Source: an uncultured Opitutales bacterium (GTDB taxonomy: Bacteria; Verrucomicrobiota; Verrucomicrobiia; Opitutales; Intestinicryptomonadaceae). From it: 64,000 nt of DNA. The position numbers were made by a program, and so were the translations under genes. Below, in pieces: positions 1 to 64,000 of the stretch (the stretch's first letter is position 1; every line of letters starts with the position of its first letter). The stretch lies in assembly GCA_944389885.1 (NCBI GenBank), contig CALXNZ010000011.1:1-64000 (forward strand). Reading direction: 5' to 3'. A model generated the notes under the pieces. The model was not told the DNA's origin. It did no database searches and was given only the letters and a program-made list of their open reading frames with translations.

Positions 1-249
1 AACATAAAGAAGTTAAAGGAAATGATGAAGACAATGAGATACGAGGCGCCGACAGAGTTTGGGAAATTGGCGGAAACAATAAGCGAATGGTTTGCGCCAA
101 TAATCAGGATGTGGAGGTTTACGAAGAATAACGGAATTACCGAGGGCTTCCACCGCAAGATGAAGCTAATCCAAAGACGAGCCTACGGATACAGAAACTT
201 TAAAAATTACCGCTTGAGAGTACTTGTAGAATGCGGGGTGAAACTATGA
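1..249 (+). mobile_element. ISL3-type transposase, C-terminal end (partial)
   Basis: The reading frame is open from the first base of the window, so this is the 3' end of a longer gene. The last part carries NGITEGFHRKMKLIQRRAYG followed by a YRNFKNYRLRV-type tail. This is the conserved end of the DDE transposase domain of ISL3-family elements, where the final catalytic Glu lies in the N-G-x-x-E-G segment. The element's right end should lie in the AT-rich bases between the stop and the tRNA-Leu terminator, but no inverted repeat can be confirmed because the left end is outside the window. Whether the gene is intact cannot be judged. Confidence 0.8.
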
Positions 250-349
250 AAGACAAATCTAAAAAATCAACCTATTCCACAACCTTTGCTGTTGACCCAA
301 AGTATTGCGGCATAAACGCCCAATGTACCGCTTATGGCGGATAAAAATA

Positions 350-387
350 AAAAAGGCTTCCAGATTTAACCTATGGAAGCCTTTTTT
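350..387. terminator. Bidirectional intrinsic terminator between IS end and tRNA-Leu
   Basis: An 8-bp stem (GGCTTCCA at 355-362 pairing with TGGAAGCC at 374-381) is flanked by an A-run on the left and a T-run on the right. It can therefore stop transcription both of the leftward tRNA-Leu and of the rightward transposase. Confidence 0.75.
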
Positions 388-392
388 ATAAG

Positions 393-476
393 TACCCGGA
401 GAGGGGGTCGAACCCTCACGACCGTGAAGTCGTCAGATTTTGAGTCTGATGCGTCTGCCAATTCCGCCATCCGGGC
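393..476 (-). tRNA. tRNA-Leu (anticodon CAA)
   Basis: Read on the minus strand the gene starts GCCCGGATGGCGGAATTGG and ends with a T-arm containing GGGTTCGACCC. The anticodon stem TCAGA/TCTGA encloses the loop CTCAAAA, giving anticodon CAA for leucine codon UUG. The long variable arm (about 84 nt overall) and the A discriminator fit a class II tRNA-Leu. The 3' CCA is not encoded. A terminator hairpin follows directly downstream. Confidence 0.93.
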
Positions 477-547
477 TAATTTCAAACTAAAGCAAAAAGG
501 CGCAAAGAGACTATCTTGTCAACTTTTTTATGCAATAAACGAAATTT

Positions 548-1411
548 TTAATCATCGGGCTCCACATGTACGTTTATCAAAGCTTTTTTACCGAGCCGTT
601 CCTTCATTCTATTTTCTACATTTTCGGCAATCTCGTGGGCCTCTACTATGGAAAGATTGCGTTTCACATGTATGTTGACGTCAACCTCATATTCGGCCCC
701 CGCAGAGCGCACACGCAATGCATGCCATTTTTCGACACCGTCGGTTTGGCGTATTATTTTTGCTATAACCTCGCGCATGCCGTCCGGAGCCTTATCCACA
801 AGCTGGTTTATAGCCCTCTTCGCCAGCCTGGCCGATATCCATATTACTATGAATGCAACTCCCAATGCCGCCACGCTGTCCGCCCAATAGAGTCCGAAAC
901 TTGCACATATCAATCCCAGCAGAACTACGGCGGAACTCCATATATCGGTTGAAAAATGCAGGGCGTCGGCTTCAAGGGCCTGGCTGTTGTATTTTTTTGC
1001 GGCTTTCATGAGCGAACGTGAACGTGTGACGTCAACCGCTATGGATACGCATACCACCGCAAAGCTCCAAAAACCGACTTCAATATGTGTTTCTCCGGAT
1101 AGTAGGCGGGAGAGCGCCTCCCATATAATCCAACCGCAGGTTATAAATAATAGCAGAGCCTCGGAGAGCGCCGAAAGGTTTTCCACTTTGCCATGCCCAA
1201 AATTGTGGTCGCGGTCGGCGGGCTTATCGGAAATCTTAACGGACACATAGGTTATCGCAGCCGATACAAAATCGAGAGCAGAGTGTAGCGCTTCGGAGAG
1301 TATTCCCAAACTTCCCGTTGCGATTCCGACTACGGCCTTAAATAATACAAGCAATACCGCCGCATACACCGATAAGATTGCTACCCTCGATTTTTCTTTG
1401 TGCGATTCCAT
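548..1411 (-). CDS. Cation diffusion facilitator (CDF) family metal exporter
   Basis: A 287-residue inner-membrane transporter of the CDF family, which exchanges Zn2+, Fe2+, Mn2+ or similar ions for protons. Metal-site residues are visible in TM2 (H43 and D47 in LHSALDF) and TM5 (H152 and D156 in HFSTD), which is the HxxxD/HxxxD arrangement of this family. A DHNFGHGKVE loop (68-77) follows TM2. The last ~80 residues form the ferredoxin-like cytoplasmic domain ending in HVEPDD. The frame is open for 46 codons further upstream, but those residues are Cys/Lys-rich and unlike the family, so the start at MESHKEKSR is preferred. The metal cannot be told from sequence. It stands alone on the minus strand. 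Confidence 0.9.
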   Translation of the reverse strand: MESHKEKSRVAILSVYAAVLLVLFKAVVGIATGSLGILSEALHSALDFVSAAITYVSVKISDKPADRDHNFGHGKVENLSALSEALLLFITCGWIIWEALSRLLSGETHIEVGFWSFAVVCVSIAVDVTRSRSLMKAAKKYNSQALEADALHFSTDIWSSAVVLLGLICASFGLYWADSVAALGVAFIVIWISARLAKRAINQLVDKAPDGMREVIAKIIRQTDGVEKWHALRVRSAGAEYEVDVNIHVKRNLSIVEAHEIAENVENRMKERLGKKALINVHVEPDD

Positions 1412-1597
1412 CTTATTTTTGGTCGTCTTATTACTACGATGCCAATAAATGTCAACAATACAACATTTGGGGAGTCGGATATTCCCTTTGCCTTTAAATA
1501 TTTTAAAGCAGAAGTTGACAATTTTGCCGCCAAAGCAAGCGGACAACAAAAATATCGGCAGGCCTAAAAATTCAAGTTATTTGTGCTGACGGCATGG

Positions 1598-3490
1598 TTA
1601 TAATGTCAGTACATATGCCTCAAGATCACGCAGCTCGTCGTCTGTAAGATGCGATGTTTTGCCGTGCTTGTCGTTGGGATTGAATTTTTTGAACATATCG
1701 AATATCGTGCGGGCGCGGCCGTCGTAGAGATATGGGGCCGTGCGCCAAACTTCGCATAGGGTGGGGGTGTCGAAGGCAAAGTTTTTGTATTCGTCGAGTC
1801 CGGAACCGACGTCGTGTTTTTGCATGTCCGTATAGTATTCGCCCGAATGGCAATGCGAGCATCCCGCTTCTTCAAATATTACTTCTCCCCGCGCGGCGGC
1901 CTCGTTCATCTTGCCGTCCTTAGTCAGGTGTGGGCTTGGAATTTCTTTCAAGGACATTAGATATTTGTCGATTGCCACGGAATCTTTTTCGGGCCTCCGC
2001 GCAAATTGTATATACTGTATTCCCTTGCGCACCGCTATCTTGGCGTTTTCGCGCACTCCGGTAATCATAGATGGCGGCGTGAAATGCGAGTAAAGCATAG
2101 ATTTAGACTGCTTAGGATTCCCCATGCCGTCGTTTAGCAGGTCCCAGTTGAGAGCGTCCGAACGCACTTCCGTGTGGCATGTCACACAGGAAAGCCAATG
2201 TTGGAAACACAGGGACGCGTCGTGGTAAAAAAGATCTCCGCGGCGAATCTCGTTGAGGTTTTCGTTGCCGCCTATTGATATTTTGCGGGACACAGGATTG
2301 TTGAGTGGAATGGCTTCCAGAAAATCTGAATAATACATGCCGGTATAGGCTATTCCATTTGAAGCCGATATATGGCGCGGGCCAAATCCGTTCAATTTTA
2401 CGCGCTTTCTAAGCCCTGACAAATAAGAGAGGTCGTTGCATATAGCGTCGAAAACTTTTGCGCGGTCCGGGCTTTTTTTGTAGTCGTCGTCTATCTTTTT
2501 CAAAAGTCCGACGAGGTCTATTATGCTTATTTCATGAGAGCCCGCATGAGCGACTACAAGAGAGCCTTTGTATAGGTCTATTCCGTAGGGATTGGCCGCC
2601 CCAAGCTCTATGTCGTCGAGGAGTACGGTTGCTATCAGCGTATTTTTTACAGCGTCGATTATTGATATTGCGTTTGTATTTATCCAACCCCGCTCAACTT
2701 GGGTGGTCGGCACGTTGAATCTCGCAACAGAATGGGTACATATGCAAAATCTGCCGTCTTTTGTTATTATTATTTTTTTCCCGTTTATGCTGCCGTTTGG
2801 CAGGGCTATCTGCGTTATCGGGGCTATCGGATCTATGGAGTAAACCGATACCGCAGAAGCTATGTTTTCTTCGTAGAGTCCGCCTTTAGCCTCGGGAAGC
2901 TGGTTTAATATAAACAGTTTTTTCCCGTCCGGAGAGGGAGCCAAGGAAAAAGGTTCGCGCACGGCTTTGCATTGTCCGAGAAGCGCGAGGTATTGGGTGT
3001 CATATATTCTCACCAGGCCCTCAAACTGGTTTGCAACGTAGAGCTTTTTACCGTCGGGGGAAAGTTCCACGGCCCGTGGCATGTGGAAAGCGTCAACCTC
3101 AGCTTCTATCTTCATGCCGTCTATGTTTATCTTTAAAAGTTTTCCCGAAGGTGCGGCGCAAGTGACATAAGCGGTTTTCCCGTCACTCGTCACGGCGAGC
3201 CCGGACGGATGCGATGGCAACTTTAATTTTGACACCGGCTTTTCGTCCACGAGCTTTAGCAATTCATTGCTTGTCCTGCAGGTCACTAAAATAATATTTG
3301 GAGGCAGCACTTTCACAAAATCCGGACTCATGTAGTTTTCTCCATAGTCGGGAATGTCGCCGAAAATTTGCGGATTGCTTGCGGTTTCTTGGGAAAAAAT
3401 CGGAGGCGTAGGCAGAATCAAAATACCCGTAAAAATAAGTCCGGCCCTTGCGCTTTTTAACAGTTTGATGCAGATATCTGTCAATGGCAT
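1598..3490 (-). CDS. Secreted beta-propeller protein fused to a diheme cytochrome c peroxidase-like domain
   Basis: A 630-residue exported protein. The N-terminus looks like a signal peptide (hydrophobic stretch ~15-32). Residues ~40-330 hold YVTN-type beta-propeller repeats, seen as recurring 'SPDGKKLYVAN'/'PSPDGKKLFILN' blades. The C-terminal ~200 residues carry two covalent haem motifs, CVTCH (~434-438) and CSHCH (~545-549), spaced as in the MauG/bacterial cytochrome c peroxidase superfamily, and a typical TPTLCEVWRTAPYLYDGRA segment follows the second haem. A periplasmic redox role is likely. Whether it is a peroxidase, a MauG-like oxidase or an electron carrier cannot be said. It is monocistronic, with a 284-bp upstream region shared with divergent purA. 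Confidence 0.85.
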   Translation of the reverse strand: MPLTDICIKLLKSARAGLIFTGILILPTPPIFSQETASNPQIFGDIPDYGENYMSPDFVKVLPPNIILVTCRTSNELLKLVDEKPVSKLKLPSHPSGLAVTSDGKTAYVTCAAPSGKLLKINIDGMKIEAEVDAFHMPRAVELSPDGKKLYVANQFEGLVRIYDTQYLALLGQCKAVREPFSLAPSPDGKKLFILNQLPEAKGGLYEENIASAVSVYSIDPIAPITQIALPNGSINGKKIIITKDGRFCICTHSVARFNVPTTQVERGWINTNAISIIDAVKNTLIATVLLDDIELGAANPYGIDLYKGSLVVAHAGSHEISIIDLVGLLKKIDDDYKKSPDRAKVFDAICNDLSYLSGLRKRVKLNGFGPRHISASNGIAYTGMYYSDFLEAIPLNNPVSRKISIGGNENLNEIRRGDLFYHDASLCFQHWLSCVTCHTEVRSDALNWDLLNDGMGNPKQSKSMLYSHFTPPSMITGVRENAKIAVRKGIQYIQFARRPEKDSVAIDKYLMSLKEIPSPHLTKDGKMNEAAARGEVIFEEAGCSHCHSGEYYTDMQKHDVGSGLDEYKNFAFDTPTLCEVWRTAPYLYDGRARTIFDMFKKFNPNDKHGKTSHLTDDELRDLEAYVLTL

Positions 3491-3774
3491 CTCAATTATT
3501 CTCCTCTTTAAATTTATAATCTCCCCAACGTCCGTTTAGATAACGGTAGTTTATTTTGATTATTTTATGCTCTTGTGCAAAGTTTATTATATTTTTTATT
3601 TTAACGTCAAGTTTATATAACAACTTTTAAAGTTTTTTTGTGTTGTCATGCTCAAGAAATATGTCATGAATTAGACAACATAATGCGAATCGAAAAGCTT
3701 CCCGGTAGAAAAGGGGCGCTTTTTTGTTGTCAATGCGCCGCCTCATGGCGCGCTAACAAACAAAATTTATCAAA
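3491..3774. other. Divergent intergenic region upstream of the cytochrome gene and purA
   Basis: This 284-bp AT-rich region should hold promoters for both divergent genes. No convincing -35/-10 pair, operator or riboswitch could be assigned by eye. A weak imperfect hairpin followed by T residues near 3693-3727 is the only local structure noticed. Confidence 0.4.
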
Positions 3775-5331
3775 ATGGCTCTAACGGAATTCAACAGTCA
3801 ATTGATTGCCGATGTCGGAATCAGCATGGGCGACGAAGGCAAGGGACGCATAGTCTATGAAATCATAGACGAATTAAAATCGAGAACTAAGCGCAGAGAT
3901 ATTGCCGCCGTGGTCATAAAAGTGAACGGGGGTGCGAATTCGGGGCATACCGCAGGGGGGGTTAAATTGAATCTGCTACCTGCAGGGGTAATAGAAAACG
4001 ATGTTCAGACGCTCGCAATAGGCGCGGGAGTGGTGGCCGATCCACGCAAGTTCATATGGGAGGGAAAGCCTTTGGAGGCCCGCGGATACAGAATATTCGA
4101 CAGACTCCTTATTGACGAGCGCACAATGGTGAGCGATATAGGCCATAGGCTTCTTGATTTGGCTTGGGAGGATTATCGTGTAAATTGCATGCGCGAGGAG
4201 CCGAGAGGCTCCACCGGCAGGGGAATAACTCCCGCTTATGCCGACGAGACTTCACAATTTCAAATATGGTATTGCGATTTTCTTGGCGGCAAAGAAGAGT
4301 TCGCATCCAAGCTATCCATGAAGCTCAGGCGGGCGTGTGATACAATAAAATATGTGTGCAAAGTATCCCCCGAAAAATGGGACGAATTTTTCGACAAGCT
4401 TACAAATGCCGAAATTCGCGCAAATGCGGACTCAATAAAAGACGGAGTGTTTTCGGAGTCGGATTTTTCATTCGCAAAATTTAAGGGCGAAGCTCCGTTT
4501 GAAATAAACGTTGACGCAGTCGTGGACGCCTATTGGGAGGCGGGAAGATTTCTTGCGGGAAATATAGGGGACGTGCGGAAATTGTGTTTGAAAGCCCTTT
4601 CGGAGGGCAGGTACATACTCGGAGAATTTGGACAGTCCTATTGGCTCGATAAACGGCACGGGTTCAGGCCCAATGTCACGGCGTCGCATACGGGGGTTCC
4701 TGAATTCTTTCAGAGCGCGGGTATTCCGGCCCAACCCGTGCATACGGTCGGGTGCTGCAAAGCTTACGATACCAAGGTCGGTACGCATGTATTCCTGACG
4801 AGAATGGAAGACTCCCACCCCTTGGCGGCAAAATTGAAAAAGCTCGAGTACGGCACAAGTACCGGACGCCAACGCATGGTCGGCTGGTTTGACGCCGTAG
4901 AGAAAGGCGACGCCGTAAAGTACGGTGGTTGCGACGATATAGTGATGAATAAATTGGACGCCCTATCGTATTCTGGAGAGTGGCGCGAAGGCGGAGAGCT
5001 TTTAGTTTGCGTAGCCTATCGGGACGACTCCACGGGAGCGGTTTACCACGGCGTGCCAAGATCAGATTCCCTTCGCAGGAAACTCCGTCCGTTGTATGTT
5101 CAATTAAAGGGTTGGAGTCAGGATATTTCAAATGTGAGGAGTTTTGAAGATCTTCCAATAGAGGCAAAACGCTATGTGGCTTTCTGTATGAAAAGCATCG
5201 TAGATGTGGCCCAGCGAGATTTTCCCTTAAAACATATTCCTAATTTGCGATACATAGGTGTTGGCCCGATGCAGTCACAGATAATAAGAGACGTTCCTCC
5301 AACACCGGAGCTAATAGAACGCTATTGCTGA
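3775..5331 (+). CDS. purA: Adenylosuccinate synthetase, divergent long form
   Basis: PurA converts IMP, aspartate and GTP to adenylosuccinate in AMP synthesis. Recognisable blocks are the P-loop GDEGKGR (19-25, with the catalytic Asp), NGGANSGHT (50-58, with catalytic His57), [15 protein letters not shown], and [13 protein letters not shown] followed by NKLDAL near the C-terminal third. The protein is 518 residues against about 430 for ordinary bacterial PurA. The extra length lies mainly between ~175 and ~260, and the canonical GAQGxxLDIDHG block is replaced by [12 protein letters not shown]. All key catalytic residues seem kept, so an active but divergent enzyme is likely. It is the first gene of a rightward group, 44 bp before mcsA. 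Confidence 0.88.
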
Positions 5332-5375
5332 GGGGCCTTTGAAAGGCAGCCTCTGGAAAGGATTTAAACGACATT

Positions 5376-6023
5376 ATGGCAGGTCAATATAAATGCGATA
5401 TATGCGGCAAACCCGCTACCGTCCATATTACGCGCATTATAGACGACAAAAAAATCAAGGTTCATCTTTGCGCCGATTGCGCCGCGAAGATGTCTCCGTC
5501 CGCTGGCATAAATCTCCCTGAAGACATAATTCCGGCGATAAAGAAATTGGAGGAAAACCTCTTTATGGACGTTGCGAAAGCCGCAAAAAATTCCGTGGGC
5601 ATATGCCCGTCGTGCGGAGCGCGTCTTGATGCTATAGAAAAGGGCGAGCGCTTTTCTTGCCCAGATTGCTATGAGGCCCTCAAGGAAAAACTATTTCCCA
5701 TGCTTTCAGAAATGCACGGAGCCACACGCCATGTCGGGAAGCGCCCAAAGAAGCATGAAATTCGCGCAGATGAAACGTCTTTGCCCTCCGATTCTTTACA
5801 GGACTTTTCCGAACCGGGAGATAAAGTTGAGGAGGAATTTCGCGATTTGCTTGAAGCCGGAAACATCGGGCTGAAACAGGAAGAAAAGAAATCCAACGCT
5901 GGTGGGAATTCTGACTCGGAAGTTTCAAAAGCCGATTTAATGCAAGAGCTTTCGCGCGCAATTTCCGACGAGCGCTACGAGGACGCCGCTTTGATACGCG
6001 ATAAACTTAAGTCGATGTCCTAA
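5376..6023 (+). CDS. mcsA: McsA: zinc-finger/UVR activator of the protein-arginine kinase
   Basis: A 215-residue protein with the McsA layout. It has two treble-clef-like zinc sites made of CxxC pairs (C7/C10 with C32/C35, then C76/C79 with C94/C97), a variable linker (~105-185), and a C-terminal UVR motif (~188-215, QELSRAISDERYEDAALIRD). In Firmicutes McsA binds and activates the arginine kinase McsB and links it to ClpC. The gene lies 44 bp after purA and 12 bp before mcsB, so an operon is very likely. The linker is longer and more acidic than in Bacillus McsA. CtsR, the usual operon repressor in Firmicutes, is absent from this neighbourhood. Confidence 0.9.
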   Translation: MAGQYKCDICGKPATVHITRIIDDKKIKVHLCADCAAKMSPSAGINLPEDIIPAIKKLEENLFMDVAKAAKNSVGICPSCGARLDAIEKGERFSCPDCYEALKEKLFPMLSEMHGATRHVGKRPKKHEIRADETSLPSDSLQDFSEPGDKVEEEFRDLLEAGNIGLKQEEKKSNAGGNSDSEVSKADLMQELSRAISDERYEDAALIRDKLKSMS

Positions 6024-6035
6024 AATATACCGTTC

Positions 6036-7079
6036 ATGCCTCTGTTTCAGAAGAAAAACAGCGCCATATATATAAGTTCCAGAATACGCCTGGCGCGCAA
6101 TTTGGCCCATACGCGTTTCGTAAATTCTGCGGACGATAATCTATTGGAAGATATTAGGTCTAAATGCGCAGACGCCCTGGCAAAAGTCCAGAAATTTAAA
6201 GGCGGCAAATTTTATGCGATGGAAACTCTCGAATCGTCGCAACGGCATATGCTTGAAGAAAAGCATTGGGCAAGCAAGGAACTTGCCGACGCTGGGGTGT
6301 CGAAAATGGGCTTGTATGTGTCAAAAGACGAAACTTGCTCTGCAATGATTAACGAAGAGGACCATTTGCGCTTTCAGTCCATATCTTCGGGACTCAGCTT
6401 GGGAAAGATTTGGCGCACGATAAATTCGGTGGATACTTCTGCGGAAAGATTTCTTGAATATGCGTTTTCACCGGAATACGGATATCTTACCGCATGCCTG
6501 ACAAATGTTGGAACCGGCATGAGGGCTTCGGTAATGATGCACCTCTCCGGACTTACTCATATTGGTGAAATCGAGCGGGTTGTTCGCGGATTAAACCAGT
6601 TGGGAATGGTCGTGAGGGGCGCAAGCGGGGAGGGCAGCGACTCTTACGGGGCTTTTTATCAGCTTTCAAATCAACAAACTCTTGGGATTTCGGAAGATGA
6701 AATTGTCAAAAAGATTTCTAAATTTGCGAAGAAACTCGCCGAATTTGAAATCAATGCAAGATACAAATTGCTGGAGGACAGGCCTCTCTTTCTCGCCGAC
6801 AAAATTGAAAGGGCGAGGGCTGTTTTGGCTTCTTGCAGGCTGATAAGCGCATCGGAAGCCATAGGGCATCTGGCCAATTTGCGCATGGCTTCAGATATGG
6901 GACTTCTTGATGGCGATTGTACGGAATTATTGGATTCTCTCATTACATCGGTAAAGCCGGCCCATTTGCGGGAAATATTTTCGTTGCCTTCGGAGGTGTC
7001 GGCGGATATTCGGGACGCGGCCAGGGCCAAGTATCTGAAACAGCACATTGGCAAAATTCCCGTATTGCGTAAACTTTAA
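6036..7079 (+). CDS. mcsB: McsB: protein-arginine kinase
   Basis: A 347-residue ATP:guanidino phosphotransferase that phosphorylates arginines on proteins and so marks them for ClpCP. Signature blocks are SSRIRLARN (14-22, nucleotide phosphate-binding arginines), INEEDHLR (105-112, with catalytic acidic residues) and CLTNVGTGMRASVMMHL (154-170, with the family's conserved Cys, lid and arginines). Length fits the bacterial single-domain kinase (~350). It starts 12 bp after mcsA and lies 185 bp before clpC. The block order and full motif set argue for an active enzyme. Confidence 0.93.
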   Translation: MPLFQKKNSAIYISSRIRLARNLAHTRFVNSADDNLLEDIRSKCADALAKVQKFKGGKFYAMETLESSQRHMLEEKHWASKELADAGVSKMGLYVSKDETCSAMINEEDHLRFQSISSGLSLGKIWRTINSVDTSAERFLEYAFSPEYGYLTACLTNVGTGMRASVMMHLSGLTHIGEIERVVRGLNQLGMVVRGASGEGSDSYGAFYQLSNQQTLGISEDEIVKKISKFAKKLAEFEINARYKLLEDRPLFLADKIERARAVLASCRLISASEAIGHLANLRMASDMGLLDGDCTELLDSLITSVKPAHLREIFSLPSEVSADIRDAARAKYLKQHIGKIPVLRKL

Positions 7080-7264
7080 CCCATGGGAAATTGAATTGTA
7101 TCCGATTCTTCGTTTAAATCTTGCAAAAGAAAAAGGGTATATTTCACTGGTGGCTATTTCCATTTATATTCGGGAGAAAGTCTCGTTTAATGGGATTCTA
7201 AGTCGAGTTGGAGTAATGACATATAATAGTCTAAATAAATAATAAATTTTACGATAATAATTCA

Positions 7265-9769
7265 ATGCATCAATTCACACCCAGAGCTCAACAGGTAATG
7301 TCTCAGGCTCGCAAGGAAGCCTTGCGATTCAAGCACAATTACATAGGTACGGAGCACATTCTTCTCGGATTGATAGATTTAGGAGAGGGTGTGGCCGTAA
7401 ACGTATTGAAGAAAATAGGCCTCAGCCTCGAAAAGGTGCGTGAAATGGTAGAGCGCCAAGTAGGCATGGGAGACCAGCCGTCTTCGGACATTCAATATAC
7501 CCCGCGCGTAAAAAAAGTAATCACTTTAGCCGCATATGAGGCAAATCAACTCGGTCATAATTACATAGGCACGGAACATATTCTGCTCGGCCTCTTGCGC
7601 GAAGGAGAGGGAGTGGCCGCTCAAATCCTAAAAGAACTCGGGGTGGACATTGTAAATTGCCGCAAGTTGATACTCGCCGAGCTCGATCCCGATGTTATTG
7701 GCGATATTCCGGATATTGATAACTCCCAAAATATGGAGGATCCATCAATGCAGGGACAGTCGGCTGGACAACAAAAACAGAGCGCTTTAAAAGCTTTCGG
7801 GCGCGATCTCACCGAACTGGCGCGGGCAGGTAAACTCGATCCCGTAATCGGGCGCTCAAACGAGATAATGCGCGTGGTGCAGATTCTTTGTCGGCGCACA
7901 AAAAATAATCCCGTTCTCGTAGGGGAAGCCGGGGTGGGAAAAACCGCCATAGTGGAAGGGCTCGCCCAGGAAATCGCAAGCGGAGAAGTTCCTGAATTGC
8001 TTTCTTCAAAACGCGTAATCAGTCTCGATATGGCTCTAATGGTGGCCGGCACAAAGTATCGCGGGCAATTTGAAGAGCGCATAAAGGCCGTGATGGAGGA
8101 AATCGAAAAAAATAAGGACGTAATCCTGTTTATAGACGAACTCCATACGATTGTCGGGGCGGGAGCCGCCGAGGGCGCAATGGACGCTTCAAACATATTT
8201 AAGCCGGCTCTTTCTCGCGGAGCTTTGCAGTGCATTGGCGCCACGACAATGGCCGAATACCGCAAATTTATCGAAAAAGACAGCGCCCTCGATAGAAGGT
8301 TTCAAAGCGTAAAAGTGGACGAGCCCTCTGTGGAAGATACCATAAAAATTCTTCATGGGTTGCGTCCCAATTACGAGAAACACCACCATTGCCTATTTAC
8401 TGACGAAGCTTTGGAGGCTGCCGTAAAGCTTTCCGAACGCTATATTACAAGCCGCTTTCTTCCCGACAAGGCCATCGACGTAATCGACGAGGCCGGATCG
8501 CGCGCCCGTATAAGGTTGATGGAACGTCCTCCGGAGATAGTTGAAATCTCAAAACGCATAGCCGACGCAAACTCCGCCAAAGAGGATTCTATCCGCGAAC
8601 AGCGTTTTGAGGACGCCGCAAAATTTCGGGATTTGGAAAAGTCGCTTTCAGCTGATAAAGCCGAAATGGTAAAAGTGTGGAAGAATTCGCTTGAAGACAA
8701 GAAAGTGACAGTGGGAATCGACGATATCTACGCCGTAGTGGCTTCATGGACGGGTATCCCGTTGACCAGAATGGAGGCAAGCGAAACAAAAAAACTTCTG
8801 GCTCTCGAGGATTGCCTCAGGGCTAACATAGTTGGACAGCCTGAAGCAACAAGCGCCGTGGCAAGGGCTTTGCGCCGTTCGCGCGCGGCGCTCAAAGATC
8901 CGAAGCGCCCAATAGGCTCCTTCTTATTCCTCGGCCCTACGGGTGTCGGTAAGACTTATTTGGCTAAAATACTCGCCGAACAGATCTTCGGCAAACAGGA
9001 GTCCCTTATTCAAATAGACATGTCCGAATATATGGAAAAATATTCGGTGTCGCGTCTCATAGGCTCGCCTCCTGGATATGTGGGGCATGAGGACGGTGGA
9101 CAGCTCACCGAGGCTGTGCGCCGCAGGCCTTACAGCGTCATTCTGTTTGACGAAATAGAAAAAGCCCACCCCGATGTCGCCCAGTTGCTCCTTCAAGTTT
9201 TGGAGGACGGCAGATTGACCGATAGCCTGGGAAGAACTGTCGATTTTAGAAATACGATAATAATCCTCACAAGCAACGTAGGGGCGAATATACTCCAGCG
9301 CAATTCCTCTATGGGATTTGATACCGGATTGAGTTCCGATTCCGATTATGAGAAGACTAAAGAGAGGGTTTTGGACGAGATGCGAAAATCTTTTCGCCCG
9401 GAATTCTTGAATCGCATAAGCGACATTGTTTTGTTCAGAATGCTTGATAAGAACGATATGGGCAAAATAGTCGAATTGGAACTCGACAAGCTGAGGAGCC
9501 GTTTGGCTGAGAAAAATCTCAAGCTTGATTTGGATGTTGCTGCTACGGAATTTCTCATATCAAAAGGTTGGAATGAAAAATACGGGGCGCGTCCGCTCAA
9601 GAGGGCTATTGAACGCGAACTTGAAGATAAGCTCGCTGAGGCGATTTTGCGCGGTGACGTTCCCGATTCCGACGCCTGCATATCCGTAAAGGTTTCAGAC
9701 GACGGAAAATCGCTCGCGTTCTCGCAGGAAACCCATAGAAGGCGGAGCAGGGCGGGAACCGAGAAATAA
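7265..9769 (+). CDS. clpC: ClpC-type AAA+ chaperone, unfoldase of the Clp protease
   Basis: An 834-residue Hsp100 protein. Two Clp N-domain repeats (~1-145) each contain [16 protein letters not shown] module 1 has Walker A GEAGVGKT (220-227) and Walker [10 protein letters not shown] (~288-296). A middle region holds a UVR motif (~440-465, [15 protein letters not shown]), the feature that marks ClpC and docks McsB/MecA-type adaptors. AAA module 2 has Walker A GPTGVGKT (~557-564) and Walker [14 protein letters not shown]. It unfolds substrates for ClpP; clpP is not in this window. With mcsA and mcsB just upstream, it is probably the receptor for arginine-phosphorylated proteins. An intrinsic terminator follows the stop. 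Confidence 0.96.
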
Positions 9770-9825
9770 CCATTTGCGAAATTTTTAATTTCGCGCGGTT
9801 GATACTTTTCTATTTTTCAAGCTTT

Positions 9826-9853
9826 GCGGCGAAACTAAGATTCGCCGCTTTTT
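9826..9853 (+). terminator. Intrinsic terminator of clpC, overlapping the 3' end of aroK
   Basis: A perfect 8-bp stem GCGGCGAA (9826-9833)/TTCGCCGC (9841-9848) with a 7-base loop is followed by five T's, acting rightward. Its right half lies inside the last codons of the convergent aroK gene. Confidence 0.7.
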
Positions 9854-10407
9854 ATTTTACGGGCAAATGCTTTGCGCCTTGACGCGTATATGCGTATTAT
9901 GTGGTCTAAAGTATTTTTTATCGGCGCGTTGGCCGCTATGGCTATGCCGCTTTTCATGTAGTATGGGCGCCTTTTCTCCATTAGCTCCCTTATCTTGGAG
10001 AGTTTGTCGTCGACGTTTAGCAGGGGACGCTTATCGTTGTTTGCCGTTCTTGCGTACACTTCTTCGGGAGTGGTGAAAAGGACAATGCACACTCCCTTTG
10101 ATTTTACGAGTTCCGGCATGCCTTCGCTGCATGTCATGCCGCCTCCGCAGGAAATTACACAACCCGAGTCCGGATGTCCGGATTCGATGAACTTCTTTTC
10201 AAGTTGCCGAAAATACGCCTCGCCTTTTTGGGCGAAAATATCTGAAATGCTTTTACCTTCGGATTTTTCTATTTCCGCGTCGGAATCCAAAAAATTAAGT
10301 CCAAGTTTTACCGCGACCTTTTTTCCTAAGGCGCTTTTTCCCGTGCCCATAAAGCCTAATAGATATAGGTTTGGCTTAAGAGAATGTTTTTGTTTTCCGC
10401 GCGGCAT
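9835..10407 (-). CDS. aroK: Shikimate kinase
   Basis: A 190-residue P-loop kinase that phosphorylates shikimate at the 3-OH in the chorismate pathway. It shows Walker A GFMGTGKS (18-25), the shikimate-binding DSDAEIE (41-47), the CGGG glycine motif in the centre of the chain, and the lid arginine in RPLL. A short basic N-terminal extension (MPRGKQKHSLK) precedes the fold. It is read leftward and converges on clpC, with the clpC terminator overlapping its last codons. A 158-bp gap separates it from the upstream gpmI gene, which has its own terminator, so it is probably transcribed separately. Confidence 0.93.
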   Translation of the reverse strand: MPRGKQKHSLKPNLYLLGFMGTGKSALGKKVAVKLGLNFLDSDAEIEKSEGKSISDIFAQKGEAYFRQLEKKFIESGHPDSGCVISCGGGMTCSEGMPELVKSKGVCIVLFTTPEEVYARTANNDKRPLLNVDDKLSKIRELMEKRRPYYMKSGIAIAANAPIKNTLDHIIRIYASRRKAFARKIKSGES

Positions 10408-10513
10408 CTTGCTTGCACTATTCTATCTATTGCGATTTTTTTCAAGATTTTTGTTTTTGGCGATTCCTCCATTTTCAAAACTTCTTGTATTGGAATTTTG
10501 CGGCTCCGAATAT

Positions 10514-10547
10514 AAAAAAGGCGCGGCAATTGCTTGCGCGCCTTTTT
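10514..10547 (-). terminator. Intrinsic terminator of gpmI
   Basis: The G+C-rich hairpin GGCGCG(G) (10520-10526)/(G)CGCGCC (10536-10542) is bordered on its left by an A-run, which reads as a U-tract in the leftward direction, just after the gpmI stop codon. Confidence 0.7.
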
Positions 10548-10565
10548 CATCAATATTATGTCTGC

Positions 10566-12137
10566 CTATTGGGTAATCAAAGATTTGCCCGTCATTTCTT
10601 CCGGAATCTTCAAGCCCATAAGCTGCAGCACCGTTGGGGCTATATCGCCGAGATTTCCACCGTCGCGCAGCTTCAAACCTTCTAATCCCTTGCCGTACAC
10701 AACTACCTCAACTGGATTCATGGTATGTCTGGTATGGGGTTGATTTGTGGCGGGTTCAAATAATTGGTCGCTATTGCCGTGGTCTGCGGTGAGCACCATT
10801 GCGGAATCCGTCTCGTACGCGGCGCGCGCTATTTTTTCCACGGCTTTGTCAACGGCTTCTATGGCTTTTATTGCAGCCTGCATGTTGCCGGTATGCCCCA
10901 CCATGTCGCCATTGGCCAGATTTACCACAACCAGGGCGTACTTTTTCTCGCGTATTGCCTTTGCAGTGGCTTCGGCAACGGCGGGGGCGCTCATTTCCGG
11001 CCTTTGGTCGTAAGTCTGCACATCGCGCGGAGAATCTATTAAAATTCTATCCTCGCCCCTGAAAGGTTCTTCGCGGTAGTCGTTAAAGAAAAAGGTCACA
11101 TGGGCAAATTTCTCCGTTTCAGCGCAGCGCAGTTGAGGGAGATTTTTTAAGCTTATATATTCCCCAAGTATATTTGCCATCTTCGGAGGTTTTGGGAATA
11201 GCACGTTGGGGCATAGCCCGACTTTATATTCTGTCATCGTGGCAAAATATACTTTCGGGTGTATCTTGCGCGCAAAGCCGTCAAAATTTTCATCTATGAA
11301 AGCCGAGGTTATTTCGCGCGGCCTATCTCCGCGGAAGTTGAAGAATAGAACGGCATCGCCGTCCTTTATACGGCCTATGGGAGCTCCGTCTTCAACTATC
11401 CATGAAGGCACTATGAACTCGTCTCCATGCATATTGTCCTGCAATGGGTGCTCGTAGTATTTCTCAAAGGCTTCTTCCGCGTTTGAAACGGGATTTCCGG
11501 ACACTCCCGTAAGGCAGTCGTAGGCTTTTTCTACCCTGTCCCAACGCTTGTCTCTATCCATTGCCCAGAATCTTCCCATTACTGACGCGACCTTGCCCGC
11601 GCCCAACTCTTTCATTTTTTCTTCAACTTGTTTTATGAAGCCAAGCCCGCTTGTGGGAGGGGTGTCTCGACCGTCCGTAAAGGCGTGCAAGTAAACATTC
11701 TTATACTTGCGCTCGCCGCATAACTTTAAGATGGAATACAAATGCCTTAGCATTGAATGCACTCCAGCATCGGAACACAATCCGAATAAATGCAGGGAGG
11801 CTCCGGAATCGAGTTTTTTGAAAATTTCTTTTAAAACGGGGCTTTCCAGCACAGAGCCTGTCTGGAACCCTTTGTCTATGCGCACTATTTCCTGATCGAC
11901 GACTCTTCCGGCGCCTATATTTTGGTGCCCGACTTCGCTATTGCCCATTATGCCTTCAGGCAGTCCAACATCAAGTCCGTGGGCTTTAATTTCCGTTCTT
12001 GGCCATTTTTTTGACAGCTCTTTGCAGAATGGAGCGTTTGCCTGTTTTATGGCGTTAAACTTATCCAAAGAGGCGTCATGGTTCTCTCCCCAGCCGTCTC
12101 TTATTACTAATACTACTGGTCTTCTTATTCCTTCCAT
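10566..12137 (-). CDS. gpmI: 2,3-bisphosphoglycerate-independent phosphoglycerate mutase
   Basis: It interconverts 3- and 2-phosphoglycerate in glycolysis through a phosphoserine intermediate and two Mn2+ ions. The chain of 523 residues begins [17 protein letters not shown]. Asp14 and Ser67 in GNSEVGH (65-71) are a metal ligand and the phosphorylated serine, and a C-terminal TADHGNSDQ supplies further ligands. The frame is open 16 codons upstream, but the family consensus begins right before [11 protein letters not shown], so the inner ATG is chosen. Size matches the family (~510). It has its own terminator. It lies 54 bp downstream of fcl on the same strand and could share that transcript. 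Confidence 0.95.
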
Positions 12138-12191
12138 AATCTTAAAAATAGCATTTGATAAAACGCCGCCCATAAAATTTGGCAATAAAAT

Positions 12192-13139
12192 TTACATTCT
12201 AACGGTTCCGTTTGAAAGTTCGTTTAAGTAAGATTCGTAAGCTTGGCGAATTCCGCTCTTGATGTCGTATTTAGGTTTCCATCCAAGTGAACGCAAAATT
12301 GATGTATCGGAGAGTTTGCGCGGAGTCCCGTCGGGTTTGCTCTTGTCCAAAACTATTTTTCCTGAATACCCTACGGATTCGGCGACGATTTCAGCCAACT
12401 CTTTTATGCTCACTTCCTCTCCGCTCCCGAGATTTACCAAATCTGGAGGATTATCGAGCTCCAAAAGATAAAGACACGCCGAAGCCAAATCGTCCACATG
12501 CAGGAATTCGCGCAATGGGGTTCCTGTTCCCCATATTACTACTTCTTTATCGCCGCGCATTTTTGCTTCATGAAAGCGACGGAGCAGGGCGGGCAGAACA
12601 TGCGAATTTTTTTCGTGATAGTTATCTCCGGGGCCGTACAAATTTGTGGGCATGGCGCTGTGATAACACACCCCGTATTGCTTCCGGAAATATTCGCACA
12701 ATTTTAATCCGGCTATTTTTGCGACAGCGTATCCTTCATTGGTTTTTTCCAATGGCCCTGTAAGTAGGGCTGATTCCGGTATTGGCTGTGGCGCCATGCG
12801 CGGATATATGCAGGTGCTTCCCAAATATAGCAACCGCTTAACTCCCGCCTTGTAGGCTGCGCGAATTGTATTTAGGGCAATGGCGAGATTTATCTCTAAA
12901 AAATCGGCGGGATAGGTATTGTTTGCGTATATGCCTCCGACCTTTGCGGCGGCGATTATTGCGATGTCGGGCCTTTCTTCTTCAAAGAATTTTTCTGTTG
13001 CCGCTTGGCTTGTTAAATCGAGCTCTTTATGCGGTCGCAAAACAAGATTTGAATATCCTGCTCCATTCAAGGCTCGCGCTATTGCAGATCCCACCATGCC
13101 GGCGTGTCCGGCAACAAAAATTTTATCAGAACTTTTCAT
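12192..13139 (-). CDS. fcl: GDP-L-fucose synthase
   Basis: A 315-residue extended short-chain dehydrogenase that epimerises and reduces GDP-4-keto-6-deoxymannose to GDP-L-fucose. The Rossmann motif GHAGMVG (11-17), STCIYP (108-113) and the catalytic Y137/K141 pair (GYAVAK) are all present. It also has the typical [12 protein letters not shown] segment and [12 protein letters not shown]. The start lies 2 bp after the stop of gmd, which makes the preceding substrate, so the two are co-transcribed and probably translationally coupled. The product would feed fucosylated surface polysaccharide. Confidence 0.95.
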
Positions 13140-13141
13140 TA

Positions 13142-14188
13142 TTATAAGGCTTCTTTTTGAGCCAGTTTAAAGTCGGCGTCCGTCATAATTTCCACAAGCT
13201 CTTGAAACGAAGTTTTAGGTTCCCAACCCAGCTCTCTTTTCGCCTTGGACGGATCCCCCAATAAGAAATCCACTTCCGTTGGCCGATAATATCGCGGCGA
13301 TACTTCTATGACAGTTTTTCCGGTTTGCTTGCATATCCCGCGCTCGTTTTCAGCCTTTCCGCTCCACTCTATGTCCATGCCGAGCCTTTTGAAGGACAAT
13401 TCGGCAAATTCGCGTACAGTATGGGTTTCGTTAGTTGCCAGAACATATTCGCCCGGCTCTTTTGCCTGTAAAATTCTCCACATGCCCTCGACGTATTCAG
13501 GAGCGTATCCCCAGTCGCGTTTAGAATCCATATTTCCAAGTATGAGTTTTTCTTGAAGGCCTAATTTTATTCTTCCTGCGGCTCTTGTTATCTTCCGCGT
13601 GACAAAAGTTTCTCCCCTGCGTTCAGACTCATGGTTGAACAGTATTCCGTTGCTTGCAAAGATTCCGTAAGCCTCGCGATAATTTATTACAGTCCAATAG
13701 GCGTATTGCTTTGCAACTGCGTACGGGCTGCGCGGATAAAATGGGGTCGTTTCTTTTTGGGGAATCTCTTGAACCTTGCCGAAAAGCTCTGAAGTAGATG
13801 CCTGGTAGAATCTCGCCTTGTGTATAAGCCCTACTTCTTTTATTGCGTCCAAAAATCTCAACGTCGCAATCGCGTCAACATCTGCGGTGTATTCAGGCAC
13901 TTCAAAGCTTACTTTGACGTGGCTTTGAGCCCCGAGATTATATATCTCGTCGGGTTCGGTTTTATCGAGTATTCTATTTAGATTTGAGGAATCGGTCAAA
14001 TCTCCGTGGTGTAGAAAAAATCTGTCTTTAAAAGTTGGGTCGTTATAGATATGGTCTATACGTTGGGTATTGAAGGAACTGGAACGCCTTATTATGCCGT
14101 GTACAGTATATCCCTTCTCTAAAAGAAGCTCCGATAGATATGATCCGTCCTGTCCGGTTATGCCTGTAATCAATGCCGTCTTGTTCAT
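13142..14188 (-). CDS. gmd: GDP-mannose 4,6-dehydratase
   Basis: A 348-residue NADP-dependent dehydratase converting GDP-D-mannose to GDP-4-keto-6-deoxy-D-mannose. Visible are the Rossmann motif [10 protein letters not shown] (9-18), [11 protein letters not shown] (34-44), the catalytic serine/threonine region ASTSELFG (130-137) and Y156/K160. The [14 protein letters not shown] stretch and the C-terminal RYYRPTEVD are diagnostic for Gmd. It is the first gene of the gmd-fcl pair. The 323-bp upstream region carries a short inverted repeat and should hold the promoter. Confidence 0.96.
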
Positions 14189-14511
14189 CTTATTTTCTCC
14201 TTTATTAAATTCGGGAAATTTTGTTTCGCGTTTAAGTTATATATTTATCTTATATTTAATTCTATGAGAGTCGTAAAAATGTGTAGAATTTGCCGCTATT
14301 AAAAAGCAAAAATCTATGAGGCATAGAATTTTTCCCAAGTATCTATTAGTCTATCTAAAAAAGAGCAAATTCTATTCGTTTATCAAGGAATATATTCAAT
14401 TTGACATTTTGCTTTTGTCAATGCGATAGGGTTTAAGATGTCTTTTTTATTATAGGAAAACTCAAAAAAAACGCCCGATAAGTTCGGGCGTTTTTGGGCT
14501 TTTTAGATTTA
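14189..14511. other. Intergenic region upstream of gmd with repeated ATTCTAT-like motifs
   Basis: These 323 bp contain the aspS terminator at the right end and the presumed gmd promoter at the left. ATTCTAT or its complement recurs at several places (around 14260, 14323, 14370). One pair forms the inverted repeat TCTATG-AGG-CATAGA at 14313-14327, a possible regulator site. TTGAC(A) and its complement also frame 14401-14421. No reading frame with gene-like character was seen. Confidence 0.35.
14464..14496 (-). terminator. Intrinsic terminator of aspS
   Basis: The stem CGCCCGA (14472-14478)/TCGGGCG (14484-14490) lies between an A-run and a T-run. Leftward transcription leaving aspS meets the hairpin followed by a U-tract. 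Confidence 0.75.
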
Positions 14512-16299
14512 TTATTCAATGATGTCCAATTTTATCGACAAATCCTTAAGCTGTTTGTCGGATACGGGAGAAGGACATTGCGCCATGAGATCCTGTCCGC
14601 GCTGAGTCTTTGGGAAGGCGATTATATCGCGTATGCTTTGGCGCTGGGTCAGTATGGATACCAACCTGTCAAATCCCAATGCTATACCGCCGTGCGGAGG
14701 AGCTCCGTATTTGAATGCTTTCAGCATATATCCAAAACGTGATTGGACAATATCGGCCGGAATCTTCAAAACGTCCTTAAATACCTTTTCCTGCAGAACT
14801 GGATTGTGTATTCTTATTGAACCTCCGCCAAGCTCGGTTCCGTTTAAGACGATGTCGTAATGCTGTCCGCGCACTCTGAGCGGATCCGTATCGAGGTACG
14901 GAATATCTTCTTCAACGGGCGAGGTAAATGGGTGGTGGGCGGAAACGTATCTTCCTTGTTCGGCGTCGAAAAGCATTAGCGGGAATTCTATAACCCACAG
15001 AAAGTTGAATTTATCTGCGGGAATGTCGAGCTTGCCGCGGGACTGCAATAGGCGCGCGCATTCAAGGCGTATCCTTCCGAGAATCGAACATGCTTGTTCC
15101 CATGGGGCGGCCGCGAAAAATACGATGTCGCCGTCTTCAACTTTTAGGGTCTGTCGCAATGCGTTTTGTTCGTCTTCGGATAGGAATTTTAAAATGGGAC
15201 TCTTCCAGGCCCCGTTTTCGGCTTTTATGAAAGCGAGCCCTTTTGCGCCGAGGGTTTTTGCCACATCTTCAAGTCCCTTTAATTCTCCTTGGGTGATATC
15301 TGCGAGCCCTTTTGCGTTTATTGCTTTTATTGCTCCCCCATTGGAGTTGGATATTGCGGAAAATACCTTAAATTGGCTCTTCTTGAATATTTCGGTAAAG
15401 TCGGCAAGCTCCATTTCAAATCTGGTGTCGGGCTTGTCCACTCCGTAGCGGTTCATTGCCTCGTTGTAGGGCATGCGCGGGAAGGGTGTGGGAATATCCA
15501 CTCCAAGAGTGTCCTTCCAGACCTTCTTGAGCATATTTTCTATGAGAGCATACATATCTTCGCGCTCAACAAAGCTCAATTCTATGTCAACTTGCGTGAA
15601 TTCCGGTTGGCGGTCCGCCCTGAGGTCCTCGTCTCGAAAACATTTGGCGAGTTGATAATAGCGCTCTATGCCAGACACCATGAGCATCTGTTTGTATTGC
15701 TGGGGCGATTGTGTAAGGGCATAAAATGTGCCCGGATTCAAACGGCTCGGCACCAAAAATTCACGCGCTCCCTCTGGCGTGCTCTTAAAGAGTATCGGGG
15801 TTTCCACCTCAATAAATCCGTTGGAATTGAGGTATTCCCTAAGCGAAACCGCAGCCTTATGCCGCATTCTTAGCAGGTTTAAATTGCGCGGCCTGCGCAG
15901 GTCCAAATACCGGTATTGCAGGCGCAAGTCTTCGTTTACTTTATCGGCGTGGGCATCGTCGAGAGGGAAGGGCAGTACATCGCAAATATTATGGATTATA
16001 ATATCGTCGCAAACGATTTCTATTTCCCCTGTCTTTAGCGCTGTGTTTACTGTCCCGGCCTCGCGCGGGGAAACCTTGCCGAAAATTTGAATGACACTTT
16101 CGTCCTTCAATTTTTGGGCCTTTTGATATACTTCTCCGCTTTCTGGATGAAATACAAGTTGCGTTATTCCGTCGCGGTCGCGCAAATCCACGAACAATAT
16201 TCCGCCGTGGTCTCTTACGGATTGAACCCAGCCTATGAGCGAAACTCTTTTGCCGGAATCGGCCATTGTCAATTCATTGCATGTATTGGTTCTTTTCAT
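14512..16299 (-). CDS. aspS: Aspartyl-tRNA synthetase
   Basis: A 595-residue class IIb synthetase charging tRNA-Asp (or tRNA-Asp/Asn in a non-discriminating form). The N-terminal OB-fold anticodon-binding domain (~1-105) includes GWVQSVRDHGGILFVDLRDR. Motif 2 is seen in FRDEDLRADRQPEFTQ and motif 3 in GIALGFDRLVSIL near the C-terminus. A GAD-type insertion domain (~285-410) marks the bacterial form. Length is normal. It begins MKRTNTCNELT and has its own terminator. Discrimination between Asp and Asn tRNAs cannot be judged from sequence alone. Confidence 0.96.
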   Translation of the reverse strand: MKRTNTCNELTMADSGKRVSLIGWVQSVRDHGGILFVDLRDRDGITQLVFHPESGEVYQKAQKLKDESVIQIFGKVSPREAGTVNTALKTGEIEIVCDDIIIHNICDVLPFPLDDAHADKVNEDLRLQYRYLDLRRPRNLNLLRMRHKAAVSLREYLNSNGFIEVETPILFKSTPEGAREFLVPSRLNPGTFYALTQSPQQYKQMLMVSGIERYYQLAKCFRDEDLRADRQPEFTQVDIELSFVEREDMYALIENMLKKVWKDTLGVDIPTPFPRMPYNEAMNRYGVDKPDTRFEMELADFTEIFKKSQFKVFSAISNSNGGAIKAINAKGLADITQGELKGLEDVAKTLGAKGLAFIKAENGAWKSPILKFLSEDEQNALRQTLKVEDGDIVFFAAAPWEQACSILGRIRLECARLLQSRGKLDIPADKFNFLWVIEFPLMLFDAEQGRYVSAHHPFTSPVEEDIPYLDTDPLRVRGQHYDIVLNGTELGGGSIRIHNPVLQEKVFKDVLKIPADIVQSRFGYMLKAFKYGAPPHGGIALGFDRLVSILTQRQSIRDIIAFPKTQRGQDLMAQCPSPVSDKQLKDLSIKLDIIE

Positions 16300-16338
16300 C
16301 TTCTTATTAAGTTTTAATGCTCGACTTTATCCTTTAAA

Positions 16339-16378
16339 GAAAAAGAGCCGCCGACGGTTAGGTCGGTTCGGCTCTGTC
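16339..16378 (-). terminator. Intrinsic terminator downstream of the PPi-PFK gene
   Basis: AGAGCCG-CCGAC (16344-16355) pairs with GTCGG-TT-CGGCTCT (16362-16374) around a short loop. The A-rich flank at 16338-16344 gives a U-rich tail in the leftward direction. Confidence 0.6.
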
Positions 16379-16396
16379 GAAAATAAATCATAGCCC

Positions 16397-17659
16397 TTAT
16401 TCCGCGGCATATGGCGCCAACTTAGGTTGTATGCGCTCTTTTGAGAGCCGCACATACGCCGGAAGCCCATTCTCGTAAGGAACTTGGACTTCCCCTTGCA
16501 ATAGGGGCATTACGTATTTGTTAAATTGGTAGGAAACCGATATCTTGTCGTCGCTTATCCAATTTTCAGGGAAATGCTTTACTCCGTTTGCGACGCTTGA
16601 TAGTTCGGTTAATGTGGTTTCGCAGGTATATTTTTCAGTGTCTCCCCTTATTAAGGCCACCATTTTGCCGCTCTCTCCGTTTACCGCCGCCCGAACCGCC
16701 ATTTGTCCGCACATGAAGGCCTCGTTGGAATCCGTCTGGGAGGCGCATTGTTCCGCGCATCTTTGGGCGTGCCCCAATTTGCAGGAGCGCGCTCTTACTC
16801 CCGGGAGATTTTTGGCCACGAGCTGCTGCAGATATTCTCCGACTCCCCCGAGTTGCGAATGTCCAAAGGAGTCGTGCGCGTCGGCCGCCGCCACATAGTT
16901 TCCGTTGGCGTCTATAATGCCTTCGCTTGCCACTACAAGGCAGAACTTATTCTTTTTTAGGCATTCTTGCACTTGCGACAAAAAGTAATCCGCATTAAAA
17001 GCCACTTCGGGGAGCAGTATGATATGCGGGGCGTCCTCCGGTTGATTGCGGCGTTTTGCGACGCTTGTGCCGGCGGCTATCCAACCAGCGTTTCTGCCCA
17101 TTACCTCAACTATCGACACGAGGTCGTGATTTCCCATGGACTCGTGGTCGAGGGCGAGTTCCCTAATCGACGTGCAAAGATATTTAACCACACTGCCGTA
17201 TCCAGGGCAGTGGTCTGTCACGGGAAGGTCGTTGTCTATCGTTTTTGGAATGCCTATTACTCTGAGTTCGTATCCGCTGCTCTTTGCGCATTCGGCTATC
17301 TTGTTTGCGGTGTCTTGGGAATCGTTTCCGCCTATATAGAAAAAGTAGCGTATATTATGGGCTTTGAACACGTCTATTATTCGGGCGAAATCGCGTTCGC
17401 TCTTTAGCTTGTAGCGGCAGGTTCCAAGAGCCGACGCGGGAGTTGTGCATAAGCCGCGCACCGTCTGTTGCGATTCGGCGGCCAAGTCAATCAGCTGTTC
17501 GTTTAAAATTCCTTCGACACCGTTTAGTCCGCCGTATATTTCTTCGATGCACTCATGGTTGAGAGCTTCTGTTATAACGCCTGCCAGACTCGCGTTTATT
17601 ACTGCCGAGGGACCTCCTGATTGGGCCACCAAAATGTTTCCTGTCAATGTTTCTTCCAT
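16397..17659 (-). CDS. pfp: Pyrophosphate-dependent 6-phosphofructokinase
   Basis: A 420-residue PfkA-superfamily enzyme that phosphorylates fructose 6-phosphate. The nucleotide site reads GGNDSQ (110-115) instead of the GGDGS of ATP enzymes, and PKTIDND (138-144) has the lysine typical of PPi users, so pyrophosphate is the likely phosphoryl donor and the reaction reversible. The SGGPSAVIN N-terminus and an MGRNAGWIA block (F6P site) are conserved. The gene is monocistronic. Its use would save ATP in glycolysis. Donor specificity is inferred from those two motifs only. Confidence 0.9.
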   Translation of the reverse strand: MEETLTGNILVAQSGGPSAVINASLAGVITEALNHECIEEIYGGLNGVEGILNEQLIDLAAESQQTVRGLCTTPASALGTCRYKLKSERDFARIIDVFKAHNIRYFFYIGGNDSQDTANKIAECAKSSGYELRVIGIPKTIDNDLPVTDHCPGYGSVVKYLCTSIRELALDHESMGNHDLVSIVEVMGRNAGWIAAGTSVAKRRNQPEDAPHIILLPEVAFNADYFLSQVQECLKKNKFCLVVASEGIIDANGNYVAAADAHDSFGHSQLGGVGEYLQQLVAKNLPGVRARSCKLGHAQRCAEQCASQTDSNEAFMCGQMAVRAAVNGESGKMVALIRGDTEKYTCETTLTELSSVANGVKHFPENWISDDKISVSYQFNKYVMPLLQGEVQVPYENGLPAYVRLSKERIQPKLAPYAAE

Positions 17660-17870
17660 AAATCGAATTCAATTATTCTCAAAATTGTGGTCGATTTTAT
17701 TCTCAAGGCAAACTTTTTCTCATCTTTTACGGTACAAATTTTGTTTACAGGGGGCTTATTGAGAGAGTTTAAGTAGAAATTTTACATTTTGCCTGACGCC
17801 TAAAATTAGCCTATTTTGAATTATGGTTTGCATTTCGGGGCAAATTGGTAGAGAAATTTAGTCTTTACCT

Positions 17871-18953
17871 ATGGCAAGGAATCAGAAAGACGACGGCTGC
17901 GCTAAGCATAGAATCCCAAAGAATAAATCCAAACCCCGCGATTTATCTTCGGCGAGCGTTTCCAATGCTGAGGCGGGCTCCCCGGAAAACGAGGAACAAC
18001 TTCGGGCGGATTCTTTGCGGCGCAGAGTTTGCGCGGATATTTCCATGTTGGAAAGCCTGGGGCTTTCTCCGAGCCTTTTTAAGACCTCCCATCCCTCTCC
18101 CGAATCTCCCTTTAAATGCGAGTATCCGCGTAAGATATCAAAAGAAATCATACGCGAGCTCCCTATCGTAAAATATGCGGGTACGCCTTCGATTATTGAT
18201 AATGCCGACGCAGCCTTGTCGGCAATAGGCGAAATTATGTCGGAGAAACTTTTGGGGTTCGACACCGAAACGCGCCCGAATTTTGGGGGAAACTCCAGGC
18301 ACCACACAGTTTCCATCTTGCAGTTGGCGGGCTCGCAAAAGGTGTGGATTTTCAAGCTTCACTTGCTTTTGGATATACTTCCGGAAATCTATAAAATTTT
18401 TGAAGCGGAAAACATCAAAAAAGTCGGGGTAGCTGTTCACGGGGATATTGTTTCGCTAAAAGAGCATCTCGATTTCACTCCGCGCGGATTTATAGACATT
18501 GCCGATTACACCCAACTTGTGGGTGTTGTAAATACGGGTTTGCGCAATCTCACAGCACTGTTCTTCGGAGAAAGACTTTCAAAAGCCGCTCAACTGTCGA
18601 ATTGGGAAAACAATCCGCTTGAGCCGCGCCAGGTTGAGTATGCTGCCACCGACGCTTGGATAAGCCGCAGATTGTTTATAGAGGTCTTAAAGTCCCTCAA
18701 TATGTCGCGGCATGTCCTCGCTCCGATTCCATTGCCGGAAAAACGCAAGCTGACTTTCAAAATCATATTGCGCAGCATGCGCAATGCAATCAAGCGCATT
18801 GTACATTCGGCAGACACTGTGAAATTTGTGCTTTCCAAAAACGGGCGGACCGGAATCTTTAAAAAGTTTTTTGCAAATAACGCCCCTCAAAAAAAACGCC
18901 GCCGTTCGCATCGCCGCGAAAAAAATGGAAAAAACGGCCGGCATGGCTATTAA
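17871..18953 (+). CDS. DEDDy 3'-5' exonuclease, RNase D-like, with basic tail
   Basis: A 360-residue protein with a DnaQ-fold exonuclease domain at ~90-275. Catalytic residues of the DEDDy class are visible: D131 and E133 in FDTETRP, D192 in AVHGDI, and Y257 with D261 in YAATDAW. The first ~85 residues are polar and probably disordered. The last ~45 are strongly basic, rich in Lys and Arg, which suggests nucleic-acid binding. There is no HRDC domain as in true RNase D, so it is an RNase D/WRN-exonuclease relative rather than the standard rnd product. It is alone on the plus strand, convergent with glnN. Confidence 0.85.
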   Translation: MARNQKDDGCAKHRIPKNKSKPRDLSSASVSNAEAGSPENEEQLRADSLRRRVCADISMLESLGLSPSLFKTSHPSPESPFKCEYPRKISKEIIRELPIVKYAGTPSIIDNADAALSAIGEIMSEKLLGFDTETRPNFGGNSRHHTVSILQLAGSQKVWIFKLHLLLDILPEIYKIFEAENIKKVGVAVHGDIVSLKEHLDFTPRGFIDIADYTQLVGVVNTGLRNLTALFFGERLSKAAQLSNWENNPLEPRQVEYAATDAWISRRLFIEVLKSLNMSRHVLAPIPLPEKRKLTFKIILRSMRNAIKRIVHSADTVKFVLSKNGRTGIFKKFFANNAPQKKRRRSHRREKNGKNGRHGY

Positions 18954-18983
18954 AAAAGCGCCCCAAATCTTTGAGGCGCTTCT
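18952..18983. terminator. Bidirectional terminator between the exonuclease gene and glnN
   Basis: AAGCGCC (18956-18962) and GGCGCTT (18975-18981) form a stem. An A-run on the left makes it a good leftward terminator for glnN; on the plus strand the following TTCTTAATT is weaker. Confidence 0.65.
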
Positions 18984-18989
18984 TAATTG

Positions 18990-21125
18990 TCAGTAAATAA
19001 ACAGCATCTCCGAATATTTTGGAAGTTCCCAGAGATCGTCGTCAACTTCAGTTTCAAGCTTGTCGGCGGTCGCCCTCACGGCGTTCATCGCATCTATTCG
19101 CTTTTCCGTGGATTCGTTATTTTTTATCAAAACTTCGAGAGCGTCGTTGGCCTGGCACAACTTCTCTATGAGAATTGAAATTAATTTTATTTTGGAAGTC
19201 AACGCGGAGTTCTTGACCCCCGTTGCCGCGAGCTTGCCAGAGGTTTCCGCAAGCCTATCGAGATATTTGAGCGCCGACGGAAGTATAGTGGTTTTTGAAA
19301 TGCTTAGAGTAAGAGATGTCTCTATGCTTATCTTCTTGACATATTCTTCCATGAACACTTCATAGCGCGATTTTGTCTCTCCGCTGCTGAATACCCCGTA
19401 TTTCTCAAAAAGTTCTATATTCTTCTTGTCTATCAGGGGTTTTAGGGCTTCGGGCGTAGAGCGCAAATTCGGCAGACCGCGCTTTTTAGCTTCGATTTCC
19501 CAAGCGGGAGAGTATCCGTTGCCGTTGAAGATTACGCGCCTATGCTTCTTTACTATATTTTGCAATATCTTCTGCAATCCCTTGTGGAATTCCGAAGGCT
19601 TTAGCTTCTCCAACTGCGTTGCAATTTCGTCAAAAGCCTCGGCGACTATCGTGTTCAGCATAATGTTTGGCCCCGCGCAAGAATGCGATGAGCCGGCGGC
19701 CCTAAATTCAAATTTATTTCCGGTGAATGCGAATGGACTTGTTCTGTTGCGGTCGGTGACGTCGCGCGGGAGCGGCGGAAGCGCGTCCACTCCTATTACA
19801 AGGGATTTGCTATTCTTTGAATGGCTTACGCTGCCCTTTTCAATTTGGTCGATTATATCGGTTAATTGTTCTCCGAGGAATATGGATATTATTGCCGGCG
19901 GGGCTTCATTTGCCCCAAGGCGGTGGTCGTTGCCGGCCCCGGCAGTAGCGCTGCGCAGTATATCGGCATGTTTGTCAACCGCTTGTATGACAGCGCAGAG
20001 AGTAGTTAGAAATATAGCGTTTTCGTGCGGGTTGTTCCCGGGGTTTAGGAGATTGCGGTCGCCCACCGAGAGCGACCAGTTGTTGTGCTTCCCTGAGCCG
20101 TTTATTCCCGCAAACGGCTTTTCGTGCAAGAGGCATACAAAACCGTGTTTATCGGCAACGTTCCTCAATACTTCCATGACCATCATATTGTGGTCCGTGG
20201 CGAGATTGAGTTCCTCAAATACGGGAGCTATTTCAAATTGAGCCGGAGCGACTTCGTTATGCCGCGTCTTTGCAGGGATTCCAAGTCTCCATAATTCCCT
20301 ATCCACCTCGGCCATAAAATTCATTATGCGCGGCGGAATTGATCCGAAATAGTGGTCTTCAAGCTGTTGGTGCTTTTGCGGCGGCGCTCCGAATAGGGTT
20401 CTTCCGGTCTGCATTATGTCGGGGCGCAGCAAATAGAAATTTTTGTCTATTAGGAAATATTCTTGTTCCGCCCCAAGCGTGGCTTCGGCTTTCGATTCTT
20501 CCTCTATCCCAAAGCATCTCAACAAGCGCTTGGCTTGAAATCCCAAAACTTGTATTGAGCGCAGAAGGGGGGTCTTCTTATCTAAAACTTCCCCTGTATA
20601 TGAGCAGAATATGGTGGGTATGCAAAGAGTTGCAGCCCCGCCCACACGCTTTATAAAAGCGGGGCTTGTAGGGTCCCACGCGGTATATCCGCGGGCTTCA
20701 AATGTAGAGCGCAATCCGCCCGACGGAAAACTTGATGCGTCTGGCTCGCCAAGTATCAGATTCTTTCCCGAAAAACGCGTTATGGCTTTACCGTCGGGAG
20801 TAGGGTCCAAAAACGAATCGTGTTTTTCCGCGCTCGAACCTGTGAGCGGCATGAACCAGTGCGTGTAATGGGTGGCTCCACGATTCATGGCCCAGATTTT
20901 CATTGCGTGCGCGACGTCGTCAGCCACCGCTTGGTCGAGGGGAACCCCCTTCTTTATAGTTTCGAGGAGCCTTCTATAAATCGGCTTTGAGAGGTAATCT
21001 TCCAGCGTTTTTATCCCAAAAGAATCTGACCCATAGTTTTCGTCAACCTTGTACGGAGTTGTTATATCTTGATATGTTTCATTGCGCTCTGCTATCTTGA
21101 CCAGAGCTTTTTTTCTCGCGTTCAT
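18990..21125 (-). CDS. glnN: Glutamine synthetase type III
   Basis: A 711-residue enzyme making glutamine from glutamate, ammonia and ATP. Length, the EAEATL-like segment (KAEATLGAEQEYFLID, ~230-245), FMAEVDRELWRLGIPAKTRHNEVAP and NGSGKHNNWSL identify the GSIII form found in Bacteroidetes, cyanobacteria and some Verrucomicrobiota rather than GlnA. GSIII assembles as a double hexamer and is not controlled by adenylylation in known cases. The start MNARKKALVKIAERN lies next to a 329-bp upstream region. No other nitrogen gene is adjacent. Confidence 0.95.
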   Translation of the reverse strand: MNARKKALVKIAERNETYQDITTPYKVDENYGSDSFGIKTLEDYLSKPIYRRLLETIKKGVPLDQAVADDVAHAMKIWAMNRGATHYTHWFMPLTGSSAEKHDSFLDPTPDGKAITRFSGKNLILGEPDASSFPSGGLRSTFEARGYTAWDPTSPAFIKRVGGAATLCIPTIFCSYTGEVLDKKTPLLRSIQVLGFQAKRLLRCFGIEEESKAEATLGAEQEYFLIDKNFYLLRPDIMQTGRTLFGAPPQKHQQLEDHYFGSIPPRIMNFMAEVDRELWRLGIPAKTRHNEVAPAQFEIAPVFEELNLATDHNMMVMEVLRNVADKHGFVCLLHEKPFAGINGSGKHNNWSLSVGDRNLLNPGNNPHENAIFLTTLCAVIQAVDKHADILRSATAGAGNDHRLGANEAPPAIISIFLGEQLTDIIDQIEKGSVSHSKNSKSLVIGVDALPPLPRDVTDRNRTSPFAFTGNKFEFRAAGSSHSCAGPNIMLNTIVAEAFDEIATQLEKLKPSEFHKGLQKILQNIVKKHRRVIFNGNGYSPAWEIEAKKRGLPNLRSTPEALKPLIDKKNIELFEKYGVFSSGETKSRYEVFMEEYVKKISIETSLTLSISKTTILPSALKYLDRLAETSGKLAATGVKNSALTSKIKLISILIEKLCQANDALEVLIKNNESTEKRIDAMNAVRATADKLETEVDDDLWELPKYSEMLFIY

Positions 21126-21454
21126 TTTTGTCCTTTAGTTGCTTTCGCCATAAATACATACACTGTGAATATCGCAAATGAATTCCACATGTAAATATCG
21201 GCCGCTTTATGAGCTTTAAAAATCGGGTGAGTTTTTATATCTAAGCTCTCTGATTGTCAATTTCCAAAAAAAGCGAATTTTCTTTTGCAGGCATTGGAAA
21301 TTTTTAATACGTGATTTGCGTAATAACCTTTGTGTCAATTATATAAATGTTATATGATTGATTTTTTCAGGCCGGCCATTCAATAAATAACGAGTCTTTG
21401 GCAATTTCAGAGGTGCGCAAATATATTGAATCTTGCACCGCAAGAAGTCGCGTA
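21126..21454. other. Intergenic region upstream of glnN
   Basis: This 329-bp AT-rich stretch between two leftward genes must contain the glnN promoter. No clear sigma-54 or sigma-70 promoter pair, riboswitch or gene could be recognised. A short GGTGC/GCACC pairing around 21412-21440 lacks a U-tract and is not called as a terminator. Confidence 0.4.
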
Positions 21455-22777
21455 TTATTCAAAGGTGTTCATGTCGGACTCTTTAATCGAGGTGGAGAAT
21501 CCGGCAGTGCCTTTTGAGTCGATAAATGTGAATTTGATTTCCCTTGAATTTTCGGGGCCTATTACGTCTATTTTTACGAAAGAGCGCTTGAAAGTCCCGC
21601 TGTTTGGAAGTCTAAAATAGTTGAGCTCCGAAGTCTCTTCTGCCGGGCGCGCAGTGACGGGGCCTGCGGTGACGTCGAAAATTGGATATGCCCCCGCGCG
21701 CACAAGCCTGGTAATTTCGCCGTACGGCTTGCCTGCCGAAAGAAAGAGCAACCCGGATATTTTCTTTGATAGCGAAAATTCTATAATGGCATTCCGCTCC
21801 CGTTCGGCTTTTGTGAAATTTTCTTCTGATTTTGCGGGATTTAGGGCGGGGGATCCCATCACGACCACCTTGAACTTTGCGCTGGAATTTGCGAGCGCGC
21901 TAAACAGCCAGTGCAGTTGTCTTTCCCCCAAAAATTGCGGTACGCTTTCGGAAAAATCCAGAGTGTCGCGATTTGAGACGTCGTCTAAAACGAAGAACTC
22001 GGCATCTGCGTATTCAAATGAATATGCCTTGCAATTTTCCACGGTCGATTCGGGATTTGCCCAGAATGTGTCGAAGGCTTCCGCAGCATTTGTCTTCGAT
22101 TTTGCGGAAATATTTTTAACGCCGGTTGAGGATTTTGAGAAGACTCCGTAGTTGGGGACATTAGCCAGAAAATCTTTTTGCTTATCGAGGTTGCGGGCGT
22201 TGATATAACGGGCGAATATTCCGCTGCGGGAGTCGCAGTCGGCCCTTTTCAACATTGTGGCTCCGTCGGCCCAAATTGCAAAGGCCGGGTTCAGGCTTTT
22301 GGCGGCGTCGAATATTTCATACTCGCCGCCGTTTGTTCTAAACGGTGGGTCGAAAGGCTGCTGGTTGTCGTAGGCGCTCCCAAAAAGTAAAAATGTGAAT
22401 TCGGGGGGAGGGGTGCGCCCTTCGTAGTCCGGCTTCGTTTTAAACGCGCCTTTTGAAAGAATTTTTGAGCCGTCTTCGGATTTTATAAAATATTCGTATT
22501 TTGAATCGGGAAGCAGATTTGGGAAGGCGGCTTTTCCGGTATGGAAATTTTGCGGGGTTGGAAGATTCAATATTATTGCCGGGACTTCCGCGGTATCGCC
22601 TTCTTTTTTGAATGTGATTTTGGGTTGTGCCGCCCCGATTTCGGGGCCGGATAGCTGGTATACGATTTTAGCCTCGCGCATATCGCATGCTCCGAGCGTT
22701 GCCACAGCCGCGTCGGAGACTTTGGAAAATGAAATTATGAGAAGTGTAATAATGACGGGGTATATGCGCATTTTCAT
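21455..22777 (-). CDS. Secreted PhoD-like metallophosphatase fold, probably catalytically dead
   Basis: A 440-residue exported protein with a signal peptide (1-23, ending SDA-A). A fibronectin-like N-terminal part (~25-115) is followed by a region resembling the PhoD/PhoD-like alkaline phosphatase fold. The landmarks are FTFLLFGSAYDN in place of the usual FxFGSC strand, then SFEYADAEFFVLDDVSNRDT, FLGERQLHWLFSAL and GLLFLSAG. In PhoD enzymes the metal sites use GDxxY, a DDHD-type loop and a GDRH-type motif. Here those positions read ADGAT, SKSSTG and SAGKPYGE. The scaffold is kept while the ligands seem lost. It is 3 bp downstream of the 212-residue unknown gene, so the two form an operon. Confidence 0.65.
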   Translation of the reverse strand: MKMRIYPVIITLLIISFSKVSDAAVATLGACDMREAKIVYQLSGPEIGAAQPKITFKKEGDTAEVPAIILNLPTPQNFHTGKAAFPNLLPDSKYEYFIKSEDGSKILSKGAFKTKPDYEGRTPPPEFTFLLFGSAYDNQQPFDPPFRTNGGEYEIFDAAKSLNPAFAIWADGATMLKRADCDSRSGIFARYINARNLDKQKDFLANVPNYGVFSKSSTGVKNISAKSKTNAAEAFDTFWANPESTVENCKAYSFEYADAEFFVLDDVSNRDTLDFSESVPQFLGERQLHWLFSALANSSAKFKVVVMGSPALNPAKSEENFTKAERERNAIIEFSLSKKISGLLFLSAGKPYGEITRLVRAGAYPIFDVTAGPVTARPAEETSELNYFRLPNSGTFKRSFVKIDVIGPENSREIKFTFIDSKGTAGFSTSIKESDMNTFE

Positions 22778-22780
22778 CGG

Positions 22781-23419
22781 CTAAATTTTCTTTTTGGTTG
22801 ATTTTTTTGAGAGGTCTAATGAAAGCTGTCTGAGGTCAAAAATCACGGCATTTGCCCTGCGTAAGCGCTCGCGGCCCTGTTCGGATTTAGGCTGCGGAAT
22901 GTCGGAGAGCTTTGCGAGTATATTATTCAAATGGAAGAGGGCCGTTTTATAATTGCAGCGCGCCAATAAATCCTCGCCCATATCGATGCAGTTTACTCCG
23001 CCAGACATATAAGAGGCCGCTTCGTTTATTGCCGCTGCCAGATTCCATGCAAAATCCGCCGAAACTCCGGTTTCCTGCAAAAGTTTGCCGGTGTATTCCC
23101 TCAAACAGCGAAACAGCGCCCTTGTTATTATGTAAACCGGGTGGTTAAAGATAGTCCACGGCTCTTCCGAGAATTCCGCGAAAGGTTCGTCGTCGTCGTA
23201 ATATATGGAATCGTCGTTTTCCGGTATTGCCCAACCGGATATCTTTGCTATTTCAGGAAGCTCCATTCCTCTAAGTTTATTAACGGCGTATGCGGCGGCA
23301 AAACGGCGCACTTCAAGCTCAGATTTCCTGAGATAGTCGTGCCATTGCTTTTCGCTCCAATTCGGAGTTTGAGAATCCGAATCTCCGTCGTAAAAACTGT
23401 CTGAATAGTAATCGTCCAT
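22781..23419 (-). CDS. Protein of unknown function, 212 residues
   Basis: No family was recognised. The protein is soluble-looking, with no signal peptide or membrane span. The first ~20 residues and a second patch (~72-85) are very rich in Asp, Tyr and Glu. The middle and C-terminal parts (~105-205) are predicted by eye to be mainly helical, with an amphipathic tail ending in a Lys-rich cluster (KKSTKKKI). It lies immediately upstream of the degenerate PhoD-like gene (3-bp gap) and is surely co-transcribed with it. Confidence 0.7.
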   Translation of the reverse strand: MDDYYSDSFYDGDSDSQTPNWSEKQWHDYLRKSELEVRRFAAAYAVNKLRGMELPEIAKISGWAIPENDDSIYYDDDEPFAEFSEEPWTIFNHPVYIITRALFRCLREYTGKLLQETGVSADFAWNLAAAINEAASYMSGGVNCIDMGEDLLARCNYKTALFHLNNILAKLSDIPQPKSEQGRERLRRANAVIFDLRQLSLDLSKKSTKKKI

Positions 23420-23514
23420 CTTATAATTGGCGGGTGTATATTCGCCGAATCCGACACCTTAATCAAGCGATTTTCATTCTGAAAACCGTTTGATTGCAGG
23501 CATATGTATGCTGA

Positions 23515-24471
23515 CTAAAAGCCCTTGACTTTGAAGAGCGAGGTCACCGACATATTGTTGTGGACGCGCAATATGGCTTCTGTGAGAAGATTCGCTACCG
23601 ACAACACGGTTATGGGATAGTTTTTATAGCGCGGATCCGGCGGCGTTGAGTCGGTGATTATGAGCTCGTCAATCCAATGTTCGTTGAGCCTGTCGTAGGC
23701 GGTGTCGGTGAGCACGGCGTGGGTGACTGCCGCGCGCACAGATTTTGCCCCTTTTGACTTTAATATTTTGGCGGCCGCCGTAAGAGTTCCAGCGGTTTCC
23801 GTCATATCGTCAACCACCAATATGTTGCGCCCTTCCACTTCTCCGACGAGACTTGTCGCTTCCACGACTTCCGCGCTTATCCTGCGCTTTGCTATAAAGC
23901 CCAGTGGGCAATCGAATAGGGTAGCGAAGCTTTGGGCGCGCTTCAAGCCGCCGACGTCCGGTGAAAACACGGTGAGGTTATCGAGTTTATGTGCATTTTT
24001 AAGATAGTCGAAAATTACGGGGGAGGCGTAGAGATGATCGCAGGGTATGTCGAAAAATCCCTGGATTTGAGTTGCGTGCAGATCGAGGGCGAGAATGCGG
24101 TTTGCTCCGGACGCGACGAGCAGGTTTGCCACAAGCTTTGCGGTAATAGGGACTCGCGGCTGATCCTTCCTGTCTTGGCGGGCGTAGCCGAAAAACGGCA
24201 GAACTGCGGTTATGCGTTTTGCCGATGCGCGGCGGGCCGCGTCGATCATTATCAGCAATTCCATCACGCTTTCGTTTGTCGGACGGCTTGTAGGTTGGAT
24301 TATGAAGACGTCGTCGCCTCTGATATGGTCGATTATTTTAACAAAGGTTTCGCTGTCCGGGAAGGATTCGACTACTGCATTTCCCAGAGGTAGGGAAATC
24401 TGCTTGCATATGGCTTCGGCCAGAGCAGGGTGGGCCCTCCCCGTAAATATTTTAAGATTGTCGATTTTCAT
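23515..24471 (-). CDS. prs: Ribose-phosphate pyrophosphokinase (PRPP synthetase)
   Basis: A 318-residue enzyme making PRPP from ribose 5-phosphate and ATP, feeding purine, pyrimidine, histidine and NAD synthesis. Class I motifs are present: FPDSETFVKI near the N-terminus, FGYARQDRKDQPR (flexible/regulatory loop), the metal-binding DLHATQIQGFFDIP, and the PRPP loop VVDDMTETAGTL. Length is standard. It is read leftward and appears to be its own transcript, with a 337-bp upstream region. Confidence 0.96.
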   Translation of the reverse strand: MKIDNLKIFTGRAHPALAEAICKQISLPLGNAVVESFPDSETFVKIIDHIRGDDVFIIQPTSRPTNESVMELLIMIDAARRASAKRITAVLPFFGYARQDRKDQPRVPITAKLVANLLVASGANRILALDLHATQIQGFFDIPCDHLYASPVIFDYLKNAHKLDNLTVFSPDVGGLKRAQSFATLFDCPLGFIAKRRISAEVVEATSLVGEVEGRNILVVDDMTETAGTLTAAAKILKSKGAKSVRAAVTHAVLTDTAYDRLNEHWIDELIITDSTPPDPRYKNYPITVLSVANLLTEAILRVHNNMSVTSLFKVKGF

Positions 24472-24808
24472 TTTATTCTAATGTAAGTAATTGAAAAAGA
24501 GTATTAAAATATAATCCGAAAATCCTACTACAACCTGTGTTTAAGTCAAGTTTAAAGCAATTTATCCAAGATTTATGACGGGGCTTCAAAGATATATATA
24601 TTCTTGTTTAGGCAAGGTTTGCGAATCTTTATCTGCGCCTGTGAAAATTTCCATAATTGGGAGAAAATATAGGAGAGTCTTATTTATTTTGAAAGGACTT
24701 GTAGGGAAATCCATTGGACGATACCCTAAAATTCCACTTTTGTTTTTACAATAAATGTTATATAATTTTATTTGTGAAAATTCCATTGCTGATAAAGGAA
24801 GGAATTAA
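24472..24808. other. AT-rich divergent region between prs and an unknown membrane-protein gene
   Basis: These 337 bp serve as the upstream region of both genes. On the plus side a consensus -10 element is visible. For prs no clear promoter could be picked. A 66-codon leftward frame here has no gene-like features and is not called. Confidence 0.4.
24738..24766 (+). promoter_or_regulatory. Putative promoter of the 279-residue membrane-protein gene
   Basis: A perfect -10 hexamer TATAAT (24761-24766) lies 17 bp after a weak -35 (TTTTGT at 24738-24743) and about 43 bp upstream of the ATG, with a possible ribosome site AAGGAAGGA just before the start. Confidence 0.45.
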
Positions 24809-25648
24809 ATGTTTATAATATTTTCTTTTTTTGCCTTGATAATGGTGTCGTTAGCCGCCCGTTTTTTTGAAGGGAGACTTTCCAAATATAATTTTGTTAT
24901 TTTTACCTTAAAATATGTTCCGGCAGTGTGCGCGTTTATGGGGGCGGCATTTGTATTTGCGCTAATCCTCCAGCGTTGCGTATCCGGTTCTGTTTCTAAG
25001 CAAGCATTTATATTTATTTTTTTTGCGCAAGTATTGGCGATTATAGCGGCAGGATTTTGCGTTTTTTTGCATTGCGCGAGAAAAATGAATTTTTCCTTTC
25101 TAAAAACCTGTCTTTCGTTCCTATTGGGATTTGCGTTTTCGTTGGTGCTTACATTGGTTTTGTTTGCCGCAAATTGCTTTTTATACTTTAATACTTTCCA
25201 GTATTTAAAAATACATCCGGATCATACTTGCCAGATGCGCTTAAAGCCGCTATTTTCTTTCTGTCCAGAATATGACAGACAAATTGTATTTAAAAGCGGA
25301 AAGATAATAGGAATACATCTGGATACCTGCGGATTGAGCGACTTTAAGGTCTATAAATTGAATAACGGAAATTTGTATTTGGAGTGCATGCAGAATTTTG
25401 GAAACTCGTATGTAATAGACGAGGAAAATGAAAAAGTCTATATGGTACTGGGAGGGAATGTTGCCGAATTGAAAATAGGGGATCCGATAGATGGAATGGA
25501 TATTGGGCCAGATATTATAACATATCATACATACGGTGAGTCGGGGCGGAAAACCTACAACTCGAACATAGAGGTGAGATCGCGGCTTTTGGAAAATAAA
25601 AAATTTTTGGGAAGTTTTTTTTCGCGATACGGATTTTCCGAAAAATGA
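24809..25648 (+). CDS. Unknown integral membrane protein, 279 residues
   Basis: No family was recognised. Four hydrophobic segments (~1-20, 32-54, 64-87, 98-123) make up the N-terminal half. The second half (~130-279) is a soluble domain with alternating short strands, probably extracytoplasmic or cytoplasmic depending on the topology of the fourth span. Codon use is richer in A/T and Phe/Ile than the neighbours, and the gene sits directly downstream of the 3' end of tmRNA, a common integration point. It may be a transferred or fast-evolving gene. AAGGAAGGA precedes the ATG. Confidence 0.7.
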   Translation: MFIIFSFFALIMVSLAARFFEGRLSKYNFVIFTLKYVPAVCAFMGAAFVFALILQRCVSGSVSKQAFIFIFFAQVLAIIAAGFCVFLHCARKMNFSFLKTCLSFLLGFAFSLVLTLVLFAANCFLYFNTFQYLKIHPDHTCQMRLKPLFSFCPEYDRQIVFKSGKIIGIHLDTCGLSDFKVYKLNNGNLYLECMQNFGNSYVIDEENEKVYMVLGGNVAELKIGDPIDGMDIGPDIITYHTYGESGRKTYNSNIEVRSRLLENKKFLGSFFSRYGFSEK

Positions 25649-25740
25649 ACACAGCGCAGGGCCATATAGTGGTAGAAGCCAGGTAGCGTTTCGATAATGC
25701 GCCGTTGATGGAAGTACACTGTTTTTCCCTACAAATAAAT

Positions 25741-25776
25741 AGAAAAGCGAACCGTTCTGTTTAACGCGGTTCGCCT
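25741..25776 (-). terminator. Intrinsic terminator of tmRNA
   Basis: The stem GCGAACCG (25747-25754)/CGGTTCGC (25767-25774) lies just past the tmRNA 3' end and is followed, in the leftward direction, by TTTTCT. Confidence 0.75.
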
Positions 25777-25784
25777 CTTCGCCA

Positions 25785-26138
<354 letters not shown>

Positions 26139-26346
26139 ATTTTAGGGAATCAAATCTTCGAGCGCAATTCGCCCATATGTTTTTATAATTTATCGGACAA
26201 AATAACTTTTTATTCAAGTTTTTTTACTTCCACGATATCTATTGACGATAAATTCTCGCCTTGAAAACATTTTGAATTACTTTGTAAGCCAAATTTAAAG
26301 CACACTCTTCTTTTGTTGACAGATACTTGTAAACAAAATATCCAAA

Positions 26347-27558
26347 ATGAGCATGAAGAACTTGTTTACTTTTATAGTTTGTTATTTGATCTCAACTTAC
26401 GCTGCTTTGGCTGTCGATGTTGCTGCGATTGTCTGGCCGGCTTATCAGCCTGAACCTCGCTGGGCTGAATTGGGTATTTTTAAGCACGGATGCGGCGAAT
26501 GGCAGAACGTTTACGAGGCCGTTCCTAAATATGACGGACATAGGGAGCCCCGGACTCCTCTCTGGGGATATGAAAATGAAGCCGATCCGAATGTAGTTGC
26601 CAGAAAAATAGACGCAGCCCTGGCGGCGGGAATCAATGTTTTCATATACGACTGGTATTGGTATCAAGGGCGTCCTTTCCTTGAAAACGCCCTAAATGAG
26701 GGCTTCCTGAAAGCCCCAAATAACGAAAGAATGAAATTTTACATAATGTACGCCAATCACGATGTGGATAATACATGGAACAATAAAATCGCAAATAAGG
26801 AAATGAAAACTCCGCACTATAATGCGGATATAACTTTAGATGAGTTTAAAAAACTCGCACATCGTTGGGTAGATATGTATTTCAAAAAGCCAAACTATTA
26901 TAAAATAGACGGGAAACCTGTATTTTTCCTCTACCTTCCCGAAATTTTGGTTCGTGGAATGGGCCCCGAAAAGGCGAAAGAAGCTTTAGAATATCTTGAT
27001 AAAATCACTAAAGACGCCGGATTTAAAGGCATACATCTACAGTTCCCCGGCGGATGGAATAGGGGAACCTTTGCCATACCGGGAAATAAAAAACCTACTC
27101 CTGCGGAATTATTCAAGTATTTCAACGTTGACAGCTTTACGGCTTATAATTGGCGCGGGGTTGTCCCTATGAAAGGAAAATATCCATTTGTGGAGGACGT
27201 AGATTATGAGACTTGGGGCGCGGAGTGTGTTGCTCGCTGTAGCGCTCTTCAAGAGAGGTATATGACGCCTTATTGCCCCAATGTGACAATCGCTTGGGAC
27301 AACAATTCCCGCTTTCCTAAAGGCGTAAAGACGGGAGTCACATTGAATGCCACACCCAAAGCTTTTGAGAAATTCTTGCGCTTAACAAAAGATTGGGTGG
27401 AAAAAAATCCGACCAGGGACGGAGCTAAGCTCATAATCATAAACTCCTGGAACGAATGGACTGAAGGCAGCTATCTTGAACCCGACACGCATTTCGGATA
27501 TGGATACCTCAATGCATGCGCCCGCGTCTTTGGCGGATCAGGGCAACAGACTCAATAG
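26347..27558 (+). CDS. Secreted glycoside hydrolase family 99-like (WbsX-type) protein
   Basis: A 403-residue exported protein with a signal peptide (1-22). The mature chain matches the WbsX/GH99-like domain found both in polysaccharide loci and in secreted glycosidases. It opens with a strand VAAIVWPAYQPEPRW, and contains INVFIYDWYWYQG, KIDGKPVFFLY and, near the C-terminus, the signature NSWNEWTEGSYLEPD with acidic residues likely to be catalytic. The fold is a (beta/alpha)8 barrel. The substrate is unknown; GH99 enzymes act on alpha-mannosides, so a mannose-containing glycan is possible. It is monocistronic, between tmRNA and tRNA-Glu. Confidence 0.8.
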   Translation: MSMKNLFTFIVCYLISTYAALAVDVAAIVWPAYQPEPRWAELGIFKHGCGEWQNVYEAVPKYDGHREPRTPLWGYENEADPNVVARKIDAALAAGINVFIYDWYWYQGRPFLENALNEGFLKAPNNERMKFYIMYANHDVDNTWNNKIANKEMKTPHYNADITLDEFKKLAHRWVDMYFKKPNYYKIDGKPVFFLYLPEILVRGMGPEKAKEALEYLDKITKDAGFKGIHLQFPGGWNRGTFAIPGNKKPTPAELFKYFNVDSFTAYNWRGVVPMKGKYPFVEDVDYETWGAECVARCSALQERYMTPYCPNVTIAWDNNSRFPKGVKTGVTLNATPKAFEKFLRLTKDWVEKNPTRDGAKLIIINSWNEWTEGSYLEPDTHFGYGYLNACARVFGGSGQQTQ

Positions 27559-27722
27559 CGCCACATGGCGTTATTGGATTCTTGCTGGCATTGGCTTCAT
27601 AAAATTCAGGCAGATACTTCACTCAATGTACCCGCGAGAATTTCTTTCAAAAAAATATAAAAAAAAGCTTGTCAAGATAGTCTCTATTCATAGCGTGTAG
27701 TGCTTTAAAAATTCTTTGGATT

Positions 27723-27800
27723 GTCCCTATCGTCTAGCCCGGTCTAGGACATTGGATTTTCATTCCAAGAACCGGGGTTCGAATCCCCGTGGGGACGCCA
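27723..27800 (+). tRNA. tRNA-Glu (anticodon TTC)
   Basis: Acceptor GTCCCTA pairs with TGGGGAC. The anticodon stem TTGGA/TCCAA encloses TTTTCAT, so the anticodon is TTC. The T-arm contains GGGTTCGAATCCC. The terminal CCA is encoded (27798-27800). A terminator follows. Confidence 0.95.
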
Positions 27801-27819
27801 GAGGGTTTTTAATTACTAA

Positions 27820-27850
27820 AGGGGTTTACTTAACGGTAAACCTCTTTTTG
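27820..27850 (+). terminator. Intrinsic terminator after tRNA-Glu
   Basis: AGGGGTTTAC (27820-27829) pairs with GTAAACCTCT (27836-27845), followed by a run of T's. Confidence 0.75.
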
Positions 27851-27984
27851 TTTTTCGGCGGTTATTGCTTAATATGGCTACATTGCATTTGGCTCATTCT
27901 TTGGCGCATTTTCTAAAAGTTTTTGATTGTGCTTAGGCGAAATTTTTCTCGAAAATTTTAAAATACAGCCATATGTTTAATTGT

Positions 27985-28446
27985 ATGAAGATAGTACTTG
28001 GCGCAGATCCTTTTGCATATGAATTAAAGAGGGCCGTGGCGAAGCGGCTCCAGGAACGTGGAATAGAAATTGTGGATACGGACGGGTTCGCAGAGGAGCC
28101 GTATTATGATATCGCCGAAAAGTCCGCGAGAATAGTTGCTTGCGGAGAAGCCGACGGAGCCGTTCTCTTTTGCGGCACGGGAGCAGGCATGAGCATAGTG
28201 GCGAACAAAGTTGCGGGAATAAGAGCCGTTTGCGTAGAGTCTGTATTTGCGGCGGCCAAGGCCAAAGCAATCAATGGTGCAAACGTTATTTCTATGGGAG
28301 CTATGATTGTAGGCGAATCAATGGCTTGCGAAATGGTTGACGCGTGGCTCGATACAAAATTTACACAAGGCTTTCCGGGACTCGAAGATTTCCTTGCGCA
28401 GGCTAAAGACAAAGTCTCCCAGATTGATTCTAAGTTGCGCGCATAA
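27985..28446 (+). CDS. RpiB/LacA/LacB-family sugar-phosphate isomerase, atypical active site
   Basis: A 153-residue Rossmann-like protein of the RpiB family, whose members isomerise ribose 5-phosphate or related sugar phosphates. The family motif with the base cysteine, FCGTGAGMSIVANKVAGIRA (C63), is intact. The two histidines usual in RpiB are not. The N-terminal G-C/S-D-H reads GADP (Pro9), and the HND(A/T)N segment reads INGAN (Ile96). Other family members with the GADP start are known to act on other sugar phosphates, so calling it ribose-5-phosphate isomerase would be unsafe. The inner ATG is preferred over the one four codons upstream because MKIVLGAD is the family start. Confidence 0.8.
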   Translation: MKIVLGADPFAYELKRAVAKRLQERGIEIVDTDGFAEEPYYDIAEKSARIVACGEADGAVLFCGTGAGMSIVANKVAGIRAVCVESVFAAAKAKAINGANVISMGAMIVGESMACEMVDAWLDTKFTQGFPGLEDFLAQAKDKVSQIDSKLRA

Positions 28447-28501
28447 AAAAATACGCGCGCATTTTTCATTCCCGGCATTTAAATGATAGGGAATTTTTTA
28501 A

Positions 28502-28536
28502 TGTTAAAGCGCGGAACGAGTCCGCGCTTTAAAATA
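28502..28536. terminator. Bidirectional terminator between the rpiB-like gene and mscS
   Basis: A perfect 12-bp stem TTAAAGCGCGGA (28504-28515)/TCCGCGCTTTAA (28521-28532) with a 5-base loop lies between two convergent genes. Confidence 0.65.
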
Positions 28537-29898
28537 TTATGATTTTTTAGTTGCGTCGCTTTCTATGTAAATTGACGTGGACGGGAATGCAAAAGATAGG
28601 TTGTGGGCGGCTATGAGTCTCATAATCGCCAAATTGACTCTGCATTTTGTAGCGACGAAGTTGTTGTAATCTATTTGTCGGGTGTAGTACACTATGCTTA
28701 TATCCAATGATGATGCGGAAAATTCTGTAAATTCCGCACTTACCCCGTGCCCAAATGCGACTCCCTCTATTTCCGATATCGTTTTGCAGATTTCCGGAAG
28801 TAATTTTTCGATTTGATCGGCGGTTGTAGAGTAAGTTATGCCTATTGTTTGTAAAACTTTCCGCACGGGCATTTTTGAGAAATTTTCAACGGAATCCTTC
28901 GCCAAAATCGAATTTGGTATTGTGACGATGGTTTTTGAAAATGTCCTTATGCGCGTAGAGCGAAACCCTATAGTTTCTATATGGCCTTCGCATTGTGCGG
29001 TTTTTACCCAATCTCCGACTATGAAGGGGCGGTCTATTATTATTGATACGGATCCGAAAAAATTTGCTATTGTATCTTGTGAGGCGAAAGCCAAAGCCAT
29101 ACCTCCAATTCCGAGGGAGGCGATAATCGTATTAACATTTACGCCGCAGTTTGTGAGTATGGAAAGAATTGCAATTACGGTTATGAAACATTTTGTGACC
29201 CGCCTCAAAAACTCCACAAGGTTTGCGGTTGTATTGGCCGATTTGCGCTGAAGACGCTTTCCCGCAGCGGAGAAGAGGGCGTCCGATACAATCAGTATCG
29301 CCCAGAATACGGCACACCAGAACAATACGCCAACTGCCCGCGACACTATTGCCACTGTCATGGCGTCTTTTATTAGAAAGGCTAAGGCAAAATATATTCC
29401 AATTACCCACGCAAACATGTTTACGGGGCGTTGTATGCTTAGAATAAAGTCGCTCGCAAAGCTGTTTTTGCCGTCTCTTCTTGATAGATTTGATATGCGG
29501 CTGAAAAAGAAGCTCATCAAATATTTTACTACTATAAGAGTTGTCAGGAGAATCAGTAGAGACGCTATGTATTGGACAACCCTTATGCCGAAGTATTTTT
29601 GTGCCAGAAACTTTGCCGTCGATGGGGAGAAATCGTAAATTTCTATCATGATGTCGCGCAACTGAGTACGTATATTTTTTGCGTTCTCTATTGCCGCCAT
29701 ATCCATTTTTCTCTGTTGGATCTTATACTGTTCCTCTGGAGTCAGTTTCTTTTCGGAATCCGCATTCGGCAATATTGTAGTCTGGGATATATTTTCTTCC
29801 GTTTTGCTTGCTGCGGCAGTGTCGTCGGCATGGCAGGGAATGCAAGGCAAACATGTCGCCAGGAAAAATAAAAAGCAACTGATATATTTCATATGCAT
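28537..29898 (-). CDS. mscS: MscS-family mechanosensitive channel with signal peptide
   Basis: A 453-residue small-conductance mechanosensitive channel protecting against osmotic downshock. A signal peptide (~3-24) and a charged periplasmic segment with IQQRKMDMAAIENAKNIRTQ precede four or five membrane spans. The pore helix and beta domain lie at ~265-345, recognisable from ASLGIGGMALAFASQDTIANFFGSVSIIIDRPFIVGDWV, of which ALAFASQDTIANF is the core MscS motif. A C-terminal alpha/beta domain follows. It is larger than E. coli MscS (286) owing to the N-terminal extension. It is divergent from cysK. Confidence 0.92.
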   Translation of the reverse strand: MHMKYISCFLFFLATCLPCIPCHADDTAAASKTEENISQTTILPNADSEKKLTPEEQYKIQQRKMDMAAIENAKNIRTQLRDIMIEIYDFSPSTAKFLAQKYFGIRVVQYIASLLILLTTLIVVKYLMSFFFSRISNLSRRDGKNSFASDFILSIQRPVNMFAWVIGIYFALAFLIKDAMTVAIVSRAVGVLFWCAVFWAILIVSDALFSAAGKRLQRKSANTTANLVEFLRRVTKCFITVIAILSILTNCGVNVNTIIASLGIGGMALAFASQDTIANFFGSVSIIIDRPFIVGDWVKTAQCEGHIETIGFRSTRIRTFSKTIVTIPNSILAKDSVENFSKMPVRKVLQTIGITYSTTADQIEKLLPEICKTISEIEGVAFGHGVSAEFTEFSASSLDISIVYYTRQIDYNNFVATKCRVNLAIMRLIAAHNLSFAFPSTSIYIESDATKKS

Positions 29899-30125
29899 CT
29901 GAAATTCCTATTCCATTTTGAAGTTTTAATGGCAGATGTTTTAGTAAATTTCAAACTTAATTGCGCTATTTGACATGTTAAATTCTTTCTTTGGAAATTT
30001 TCAGGCGAGTTAAATTTTATTAAAAGTTGCTTGCAGGCTATTAAAGAAGGCGTAGTTTCAATAGACCTTTTGAATCGCATCTTGCTGGAAGATGCAGAAG
30101 TGTATTTTAATCGCTTATTTTAGCC

Positions 30126-31046
30126 ATGAAGGTAGCCAACCACATACTTGAACTCATAGGGAATACCCCTCTTGTTCGTTTGAACCGCGTGAACGACTCA
30201 CACGCCGAAATACTTGCAAAATTAGAATTTTTTAATCCGTCCGGATCGGTGAAGGATAGGGCAGCGCTCTCTATGGTTGAAGATGCTGAGCGCAAGGGCA
30301 TTTTAAAAAAGGGTGGATTGATAGTCGAGCCTACGAGCGGCAATACGGGCATAGGCCTGGCTATAGTGTCGGCGGTCAAAGGTTATAGGCTCATTTTGAC
30401 GATGCCGGACACGATGAGTTTGGAACGCAGAAAGTTTCTTTTAAGCCTCGGAGCGGAGCTTGTGCTTACCGACGGTTCAAAGGGAATGTCGGGGGCTATA
30501 GAAAAGGCCGTTGAAATTAGAGATGCGAACGAAGGCTCGTTTATGCCGCAGCAGTTTGAAAATCCGGCAAATTCGGAAATACACGCAAAGACCACAGGCG
30601 TGGAAATATGGAACGATACCGATGGAAGCGTTGATGCGGTAGTTGCCGGAGTTGGTACGGGAGGCACCATAAGCGGAATTGGAAGGGTATTAAAGTCTCT
30701 TAAACCCGCCGTCAAAATATATGCCGTGGAGCCGGATTCATCGCCTGTATTATCTGGTGGGAAGGCCGGTCCGCATAAGATACAGGGTATAGGCGCAGGC
30801 TTTGTGCCGGAGGTTTACGAGGCGGTTGTTGTTGACGATGTGATTCGGGTAAAGGACGAAGATGCTGGCAATATAGCGCGGAGGCTTGCGAAAGAGGAGG
30901 GTATTCACACAGGCATATCTGCGGGGGCCGCCGTATTTGCTGCCATAGAAATCGGAAAACTTCCCGAAAACGCCGGCAAAAAGATAGTGGTGATAATTCC
31001 GGATACCGGTACGCGCTATCTGTCCACTTGGCTGTACGATGAGTAG
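30126..31046 (+). CDS. cysK: Cysteine synthase A (O-acetylserine sulfhydrylase)
   Basis: A 306-residue PLP enzyme that makes cysteine from O-acetylserine and sulfide. The PLP lysine is K43 in [11 protein letters not shown], the substrate loop is [11 protein letters not shown], and the phosphate-binding loop is [24 protein letters not shown] near the C-terminus also fits the family. Length and start are standard. It is a single gene with a 227-bp region upstream shared with divergent mscS. Confidence 0.95.
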
Positions 31047-31178
31047 AATTTGGGGGATATGGGTTGTTATGGTAAAAAAGCGCCGCGCGCACTGGATTTG
31101 TTTTACTTGACAGCATCTGCTTTAAATTAAATCCTATAAAAGTTTTTGCGCCATGCTTTGCACGGTAATTGTTTGTTT

Positions 31179-32207
31179 ATGAGGTTTATTGCATTAGTTT
31201 TTCTCGCGGCTTTTGTGCTGTCGGCGTGTACGCCTTCGGACGATTCTTCCGCCGCTTCCAAAGCAAACATGAAGATAGCTTCATTTAATCTGCGCTATAA
31301 TGAAGCCGCAGATCCGAAGTATCCGAATCCGAAAGCGTTTGACCATTGGAATAACCGAAGGGATACGATAGTACCAATGATGCGTTATCACCAGGTTGAT
31401 ATTTTCGGCACCCAGGAGCTGATGTCTGATCAAATAAAGTACCTTGAGGGCAAAGGGATATACAAGGCTGCTGAGGATTTTGATAAAGTGGCGTCCTTCC
31501 TCCCCGAATTAAAGCCGGGGCACGGGCTTCCGCCTGAAAGGGTTTACAGGGATTGCATGGGCGAGTTTGATACTGCAAAAATAGATGCTTCCCGCAAACG
31601 CATAAAGCCCGATGCCGTGGAATATAGAATGCACAACGCGATATTTTATCGACCGGATAAATTTGAGTTGTTGGAGCAGGGGTCGTTCTTTCTCTCGGCT
31701 ACCCCTGATACGTTTTCAATAGGTTGGGATACCGCGGATCCCAATGCCTCCCAAATGCGCAGATGTTTTTGGGCAAAATTTAAGGACAAGCGTTCTTCCC
31801 GTTCTTTTTACGTTTTCAACACCCATACCCCTTCCGCCAACGGAAGCGCGGGCGAACGTCTAAAAGCCGCAAAGCTTATATTGCAGCGCGTAAAAAATAT
31901 AGCCGCGGGATTTCCGTACTTTCTCACGGGTGATTTTAACGCCGAAGATAGCGAAGCCTCGATAAAACATATATTATCAGATTCCGAATTTAGGGATTCA
32001 AGAGCAGTTTCAGAAACGCCTCCGTACGGCCAGCGCAATACTTTTAACTTTTGGGGAGAATACGTCCCCCTTAGAAGCGCGGATAGAATAGACTATATAT
32101 TTGTCTCTCCGGGTGTGAGGGTTTTGGATTACGCCGTGCTTTCCGACAGGTACTACGAAGTTTATCCGTCGGATCATTTTCCCATTTGCTCGAGGGTCGA
32201 ATTTTAA
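31179..32207 (+). CDS. Lipoprotein with endonuclease/exonuclease/phosphatase (EEP) domain
   Basis: A 342-residue predicted lipoprotein with a hydrophobic leader ending in the lipobox LSAC (Cys16 from the chosen ATG). The rest is an EEP fold: MKIASFNLRYN opens the domain, TQEL supplies the metal-binding Glu, GDFNAEDSE the central Asp/Asn, and SDHFP the C-terminal catalytic Asp-His. All active-site blocks are intact. EEP lipoproteins in Bacteroidetes and Verrucomicrobiota are usually phosphodiesterases of unknown substrate. The frame is open 11 codons upstream through a TTG, but the ATG gives a clean lipoprotein leader. Only 18 bp separate it from the next gene. Confidence 0.88.
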   Translation: MRFIALVFLAAFVLSACTPSDDSSAASKANMKIASFNLRYNEAADPKYPNPKAFDHWNNRRDTIVPMMRYHQVDIFGTQELMSDQIKYLEGKGIYKAAEDFDKVASFLPELKPGHGLPPERVYRDCMGEFDTAKIDASRKRIKPDAVEYRMHNAIFYRPDKFELLEQGSFFLSATPDTFSIGWDTADPNASQMRRCFWAKFKDKRSSRSFYVFNTHTPSANGSAGERLKAAKLILQRVKNIAAGFPYFLTGDFNAEDSEASIKHILSDSEFRDSRAVSETPPYGQRNTFNFWGEYVPLRSADRIDYIFVSPGVRVLDYAVLSDRYYEVYPSDHFPICSRVEF

Positions 32208-32225
32208 ATTATAAATATAACGATT

Positions 32226-33914
32226 ATGATGGATAAAATTAGAAATAAATTGCTTCTATTGGCAATCTTGGCTGCGTCAATTTGCGTCGCTTCATGTGCT
32301 TCGCGCGGGGAGAGCCCGAAAGTTTATGAGGCGGATGTCGTGGTTTATGGCGGGACGTCCGGCGGTGTTGCGGCGGCGGTGCAAGCGGCCCGCGAGGGGA
32401 AGTCGGTGTTGCTGGTGGCTCCGGATAAGCACCTGGGGGCTATGACCAGTTCCGGGCTTGGATTCACCGACGCCGGCAAGGCCTACGTCATAGGAGGGGT
32501 GTCGAGGGAGTTCTATCACAGGGTTTGGAAGTTTTATCAAAATCCTGCCGCGTGGAATTGGATAAAACGCGAAGACGACAAGCTCGTAGGGCAGGGCACA
32601 AAAGCCATTAACGACAAAGAGCAGACGATGTGGATATTTGAGCCGAAGGTCGCTGAGGAAATTTACAACAAATGGCTTGAGGAGGAAAAAGTTAGGGTAT
32701 TCCGCCAAAAATTCTTGGATCGCGGAAAAGACGGGGTCGTGAAAGACGGTTCTCGCATAGTATCTTTTAAAACTCTCGACGGCGATATTTTCAAAGGCAA
32801 AATGTTTATAGATGCCACTTTTGAGGGGGACTTAATGGCCGCTTCGGGGTGCTCTTATCATGTGGGCAGGGAGGCGAACTCCGTTTACAACGAGAGCTGG
32901 AACGGTTCGCAGCCGGGAGTTTTGTGCCATGACCATTTCTTTACAAAACAGGTGGATCCGTATGTGCTGGAAGGTGATCCGTCGAGCGGCTTGCTAAAAC
33001 ACATAAGCAAGGAAAAACCTCTGCCAAAAGGCTCCGGTGACGATAAAGTCCAAGCGTATTGCTTCCGCCTTTGCATGACAACCGTTCCCGAAAATAGAAG
33101 GCCCTTCCCAAAACCCGCCAATTATAATGCCGACGACTATATACTCGCTCTGCGCACTTATGCGGCGGAAGGGCGAACAGATATAATGAAACCCGATAGA
33201 ATGCCCAACGGTAAAACCGATACAAACAACCAATCGGCATTCAGCATGGATTTCATAGGCGGAAATTATGCCTATCCCGACGCCTCCTACGAGGAAAGAG
33301 CTAAAATAGTTGACGCCCACCGCGATTATCAGCAGGGCTGGCTATACTTTTTGGCTAACGATCCGCGAGTTCCCGCGGAGTTGCGCGAAATATTTAATCG
33401 CTACGGATTGGCAAAAGACGAATTTGTGGACAGCGATAATTGGCCGTTCAATCTGTACATAAGAGAGGCCCGCAGAATGATAGGCGATTATGTCATGACG
33501 GAACATGACTGCAGGATTGCGGTAGAAACTCCGAAATCGATAGGAATGGGGTCATATACTCTCGATTCGCACAATATACAGCGCTATGTCACCGATGAAG
33601 GATACGTCCAGAATGAAGGCGATATAGGAGTGCATCTTGACGCTCCTTATAAAATCGCCTACGGGGCGATAACCCCCAAACGGGGACAGGTTTCAAACCT
33701 CCTGGTTCCGGTGGCATGTTCGGCATCGCATATGGCGTACGGGTCCATCAGAATGGAACCTGTATTCATGATATTGGGCCATTCCGCAGCAACGGCCGCT
33801 TCTATTGCAATCGACGACAACTGCGATGTTCAAGATGTGGATTACGCCAAGCTACGCGCAAAACTTCTCAAAGACGGTCAAATATTGGAAGCTCCTAAGA
33901 AATCTTCAAAATAA
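32226..33914 (+). CDS. FAD-dependent oxidoreductase lipoprotein
   Basis: A 562-residue protein of the FAD-dependent oxidoreductase family often seen in carbohydrate loci (the 'xanthan lyase'-annotated group). The leader ends in the lipobox VASC (~Cys24), so it is probably anchored to a membrane outside the cytoplasm. The dinucleotide fold starts at ADVVVYGGTSGGVAAAVQAARE (~36-57). DATFEGDLMAASGCSY and a C-terminal HMAYGSIRMEPVFMILG stretch also match. Reaction and substrate are not predictable. It is co-transcribed with the EEP lipoprotein 18 bp upstream and ends at a good terminator. Confidence 0.85.
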   Translation: MMDKIRNKLLLLAILAASICVASCASRGESPKVYEADVVVYGGTSGGVAAAVQAAREGKSVLLVAPDKHLGAMTSSGLGFTDAGKAYVIGGVSREFYHRVWKFYQNPAAWNWIKREDDKLVGQGTKAINDKEQTMWIFEPKVAEEIYNKWLEEEKVRVFRQKFLDRGKDGVVKDGSRIVSFKTLDGDIFKGKMFIDATFEGDLMAASGCSYHVGREANSVYNESWNGSQPGVLCHDHFFTKQVDPYVLEGDPSSGLLKHISKEKPLPKGSGDDKVQAYCFRLCMTTVPENRRPFPKPANYNADDYILALRTYAAEGRTDIMKPDRMPNGKTDTNNQSAFSMDFIGGNYAYPDASYEERAKIVDAHRDYQQGWLYFLANDPRVPAELREIFNRYGLAKDEFVDSDNWPFNLYIREARRMIGDYVMTEHDCRIAVETPKSIGMGSYTLDSHNIQRYVTDEGYVQNEGDIGVHLDAPYKIAYGAITPKRGQVSNLLVPVACSASHMAYGSIRMEPVFMILGHSAATAASIAIDDNCDVQDVDYAKLRAKLLKDGQILEAPKKSSK

Positions 33915-33991
33915 AATCTTCGCGCTCCATTATCTTTCCTTTTTTGATTGGGCATTGTTTGAGGGATTGGAAAAATCTATTTTGCATAACA

Positions 33992-34025
33992 AGAACGGCG
34001 GCTGTCATTTAGTCGCCGTTTTTTT
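33992..34025 (+). terminator. Intrinsic terminator of the EEP/FAD lipoprotein operon
   Basis: AACGGCG (33994-34000) pairs with CGCCGTT (34014-34020), followed by TTTTT. Confidence 0.75.
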
Positions 34026-34128
34026 AGCTCCCATAAGTTTTCGTGGGCAGAGGCTATTTTATAGCCTTAAATCCGAAATTATTTGCCTCAAATTCCGGCT
34101 TACTCTTTGAAAAACAATAATAAAAAAA

Positions 34129-34547
34129 GAATCGAAGGGTTGTAAGCCGGATTTTGTAGCCCCTTAGAGGGACCGACATTCATTTATCTGTCGCGGATAT
34201 CCAAATTAAGGCGGGATTGCCGCGCATAATCTCGAAATTCGCGCTCCCCTTTCGGGAATGCGACATACCCGGGGCGATTGAACGAGCAGCTCCGCCCCCT
34301 ACATTGTCTTGCACCGAACTGGGTTTACCATGCCCGTCGCGGTTGCCCGCGGCGGCGGTGGGCTCTTACCCCTCCTTTTCACCCTTGCCGATGCGCTTTG
34401 AGGCGCATAGGCGGTTTGTTTTCTGTGGCACTGTCCATGCGGCATTCTTGCAAATGCCGCCCCGTTTTTTCAAACGGAGTTCCGCTCTGTGGTGTCCGGA
34501 CTTTCCTCCCGCGGAAAAACCGCGAGCGAATGTCCACCCTTCAATTC
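34129..34547 (-). ncRNA. rnpB: RNase P RNA
   Basis: The catalytic RNA that removes 5' leaders from tRNA precursors. On the minus strand the conserved GAGGAAAGTCCGG segment (about 34494-34508) is near the 5' end, and CCGGCTTACAACCC is at the 3' end. The 5' GAATTGAAGGGT (from 34547) pairs with ACCCTTCGATTC (to 34129) to form helix P1, which fixes both ends at about 419 nt. A T-run right after the 3' end completes termination. The layout fits bacterial class A RNA. Confidence 0.93.
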
Positions 34548-34679
34548 TTTCCGTATAATCGGAAAATTTATTTTTATTGCAAGTTTTTTGTCTTTAGGGG
34601 ATAGGGCAATTCGGGAGCCAATGCGCGAAAAAAAATTTTACAAATTCCCAAAAGTATTCAGGATTTGCGAACTTTAAAA

Positions 34680-36950
34680 ATGACTGACTACATATCTAAA
34701 TTGTCCGCGGAACTATCTTTGGAACCTCATAGGGTTGAGGCCGCTGCAAAACTCCTTTCAGATGGGGCGACAGTTCCATTTATCGCGCGTTATCGAAAAG
34801 AGGCCACGGGGACTCTCGACGAGATTCAAATAGCCGCCATACGCGACGGGCTTGAGCGTTATAAAGCTTTGGACGAACGGCGCGAATCTATAAAGTCGTC
34901 TTTGAAGGAGCGCAATCTTCTGAGCGGCGATATCGAGAAGGCTCTTGACGCGGCCGACACTTTGGCGAGATTGGAGGATATATATCAACCTTTCAAGCCG
35001 AAGCGCCGCACTCGGGCTACGATTGCCCGCGAGCGCGGCTTGGAAAACCTGGCGGCTTTTATATTTGAAAATCAGGATTCCGACTTTTCTTTGGAGGCGG
35101 AAAAGTTCATAGACGCCGATAAGGAGGTGCCCGATGCCGAAACCGCCTTGTCGGGCGCCAGAGATATAATTGCGGAAATGGTGGGAGACAATCCCGATGC
35201 CCGCTGCGCTATGCGCGAGTATTTTGAAAAAGAGGCCATTCTCACCTCAAAAGTGATATCGGGCAAAGAAGAGGAAGGCTCGAAATATAGAGATTACTTT
35301 GATTGGTCCCAACCGGCCAAAGACGCGCCATCGCATAGAATTTTAGCTATACGCAGGGGAGAGTCGGAAGGGTTTCTCATAATGCGGGTGTTGCCTGATG
35401 GCGATGGGGCTGTATCGCTTTTAAAGAAAATGTTTGTAAAATCTTCTGCGCCTTGCGGATTGCAAGTAGCCGCAGCGGTTGAAGACTCTTATAAAAGACT
35501 ATTGTTGCCTACTACCGAAACCTATATGCGCCTTGAGATGAAAAAACGCGCCGACGATGAAGCTGTAAAAATATTCGCCGGCAATGTGCGTGAACTTCTC
35601 ATGGCGGCCCCTTTGGGACAGAAGAAAGTCATGGGTATAGATCCCGGATTTAGAACCGGCTGCAAAGTAGTCTGCCTCGACGCGCAAGGGGCATTGCTCT
35701 TTCACGACGTTATATATATCGTGCAGTCCGATGCTAAACTCAATGAGGCTAAAGATAAAATTCTCGGGCTTTGCGCCCGTTTCGGGATAGAGGCGATAGC
35801 CATAGGAAACGGTACGGCAAGCCGCGAAACAGAGGCATTTGTGCGCTCTCTCGGACTCCCCAATTCCATGAAAATCGTCATGGTCAACGAGAGCGGAGCA
35901 TCTATTTATTCGGCATCGGACGTCGCCCGCGAGGAATTCCCGGATCAGGATATTACGGTCAGGGGGGCAGTTTCGATTGGTCGAAGGCTTATGGATCCGC
36001 TTGCCGAACTTGTTAAGATAGATCCGCGTTCCATAGGTGTTGGCCAGTATCAGCACGACGTCAACCAAATCCTCCTAAAGCGTTCTCTTGACGATACCGT
36101 AATTAGTTGCGTAAACAGCGTCGGAGTTGAGGTGAATACTGCGAGCAAACAATTGCTTTCGTATGTGTCGGGCTTAAATTCATCGGTTGCCGCCAATATT
36201 ATCGAATACAGAACGGCAAATGGGGCGTTTAAGACTCGCAAACAACTCGCAGAGGTTCGCGGTTTGGGAGCAAAAACTTTTGAACAGTCCGCGGGATTTT
36301 TACGCATTCACGGCGGCGAAAATCCTTTGGACGCAAGCGCAGTCCACCCAGAGCGCTATGCCTTGGTTGAGCGTATGGCAAAGGATATGGGCACAGATGT
36401 GAAAACTCTTATGCGCGATGAAAAATTGCGTTCTCGCATAGATTTAAAACAGTATGTCTCCGAAGACGTCGGACTTCCAACACTTAAGGATATTTTGCGC
36501 GAACTCGGAAAACCCGGTAGGGATCCGCGCGAAAAATTTGAAGCTTTTGAATTTTCAAACGAAGTTCATTCAATGGAAGATTTGCGCGAAGGTATGCGCT
36601 TGCCGGGAGTCGTCACAAACGTCACCGCGTTTGGAGCGTTTGTTGATGTGGGAGCCCATCAAGACGGCCTTGTGCATATAAGCGAGCTCGCAGATACATT
36701 TGTTTCCGACCCTAATGCGGTTGTAAAACCCGGAATGAGGGTGAGCGTATATGTTTTAGAAGTCGACGTTCCCCGCAAGAGAATATCGCTTTCCATGAAA
36801 TCCAATCCTCAAAAACGCGTATCACCTCGGGCAGGCGGCGCCATGCCTGCTTCTCCCGATTCCCGCTTAAAGCCGGGCAAACGTTTCCAGAGCGAACGGC
36901 GCGGAAATGATAGGCCTTTCGGGAATTCTCTCGGCGACCTTTTCAAATAA
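34680..36950 (+). CDS. tex: Tex-family RNA-binding transcription accessory protein
   Basis: A 756-residue protein with the Tex order: N-terminal helical part (ATVPFIARYRKEATGTLDE at ~26-44), YqgF/RuvC-like domain (MGIDPGFRTGCKVVCLD, ~317-333), HhH motifs (IIEYRTANGAFKTRKQLAEV, ~500-520) and a C-terminal S1 RNA-binding domain (~637-705, containing VTNVTAFGAFVDVG). The last ~45 residues are a basic tail. Tex binds nucleic acid and affects transcription; its precise job remains unclear. The frame extends five codons upstream to a TTG, but the ATG of MTDYISKL fits the family. Confidence 0.94.
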   Translation: MTDYISKLSAELSLEPHRVEAAAKLLSDGATVPFIARYRKEATGTLDEIQIAAIRDGLERYKALDERRESIKSSLKERNLLSGDIEKALDAADTLARLEDIYQPFKPKRRTRATIARERGLENLAAFIFENQDSDFSLEAEKFIDADKEVPDAETALSGARDIIAEMVGDNPDARCAMREYFEKEAILTSKVISGKEEEGSKYRDYFDWSQPAKDAPSHRILAIRRGESEGFLIMRVLPDGDGAVSLLKKMFVKSSAPCGLQVAAAVEDSYKRLLLPTTETYMRLEMKKRADDEAVKIFAGNVRELLMAAPLGQKKVMGIDPGFRTGCKVVCLDAQGALLFHDVIYIVQSDAKLNEAKDKILGLCARFGIEAIAIGNGTASRETEAFVRSLGLPNSMKIVMVNESGASIYSASDVAREEFPDQDITVRGAVSIGRRLMDPLAELVKIDPRSIGVGQYQHDVNQILLKRSLDDTVISCVNSVGVEVNTASKQLLSYVSGLNSSVAANIIEYRTANGAFKTRKQLAEVRGLGAKTFEQSAGFLRIHGGENPLDASAVHPERYALVERMAKDMGTDVKTLMRDEKLRSRIDLKQYVSEDVGLPTLKDILRELGKPGRDPREKFEAFEFSNEVHSMEDLREGMRLPGVVTNVTAFGAFVDVGAHQDGLVHISELADTFVSDPNAVVKPGMRVSVYVLEVDVPRKRISLSMKSNPQKRVSPRAGGAMPASPDSRLKPGKRFQSERRGNDRPFGNSLGDLFK

Positions 36951-36992
36951 AAATCTTTTATGCGGTTCTCGCTTTGAGCGACGCCTGAATTC

Positions 36993-37038
36993 AACTAAAA
37001 AAGCTTCGGGAATTTATTTCCACGAAGCTTTTTTAGTT
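36993..37038. terminator. Strong bidirectional terminator between tex and the PEP-CTERM gene
   Basis: A perfect 16-bp stem AACTAAAAAAGCTTCG (36993-37008)/CGAAGCTTTTTTAGTT (37023-37038), with A- and T-runs inside the arms, serves both convergent genes. Confidence 0.8.
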
Positions 37039-37048
37039 GGAACTTTGG

Positions 37049-38086
37049 TCATTTATTTTTTCTTCTCGCGATAAACGCGCATAGCAGCGACAACATTCCA
37101 AAACATGCCGCAATAGCCGACGGTTCAGGAATTACATAATATGAATAATATGTAGCGCCGTCCCATGTTATAGTTTCCACTTCCACGCTCATGCCTTCGT
37201 AGCCTTCAAAAACGAGCAGTGAATCTTGGAGAGAATCTGATAATTTTGTCCTAAATAGAACCAAATCGCTTTCTCTATCGTAATCCAGAAAGTGTATTTC
37301 GGCGTTCGATATTTGGCCACCTCCAACAGTGTAGTTGGCGAATACGACTTTCCCGTCGCCGTCGGCATCGTCTCCAAATGTGACATTGAGGATTGAATTG
37401 GGATTTTTTGCGTCTTCCGACACAAAAGTTGCGTGCCCGATGTAGTTGTATCCGTTTAGATTCATATTCGCGGGAACGTCCGCGCCGGGTTGCATATAGA
37501 ATGCGCTCAATGAATGCAAATCCCCATTAAGATTTATGTTGGCTCCGCGCCACAAGTAAAGCATTCCGCAAGTAAGTGGACCTGTGAGATAAACGTCGGC
37601 ATATTCCGAATAAAGGGTGGAATAGCCTATGGAATTATCTGCGGCGGTGAAATAGATTTTGGCTTGAGCCGATGATGTGCCATTTAAGCATGTTCTCGAA
37701 CCATTTGCTACGGAGTCTCCCACAACTTTAAAGTTATCAATTTTAAGAGTTGCTCCGTTTGAAACTATGAATTTTACATTAGTGCTTGTTTCGTAAGATG
37801 TGCCTTGATATTCTATTTCTATGGGGCTTTTTATCTCAAAGTCCGATTTTATTTCAAAAATATTTTTGCTTGTTGCTCCTGAAGATGGAGGAATAACATA
37901 TGATATAGTGCCGCCTTCTATGCCTGCATATCCGTTATCTCCCGAGTTGACTGTCACCATGCTCGGATTGCTTATGGAATCTATAGTCAAGAAATCTTCG
38001 CCGCCGCCTATGATAGTTGTTGGCAAAGTTTCTGCGGTGAGGCAGGCTGCAGAAATTGCAAATGCTAAAAGGGGTAATTTTTTCAT
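37049..38086 (-). CDS. PEP-CTERM sorting-signal protein, secreted
   Basis: A 345-residue exported protein. A signal peptide (1-18, ending LTAE) leads into a region of short beta-rich repeats (NLNGDLHSL, NGYNYIG), likely a beta-helix-like fold. The C-terminus carries the PEP-CTERM tripartite signal: VIPEP, a hydrophobic span SAIAACFGMLSLLCAFIA and a basic end RRKNK. In Verrucomicrobiota and other Gram-negatives such proteins are processed by exosortase and linked to exopolysaccharide or surface display. The body resembles autotransporter-associated repeat proteins of Opitutales but no catalytic motif is seen. It is monocistronic. Confidence 0.85.
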   Translation of the reverse strand: MKKLPLLAFAISAACLTAETLPTTIIGGGEDFLTIDSISNPSMVTVNSGDNGYAGIEGGTISYVIPPSSGATSKNIFEIKSDFEIKSPIEIEYQGTSYETSTNVKFIVSNGATLKIDNFKVVGDSVANGSRTCLNGTSSAQAKIYFTAADNSIGYSTLYSEYADVYLTGPLTCGMLYLWRGANINLNGDLHSLSAFYMQPGADVPANMNLNGYNYIGHATFVSEDAKNPNSILNVTFGDDADGDGKVVFANYTVGGGQISNAEIHFLDYDRESDLVLFRTKLSDSLQDSLLVFEGYEGMSVEVETITWDGATYYSYYVIPEPSAIAACFGMLSLLCAFIARRKNK

Positions 38087-38253
38087 GCCAAAAGACCTAT
38101 AAATGAAGTACTTTACTAAATCTTGATTTAGATTCTTTATTCGAGATATTCAAGTAAAAAATAGATATTTTTTAGGCATTTAAGATGTGAAAAATTTTTC
38201 GAAATTTTATCTTTAAAAAAATTGCGAGAGAACATAGTATTAGTGCGATAAAG

Positions 38254-38763
38254 ATGAGTATTGACGGAGATTTATTATATTTACTGATTTTTTTGGGAGC
38301 TATAATTCTTCCGGCATTTTTCAATTCCGGAAAAGAGGAGAATAATCCTAAGCCCCAGAGTAGGCGAATACCGCCGCATAAACCTCAATATGGACAATCC
38401 AACCCCATAAATCCGCCGAAAGATTGGCCCGAAAAAGTAGTGCGGCAGTCTGTATTTCAAGAGCAAATTAGAGAGGCTCCGCCTGCCAAAGTCGTTGGTG
38501 CCGGCCCCGAAAAAACTTTTGACGGGATTCCCGATATGTTGATGCATGATTTCCTTAGTCCTGAAAAGCCATTTGCCAATAAGAAATCGGAGCCTAAATC
38601 CGCCAAATATAAAAATGTAGGAAACGCCGATGCTTCCGATATGCCTTCTAAAATAAACGATGTCCTTTCAGGTAATCCGGAAAACCTTAAAACGGCGTTT
38701 GTCATTTCCGAGATTCTTTCAAAACCCGTCGCCTTGCGCGACAATAAGCCGCCATTTATATGA
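38254..38763 (+). CDS. Unknown single-pass membrane protein coupled to glgB
   Basis: A 169-residue protein with no recognised family. One membrane span (~8-24, LLYLLIFLGAIILPAFF) is followed by a long Pro/Lys-rich hydrophilic part (25-75) and a region with short acidic helices (~90-160). Its TGA overlaps the ATG of glgB in the sequence ATGA (38760-38763), so the two are translationally coupled. The C-terminal part would lie in the cytoplasm or periplasm depending on orientation. A scaffold role is only a guess. Confidence 0.65.
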   Translation: MSIDGDLLYLLIFLGAIILPAFFNSGKEENNPKPQSRRIPPHKPQYGQSNPINPPKDWPEKVVRQSVFQEQIREAPPAKVVGAGPEKTFDGIPDMLMHDFLSPEKPFANKKSEPKSAKYKNVGNADASDMPSKINDVLSGNPENLKTAFVISEILSKPVALRDNKPPFI

Positions 38764-40964
38764 TAATATCCCACGACGAATTAAAGCGTATAAAATCCGC
38801 AAGATGCGGAGAGCCGCACGGACTTTTAGGAATGCACAAATGCAAGGGAGGAATTGTCGTCCGCGCCTTCCTGCACGACGCAAAAACGTGCCAATTGATA
38901 GACCTTCGCGATCCCGCGAAGTGTCGCTACGATATGGTTATGCTCGACGAATCGGGATTTTTTGAGATTTTTTTGAAAGGCAAGCGCAAACTCTTTCCGT
39001 ACAGGCTGAGAGTTGAGCGCTATAACGGCGAGGTCCGCCAGTTCTTCGACCCCTATTCTTTCATGCCGACGCTTTCCCAAGACGACCTATACCTAATAGG
39101 GAAAGGCGACGACCGTAAAATATATTGTAAACTTGGGTCGCATTTGCGGATTATAAACGGGGTGGAGGGTGTTTCATTCGCCGTATGGGCTCCCACGGCC
39201 CGCCGCGTAAGCGTTGTGGGAGACTTTAATTCTTGGGACGGACGCTACCATCAAATGCGGCAGCTGGGCACTTCGGGAATCTGGGAGATTTTTATACCCG
39301 GCATATCCGCAGGAACAAAATATAAATATGAAATCCTTGCGGCAAATAACGACGCCCCGTTTTTAAAAATAGACCCCTATGCGATGTCTTTCGAGGCCCC
39401 GCCGTACAATAGTTCGATAGTTTGCGATATTTCCAAGTACGAGTGGCATGATTCCGATTGGCTAAAATTTAGGGCTTCCGCGAACTGGGATAAAAGGGCG
39501 GTGTCGGTTTACGAAGTCCACCTCGGTTCATGGATGACCGTCCCTGAAGACGGGCATAGGCCTTTGCGCTATACCGAAATAGCCCCTAAGCTTGCGGAAT
39601 ATTGCAAAAAGATGAATTTCACGCATGTGGAGTTTATGCCATTGTCGGAATATCCTTTCCCCGGCTCATGGGGCTATCAGGTGACGGGATTTTATGCACC
39701 CACCTATCGCTATGGGACTCCGATGGAATTTATGCAAATGGTGGATATCCTCCACCAAAACGGAATAGGAGTGATTCTCGACTGGGTTCCCGCGCACTTT
39801 CCGCGCGACGCCTTTGCTTTGGCCGGTTATGACGGTTCCTGTCTTTATGAACACGAGGATCCGCGCAAGGGAGCCAATCCCGAATGGGGAACTCTCTGCT
39901 TTAATTACGGGAGATCCGAGGTGTCGAATTTTCTCATGGGAAGCGCATTGGCTTGGTTTGACCGTTTCCATATCGACGGGTTGAGGGTTGATGCCGTGGC
40001 ATCAATGCTTTATCTCAATTTTTCGCGCTCCGACTGGATTCCGAACAAATACGGCGGATCCGAAAACCTCGAGGCCATCGAATTTCTCAAGCGCACTAAT
40101 TACGCGGTGCATGAAGACTACAAGGGAGCTTTGATGATAGCCGAAGAAAGCACCACTTACGAGGGCGTCACAAAACCCGTCTCCGAAGGCGGGCTCGGAT
40201 TTGATTTTAAGTGGAATTTGGGCTGGATGCACGACACTCTCGACTACTTTAAAGAAGATCCCATAAACCGCAAATACCACCATAACAAAATGACTTTTCC
40301 CTCAATGTATCAGTTTACGGAAAAGTTCATGCTGGTGTATTCGCACGACGAGGTCGTTCACGGCAAAAGTCCTATGGTCGGCAAGATGGGGGGCGCGTAT
40401 TGGGGCGATAAAATCGCGAATTTGCGGGCCCTTTACGCGTTTATGTGGATGTGGCCCGGCAAAAAGACACTGTTTATGGGATCGGAGTTTGCACAGGGGC
40501 ACGAATGGCGCTACGACGATTCCCTTGAATGGCATTTGCTTCAATACAAGGAGCACGAAGGCGTACAGCGCGTGGTTTCTGACGTGGCTGGAATATATCT
40601 CGGAGACAAATCTTTGTCGGCGAACGATTTTAATCCAATGGGATTCGAGTGGATAAACGCCGACGACGCCTTAAACAGCGTATTCTCATTCTTGCGCTTT
40701 GACGAAAACGGCAAGGACGCCTATTGCATAGTGGGCAATTTCACTCCCGTAAAACGCGAAAATTACACCTTGGGACTTCCGTGGGGCGGCGTTTGGAAAG
40801 AAATCCTAAACACCGACTCGGAATTTTACGGGGGCAGAGGGTTTGGCAATAACGGCGCGGTATATCCTTCTCCAATGAAAGTTAACGGCAGAAAATTCGG
40901 CGTGAAGCTGCTGTTGCCGCCGATGTCTACTCTCATATTCAAATCAAGCAGAGCGATAGATTGA
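38760..40964 (+). CDS. glgB: 1,4-alpha-glucan (glycogen) branching enzyme
   Basis: A 734-residue GH13 enzyme that makes alpha-1,6 branches in glycogen. Domain order: an N1-like module (~1-110) with GEPHGLLGMHKCKGG, a CBM48 module (~120-215, FAVWAPTARRVSVVGDFNSWDG), the catalytic barrel with DGLRVDAVASML (nucleophile Asp), IAEEST (acid/base Glu) and LVYSHDEVVHGK (transition-state Asp/His), and the C-terminal beta domain. GHEWRYDDSLEWHLL is typical for GlgB. It overlaps the upstream membrane-protein gene by 4 bp and its 3' end overlaps the convergent alcohol dehydrogenase gene by 21 bp. Confidence 0.96.
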   Translation: MIISHDELKRIKSARCGEPHGLLGMHKCKGGIVVRAFLHDAKTCQLIDLRDPAKCRYDMVMLDESGFFEIFLKGKRKLFPYRLRVERYNGEVRQFFDPYSFMPTLSQDDLYLIGKGDDRKIYCKLGSHLRIINGVEGVSFAVWAPTARRVSVVGDFNSWDGRYHQMRQLGTSGIWEIFIPGISAGTKYKYEILAANNDAPFLKIDPYAMSFEAPPYNSSIVCDISKYEWHDSDWLKFRASANWDKRAVSVYEVHLGSWMTVPEDGHRPLRYTEIAPKLAEYCKKMNFTHVEFMPLSEYPFPGSWGYQVTGFYAPTYRYGTPMEFMQMVDILHQNGIGVILDWVPAHFPRDAFALAGYDGSCLYEHEDPRKGANPEWGTLCFNYGRSEVSNFLMGSALAWFDRFHIDGLRVDAVASMLYLNFSRSDWIPNKYGGSENLEAIEFLKRTNYAVHEDYKGALMIAEESTTYEGVTKPVSEGGLGFDFKWNLGWMHDTLDYFKEDPINRKYHHNKMTFPSMYQFTEKFMLVYSHDEVVHGKSPMVGKMGGAYWGDKIANLRALYAFMWMWPGKKTLFMGSEFAQGHEWRYDDSLEWHLLQYKEHEGVQRVVSDVAGIYLGDKSLSANDFNPMGFEWINADDALNSVFSFLRFDENGKDAYCIVGNFTPVKRENYTLGLPWGGVWKEILNTDSEFYGGRGFGNNGAVYPSPMKVNGRKFGVKLLLPPMSTLIFKSSRAID

Positions 40965-42122
40965 CTCCATATCGGAAACGTCCAGCTTGGCAATTTTTCC
41001 TATTGTGCGCATATTGCCAAAACTGCATTTTTCGGCGAGCTCTTTTATTGCGCCTTCATCGAGATTTATTCCGAGTTGAGACATATTTATGGGCATGCCC
41101 TGCGATTCCCAGAATTTCTCGTAGGCTTCTATTCCCTTTAAAGCGGTATGCTCAATATTGTTGAAATCTATGGCGCAACCAAACACGTTTGAGGCAAATT
41201 GCGCAAAACGAGGAATGTTTTTCCTATAAACGTATCGCGCCCATGCGGGCCAGATGGCGGTCAATCCCGCGCCGTGGGGAACGTCGAATTTTCCGCTCAG
41301 TTCGTGTTCGAGTTGGTGGCATGCCCAGTCACCGTTGTCGCGGCTTCCGGTGACGTCATTGTGCGACATGGCCGCGGCGAGCATAGTTTCGGCCCTCGCA
41401 TTGTAGTCAAAGGGATTCTCTTTGAGCTTTTGCGCGGCCTCCATGAGTGTTCTCATTAGCGATTCCGCAAATCCGTCCAATAATTTTCTGCCGAAATCGC
41501 CGCAGAAATACCGCTCCATGGTGTGCATCATAATATCGGCGCAACCGCATTGGGTTTGGGAGGGGGACAGAGTAAATGTCAGTTCGGGGTTCATGGCGGC
41601 GAATTTGCAGCATATCAGTTTTGAAGTAAAACCTCTCTTTAGCATGCCGTCTTCGTTCGTTATAACGCTTGAGTTGCTCATCTCGCTGCCCGCCGCGGGA
41701 AGGGTGGGCACGCAGCCGACACCGATTGCTCCGGAGGGCAGGGCCTTCCGTGAATAAAAGTCCCATACGTCGGTTTCCGGATTCGCCGCTGATAAGGCTA
41801 TTGCCTTTGCAGAATCAATCACGCTGCCCCCGCCTACCGCCAGTATAAAATCTACTCCGTTTTTTTTGCAGAGTTCTGCACCCACCCTAACAAGTCCAAG
41901 CCGGGGGTTTGGTTGCGCTCCCGCCAACTCCACGAATTTAAGGCTGGATTCGCTGAGCGATTTTCTGATTCTATTCAGCAGCCCGGATTTTTCCGCGGAG
42001 CCTCCTCCGAAATGCAGAAGAACTTTTGAGGCTCCAAATTCTTTTGCGAGTTCTCCGGAGCGGTTTTCGACCCCTTTGCCGAAAATCATTTTTGTTGGCG
42101 ACCAGAACGTGAAATTATCCAT
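40944..42122 (-). CDS. Iron-containing alcohol dehydrogenase
   Basis: A 392-residue group III alcohol dehydrogenase similar to NAD(P)H-dependent butanol dehydrogenases/YqhD. GGGSVIDSAKAIA (~94-106) binds the cofactor. Metal ligands are expected from an Asp in CGCADIMMHTMERYF, plus HQLEHELSGKFDVPHGAGL near the C-terminal third, where three His residues are visible. It would reduce aldehydes to alcohols in fermentation. The last codons overlap the end of glgB by 21 bp on the other strand. There is no partner gene; the upstream 142 bp are shared with the divergent LacI-type regulator. Confidence 0.92.
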   Translation of the reverse strand: MDNFTFWSPTKMIFGKGVENRSGELAKEFGASKVLLHFGGGSAEKSGLLNRIRKSLSESSLKFVELAGAQPNPRLGLVRVGAELCKKNGVDFILAVGGGSVIDSAKAIALSAANPETDVWDFYSRKALPSGAIGVGCVPTLPAAGSEMSNSSVITNEDGMLKRGFTSKLICCKFAAMNPELTFTLSPSQTQCGCADIMMHTMERYFCGDFGRKLLDGFAESLMRTLMEAAQKLKENPFDYNARAETMLAAAMSHNDVTGSRDNGDWACHQLEHELSGKFDVPHGAGLTAIWPAWARYVYRKNIPRFAQFASNVFGCAIDFNNIEHTALKGIEAYEKFWESQGMPINMSQLGINLDEGAIKELAEKCSFGNMRTIGKIAKLDVSDMESIYRSA

Positions 42123-42264
42123 GCCGCAATTGTTTTTTCGGAAAAATTTTTGTCAAATTTTTAGAGATTATTTAATCTAATAAAAGCTTGCTCCATTTAT
42201 GGCGTATTGTATTTTTATAAAACTATGGTATCTTTGATATTCTGGACATAGGTTTTAATTAAAA

Positions 42265-43290
42265 ATGAACGTTAAGAAGACATCGCTAAAAGATATTGCC
42301 AAAGTTGTTGGTTGCTCCACTACGACTGTTTCCAACGTCTTGAACGGCAAGGGTTTTTTCGGGGAAGGCGTAAAGGCTAAAGTTTTGGCGGCCGTAAAAA
42401 AGTATAATTATGCGATAAACGCTTCTGCCCGCAATTTGAGAATGGGTAAAACAGAGACGGTAGGGGTGTTGTTTTACAGGCCAAACGCCGACATATTTAA
42501 AAGCGAATTTTATCTAACTATGATGTACAGCTTGCAAAAAGAGCTGTTTAATCTCGGATACGAGATTCTCCTTTCCGAATATACCGACGCAAACGCCAAT
42601 TCTGCCGAGATTCCACGCATAGTCAGAAACGGCAGGGTGGACGGGGTAGTAATACTTGGCGGCTTCCCGTTTATCGCCTGCGGGCTTCTGTCGGAAATGC
42701 AGATACCAACCATAATGTTGGACTCTTTCTCGCCGCGCCTTGATTCGATTATAACAAACGGAGAAAAGTCCGGTTTCGATTCAGTCAAGGCTCTCGCCGA
42801 TCTCGGGCATCGCAGAATAGCGTATTTTGCATATTCGGCCGAAGATTATAATACCGACAGGCGCATAGACGGTTTCTTGAAAGCTGTAAAAGAATTGAAA
42901 CTCGATGTTTCAAACTCCCCTCTAATAAGGGATTTCGCCGACAATGACGGCGCTTGCGCGGCTTTCGACAAGCTCATGAAAAGCGCCTCAAAACTTCCCA
43001 CGGCGATAGTCGCCAGCAACGATAGTTTGGGGGCTTCTCTTATGACTCACGCCCAAGATGTCGGGTATTCTGTCCCGCGGGATATCTCATTCTTTGGACA
43101 CGACGACACTTTTGTATCGACTCGCTCTACGCCCCAATTATCCACTGTTCATGTGGATACGTCGGCAATAGGCGTCATAGGGGCCCACATGATAGTCGAT
43201 CGCATAAAAAATCCTTTGGGTCCCTTAGTTCATAAGATATTTGATTGCGCAACATGCCTGCGCGGTTCTATCGCCGCCCCGTCTGCGTAG
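42265..43290 (+). CDS. LacI-family transcriptional regulator
   Basis: A 341-residue repressor-type regulator. The N-terminal helix-turn-helix with hinge (~6-58) reads SLKDIAKVVGCSTTTVSNVLNG, typical for LacI members. From ~62 a periplasmic-binding-protein-like effector domain follows (TVGVLFYRPNA, DGVVILGG, RDISFFGHDD). The effector is probably a sugar. Neighbours suggest control of the FHS transporter and the ROK kinase/gmhA pair, or of the divergent alcohol dehydrogenase. No operator was found. It ends at a long perfect terminator. Confidence 0.92.
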   Translation: MNVKKTSLKDIAKVVGCSTTTVSNVLNGKGFFGEGVKAKVLAAVKKYNYAINASARNLRMGKTETVGVLFYRPNADIFKSEFYLTMMYSLQKELFNLGYEILLSEYTDANANSAEIPRIVRNGRVDGVVILGGFPFIACGLLSEMQIPTIMLDSFSPRLDSIITNGEKSGFDSVKALADLGHRRIAYFAYSAEDYNTDRRIDGFLKAVKELKLDVSNSPLIRDFADNDGACAAFDKLMKSASKLPTAIVASNDSLGASLMTHAQDVGYSVPRDISFFGHDDTFVSTRSTPQLSTVHVDTSAIGVIGAHMIVDRIKNPLGPLVHKIFDCATCLRGSIAAPSA

Positions 43291-43347
43291 AATTAGTGGA
43301 TTATTTCTCAAACATTTGATTTTTTCTACGGGAATAGAGAGATTCTT

Positions 43348-43393
43348 GCACAAAAAACGCTTCGCATATTTTATGCGAAGCGTTTTTTGTGCA
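43348..43393. terminator. Bidirectional terminator with a 22-bp perfect stem
   Basis: TGCACAAAAAACGCTTCGCATA (43348-43369) is exactly complementary to 43372-43393, leaving a 2-base loop. A- and T-runs inside the arms allow termination both for the LacI-type gene and for the leftward transporter gene. Confidence 0.8.
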
Positions 43394-43404
43394 TTGAATG
43401 TCGC

Positions 43405-44553
43405 TTATTGCCTTTTATGCCGCAAAAACGATATCGAGAGGATATACAGCGTGCATATGGCCGGCACTGAAAAACCGCATAAAATGGAAGTGCTGTCGGC
43501 AACAGCTCCCATTACAAGGGGGATTACGGCTCCGCCAAGTATTGCCGTCACCATAAGGCCGGAAAGCTCGTTGGAATATTCGGGCATTTTATCTATAGCC
43601 ATGGAGAATATGAGCGGGAATATATTGCCGAATCCAAAAGCTATGATTACAAGGGCTATTAAGGCAGCAGTTTGAGAGCCCGTAGCGAGTATCGCAAAGC
43701 CGAGCATCGAAAGTACTGTGGTGGAAATCAAGAAAGTGCGCGGAGAAATAAATTTGAGAATTATAGACCCTAAGAATCTGGACAACATTATCACAATAAA
43801 AAAGTACATAACGTACTGTGTTGCGGCGGTTCTTTCGACTTTGAATGTGTCGGAGAAGTAAACGGGCATGCCCGAGGACATGCAAACTTCAGCTCCGACG
43901 TAGAGGAAAATTCCCAGAACCATCATAAACACATATGGATTTCCCAATATTGAGAATGTGGAATATATTGAGGCCGACTTATTTTCAGATTTCTTTTCGT
44001 CGATTTTAATGCTTGCCACGGATATTAGCGATACCACGATGGCAATCATAAATACGGGGAATAGGACATTCCAACTTTGGGCTTCCGTATATCCTAACAG
44101 GTGGGCTGCAAAAAATACGAGGGGTGCGGTAAAAGAGCCAATGGCTTTTATAAACTGGGCCATTGAGAGGTTCCCGGAATATTTGCCCTCATCAGATACG
44201 TCGCGCATTATCGGATTTCCGGATACCTGTAAAATAGTGGCTCCGCCCCCGAGCAATAGCAGTGCCGCCAAGAATACAGTGTAATTGCCGAGAGCTCCGG
44301 TGGCGAATAGAATTATGCTTAAAAGGGAAACTATGAGCCCTATTAAAAGCGTCTTTTTTCTCCCTATGCGGTCTTGGACTATTCCCATTGGTATGGAAAG
44401 CAGCCCGAACATTAGAAATCCCGTAAATGCCACAAAATTCGCTTCAAAGTTGGTTAGGCTGAAGTGACCTTTTGCTATGTTTACAAAAGAGGCTACGGAA
44501 TCCCCGAAGCCCATACATACGAATGCCAAAAATATTGGTATAGTCTTTTTCAT
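43405..44553 (-). CDS. Sugar transporter of the MFS, FHS (FucP-like) subfamily
   Basis: A 382-residue major facilitator with about 12 membrane spans. MGIVQDRIGRKKTLLIG is the loop 2-3 motif. LLLLGGGATILQVSGNPIMRDV (TM4 region) and the C-terminal GNIFPLIFSMAIDKMPEYSNELSGLMVTAILGGAVIP run fit the fucose/glucose/galactose:H+ symporter subfamily. It is convergent with the LacI-type gene and divergent from the ROK kinase gene, which suggests uptake of a sugar that the kinase then phosphorylates. The substrate is not predictable; fucose is only one possibility. Confidence 0.88.
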   Translation of the reverse strand: MKKTIPIFLAFVCMGFGDSVASFVNIAKGHFSLTNFEANFVAFTGFLMFGLLSIPMGIVQDRIGRKKTLLIGLIVSLLSIILFATGALGNYTVFLAALLLLGGGATILQVSGNPIMRDVSDEGKYSGNLSMAQFIKAIGSFTAPLVFFAAHLLGYTEAQSWNVLFPVFMIAIVVSLISVASIKIDEKKSENKSASIYSTFSILGNPYVFMMVLGIFLYVGAEVCMSSGMPVYFSDTFKVERTAATQYVMYFFIVIMLSRFLGSIILKFISPRTFLISTTVLSMLGFAILATGSQTAALIALVIIAFGFGNIFPLIFSMAIDKMPEYSNELSGLMVTAILGGAVIPLVMGAVADSTSILCGFSVPAICTLYILSISFLRHKRQ

Positions 44554-44647
44554 TTCTACTTGACGTATTAAAATAAAATTTAGTATAACGATAAACTAAG
44601 CGAAAAATATAGGTCATTTTAGGAATTTTGTCAACGAAAAAACCTTT

Positions 44648-45625
44648 ATGGAAAATTATATAGGAGTAAACATAGGCGGCACAAAATGCTCGATTTCTTT
44701 AGGAAAAATCGAACAGGGAAGAATAAAGCTAATTGAGAGTCAGACTCTACCTACTGTAAAAAATCGTCCTTTGGAGATGATAGACAATTTCTGCTCTAAA
44801 ATTGCCGATATTTGTTCGCTTTCCGGATTGAAAATCTCCGATATAGCTTCGGTGGGGATAAGTTGCGGCGGGCCGCTCGATAGCGTAAAAGGCGTGGTTC
44901 AGTCTCCCCCAAACCTTCCCGGGTGGGACAATATTGAAATCGTGGATATAATCCGGCGGAATATTGGACTTCCGGCGTACATTCAAAACGACGCCAACGC
45001 ATGCGCCCTTGCGGAATGGCTATACGGGGCGGGTGTAGGCTTTAAAAATCTCGTGTTTCTCACTTTCGGCACGGGATTGGGTGCCGGAATAATCCTCGAC
45101 GGCCGCCTGTATTCCGGCACGAACGACAACGCCGGAGAACTCGGACATTTCAGATTGGATAACTTCGGGCCTGTCGGGTACGCCAAATGCGGCTCCTTTG
45201 AAGGCTTTTGCAGCGGCAGCGGAATCGCCCAGTTGGCCAAGCTCAAAGCTGCGGAATTGTTTCAGTCCGGAACTTCTTGCGCGTATTGTAGAAACATTGA
45301 CGACATTGACAAAATCAGCGCAAAAACGGTTGCGGAGGCTGCAAATTTAGGAGACGAAACCGCTAAAGAAGTTTATAGGATTTCCGGAGAGTATCTCGGC
45401 AAGGGATTGTCCATAGTAATAGATTTGCTCAATCCCGAAGTTATAGTCATAGGCAGTATTTTCGCGCGTTCAGAGGCCTTATTGCGCCCCTCTATGGAGG
45501 CCGCGATAAAGCGTGAGGCCCTCGTCCAGTCAGCCCGTGTTTGCAAAATTGTACCCGCAAAGCTCGGCGAGGATATCGGCGACTACGCGGCGTTGTCTGT
45601 GGCGGTAAACGGAGCTTTAAAATGA
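44648..45625 (+). CDS. ROK-family sugar kinase
   Basis: A 325-residue actin-fold sugar kinase. The phosphate-1 loop is GVNIGGTKCSISLG (4-17), ISCGGPLD lies in the N-domain, NDANACALAEWLYGAG contains the catalytic Asp, and GTGLGAGIILDG is the phosphate-2 loop. The ExGH motif is present as AGELGHF. The following zinc-binding CxCGxxGC cluster is largely absent: the segment reads AKCGSFEGFCSG. Its stop overlaps the start of gmhA in ATGA (45622-45625). Likely substrates are glucose, mannose or N-acetylhexosamines. Confidence 0.9.
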   Translation: MENYIGVNIGGTKCSISLGKIEQGRIKLIESQTLPTVKNRPLEMIDNFCSKIADICSLSGLKISDIASVGISCGGPLDSVKGVVQSPPNLPGWDNIEIVDIIRRNIGLPAYIQNDANACALAEWLYGAGVGFKNLVFLTFGTGLGAGIILDGRLYSGTNDNAGELGHFRLDNFGPVGYAKCGSFEGFCSGSGIAQLAKLKAAELFQSGTSCAYCRNIDDIDKISAKTVAEAANLGDETAKEVYRISGEYLGKGLSIVIDLLNPEVIVIGSIFARSEALLRPSMEAAIKREALVQSARVCKIVPAKLGEDIGDYAALSVAVNGALK

Positions 45626-46200
45626 ACTTAAAAAATATAATAAACAATTCATTAAACGAGGCTCGCAAGACTCTCGATATTTTTCTCTCGAATCCCGAAA
45701 ATCTCGAAAAAATCGAGGCCGCCGCGAATCTGATGTCCGGTGCGATAGCAAACGGGAAAAAGATAATATCGTGCGGAAACGGGGGGTCGCTTTGCGACGC
45801 AACCCACTTCGCCGAAGAATTGACTGCCCGCTTTAGGCTCGATAGGCGGGCATTTCCCGCCGTCGCCGTGAACGATCCCGCTTTTATAACCTGCGCCTCG
45901 AACGATTTCTCTCCGGATACCGTATTTTCCAGATATGTGGAGGCCTTGGGAAACGAAGGTGACGTGTTATTGGCCATAAGCACCAGCGGCAACTCTGCCA
46001 ACGTAATCGAGGCCGCAAAGGCGGCAATTTCAAAAGGAATAAAAGTTGTTGCCCTTACTGGAAAAAATGGCGGGGAACTCTCAAAAATCTGCAGTATTGA
46101 AATTAGGGCTCCTATGTCGAAATTTTCCGATAGAGTCCAAGAAATCCACATTAAGGTGATTCACATTCTTGTTGAATGCATTGAGGCTTCTCTGCTGTAA
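45622..46200 (+). CDS. gmhA: Phosphoheptose isomerase (sedoheptulose-7-phosphate isomerase)
   Basis: A 192-residue SIS-domain enzyme that turns sedoheptulose 7-phosphate into D-glycero-D-manno-heptose 7-phosphate, the first step of LPS core heptose synthesis. SCGNGGSLCDATHFAEELT (~51-69), the phosphate-binding STSGNSANV and DRVQEIHIKVIHILVE near the C-terminus match GmhA closely, including active-site Glu and His. The frame is open upstream into the ROK gene, but the ATG overlapping the ROK stop gives the family start. Translational coupling to a ROK kinase, rather than to hldE, is unusual. Confidence 0.93.
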   Translation: MNLKNIINNSLNEARKTLDIFLSNPENLEKIEAAANLMSGAIANGKKIISCGNGGSLCDATHFAEELTARFRLDRRAFPAVAVNDPAFITCASNDFSPDTVFSRYVEALGNEGDVLLAISTSGNSANVIEAAKAAISKGIKVVALTGKNGGELSKICSIEIRAPMSKFSDRVQEIHIKVIHILVECIEASLL

Positions 46201-46237
46201 TCGACTTTTTACAAACTGTCTTTTGCCTATCTACAAA

Positions 46238-46269
46238 TAAAAACCGATTCCAATGCGGAATCGGTTTTT
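46238..46269. terminator. Bidirectional terminator between gmhA and rpmA
   Basis: AAAAACCGATTCC (46239-46251) pairs with GGAATCGGTTTTT (46257-46269) around a 5-base loop. Confidence 0.8.
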
Positions 46270-46295
46270 CAGTCTCAAACAATAAATGTAAAAAT

Positions 46296-46544
46296 TTATT
46301 CGTCGGCCTTTACGGAAACTTTGCGATGGGCGCCGTCCCAGACGACAGTTCCGTCAACGAGCGAGAACAAAGTGTAGTCCTTTCCCATTCCCACGTTTTG
46401 TCCCGCGCGAACTTTTGTGCCGCACTGGCGCACCAATATGGAGCCGGCAGATACAAATTCGCCGCCGAATTTTTTGACGCCTCTGCTTTGCGCGTTAGAA
46501 TCGCGTCCGTTCTTAGCGGAGCTTTGACCTTTTTTGTGTGCCAT
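46296..46544 (-). CDS. rpmA: 50S ribosomal protein L27
   Basis: An 82-residue ribosomal protein near the peptidyl-transferase centre. It starts [16 protein letters not shown], and [22 protein letters not shown] is the conserved core. The N-terminus has no cleavable extension like that of Firmicutes L27. It follows rplU by 9 bp, the standard bacterial rplU-rpmA operon. The C-terminus is short. Confidence 0.97.
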
Positions 46545-46553
46545 AAAAATTCC

Positions 46554-46871
46554 TTACGCTTTGATGGATTCGATTTTTAAAACGGAAAGTTCCTGCCTGT
46601 GGCCTTGCTTGCGCTGATAACCCTTTCTGCGCTTCTTCTTGATGATCACAACCTTTTCTCCGCGCTTGTTCTCAAGGATTTTTGCCGTGACGCTTGCGCC
46701 TTCTACATAAGGCGTTCCAAATTTTGTTTCTGCTCCCGATCCCGCGGCAAGAACTTCTTTTATTTCAATGCTGTCGCCCGCTTTTGAGCCGACAAAGCGA
46801 TTCACTAAAATTGTGTCGCCTTCCGAGACGGTGACCTGTTTTCCCTGTATCTGTATTGTGGCCTTTTTCAT
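46554..46871 (-). CDS. rplU: 50S ribosomal protein L21
   Basis: A 105-residue 23S rRNA-binding protein, with [14 protein letters not shown] at the C-terminus as the conserved RNA-binding signature and an N-terminal beta barrel ([19 protein letters not shown]). It is the first gene of the rplU-rpmA pair. obgE is not downstream. Confidence 0.97.
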
Positions 46872-46952
46872 CTTATTGAATTATCAAAAAGCGCTCTAAT
46901 AAACGGCATTTAGGTCGCACTGCAAGCTTTTTTTCAAAAAATCGGACAACTT

Positions 46953-47495
46953 TTATTTCTTTTGCCGCGATGGCTCCATTATCAGCAAAAATCGTTTTTT
47001 GGGGCGTTCGCCTATTATCCCGTAGTATGAATTGTCCGGGGCGCATGCGGGTTTTTCCCTTATAGTGAGTTCGTATTCTGAATCCGTAATCCATTGAATC
47101 TTTGCGGTGTTAGAATCGGATTCCGAAAAATTTTCGGAGGGACCTCTTATCGCGTACATGCAAAGCCATGTGCTGGTGCAAAGAAGTATGAATACCGCCG
47201 CCCACTCTGTCCATGCCCTTAGCTTTGTTTGCGGGCGATGCTCTTTGGGAACCGTGAAATTTACTCCCCGCAGTTTGCCAAGCTCGCATTTCTTCCCGTA
47301 TAAACGGCAGGCGGCAATGTGCACCCTGCACGCTGTGACAAATATTGACCGCATTCGCGGATCGTCGAGAATGCAGTCGGAAAGAAGGTCGAGCTCTTCC
47401 TGCGTAGCCTCGTTGTCGAGGTAGAGCGACACTAATTCCTCAAATCTTTCTTTTGATATTTTCAAACATTCTGTTTGACACCAAAAATCTGTCAA
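46953..47495 (-). CDS. Single-pass membrane protein with anti-sigma-like N-terminus
   Basis: A 180-residue protein. The N-terminal part (~13-70) reads RFEELVSLYLDNEATQEELD and then a helix with DDPRMRSIFVTACRVHIAACRLYG. This resembles the cytoplasmic helical domain that precedes FecR domains or acts as an anti-sigma domain in Verrucomicrobiota and Planctomycetota. One membrane span (~108-128) follows. The ~50 C-terminal residues are outside and lack a FecR domain. No ECF sigma gene is adjacent. The gene is 55 bp downstream of the PLP decarboxylase and might share its transcript. Confidence 0.55.
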   Translation of the reverse strand: MTDFWCQTECLKISKERFEELVSLYLDNEATQEELDLLSDCILDDPRMRSIFVTACRVHIAACRLYGKKCELGKLRGVNFTVPKEHRPQTKLRAWTEWAAVFILLCTSTWLCMYAIRGPSENFSESDSNTAKIQWITDSEYELTIREKPACAPDNSYYGIIGERPKKRFLLIMEPSRQKK

Positions 47496-47550
47496 GGTGT
47501 CGTATTTTTTTTGAGCGAATCTGCGATATTGGGAATATTTTGAGGCTGTT

Positions 47551-48723
47551 TTACCCGAGCAAGTCGGATACGATAGAGTCTATCAGATCCGGAGTGAAAT
47601 ATTGCATCACCACTATGTGCGATAGTTCGCCCAGGCGTTTGTCGCTTCCGCAGGCCAAGGCGTATTTTTTTATTATCTCGCGGCGGGGCCGGCGGAATAT
47701 TATTGTGTCTGAATACGGGTTGCGCCAACATTCCACTCCGGCGGATTTAAGGGTATTGTAAAATAATTCGGCCATAGCGAGGGTGTGTTCGGCCTCCTCG
47801 CGCAGGCCTTCCTCTCCAAGGCTCTTTATGCGCCAAAATAACTTAAGGGCGTCGAATCCGCTGCGCGAACAGTTCAAAGTGGGTATTGTTCCATTTAAGT
47901 ATTCTACTGGATTCTCATTGACGCTTCCGAGTATTTCTTTGCGGCATATGAATATCCCGATTGGCTCGTTCATGGATAAAAATTTATGCCCCGATACCGC
48001 TACGGAATCAAAGCCGGATTTTTTTGCGTCCACGATGTGCCTCGCGGTTTCGTCCTTGAGAAAGGGAAGATAACCGCCAAAAAGAGCGGCATCGAGATGC
48101 TTGTAAACGGCGGGGGGATTTACTTGCGCTATGGCATCGGATATCGCGGATTGGTCGTCTATCGCCCCCTTAAAGGTTCCGCCTATGGCCACCGCCACAA
48201 GCGCGGGACTTTTGGAGGACATCTTTCTTTTGAGGTCTTCGGTATCCATTTGTCCCATTTCAAGAGTGTCGATTATCCGCGTCTCTATATTTTGTATGTC
48301 GCCTATCTTTTGGAGCGAGTAGTGGGCTTCTTTCGACACATACAAGATTGGTTCGCAGCCGCATTTGGCCTTTAGGAATTTTCTGCCAAAATATATCCCG
48401 TGCATATTGCCGTCGGTTCCGCCGTTTGATAGAACACCCCAGTGGTTGTTTTCAAACCCGTAATGGCGTGCCATAAAATCTATCGATTCGCGTTCAAACT
48501 CGTCGGAATTGAGCATATCCCAATCGGCTTTATAGGGATCTCCGACATTTATGAGAGTTATCTTGCCGAGTCCTGTCTGAGATATCCAGTCATGGAATTT
48601 ATCCATGCCGGTGTTTTGGTTGAAGGGATACCCCAACTGGTTGTATTTGTGTTCCAACAGATACTTGGCCGCCGCGTTCAGGCGCATCAAAGATTCTTTA
48701 TCCGGAATTTTTGCTTTTTGCAT
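47551..48723 (-). CDS. PLP-dependent histidine (or serine) decarboxylase
   Basis: A 390-residue group II decarboxylase close in layout to Gram-negative PLP-type histidine decarboxylases (~380 residues). Conserved blocks are NQLGYPFNQN (~28-37), LSNGGTDGNMHGIYFGR (~98-114), EAHYSLQKI with the PLP-stacking His (~132), HLDAALFGGYLPF and VSGHKF with the Schiff-base lysine (~246). GSRNGH of the Hdc family appears as CSRSGFDAL. The product would be histamine if histidine is the substrate. Plant serine decarboxylases share these motifs, so ethanolamine production cannot be excluded. No antiporter gene is adjacent. Confidence 0.82.
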   Translation of the reverse strand: MQKAKIPDKESLMRLNAAAKYLLEHKYNQLGYPFNQNTGMDKFHDWISQTGLGKITLINVGDPYKADWDMLNSDEFERESIDFMARHYGFENNHWGVLSNGGTDGNMHGIYFGRKFLKAKCGCEPILYVSKEAHYSLQKIGDIQNIETRIIDTLEMGQMDTEDLKRKMSSKSPALVAVAIGGTFKGAIDDQSAISDAIAQVNPPAVYKHLDAALFGGYLPFLKDETARHIVDAKKSGFDSVAVSGHKFLSMNEPIGIFICRKEILGSVNENPVEYLNGTIPTLNCSRSGFDALKLFWRIKSLGEEGLREEAEHTLAMAELFYNTLKSAGVECWRNPYSDTIIFRRPRREIIKKYALACGSDKRLGELSHIVVMQYFTPDLIDSIVSDLLG

Positions 48724-48996
48724 ATATGATTTACTTTACCGCTTCATGTATTAGTCAACATTTTATTTATGCTTTGGCGCCGCATCTATTTTAGAATTTT
48801 TATTTAACTGCCAAATTCATCGGACTCTATTTACCGGGCATTTTTTTGAAATCCGATAAATTCTTTCTTCGTGGTATCTATTTAACTAATTGAGAAAGTA
48901 TAAAATGTTTGACTTTTTTGATTATTTTTGGAGTAGTCGTCTTTGGGAGGTGCGCATTTGCGTGTAGATTTTATAATTATATTCAGAAAAACAAAT

Positions 48997-50730
48997 ATGA
49001 AAAAAATACTGTTATCATGCATTTTTGCTTCGGCATCTTATATAGCTGTTGCCGACGTAAATATAAAGTTCGACGATTATTGCAAAGAGGGGGACAATGG
49101 CTTTGATGCAATGGCAAAAATTATAGAGATTGCCAGATCCAAGAATGGTGAACCCGTATTAGTCGAATTTTCAAACAAAACGTACGACTTTAAAAAAGCC
49201 CCGGAACATTCATGGTTTTTCCCTATCGTAGGCGTTGAAAACCTTACAATAGACGGCAAAGGCGCAAAGTTGATGATAGATCCCTTTAACGCCTACTGTA
49301 CGATAAATAATTGCAAGAATGTGACATTAAAGAACTTTGAATTCGTCCATAACAGGCTCGCATTCACTCAGGGCGATATTGTAGAAGTCACTCCGGAATA
49401 TTTTGTCTTTAAGCTTGATGACGGTTATCCGGAATTTCCCTCGCACGAATTTGTAATGAAGAATTATCCCGGCTCGCAATGGGTGTGGGGCAGCTTTATG
49501 GACAGGGAAGCCCGCACGCTTAAATACGGCTATCCCGACCACATCTTTGCCGCGAAAATAGAGCCTGCCGACAAGCCCAGACACTATAAATTTTATCCCC
49601 AGAAGCTGTACACGCATATTTTGAAAAATATACACCCCCCGGTGGCTTTTGTTATGCCAATACATCAAGATCCAAATAAAAGTTGGCGGAACAGCCATGG
49701 CCCATATACAATAGGAATTGCGGGGTCTTCCGATATTCTCATCGAAAATATTACTGCGCGCGCTACGCGTCATGCCGGGTGGTCTGGAGTCAACAACGAA
49801 GGCAAGATAACTTTCAAAAATTGCGTAGTCACTTGGCGCGAAAATTCAAGCGACCTAATATCCTCGTGGCGCGACGGCTCCCATTTTAAGAACAACAAGA
49901 TAGGTCCGGCATTCATTGGCTGCAAATGGGAGGGACTTCTGGACGACTCTATTAACATAGGCGCAAATCCGACTATGATACTTGAGGATATGGGAGACTC
50001 TACTTATAGGATTCGTGAGGGATCACTTAAAAAAGGGTGTCCCATTGCCATTCTTAATCCCAAGAACGGACAATGGCTTGAAGGCAAGGAGTGGTTTGTT
50101 GAGGATATTAGCGGGAATGTCGTAAAATTATCCAAACCTATTCCGGACTTGGTGCTCTATCAAAACCTAACAGATTACGAGAGAACTAGCGGCAGAGGCG
50201 GCATAAATATGGCCGCAACAGAAATCTTCAATATGGATTATGTGGGGGCCGGTTATGTTGTGCGCGACTGCAAATTCGGCAAGCAGCGCCGCTATTCCAT
50301 GATAATTCGCGCTCCAAACGGCACTATAGAGGACAATAAAATATACGGGGGAACAGGTATTCATCTCTCAAACGAGATAGGGAGTTGGTACGAAGGCCCC
50401 TTGCCGCGGAATACAAAGGTGCGCGGCAATACTTTTGAAAACACTTGGGGGCCATGCCCCCTGGTGGTGTCCGTCGGGATATTTCCGAATATAAAATTCG
50501 GGCTTCCCTACGGAATTTCGATTATAGACAATACATTTAAGCTTACAATGCCTGAAAATAAGTACGCTATATCGATATACAACGGTTCCGACTTTACGAT
50601 AAAGCGCAATAAATACTTCAATGCCCTTGACGAGCTTATTCCGGAGTCTGAGGCCGTGCATATTTCCGATTTTGTTGAAAATGTAAAAATGAAGTCCAAA
50701 ACTCCTGAAGCAAACAATGAGAAAAAATAA
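48997..50730 (+). CDS. Secreted parallel beta-helix protein, GH110-like (copy 1)
   Basis: A 577-residue exported protein with a signal peptide (1-19). Successive short strands (LTIDGKGAKLMID, CKNVTLKNFEFVHNR, SDILIENITARATRHAGW, KITFKNCVVTW, YVVRDCKFGKQRRYSM, GTIEDNKIYGGTG) form a right-handed parallel beta-helix. The DGSHFKN segment followed by CKWEGLLDDSINI resembles the acidic active-site rungs of GH110 alpha-1,3-galactosidases. It could be a blood-group-type or related galactosidase, or a lyase. The ATG shown is preferred to an upstream frame extension because it gives a proper signal peptide. It overlaps copy 2 by 14 bp. Confidence 0.75.
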   Translation: MKKILLSCIFASASYIAVADVNIKFDDYCKEGDNGFDAMAKIIEIARSKNGEPVLVEFSNKTYDFKKAPEHSWFFPIVGVENLTIDGKGAKLMIDPFNAYCTINNCKNVTLKNFEFVHNRLAFTQGDIVEVTPEYFVFKLDDGYPEFPSHEFVMKNYPGSQWVWGSFMDREARTLKYGYPDHIFAAKIEPADKPRHYKFYPQKLYTHILKNIHPPVAFVMPIHQDPNKSWRNSHGPYTIGIAGSSDILIENITARATRHAGWSGVNNEGKITFKNCVVTWRENSSDLISSWRDGSHFKNNKIGPAFIGCKWEGLLDDSINIGANPTMILEDMGDSTYRIREGSLKKGCPIAILNPKNGQWLEGKEWFVEDISGNVVKLSKPIPDLVLYQNLTDYERTSGRGGINMAATEIFNMDYVGAGYVVRDCKFGKQRRYSMIIRAPNGTIEDNKIYGGTGIHLSNEIGSWYEGPLPRNTKVRGNTFENTWGPCPLVVSVGIFPNIKFGLPYGISIIDNTFKLTMPENKYAISIYNGSDFTIKRNKYFNALDELIPESEAVHISDFVENVKMKSKTPEANNEKK

Positions 50731-52453
50731 AATACTATTTCTTGGATTTTTTCTTTCTTGGCTTGCTCCCCTTATCGGGGAGCAATGCGTTATAAAGTTC
50801 GACGATTTTCTAAAAGGGGGAAGCGACGGATTCGGGGCTATGAGCGAAATCATAGAGAGGGTTAAGGCAAACAACGGCGCTGAAACAGTGGTCGAATTTT
50901 CCGGGGGAACATACGATTTCAAGAAAGATCCCAATCATTCATGGTTCTTTCTCCTAAAAGATTTGGAGAATCTTACTATAGACGGCAAGGGCTCCAAATT
51001 GATGATTGATTCTTTTAACGCGTATGTTCGGATAGATTCCTGCAAAAATATTGCCATAAAAAATTTCGAGTTTGTGCATAACAGGCTCGCATTTACCCAG
51101 GGCGACATTGTAGATGTGACGCGCGAGTATTTTGTCATGAAGATAGACGACGGATACGACGAACCCGCATCGGAGGAATTCGTCAAAAAGTATTATCCGA
51201 ATTTGATGTGGATGTGGGGCAGTTTTATGGATAGGGAAGCCCGCACGCTTAAATACGGCTATCCCGACCACTTGTATATAGACAGGGTAGTCCCCGACGG
51301 CAAACCGCGGCATTACAGAATATATCCGGTCGCGCGTGAAAAAAATGTTTTGTCCATGTTGGAGAAGGGCGTCGCTTTTGCTATGCCATTGCACATGGAG
51401 CCAAATAAGTCATGGTTGGGTGGAATCGGGCCTTATACGATTTCCATACTTAATTCCTCGGATATTCTGGTCGAGAATATTACCGCGCGCGCGACGCGGC
51501 ACGCCGGGTGGTCGGGCAATAATAACCAGGGGAAGATAACATTCAAGAATTGCGTCCTCACTTGGCGCGAAAATTCAAGCGACCTAATATCATCGTGGCG
51601 CGACGGCTCGCATTTCAAGAACAACAAAATAGGGCCCGCGTTTATAGACTGCAAATGGGAGGGCATGTTGGACGATTCCATCAATATAGGCGCAAATCCA
51701 ATACTATTGGTGGAAGACAAAGGTGAGGGCATATACAAGATTCATGGCGGCAGATTGAAAAAAGGAAGCCGCATTGGCATATTTTATCCGAATACTGGAA
51801 AATGGATTGAAGACAAAGACCTGCGGGTGGAGGAAATAAATCAAAATGTCGTAAAATTTTCCAAGCCAATTCCCGACGCAAAGCTCTTTAAGATATTGTC
51901 GGCGGAGGATATTTTGGCGGGGAAAAAAGGTATAAACGCATCTTCCACGCAGCTCTATGACATGGATTATGTCTCCGCCGACTTTGTGGTTCGAAATTGC
52001 GAATTTGGAAAACAGCGCCGCTTCGCTATGATAATTCGCTCGCCGGGCGGAGTCATTGAAAACAACAGGATTTTTGGGGGCACCGGAATTATGCTTTCAA
52101 ATGAGGTCGGCTCGTGGTACGAGGGCCCATTGCCGAAAGATGTAAGGGTGCGCCGCAATACCTTTGAGGGCGTTTGGGGAACGGCGCCCCTAAAAATCTC
52201 CGCAAGCCTGTCGGCGAGGGTAAAAGTAGAGGAACCTTATAATATGCGCATATCCGACAATGTGTTTAAGCTTACAATGCCGGAAAATAAATGCGGAATT
52301 TCAATTTCCAACGGTTCGGGTTTCACGCTGAGGCGCAATAAATATTACAATGCCCTCGGCGATAGGATTCCGGAATCCGAAGGGTTGTCGGTATCTCCAT
52401 TCGCTTCGGGGGTTGATACAGGGAAGGAATCCAAAAAAGTTCAAGCTAATTGA
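50717..52453 (+). CDS. Secreted parallel beta-helix protein, GH110-like (copy 2)
   Basis: A 578-residue paralogue of the preceding protein, alignable along its whole length. The parts most conserved between the copies are FVHNRLAFTQGDIV, GSFMDREARTLKYGYPDH, TARATRHAGWSG, WRENSSDLISSWRDGSHFKN and WEG(L/M)LDDSINIGANP. This picks out likely active-site rungs. A signal peptide is present (1-21). It starts inside the end of copy 1 and ends at a strong terminator. Divergence in the first and last thirds suggests different substrates or linkages. Confidence 0.75.
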   Translation: MRKNKILFLGFFLSWLAPLIGEQCVIKFDDFLKGGSDGFGAMSEIIERVKANNGAETVVEFSGGTYDFKKDPNHSWFFLLKDLENLTIDGKGSKLMIDSFNAYVRIDSCKNIAIKNFEFVHNRLAFTQGDIVDVTREYFVMKIDDGYDEPASEEFVKKYYPNLMWMWGSFMDREARTLKYGYPDHLYIDRVVPDGKPRHYRIYPVAREKNVLSMLEKGVAFAMPLHMEPNKSWLGGIGPYTISILNSSDILVENITARATRHAGWSGNNNQGKITFKNCVLTWRENSSDLISSWRDGSHFKNNKIGPAFIDCKWEGMLDDSINIGANPILLVEDKGEGIYKIHGGRLKKGSRIGIFYPNTGKWIEDKDLRVEEINQNVVKFSKPIPDAKLFKILSAEDILAGKKGINASSTQLYDMDYVSADFVVRNCEFGKQRRFAMIIRSPGGVIENNRIFGGTGIMLSNEVGSWYEGPLPKDVRVRRNTFEGVWGTAPLKISASLSARVKVEEPYNMRISDNVFKLTMPENKCGISISNGSGFTLRRNKYYNALGDRIPESEGLSVSPFASGVDTGKESKKVQAN

Positions 52454-52469
52454 CTTTAAGCCAGAAATA

Positions 52470-52507
52470 AAAAAATCCCGCGCCGGTTTTACAGCGCGGG
52501 ATTTTTT
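52470..52507 (+). terminator. Terminator between the beta-helix operon and the DUF5696-like gene
   Basis: AAAAATCCCGCGC (52471-52483) pairs with GCGCGGGATTTTT (52494-52506). It is placed to serve the rightward beta-helix operon and, in reverse, the convergent gene. Confidence 0.8.
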
Positions 52508-52520
52508 GTGGTTTATAAAA

Positions 52521-54320
52521 CTATTTTCTTTTCAAGTTGAAATCGGCTCTTTCAGACGCCTTGTATAGTTCGTAGGACATCGGTTTTACGCTTTTGCCCA
52601 TATAGTCGAAAGAAGATTCGTTATAATTGCACACCATTTCGCTTCCGTCGGAATATTTTACTAAAAATACGTTGGGCGATATTTCAGAATGGGATTCCAT
52701 AAACTCGAATTGCAAATGGCGCAATTTCATGTATTCGTCATACATCTCTTTCATAGGCTCCAGATTTTTATAGTCTATGTAATAAAAAGCGGGGCGGCCG
52801 CCAAATTCCGTAAATTTTAATAGGCGGTTTTCTGTTGAACCAAGGTATGAATAGCTTGAGTTGCTGTCGGAAAGCTTTTCGTTTTCTCTTGGATAAGAGG
52901 CGTCTATGGTTCCATAGTACGGGGCGCTCAGTATTATACCGTGATAGACGATTTGCCATAGGGGCACCATGCGCTTTACCAGAGGATTATTTTCAGTTCC
53001 AGACCACAACACATAGAGGGCGTAGTCGGTCACTCCAGCTATATGGTCGAATCCTGCTTCGGAACTGTATGCTCCAAAGGTATCTATGCATTTTTGCGAT
53101 ATTTTTCGCTGATATTCGGCCTGAATTTTGCGGTTGCCCGGGTGCAGGGGATTATGGCATGGATGCGGCAATATGGCGGTTGTCACATCTACATGTTGCG
53201 TACCGTTAAATCCCACTTCTTTGAGCTTTGCCAAATCCTCGTCGAGGAAGCGGTCGTAGGACACTTGAAAGCATGAAAAGTAAACTTGTCCGCCCGGAAG
53301 CATGGTATATTTGCGCTCTTTTCCGTCAAGGCCCCACATGACATTTTTCGGATCATACCGGCTTGCGCTCTTGACAGTGTCGTGGTGGTTTATGTGAGAG
53401 GTGATTTGGAATCCGAGGCTCTTTCCGTAGGCTATGGCGTCAACCATTCCTTCCTCTCCACCAAATTCCTTATTTATAGGGAAAAGATCGGGGTAGGGAC
53501 CGTCGTGCCCGCCTTTTTGCCAACCTACAAAGCATACTTCCACATCTTTCATTCCGGCCTCGTGTATGCGCTTCATTATGTCTTTTGCGTCGGCAAAAGT
53601 GTTTAGGACTATTATCGGCAAATCCGCCCATTTTTCCTTGGGGGCGGCTCGGCGGTCCCTCCAGCCGAATTTTATGCGCACATAGATTGAATTTGCGGTA
53701 TATTCAAGAGTAGGATTGCCTTTTATCCTATCCTTTAAAGGCTTTACTTCCCCGCGGGAGAGTTGGTAGTTGCGATAGGTTCGCGCCATGCCGGAATAAT
53801 TGGCGTCTTCCCCTCTTAGCTTGTAATAGTCTATTACTATGTCTTCATAAGGGTCGAACTCCATATTCTTTATTTCAAATCGGGGGAATATCTCATAATT
53901 CCCGTTTTTTACTTCTACTGTCGGCTTGTATTCCAATGACAATCCCTTTACTATGGCTACCGCAGCCCCGCGCGGTGTCTTCATTCCCAATATAGGCATC
54001 AAGTTTTTAGCGCTGAAAAATCCCTTGTCTTGGGTGAATTCCATATAAGAGCCGTCCGGCGTAACGAAAAATCCGGCTTCGCCTTTCTTGGCTTTTGCGC
54101 AGTCAGCCACAACATCGATAGTCGTGCAATCTCTCGGAATCTCTCTTACGGGAATCATAACTCGAAATACATCGGGCTGAATCTCCTTCATCTCCACTTT
54201 TTTAGTCTCGTTTTTGCCATTCGGCCGATTTATCCGTATTTCCGCGCTTTCAAATGCCGAGCTGGTTATTGCCGAAAGCATTATCAACAGCAATATATGC
54301 AATTTTCTCATTATTTTCAT
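52521..54320 (-). CDS. Secreted DUF5696-like protein with glycosidase-type barrel
   Basis: A 599-residue exported protein (signal peptide ~1-22, ending SSA-F). The region ~205-470 has the pattern of DUF5696 / GH101-like TIM-barrel proteins: TFADAKDIMKRIHEAGMKDVEVCFVGWQKGG, LGFQITSHINHHD, LKEVGFNGTQHVDVTT and AYSSEAGFDHIAGVTDY, which carry Asp and Glu residues at strand ends. The N-terminal ~190 residues look like a beta-sandwich. Its position next to the two beta-helix genes suggests a shared glycan target. The enzymatic activity has to be shown. Confidence 0.6.
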   Translation of the reverse strand: MKIMRKLHILLLIMLSAITSSAFESAEIRINRPNGKNETKKVEMKEIQPDVFRVMIPVREIPRDCTTIDVVADCAKAKKGEAGFFVTPDGSYMEFTQDKGFFSAKNLMPILGMKTPRGAAVAIVKGLSLEYKPTVEVKNGNYEIFPRFEIKNMEFDPYEDIVIDYYKLRGEDANYSGMARTYRNYQLSRGEVKPLKDRIKGNPTLEYTANSIYVRIKFGWRDRRAAPKEKWADLPIIVLNTFADAKDIMKRIHEAGMKDVEVCFVGWQKGGHDGPYPDLFPINKEFGGEEGMVDAIAYGKSLGFQITSHINHHDTVKSASRYDPKNVMWGLDGKERKYTMLPGGQVYFSCFQVSYDRFLDEDLAKLKEVGFNGTQHVDVTTAILPHPCHNPLHPGNRKIQAEYQRKISQKCIDTFGAYSSEAGFDHIAGVTDYALYVLWSGTENNPLVKRMVPLWQIVYHGIILSAPYYGTIDASYPRENEKLSDSNSSYSYLGSTENRLLKFTEFGGRPAFYYIDYKNLEPMKEMYDEYMKLRHLQFEFMESHSEISPNVFLVKYSDGSEMVCNYNESSFDYMGKSVKPMSYELYKASERADFNLKRK

Positions 54321-54420
54321 TCCTTCTCCTTAAGCGTTATTTTTACTTTTTTGCTCTAACGTTAGTTCAAATGATGTTATATGCGTTTAGGTTTGTAAAG
54401 CTTTATTTTTCCACAAGCGA

Positions 54421-54457
54421 AAAAAAAGCGCAAAAGCCTGGGGCTTTTGCGCTTTAT
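54421..54457 (-). terminator. Intrinsic terminator of the low-complexity protein gene
   Basis: A 14-bp stem AAAGCGCAAAAGCC (54425-54438)/GGCTTTTGCGCTTT (54442-54455) with a 3-base loop, with an A-run to its left acting as the leftward U-tract. Confidence 0.75.
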
Positions 54458-54470
54458 GAGCGTTGTTTAT

Positions 54471-55244
54471 CTACTCTTGCGGCCGCGAATTTCTGCCTTT
54501 TCCGCCGCCTCCGTATGGGCGCTTGCGGTTGCGGAAATTCTTTTGATATTTGCGATCGCCGTTTTTGTACTGGTTTCCGCTTTGGCGTCTCTTAAAATCG
54601 CCTTGGCGATTATTTTTCCAATCGCCTTTTCCGCCGTGTTTGCGCTTTTTCCCTCCTTTTTTATCTTTCCCGGAGAATAGGGAGCGCACGGCGTTTTTTA
54701 TTCTGGCAAATAAGGATAGCGGAGGACATTCCTCGGCTATGTTTGAATTGTAAGAGACCACGCCGTCATCGGATTTGTCGCGTTTAGTTCCCATGCGCTT
54801 GTCGGTGAGGGGAACTTCCACTGCGCGCGGAGTGAAGCTTTCGGTTTCAAAAGAGGGCCCGGAATGTTCTTTTTCAGGAGTGTCGAGATTGTCGTTTTGC
54901 GGTTCTTCAATCTCGTTATCGCGGTGCTGACGTTTTTCGGAACGATCGCGCGGCTGTTTATCGGCATAGCCCTTTGGGGATTCGCCGCTCAACTTTTCTT
55001 TGAACGAAGCCAGATCGGAAACTTCTCCGCAGGATTCGGATATGCCCGGTTTCGGGGTGGACGATTTCGCTGCGCCTCTATTTCTGCCGTTCTTGTGGAA
55101 TTGTTTTTTTACGGGAACTTTTTCTGGTTCTGGCGCTTTGATTTCGGATTGCTCGCAGGGCGCGGGATTTTCAACTGACTCCGCGCAGTCGGGGGCGACG
55201 GTCGGTATCATATTTTCGGCGTCGCTATTATTATTGTCTTCCAT
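54471..55244 (-). CDS. Low-complexity basic protein, possibly RNA-binding
   Basis: A 257-residue protein without a recognised family. Residues ~1-60 are acidic and Asn/Pro-rich. The middle (~60-170) is charged with no hydrophobic core. A short helix (SLFARIKNAVRSLFSG, ~183-198) precedes a strongly basic C-terminus (~198-257) rich in Lys, Arg, Gly, Asn and Gln and ending in GGGGKGRNSRPQE. That composition is common in disordered RNA-binding tails of bacterial helicases or ribosome factors. A TTG-started extension upstream is possible, but the ATG of MEDNNNSDAEN is preferred. Confidence 0.65.
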   Translation of the reverse strand: MEDNNNSDAENMIPTVAPDCAESVENPAPCEQSEIKAPEPEKVPVKKQFHKNGRNRGAAKSSTPKPGISESCGEVSDLASFKEKLSGESPKGYADKQPRDRSEKRQHRDNEIEEPQNDNLDTPEKEHSGPSFETESFTPRAVEVPLTDKRMGTKRDKSDDGVVSYNSNIAEECPPLSLFARIKNAVRSLFSGKDKKGGKKRKHGGKGDWKNNRQGDFKRRQSGNQYKNGDRKYQKNFRNRKRPYGGGGKGRNSRPQE

Positions 55245-55525
55245 GATATATTTTTGTTTTGGCGAGGCTGCGGCGCATAAATCTTTTTGCAATCTTATGA
55301 TTATAAATAAATAACGATAGCAAACGGCAATCGCGCCAATGCCTCTGATTATTGATTCGGTTATTTTTATAGCCAGTGAAATAAAAAATAAACTTGGCTC
55401 TTTGGAGAAAAACGCTAAGTTGATTCACTGAAACTGAAGCGAAATACAATCATATTTGTCTAAAAATACAACATTTTTTTGATATATATGGGACAATTTC
55501 GTTTACATATAATAAATATTTTACA

Positions 55526-56125
55526 ATGAGAGAAGATTTAAAAGATATGTTCGCGATTTTTGAAAGTCGCGGATTTATAGTTAGATACTTTGACACCTCT
55601 GCGCGGGCCCGCGATTTTATTTGCGATGAATTAAAAGATTTGGACGTGGGCATTGGCGGCTCTGTGACAGTCGAGCAGATGGGATTATTTGAGGCCCTGA
55701 AAAATAACGGAAATGCTTATTGGCATTTTTTTGGAGATTCTTCAGCTATCGAAAAATCTTCTATGGCCCAAGCGTACATTAGCGGAGTAAACGCGATTTC
55801 CAAAACTGGGGAAATTGTAAATATCGACGGCAGGGGAAATCGCGTAAGTTCTTGTATGTTTGGTGTAAACCGCAAAAAACTTGTCTATTTATGCGGCGTC
55901 AATAAAGTATGCGACGATCTCTCGCAGGCCGTTTGGCGCGCTAAAAACATTGCCGCTCCCAAAAATGCCCAGCGCCTTCATCGCAAGACTCCCTGCGCTG
56001 TAAAGGCTGACAAATGTTATGATTGCAGAAGTCCGGAACGCATTTGCAATGCAATGGTTATACAAACTCATCCCACTTCCGCCCAAACTTATATTGTAAT
56101 TGTGGGCGAGGATTTGGGCTATTAG
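55526..56125 (+). CDS. LUD-domain protein (lactate-utilisation type)
   Basis: A 199-residue LUD-domain protein related to LutC/YkgG and DUF1121. The core DVGIGGSVTVEQMGLFEAL (~52-70) and the central AYISGVNAISKTGEIVNIDGRGNRVS (~88-113) are typical. Near the C-terminus four Cys residues occur in CAVKADKCYDCRSPERIC, as in DUF1121-type members. LUD proteins are linked to L-lactate oxidation or related redox steps, but lutA and lutB are not in the neighbourhood, so the substrate is open. It stands alone. Confidence 0.85.
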   Translation: MREDLKDMFAIFESRGFIVRYFDTSARARDFICDELKDLDVGIGGSVTVEQMGLFEALKNNGNAYWHFFGDSSAIEKSSMAQAYISGVNAISKTGEIVNIDGRGNRVSSCMFGVNRKKLVYLCGVNKVCDDLSQAVWRAKNIAAPKNAQRLHRKTPCAVKADKCYDCRSPERICNAMVIQTHPTSAQTYIVIVGEDLGY

Positions 56126-56231
56126 CGCCTTTATATGGAATTTTGGCAAAATTTAGAAAAAAACTGTTGATTTTTTACACTATAAGGCTTTAATGCGCCA
56201 TCTTTACTGACTTTAAAAAGGAGTACCGTTT

Positions 56232-56390
56232 ATGTCACAACACAGCAGTCTTAAAAGCGGCGGATCTTCTTCCGCTAAAAAACGCAGCGTTCTCAAGCGC
56301 TTTGAACGCATTGATCTCTTGCGCAAACGCGGCGCAATAAAACAAATTACCCGCGTGACCGGACTTCCCAAGACAAAACCAGCCGAATAA
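56232..56390 (+). CDS. Chlamydiae/Verrucomicrobia small basic protein
   Basis: A 52-residue gene starting MSQHSSLKSGG and ending LPKTKPAE, very basic (RSVLKRFERIDLLRKRG). It matches the short protein family recorded only from Chlamydiae, Verrucomicrobia and relatives (TIGR04137), which is thought to be ribosome-associated. A strong ribosome-binding site AAAAAGGAG (56215-56223) lies 8 bases before the ATG. It is likely to be highly expressed. A hairpin terminator follows. Its presence is good evidence for the phylum of this DNA. Confidence 0.9.
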   Translation: MSQHSSLKSGGSSSAKKRSVLKRFERIDLLRKRGAIKQITRVTGLPKTKPAE

Positions 56391-56442
56391 GTTCTGGCTT
56401 GTCTTTATGCCGGCCCAATGGGGTTGGCGGGCTTAGCAGTGT

Positions 56443-56481
56443 AATCGCACATGGGCGCGTTTATGCCTGTGTGCGATTTTT
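56443..56481 (+). terminator. Terminator after the small basic protein gene
   Basis: AATCGCACA (56443-56451) pairs with TGTGCGATT (56469-56477), with further pairing inward and a T-run after the stem. Confidence 0.65.
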
Positions 56482-56528
56482 GCAATATTTCTAAATTATG
56501 CTCTTTGGCCTAAGCAAATATAGCTTCG

Positions 56529-57254
56529 CTACGCTTGGAAGTACCTTGTGTCGAGGAAATCTATAAGCCTTTTGGATATACTGTCTTTTGTACCTAAATT
56601 AAACTCAAATATTTCGCCCGAACGCATTATGAGAGTTATTTGGTTGTCGTCCGAGGCAAAACCACCCTTGCTGCCGCCTACTATGTTTGCGGCAATACAG
56701 TCTAAATTTTTTTCTACAAGCTTTTTTGAGGCGTATTCCCGCAGATTGTCGGTTTCGGCGGCAAACCCGACAAGGATTTGATTCTTCTTGCGCAATGAAA
56801 GTTCTTTTAATATGTCGGGGGTCCGTTCCAATTCGGGGGTTAAGTCTATATCTTCCTTTTTGAGCTTATGCTTTTGCGTGTTTTTGGGACGCACGTCGCT
56901 TACAGCGGCCGACATTATCAAAATATTGCTCGAATCAAAATATTTCACGCATGCCTCAAGCATTTCTTGCGCGCTTACAACGCGCACTGTCTTGACGTTT
57001 TCGGGATCGGGAAGGTCGGAGGGTCCGAGTATCAACGTGACATTCCAGCCTGCGTTTGATGCGGCTTTTGCCAAGCTCACTCCCATCTTGCCGCTCGAAG
57101 GATTGCTTATATAGCGCACGGGGTCAAAGTACTCGCGCGTGGGGCCCGCGGTAATGAGACAATTTATTTTAGGTTTCATCGCCGGAAATTCTTTCACAGT
57201 ACATATGCAATCTTCAACTATTTTTTTAGGCGAATCCAGCTTTTCAATCGGCAT
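56529..57254 (-). CDS. coaB: Stand-alone phosphopantothenate-cysteine ligase (CoaB domain)
   Basis: A 241-residue protein containing only the CoaB half of the usual CoaBC fusion. TAGPTREYFDPVRYISNPSSGKMG is the nucleotide-binding signature (~35-58). SAAVSDVRP and a following KLKK lysine pair, then VGFAAET, are the other ligase blocks. It joins cysteine to 4'-phosphopantothenate in coenzyme A synthesis. A CoaC decarboxylase is not nearby. The first 25 residues are not typical, so translation may begin at the inner ATG at 57179 (MKPKINCL). It is divergent from birA. Confidence 0.9.
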   Translation of the reverse strand: MPIEKLDSPKKIVEDCICTVKEFPAMKPKINCLITAGPTREYFDPVRYISNPSSGKMGVSLAKAASNAGWNVTLILGPSDLPDPENVKTVRVVSAQEMLEACVKYFDSSNILIMSAAVSDVRPKNTQKHKLKKEDIDLTPELERTPDILKELSLRKKNQILVGFAAETDNLREYASKKLVEKNLDCIAANIVGGSKGGFASDDNQITLIMRSGEIFEFNLGTKDSISKRLIDFLDTRYFQA

Positions 57255-57349
57255 TTTTATCGCTTTGGCCTCTGTCTCAGATTCCGCGGGAATATGCGAT
57301 TTTGAAAATTATGCTTGAGGATTGGTTAACTTTGTTTTCTTTAGGGTAA

Positions 57350-58186
57350 ATGGAGCGTATAGATTGTTCCGAAATTAAGAAATATCTGCGGGGCGAGGCT
57401 GATATTTATATATTCGACTCTGTTTCGAGCACCAATACTTTGGCCCTCGAAATGTTGCGTTCAGAAAAAATATCGCCAACTTGCAAACGCCCGGCGGCGA
57501 TTATTGCGCGCCGTCAAGTTGCCGGTCGCGGAAGATTGGGAAGGGCGTGGTTTGCCGCCGACAACATTGAAGGCGCAAGCCTTTGTATGTCGGTGGTGGT
57601 TCCTGTCAGGGTCGGAGCTTCGGGATTGGCGGCTTGGACTGTTCGCGCGGGAGTTTCCATATGCGTGCAACTGCGCAAATTGGGGGCGAATGTATTCTTA
57701 AAATGGCCAAACGATATATGTGATGCACAAGATAGGAAATTGGCGGGAATGCTCTCTGAATTTGATATGGCCGGCAAAGGGGAAGAATGGCATAGAATAA
57801 TTTTCGGGGTAGGGGTAAACTGCAATTTCAATAACGTGAAACTTCCAGATGATTTGGAGGCGATAGCGTCGGACGTTTCAAAGGCCTGCGGATATGAAGC
57901 CTCCGTAAACCGCTGTGCGGCTGTTGTAATTGACGCAGCCATTGAAGCTTCCGACTTCTACAATTTTCCGAAAGCCCAATCCGAGGTCTCTCTGCCGGCC
58001 GCCTTCGCCGCGGTAGATGCTCTCGCCGGCAGGCAAGTATCTGCCGACATCGGGTTTAATTCGTATTCTGGAAAGGCCTGCGGGATAAACGACAATGGAG
58101 AGTTGTTGATTAAGATATCAGACTCCGAAATTGTTGCATTGGGTTCCGGGGAGGCCTCTTTGAGTAAGAGTTTTAGAAAAATATAA
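57350..58186 (+). CDS. birA: Biotin-[acetyl-CoA-carboxylase] ligase
   Basis: A 278-residue biotin protein ligase without the N-terminal DNA-binding domain. DSVSSTNTLALEML (~24-37) and ARRQVAGRGRLGRAWF (~53-68, biotinyl-AMP loop GRGRxGR) are conserved, as are LKWPNDI (~117-123) and the IIFGVGVNCNF (~147-157) strand. A C-terminal SH3-like domain follows. Since no helix-turn-helix precedes the catalytic part, it is unlikely to repress transcription. It is convergent with the arn-like operon. Confidence 0.94.
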   Translation: MERIDCSEIKKYLRGEADIYIFDSVSSTNTLALEMLRSEKISPTCKRPAAIIARRQVAGRGRLGRAWFAADNIEGASLCMSVVVPVRVGASGLAAWTVRAGVSICVQLRKLGANVFLKWPNDICDAQDRKLAGMLSEFDMAGKGEEWHRIIFGVGVNCNFNNVKLPDDLEAIASDVSKACGYEASVNRCAAVVIDAAIEASDFYNFPKAQSEVSLPAAFAAVDALAGRQVSADIGFNSYSGKACGINDNGELLIKISDSEIVALGSGEASLSKSFRKI

Positions 58187-58210
58187 CCCACCCGAATCGC
58201 AGCTGTCTTT

Positions 58211-58253
58211 AAATATATGTATAGTTTAAACTTTTAAAAAACTTATACATATT
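58211..58253. terminator. Possible AT-rich bidirectional terminator
   Basis: AATATATGTATAGTTT (58212-58227) and AAACTTATACATATT (58239-58253) can form a long AT-rich hairpin between the convergent birA and formyltransferase genes. It overlaps the last codons of the latter. Its low G+C makes function uncertain. Confidence 0.4.
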
Positions 58254-59100
58254 CAACCTCGTCCGCAATTATCAATCTGTCGGAACATGCCAGGGACAAG
58301 GGGTCTGTGGATACTATGCTGCCGGGTTCAAAATCGGTTGGGGCTCCTATATGCGCTCTCCAGATTATGGCTCTCCGTCCCTCCGCATCAAAGAACGCTC
58401 CGGGGAAAGGACGGCTTACAGCCCTAATGAGATTGAACACTTCTCTGGCGCTCTTTGAAAAGTCAATAATGCCGTCTTCCGGCGTCCTCTTTCCGTAATA
58501 TGAGGCCTTTGTCTCGTCTTGGGGAGTTAGCTTCGGATTGCCGGATAATATTGCCGGCATAGATTCTTTTAATACGTCAAGGGCGCATGAAGCTACTCGC
58601 GGCAATATTTCTCCCACATATTCTTCAGGCCCTATTTCTATTTTCTTCTGGCATACAATGCAACCCGTATCAAAGGACTTCTCCATAACATGAAGAGTCT
58701 CTCCGCAAAAATTTTCACCGTTTATTATAGCCCAATTCAGGGGAGCCCGCCCGCGGTATGCCGGCAGGTACGAGCCGTGCATGTTGTACGCTCCAAGAGT
58801 CGCGCATGAAAAAATCTCCTCAGGTATAAAATTGCGATAGTATAGCGACAAAATTAAATCCGGTTTCATGTATCTTACTTTGCGAAACCACTTTTCCGTC
58901 TTTAAAGTCTTGGGCTTAAAGACGTCGATACCGTACTCTTTAGCCAGAATCTCGGGAGATTTAAACCAATGCTCTTCATGGGGATCGGTGTCGTGGGTGA
59001 ATACCGCCACGACATTGTATCCGCTTTCCAGCAGATATTTTAGGCATTGATGCCCGACCTCGCTGAATCCGAAAAATACAATTCGCTTTTGACTATCCAT
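58243..59100 (-). CDS. ArnA N-terminal-type formyltransferase
   Basis: A 285-residue N10-formyl-tetrahydrofolate-dependent formyltransferase resembling the N-terminal half of ArnA (UDP-4-amino-4-deoxy-L-arabinose formyltransferase) rather than Fmt. The clues are the start IVFFGFSEVGHQCLKYLL, VFTHDTDPHEEHWF, LYYRNFIPEEI, NMHGSYLPAYRGRAPLNWAI with the catalytic Asn-His pair, YGKRTPEDG and RPFPGAF. The decarboxylating dehydrogenase half of ArnA is absent. The gene begins 1 bp after the stop of the ArnC-like gene, so the two are tightly coupled. Confidence 0.82.
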   Translation of the reverse strand: MDSQKRIVFFGFSEVGHQCLKYLLESGYNVVAVFTHDTDPHEEHWFKSPEILAKEYGIDVFKPKTLKTEKWFRKVRYMKPDLILSLYYRNFIPEEIFSCATLGAYNMHGSYLPAYRGRAPLNWAIINGENFCGETLHVMEKSFDTGCIVCQKKIEIGPEEYVGEILPRVASCALDVLKESMPAILSGNPKLTPQDETKASYYGKRTPEDGIIDFSKSAREVFNLIRAVSRPFPGAFFDAEGRRAIIWRAHIGAPTDFEPGSIVSTDPLSLACSDRLIIADEVEYV

Positions 59101-59101
59101 G

Positions 59102-60031
59102 CTATTTGTCGAAACCTATGAGTTCGCGCAACATGTATTTTGGACGGGCCTGTACCACTTGATAAATTCTCCCTATGTATTCGCCGATTAGCCCTATCCC
59201 AACCATCACTATCGACACAAGCATGAAGAGAATTGCGAACAGTGTGAAAACTCCTTCCGCTTCCGAACCAAGCACGAAACGTCTAAACAACAATAGGCAT
59301 ACAAGAGCCATGGACCCCATGCTTGCAAGGAATCCGAAAATCGTGAAGAATTGCAGGGGCATCAGGGTAAAGCCCGTTATCAGGTCGAAATTCAGTCGTA
59401 TAAGCTTGTATAAATTATACTTTGATTCCCCGGAATATCTCGCCGAATGTTCCACTTCTATCTCGGTCGGATTCGCCGCAAATGTATAGGCAAGGGCCGG
59501 AATAAACATTGAATGTTCGTTTGTCTTGGTTATTGCGTCAACTATGCTACGCTTGTAAGCCCTCAGCATGCAACCCTGGTCCTTCATTCTTATTGAAGTC
59601 ATCTTATCCCTGGCAAAATTCACTATTTTTGAGGCGTATTTGCGCATGGCGTTGTCTTCGCGCTGCTTGCGGTATCCTCCTACGGCGTCGTAGCCTTCGT
59701 TGACTTTGTCCAAGAGCTTGCCTATCTCTTCGGGCGGATTTTGCAAATCGGCGTCGAGCGTGACGACTATGTCTCCGGATACCCGTTCAAATGCGGATAT
59801 TATTGCGGTGTGTTGCCCGAAATTTCCGTTGAAATCTATTATCTTTACGACGTCAGGACGCTCCTTGTGGAAATCGCGCAATATCGACAGGGAACGGTCT
59901 TGGCTGCCGTCGTTTACGAATATTACCTCCCATGTCTTCCCGAGGGAATCCATGGTGGCGCATAAACGCTTGAAGAGTTCCGGAAGATTGCCTTCTTCGT
60001 TGTAAACGGGGATTACTACTGATACGTCCAT
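59102..60031 (-). CDS. ArnC-like polyprenyl-phosphate glycosyltransferase
   Basis: A 309-residue GT2 enzyme that moves a sugar from a nucleotide to undecaprenyl phosphate. The GT-A fold starts VSVVIPVYNEEGNLPELF; the DxD motif is TLDADLQNPPEE (~95-106), and GGYRKQREDN is also ArnC/DPM1-like. Two C-terminal membrane spans (~228-255, ~265-290) are typical for ArnC. The neighbour is an ArnA-type formyltransferase, so the donor may be UDP-4-formamido-arabinose, as in lipid A modification. arnB, arnD and arnT are not in view, so this stays tentative. Confidence 0.83.
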   Translation of the reverse strand: MDVSVVIPVYNEEGNLPELFKRLCATMDSLGKTWEVIFVNDGSQDRSLSILRDFHKERPDVVKIIDFNGNFGQHTAIISAFERVSGDIVVTLDADLQNPPEEIGKLLDKVNEGYDAVGGYRKQREDNAMRKYASKIVNFARDKMTSIRMKDQGCMLRAYKRSIVDAITKTNEHSMFIPALAYTFAANPTEIEVEHSARYSGESKYNLYKLIRLNFDLITGFTLMPLQFFTIFGFLASMGSMALVCLLLFRRFVLGSEAEGVFTLFAILFMLVSIVMVGIGLIGEYIGRIYQVVQARPKYMLRELIGFDK

Positions 60032-60075
60032 TGCTTTTATTGTTTAATTGTCTATAGGGGGTAGCGGTTAAATGC

Positions 60076-60765
60076 TCAGAAGCCTATGCGCTGAACTTTT
60101 ATGTTCTCGACTCTTGCTTTGGCTATTGTGTTTTCTTCGAGGTATCCAACAAAGGGTATGCAGGATAGCACTATTGCGCGTTTCATCAGTATGGAGCCGG
60201 GTTGAAGCACCGCATTGCATCCGGCTTCGGCTTCGTCTCCAAGCATGGCTCCAAGCTTTCTCATTCCGGAATTTATCTTGCCCGACGGCGTGGATACTAT
60301 CACATTCCCTTTGTCGAGGCGCAAGTTGGCGCATATTACGCCGGCGCCAAGGTGTGATTTATTTCCCAGCACGGAATCCCCCACATAATTGTAGTGCGGG
60401 GTTTGTACTTTATCCAACAAGAGGCTGTTTTTATATTCGCACGAATTGCCCATTACACAGCCTTCGCCGGCTATCAGATTTCCGCGGACAAAACATCCTA
60501 TGCGCACTTCCGTTCCGGCCCCTATCCATGCTGGGCCCTTTATATAGGCGTAGGGCGGAAGGCTCACAGACGGATGGATATATACGGCTCCTTCTATCTT
60601 TACTCCCGCGGGAATGTCGCGTTTAGAATCTAAATCCGAAAAGTCAACGCTCTGAAGGGCGTCGCTTATGTTGTTTACCCATTCCCACGGATGCATTTCC
60701 GGTTTGAAAAAATCGGAAAATATATTTAGGGATTCGGGTAGCTCGAAAAGCTGGCTTGATTTCAT
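60076..60765 (-). CDS. Left-handed beta-helix acyl/nucleotidyl-transferase-like protein
   Basis: A 229-residue protein with hexapeptide repeats forming a left-handed beta-helix (~60-190), seen in VYIHPSVSLPPYAYIKGPAWIGAGTEV and YVGDSVLGNKSHLGAGV. It resembles the C-terminal (GlmU-like) part of proteins annotated as UDP-N-acetylglucosamine diphosphorylases, but lacks the nucleotidyltransferase domain at its N-terminus. It lies 44 bp upstream of the ArnC-like gene, as the first gene of a three-gene leftward operon. It could acetylate a nucleotide-sugar or aminosugar. Confidence 0.78.
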   Translation of the reverse strand: MKSSQLFELPESLNIFSDFFKPEMHPWEWVNNISDALQSVDFSDLDSKRDIPAGVKIEGAVYIHPSVSLPPYAYIKGPAWIGAGTEVRIGCFVRGNLIAGEGCVMGNSCEYKNSLLLDKVQTPHYNYVGDSVLGNKSHLGAGVICANLRLDKGNVIVSTPSGKINSGMRKLGAMLGDEAEAGCNAVLQPGSILMKRAIVLSCIPFVGYLEENTIAKARVENIKVQRIGF

Positions 60766-60844
60766 TCTCGGATTCCGTTTGTTTTAGGGCATACTTTGCG
60801 CTTTATTGCGTTTTTTCAACCATTTTAGGGTGTTTTTCGCCAAT

Positions 60845-60884
60845 AAAAAAGGCGCGGGATTCTATAAATTGTTCCCCGCGCCTT
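60845..60884 (-). terminator. Terminator of the exbB-exbD-exbD operon
   Basis: A 10-bp stem AAGGCGCGGG (60849-60858)/CCCGCGCCTT (60875-60884) lies just after the last exbD stop, with an A-run (leftward U-tract) beyond. Confidence 0.75.
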
Positions 60885-60899
60885 GAAAAATTTTTTATG

Positions 60900-61331
60900 C
60901 TAATCGGCTTCTGCAAATGATACTTGCGATATCCCAGCCTTAGTGCATGCGTCGAGAACAGATATCGAAGCCTGATGGGGAGAGTCCGCATCGGGATATA
61001 TACTTACCACGGTGGATATTCCGCCCCTATCTGCGCTTGTCTTGAGCCTCTTTAAGGTTGTCGCCAACTCATTGAGCACTATGTCTCCGGGATTGTCCAC
61101 CGGCGACCCGTTCAAAAACACGCTGCCATCGGGGGCTATATCCACGACCTGTTCGCTCGGCATTGCCACGTTTGTCTGCGGCGCCGAAAAGGACGGAAGG
61201 GAATATATTAGGTCAGCCTCCTGTTGTATAGGCAGGTACATGAAGTAAATCAAAAGCAGAAACACGACGTCTATCATACTCGTCATATCGAACGAGTCTT
61301 CAGATTCGAGAGCTTCGTTTCTTTTTGCCAT
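60900..61331 (-). CDS. ExbD/TolR-family protein (second copy)
   Basis: A 143-residue protein with a single N-terminal membrane span (~17-35) bearing the proton-relay Asp in DMTSMIDVVFLLLIYFMY. The periplasmic part (~36-143) has the ExbD fold. It works with an ExbB/TolQ-type channel to couple the proton gradient to outer-membrane processes. It lies 13 bp after the other exbD gene. Two adjacent copies suggest a heteromeric ExbD or TolR arrangement. Confidence 0.9.
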   Translation of the reverse strand: MAKRNEALESEDSFDMTSMIDVVFLLLIYFMYLPIQQEADLIYSLPSFSAPQTNVAMPSEQVVDIAPDGSVFLNGSPVDNPGDIVLNELATTLKRLKTSADRGGISTVVSIYPDADSPHQASISVLDACTKAGISQVSFAEAD

Positions 61332-61344
61332 ATTGTTTTACGCC

Positions 61345-61749
61345 TTATTCGTTTAGTGTGCCGAAGAGTATGTTATACACACCCGCGTCGGCGCAGGTTT
61401 TCATAAGTTCGCTCACATATTTGTGCGGCGTATTGGCGTCGGCTCTTATATAGGCTCCCTTGAATCCTTTTACCGTTGAACGCTTTATTAACGCGTTCTT
61501 GATATTTTCGAGATCGGATTTGAATGCGCCTAAATAGTACACGCCTTCTTTGCTTATGGAAATAAACTGCCTGTCGCCGACTTCTTCAGGGACCTTCGCT
61601 TCGGGCGACAGGGGCATCACAACCTGTATGAGCTCCGCCGACGCAAAGCTTGTCACCGTCATGAAGAAGGTAATGAGCAAGAATACGACGTCTATCATCG
61701 GCGTCAGCTCAAACTTGTCATCACCTTCTGGTAGTTTCCAAACTTTCAT
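61345..61749 (-). CDS. ExbD/TolR-family protein (first copy)
   Basis: A 134-residue protein with one membrane span (~15-38) and the conserved Asp in TPMIDVVFLLITFFM. The periplasmic domain (~40-134) contains ADANTPHKYVSELMKTCADAGV, typical for ExbD. It lies 22 bp after the exbB-like gene and 13 bp before the second exbD. It differs from the second copy in most of the periplasmic domain. Confidence 0.92.
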   Translation of the reverse strand: MKVWKLPEGDDKFELTPMIDVVFLLITFFMTVTSFASAELIQVVMPLSPEAKVPEEVGDRQFISISKEGVYYLGAFKSDLENIKNALIKRSTVKGFKGAYIRADANTPHKYVSELMKTCADAGVYNILFGTLNE

Positions 61750-61771
61750 TTATTTTCAGGCCTTGAAATCT

Positions 61772-62620
61772 CTATTTCTCTTCTTTGGCGGCTTCGGCAA
61801 CCACGTCGCGGGGAGTTCCGTCGGCGTCGGAGAGAATCTCGCCTATGTCTTGCGGGCCATATTTTTGCGACATCTTAAGCGTAAACATAAGGTCGCCTAT
61901 GATACGGGACGATCCGGAAATTATGGCGCCGTATCTGTTCTTGAAGAAGAAGAAGAAGAACATCGAGGGAATACCTATTATCATGCCGGCCGCCGTTGTG
62001 ATTAGCGCTTCGGAGATATTGTCGGCAAGTTTGGACGCGGAACCGGCGCCCTCGCTGGCTATTGTATTAAAAGCTTTTACCATACCGGAAACTGTACCAT
62101 ACAGTCCCAACATAGGAGCGAGAGAGGCTATAACTGAAAGGTAGTTTATCAAAACGTAGGGGCCTGCGAATTCTTCAGTCGAAGCTTCCTCCATGGCGTT
62201 TGCTATTTCCGCAGGATCGGTTTCCTTATCGTTCGAGCGTGAGAGTCCGTAGCCTATTATATTGGTTATCGGAGACGGATTCTTTTCGCAGAATTCTATC
62301 GCCTCGGCTATTTGGAGCTGGTTTACCATCTGCTCCACCTTCTTTACATTGTCGGGGTTCAAGAACTTCTTTTTGCGGATTACTATGAAATTGTAAACTA
62401 TCAAAGTTGTTCCGAATATTGCAAAAAGACCGAGCGGGTACATTGTCAATCCGCCGGCTTTCCACATGTCAGCGAGGGATTTTTCCACTACCTGCGCTTC
62501 TTTAGGTTGGGCAGGGGCGTCTTGTGCGGGGGTGTCCGCGGTCTCCTGGGCTTGGATAGCGCCGGAGAATCCGAGTATTGAGGCTGCTATTATCGCTAAG
62601 ATGCTGAGTTGTTTTTTCAT
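61772..62620 (-). CDS. MotA/TolQ/ExbB proton-channel protein with signal peptide
   Basis: A 282-residue membrane protein: a signal peptide (1-24, ending IQA-QE), a Pro/Ala/Gln-rich periplasmic linker (~25-50), one membrane span (~55-80), a cytoplasmic loop, and two further spans (~160-180, ~205-230). YLSVIASLAPMLGLYGTVSGMVKAF is the ExbB/TolQ signature. Together with two ExbD proteins it forms an energy-transducing complex for TonB-dependent import or envelope maintenance. A TonB gene is not visible in the window. Confidence 0.92.
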   Translation of the reverse strand: MKKQLSILAIIAASILGFSGAIQAQETADTPAQDAPAQPKEAQVVEKSLADMWKAGGLTMYPLGLFAIFGTTLIVYNFIVIRKKKFLNPDNVKKVEQMVNQLQIAEAIEFCEKNPSPITNIIGYGLSRSNDKETDPAEIANAMEEASTEEFAGPYVLINYLSVIASLAPMLGLYGTVSGMVKAFNTIASEGAGSASKLADNISEALITTAAGMIIGIPSMFFFFFFKNRYGAIISGSSRIIGDLMFTLKMSQKYGPQDIGEILSDADGTPRDVVAEAAKEEK

Positions 62621-62796
62621 CTAATTTAATCTTTGGGTTATAATAAAAATCTTAACAGCGAACTTCTAAACAGTCCGCTCTTTTTTACAGATATTGTCTA
62701 TAAACTTTTTCTGTTCAAGCATATTTTCTCTTTTTTTCTTTCAGTTTTTTAGAAATCCTTTTTGAAAATACTGTTTTAGGCGGCTCAGCGCGCAAG

Positions 62797-63222
62797 TCAG
62801 GCTTTATCCTTCTCAAATTCCGCGAATCTGCGTATATGCGAGCATAATTGGGCAAGCCCGTTGCGCCTGTTGGGTGATAGTTGCTGGCTTATCCCGAGTT
62901 CGTCGAGAAATTTTGGATCGAAATCGAGGACTTCGTCGGGCGTTAGGCCGTCGTAAGCCTCGCATACGAGCGCCGCCACGCCGCGCGTTATGAGAGAATC
63001 CGCATCGCTCTTAAACTTGCATTTGCCGCCGTCGAATCCAGGCACAAGCCACAGGCTTGAAACGCAACCTTTTATGAGAAATTCGTCGCGCTTAAAATCC
63101 GAATCCAGTCCCTTGGCGTGTTTGTTCTTAGATATAATATATTCAAACAGCTCCTGCGGGGAATCAAAAATCCCGTATTCCTCCAACAGCGCCTGTTTGC
63201 GCTTTTCTATTTCCGCGTTCAT
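62797..63222 (-). CDS. sufE: SufE-type sulfur acceptor for Fe-S cluster assembly
   Basis: A 141-residue protein that accepts sulfur from the cysteine desulfurase SufS. The active-site Cys is C53 in KGCVSSLWLV, and LSPNRRNGLAQL near the C-terminus is the conserved helix. Length fits SufE (~140). It overlaps the downstream end of lpxI by 4 bp (63219-63222), so it is translated from the same mRNA. No suf genes are nearby. Confidence 0.93.
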   Translation of the reverse strand: MNAEIEKRKQALLEEYGIFDSPQELFEYIISKNKHAKGLDSDFKRDEFLIKGCVSSLWLVPGFDGGKCKFKSDADSLITRGVAALVCEAYDGLTPDEVLDFDPKFLDELGISQQLSPNRRNGLAQLCSHIRRFAEFEKDKA

Positions 63223-64000
63223 AGTCCGAAAATCCGTATGCCGTTCTTTTCCGCCAGGCCCTTTACAATATCGGATTCGAGAATAAGCGTCTGCTCCGCT
63301 TCCAATACGGCCGTTCTTATGTCTGCTTCGGCGAGTTTCTTTATGGTGCGCTCCCCTATAACCGGTACGTCGAAACGGTAATCCTGTTTCGGCTTCACAG
63401 TTTTTGCGAATATCGCATCTTTTGCCCCGAAAGTTCCCGCGCGCTCTATCATCTTGTCCGTTCCCTCAAATCCCTCTACGGCGAGCACTGTGCCGCGGCT
63501 TGTCACACAGGATTGCCCTATATCCAAACGCGCACATTCGCGGGCTATTTGCATGGCGTGCCGGGCGTATTCGAGCGTATCAGAATCGGGGGCATCTCCG
63601 CAAAATGGACCGCGCGGTGAGAGATGTTCGTCGAGGAAACTTCTGGCGTCGAGCATTTCTGTGCCCACTTTTGAAAGTTCTTCGGCAACTGCCCCAAAAA
63701 TTGTCTCGGCGTTCCTGCGCTTTAATCGGGCAAGTATGGACATGGCTTTTAAGTCGGGGAAAAGTCCCTTGAACAATTTTTTAGGGGTTATTTGTCCCGC
63801 CATTATTGCGTATTTTGCCCCAAAGTCTCGCGCCGTCTTCAAGAGCTTGCCGAGCTGCCCAACATTCATCTTGCGCTTGTCGGAGTCTTTAAAAGAGTCC
63901 CATAGCTCTAAAGGCGTCTCGTCCTCAAACGCGGCAAGCTTATGGTCTATTCCCTCCGATTTTAAAGCGTCGCGCACAATAGATGGGTAAACGCCCTTGC
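63219..64000 (-). CDS. lpxI: UDP-2,3-diacylglucosamine pyrophosphatase LpxI (5' end outside window)
   Basis: A partial gene of at least 260 residues, reading leftward and open at the right border of the window. The first residues in view read KGVYPSIVRDAL, the start region of LpxI proteins that precedes a helix. The middle contains GQLGKLLKTARDFGAKYAIMAGQITPKKLF and TVLAVEGFEGTDKMIERAG, diagnostic for LpxI (DUF1009). It hydrolyses UDP-2,3-diacylglucosamine to lipid X in lipid A synthesis, replacing LpxH in many alphaproteobacteria and others. The GTG at 63977 is an internal codon, not the start. Confidence 0.9.
   Translation of the reverse strand, partial: KGVYPSIVRDALKSEGIDHKLAAFEDETPLELWDSFKDSDKRKMNVGQLGKLLKTARDFGAKYAIMAGQITPKKLFKGLFPDLKAMSILARLKRRNAETIFGAVAEELSKVGTEMLDARSFLDEHLSPRGPFCGDAPDSDTLEYARHAMQIARECARLDIGQSCVTSRGTVLAVEGFEGTDKMIERAGTFGAKDAIFAKTVKPKQDYRFDVPVIGERTIKKLAEADIRTAVLEAEQTLILESDIVKGLAEKNGIRIFGL

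What the first reader, a model, noticed from the sequence alone, without database searches (positions are those of the whole stretch)
48997..54320. Tandem beta-helix pair plus DUF5696-like gene: a candidate host- or plant-glycan locus
Two secreted paralogues overlap by 14 bp, and a secreted barrel protein converges on them. The rungs with DGSHF and LDDSIN resemble GH110 alpha-1,3-galactosidases, and DUF5696 proteins are near GH101-type barrels. Together they would suit mucin or blood-group glycans. No transporter or sulfatase is adjacent, so the set is unlike classic PULs.
Basis: partly seen in the sequence, partly recalled or inferred. Interest (0 to 1): 0.55.

Follow-up and report, generated by a model that had tools for sequence, protein, structure and literature searches.

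The report
GH110-like enzyme pair beside DUF5696 glycosidase
Three neighbouring genes of an uncultured Verrucomicrobiota bacterium encode probably exported sugar-cutting enzymes that resemble known alpha-galactosidases but have altered sugar-binding pockets, so their target is probably not the blood-group or mucin sugar first proposed.

Summary
P0001 and P0002 are 61% identical tandem paralogues overlapping by 14 bp; P0003 (DUF5696) converges on them across a hairpin terminator. P0001 is predicted with high confidence as a GH110-fold beta-helix: the 15 best PDB chains are all GH110. DGSHF and LDDSIN hold the three GH110 catalytic aspartates. It is nevertheless not ordinary GH110. Four of seven -1-subsite residues are replaced (N85, R265, R453, E480) and an arginine is gained, a signature shared by a subfamily of 14 proteins. 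E480 is the residue reported to block a 6-sulfate pocket in PdGH110B. Outside this genus, sulfatases lie within 260 bp of 5 of 6 subfamily genes examined. P0003 has the GH129/GH101 fold and GH129's catalytic Asp/Glu, but lacks most of its presumed calcium site. Best reading: two exo-acting, inverting alpha-galactosidase-like enzymes adapted to a C6-modified or C6-acidic sugar, plus one retaining alpha-glycosidase. Mucin or blood-group targeting is not supported; species carrying the subfamily have zero to six sulfatases. Substrate remains unknown. In passing: DUF5696 is hugely expanded in this genus, at least 45 genes in one 2.4 Mb genome.

The parts
48997..50730 (+). P0001, GH110-like right-handed beta-helix protein with N-terminal hydrophobic segment; catalytic D293, D316, D317; R438 subfamily arginine
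50717..52453 (+). P0002, tandem paralogue of P0001 (61% identical), same mapped active-site residues except Y433 to F and H234 to I
50717..50730 (+). 14-bp overlap of the two paralogues, suggesting one transcript (inference)
52470..52507 (-). 16-pair GC-rich hairpin with T run between the convergent genes, a likely shared terminator
52521..54320 (-). P0003, DUF5696 protein, GH129/GH101-type barrel; D378 and E421 align with NagBb D435 and E478
42265..43290 (+). LacI-family regulator, part of a nearby conserved sugar cassette (loosely linked)
43405..44553 (-). MFS sugar transporter, nearest NCBIfam models gluP/fucP/nagP, all below cut-off
44648..45625 (+). ROK-family sugar kinase
45619..46200 (+). 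SIS-domain isomerase, just below cut-off for D-sedoheptulose-7-phosphate isomerase

Best explanation
P0001 and P0002 are two exported, probably co-transcribed, exo-acting glycosidases of an unnamed GH110-related subfamily. By homology, D316 donates a proton to an alpha-linked terminal sugar while D293 and D317 activate a water (inverting). Loss of N85, R265, R453 and E480 and gain of an invariant arginine (R438) remodel the -1 pocket around C6, so the sugar accepted is probably a galacto-configured residue with a sulfate, carboxylate or other group at C6 rather than plain galactose. P0003 is a retaining alpha-glycosidase of the DUF5696 branch of the GH129/GH101 fold, with D378 as nucleophile and E421 as acid/base. 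Released sugars may enter through the MFS-ROK-SIS cassette nearby. Shown here: predicted fold, conserved catalytic residues, site differences, genome context. Inferred: export, activity, C6 preference, co-transcription, link to the cassette.
For: AlphaFold2 model of P0001 has pLDDT 90.5. Foldseek ranks 1-15 are all GH110 (E 5e-22 to 9e-20), rank 16 drops to 1.5e-7. VIA-align gives nine GH110 entries at Z 35-37 over 489-501 residues, then RbmB at 31.4 over 319 (a tenth GH110 entry, 8yk1, scores 29.9 over 500). The D344N mutant 7jwf differs from wild-type 7jw4 at the residue aligned with the first D of LDDSIN; PMC7939477 names D344 as general acid and D321/D345 as bases. Subsite mapping: (14 of 14 subfamily rows lack N85 and carry R at the R438 column; 13 of 14 lack R453 and 13 of 14 lack R265; 13 of 13 with letters lack E480). 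PMC12549532 passages say E480 of GH110B blocks the 6-sulfate pocket that GH110A opens with R460 there. Sulfatase within 260 bp in 5 of 6 loci outside the genus; rough chance estimate 3e-6 to 9e-6. P0003 model pLDDT 92.3; NagBb Z 36-38 over 508-519 residues, ZgGH129 31-33, next 23; D435/E478 equivalents each in 29 of 30 rows.
Against: No activity is known for any member. Within this genus no sulfatase was recognised next to the subfamily genes in the gene listings of the fetched loci (not every neighbour was Pfam-scanned), and two of four carrier species have no PF00884 match, so a sulfated substrate does not carry over directly. Two further subfamily genes in G133 do not have a sulfatase within 1 kb: L049:11969 (none within 8.5 kb on one side, contig end on the other) and C166:3396 (nearest 2.6 kb, locus not fetched). 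One subfamily row keeps R453 (L047) and one R265 (L096). The six loci were chosen by score, and sulfatases are abundant in those genomes. GH110-like and DUF5696 genes lie together in only two of four carrier species.
Confidence: 0.5

Rival explanations
1. The pair are ordinary alpha-1,3-galactosidases (GH110) and P0003 an alpha-N-acetylgalactosaminidase, acting together on mucin O-glycans or blood-group antigens.
For: GH110 fold and catalytic aspartates; GH129/GH101 similarity; W486, E488, N348 and R451 equivalents kept.
Against: N85, R265, R453 and E480 lost; GLAA-B barrel Pfam domains absent from P0001/P0002 at E up to 1 though present in canonical L012; three of four NagBb residues of the presumed calcium site lost and W398 replaced by leucine in P0003; few or no sulfatases and fucosidases in carrier species.
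Confidence: 0.12
2. The pair release a C6-acid sugar (for example alpha-linked galacturonic acid) from plant pectin side chains or rhamnogalacturonan, with R438 binding the carboxylate.
For: Third paralogue L011 lies beside a GH78 rhamnosidase and a GH35 beta-galactosidase, and a GH78-like gene lies near G248's copy in L096; clan relatives in GH28 are exo-polygalacturonases (rows 3jur, 2uvf; PMC7939477); E480 loss opens the C6 side.
Against: No GH78/GH35/pectinase next to the window pair itself; relatives outside the genus sit by sulfatases; carboxylate binding is inferred from sequence alone.
Confidence: 0.2
3. The two genes are redundant duplicates whose neighbourhood with DUF5696 is coincidental; the three proteins do not act on one glycan.
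For: DUF5696 genes are so many in this genus that neighbours are expected; GH110-like plus DUF5696 neighbourhood occurs in 2 of 4 carrier species; in G102 and G115 a GH110-like gene sits between a shikimate-kinase-like and an antiporter-like gene (names from the sequence starts, recalled); active-site residues of P0001 and P0002 are nearly identical.
Against: In G165 a GH110-like gene, a DUF5696 gene and the ROK-SIS-MFS cassette lie within about 9 kb (L046), much as in the window; likely shared terminator.
Confidence: 0.35

Closest known systems
GH110 exo-alpha-1,3-galactosidases (PdGH110B 7jw4, GH110A 9beh, AgaBb 8yk1-3, PpaGal 9i4f, Akkermansia 8pvs)
   Same: Whole-length beta-helix fold, three catalytic aspartates, N348, R451, W486 and E488 equivalents
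   Different: 14-18% identity; N85 loop absent, R265, R453 and E480 replaced, new invariant arginine, no GLAA-B barrel Pfam match
GH129 alpha-N-acetylgalactosaminidase NagBb (5wzn)
   Same: P0003 aligns over about 510 residues (Z 36-38); D435 and E478 equivalents kept
   Different: H271, H320 and D322 (three of the four residues changed in the 5wzq quadruple mutant) replaced; W398 platform is leucine in P0003
ZgGH129/DagB alpha-1,3-(3,6-anhydro)-D-galactosidase (5opq, 8rzk)
   Same: Same fold (Z 31-33) and the shared aspartate D486
   Different: Its authors report NagBb's second catalytic residue is not conserved there (PMC5698469), whereas P0003 keeps an acidic residue at E478
GH101 endo-alpha-N-acetylgalactosaminidases (EngBF, SpGH101)
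   Same: Related barrel; PF12905 match to P0003 just over cut-off (26.1 vs 25)
   Different: Much weaker structural match (Z about 21, rmsd 7-8) and only 88 residues matched by the Pfam model

Membership tests
GH110 | Full-length GH110 beta-helix fold | tested here: met
   predicted model
GH110 | Catalytic Asp triad (D321, D344, D345 of PdGH110B) | tested here: met
   D293, D316, D317, invariant in 29 of 29
GH110 | Conserved -1 subsite (N85, R265, N348, R453, E480, W486, E488) | tested here: not met
   N348, W486, E488 kept in P0001/P0002; N85, R265, R453, E480 lost
GH110 | Conserved +1 Arg451 | tested here: met
   R431
GH110 | GLAA-B beta-barrel Pfam domains PF23763/PF23764 | tested here: not met
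   absent from P0001/P0002 at E up to 1, present in L012 but also absent from L013 at E up to 0.01, so not a strict criterion
[quoted passage not shown]
   needs purified protein
PF18952 DUF5696 | Score above the curated cut-off | tested here: met
   151.7 vs 25.6 bits
GH129 | Fold of NagBb | tested here: met
   predicted model
GH129 | Catalytic D435 and E478 | tested here: met
   D378, E421. D435 as catalytic from PMC5698469; the role of E478 is recalled
GH129 | Calcium site and W398 platform for GalNAc | tested here: not met
   H271 to R, H320 to C, D322 to V, H366 kept, W398 to L. W398 role from PMC8106489; the calcium ligands are inferred from the 5wzq mutations
GH101 | PF12905 score above cut-off and GH101 architecture | tested here: inconclusive
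   26.1 vs 25 bits over 88 residues; searches place GH129 far closer

The most novel reading that the evidence does not exclude
P0001/P0002 belong to an undescribed glycosidase subfamily of clan GH-N type that cleaves alpha-linked galacto-configured sugars bearing a C6 acid or sulfate: sulfatase-linked in other Verrucomicrobiota lineages, and re-used without sulfatases, probably on plant acidic glycans, by a genus that has also expanded DUF5696 alpha-glycosidases to dozens of copies.
Probability: 0.27. Interest if true: 0.62.

Novelty: new variant of a known kind. Interest (0 to 1): 0.43.

Why it matters
GH110 members have been described as sharing one galactose-binding subsite. A subfamily that keeps the catalytic triad but rebuilds that subsite, and that travels with sulfatases in several lineages, would be a source of exo-enzymes for C6-modified alpha-galactosides. 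DUF5696 is listed by Pfam as a family of unknown function; the conserved Asp/Glu pair and GH129-like fold make it directly testable as a glycosidase family, and its expansion in this genus marks it as important for these bacteria.

Tried and rejected
Sequence search of named genomes with P0001 alone found no relative. With alignment A3 it found four loci in three MAGs titled Verrucomicrobiaceae bacterium SIG74 and uncultured Opitutales bacteria BRZ_A__bin45 and E09__bin38; their habitat was not verified, so any gut origin is a guess. NCBIfam gave no model for any of the three proteins. Literature searches for DUF5696 and PF18952 returned zero papers in the held library; this covers open-licence PMC papers only. 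Searches joining GH110/GH129/Verrucomicrobia, Opitutales with rumen, and Verrucomicrobiota with mucin and ruminant showed nothing describing this locus in their listings. PMC6388578 (passages) describes sulfatase-rich Kiritimatiellales but does not mention GH110. Chance adjacency of sulfatases was considered and judged unlikely, but the estimate uses approximate counts and score-chosen loci. A mucin reading was tested through sulfatase, GH20 and GH29 counts: weakened, not excluded. The tree is midpoint-rooted for drawing only. Rows L096_16335 (catalytic D replaced by G, cut by the locus end) and L097_10790 (a different subgroup) were left out of the count of 14; L048, a contig-end fragment, was left out of A1. 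A 102.6-bit match in G234 was not examined. Of the 43 entries marked GH110-like only 28 plus P0001 went into A1: duplicates, fragments and the weakest or longest were dropped by hand. VIA-align lists only what Foldseek ranked; families not listed are not excluded.
Full report
WHAT IS THERE. The window is C11:1-64000 of a 2.2 Mb draft genome in 27 contigs. P0001 (48997-50730, +) and P0002 (50717-52453, +) overlap by 14 bp and are 61% identical over 573 aligned residues. P0003 (52521-54320, -) is a 599-residue DUF5696 protein. A strong hairpin separates the convergent genes. All three begin with a hydrophobic stretch. The genome has a third close paralogue of P0001 (L011, 53%), two more distant GH110-type proteins (L012, L013), and eight DUF5696 loci counting P0003.

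THE PAIR. A single-sequence search of the PDB finds GH110 enzymes: 8 of the 12 distinct sequences at E up to 1 for P0001 and 8 of 11 at E up to 0.1 for P0002. A profile of 29 relatives matches PdGH110B over 546 positions at E 5e-130. The AlphaFold2 model of P0001 (pLDDT 90.5) ranks 15 GH110 chains first, with a large gap to the next structure, and aligns with nine GH110 entries at Z 35-37 over about 490-500 residues; a tenth, 8yk1, scores 29.9, among unrelated beta-helices at 27-31 that align over only about 290-340 residues.

CATALYSIS. In the alignment, D293, H296, D316 and D317 are invariant in 29 of 29 sequences. They align with D321, H324, D344 and D345 of PdGH110B. The D344N mutant structure differs from wild type at the residue aligned with the first D of LDDSIN. 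The PdGH110B paper (PMC7939477; abstract, passages and sections 6-7 read) names D344 as general acid and D321/D345 as bases of an inverting mechanism, and calls the -1 subsite remarkably conserved across the family.

WHERE IT DEPARTS. P0001 and P0002 keep N348, R451, W486 and E488 but lose N85 (the loop is absent), R265, R453 (aromatic) and E480 (serine). Adding relatives from other lineages gives 14 subfamily rows: 14 of 14 lack N85, 13 of 14 lack R265, 13 of 14 lack R453, 13 of 13 with letters lack E480, and 14 of 14 have arginine at the R438 column, against 0 of 12 in the canonical-type group. That canonical-type group keeps N85 in 8, R265 in 9, R453 in 11 and E480 in 7 of 12 rows, so it varies too. 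A 2025 paper on lambda-carrageenan (PMC12549532; passages) reports that E480 of GH110B blocks a pocket in which GH110A, with R460 there, binds the 6-sulfate. Loss of E480 therefore predicts an opened C6 side. That R438 binds a C6 acid group is my inference.

EVOLUTION. In a tree of 30 rows, P0001 and P0002 are sisters (100/99), joined by L011 (93/94), inside a clade of eight from one genus (100/99) and with two G133 sequences (100/98); L012 and L013 fall in another group. The search of a named genome collection (84,980 species, degenerate-pattern method) found the clade in three MAGs. Of 177 genomes of the order, 32 had any match at E up to 0.001, and those with a match above 100 bits were G000, G102, G115, G165 and G133. 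In 387 genomes of the phylum, matches of 31-34% identity above 170 bits occurred outside the order in G248, G414 and G276. Tandem copies also occur in G115, where one gene is cut by a contig end; flanking genes match the single-copy locus of G102.

CONTEXT OUTSIDE THE GENUS. I examined six loci: the best subfamily genes of G248 (3), G414, G276 and G133. Pfam confirms sulfatases in all six. Five lie within 260 bp of the subfamily gene and one is about 1.9 kb away. A rough estimate with genome-wide sulfatase counts gives 0.3-0.5 expected and P of 3e-6 to 9e-6 for five or more. Two further G133 genes (L049:11969 and C166:3396) do not have a sulfatase within 1 kb. In the window's genus the picture differs: PF00884 matches number 6, 2, 0 and 0 in G000, G102, G115 and G165.

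DUF5696. P0003 scores 151.7 bits to PF18952 and just passes PF12905 (GH101). Its model (pLDDT 92.3) matches NagBb (GH129) at Z 36-38 over 508-519 residues, ZgGH129 at 31-33 and other families at about 23 or less. NagBb D435 and E478 align with D378 and E421; 29 of 30 rows have each, the exception being L062. D435 as catalytic is stated in PMC5698469 (passages); the role of E478 is recalled. Of the four NagBb residues changed in the 5wzq quadruple mutant, P0003 keeps only H366; the residues were read from sequence differences, and I infer they are the calcium site. The W398 GalNAc platform (PMC8106489, passage) is W in 19 of 30 rows and L in P0003. So P0003 works like a GH129/GH101 enzyme but is not filed as GH129.

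NEIGHBOURHOOD. A LacI - MFS - ROK - SIS cassette at 42265-46200 has counterparts in G102, G115 and G165, the first two with a further gene between SIS and MFS; the G102 one is GH2 by Pfam, the G115 one was judged by its similar start only. DUF5696 genes lie within about 10 kb of it in three of these four genomes (window, G102, G165) and not in the 19.9 kb fetched from G115. Because DUF5696 is so frequent, this is suggestive only. Nearest NCBIfam models for the transporter and kinase are below cut-off.

VERDICT. The mucin/blood-group target is not supported. The pair belongs to a GH110-related subfamily with a rebuilt sugar pocket, which I did not find described in the papers searched; calling it GH110 without qualification is not justified because the conserved -1 subsite was tested and not met. 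Substrate is open; a C6-modified or acidic galacto-sugar is my preferred guess.

Noticed in passing
G102, G165, G115 genomes; tandem array L093:2173-9537: DUF5696 is strongly expanded in this genus: I counted at least 45 distinct places by hand in the listed G102 matches (54 first-look candidates, 2.4 Mb genome), with 38 candidates in G165 and 30 in G115. In a 387-genome phylum sample the most was 24 candidates. G102 has four DUF5696-type genes head to tail.
   Followed up: partly
L092:7764-17270 (+): A 3168-residue open frame in G102 begins with a DUF5696 domain and continues with beta-helix repeats, immunoglobulin-like domains and a weak pertactin match, next to GH88 and heparinase-like genes.
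   Followed up: partly
L019, L022, L023, L024 (non-canonical GH110-like group): A second GH110-like group carries arginine where PdGH110B has E480, as reported for GH110A R460, and alanine in place of N348; it may accept 6-sulfated galactose.
   Followed up: no
window 42265-46200; L046, L086, L087: Conserved MFS - ROK kinase - SIS isomerase cassette of this genus, with a LacI gene nearby in the window, G102 and G115 and an extra gene (GH2 by Pfam in G102) inserted in G102 and G115; substrate unknown.
   Followed up: partly
L043:7211-13723: The third paralogue of P0001 in this genome (C23) lies next to a GH78 alpha-L-rhamnosidase and a GH35 beta-galactosidase, hinting at plant glycans.
   Followed up: partly
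G000:C10:71920-73760 and G000:C5:67629-69428: DUF5696 loci in the own genome whose matches are split; the tool reports one TAG inside each second piece when aligned to P0003. C10 has separate frames and may be a broken gene.
   Followed up: no
L062:1483-3201 (G145): A DUF5696 protein with both catalytic positions changed (D to E, E to G), possibly inactive.
   Followed up: no
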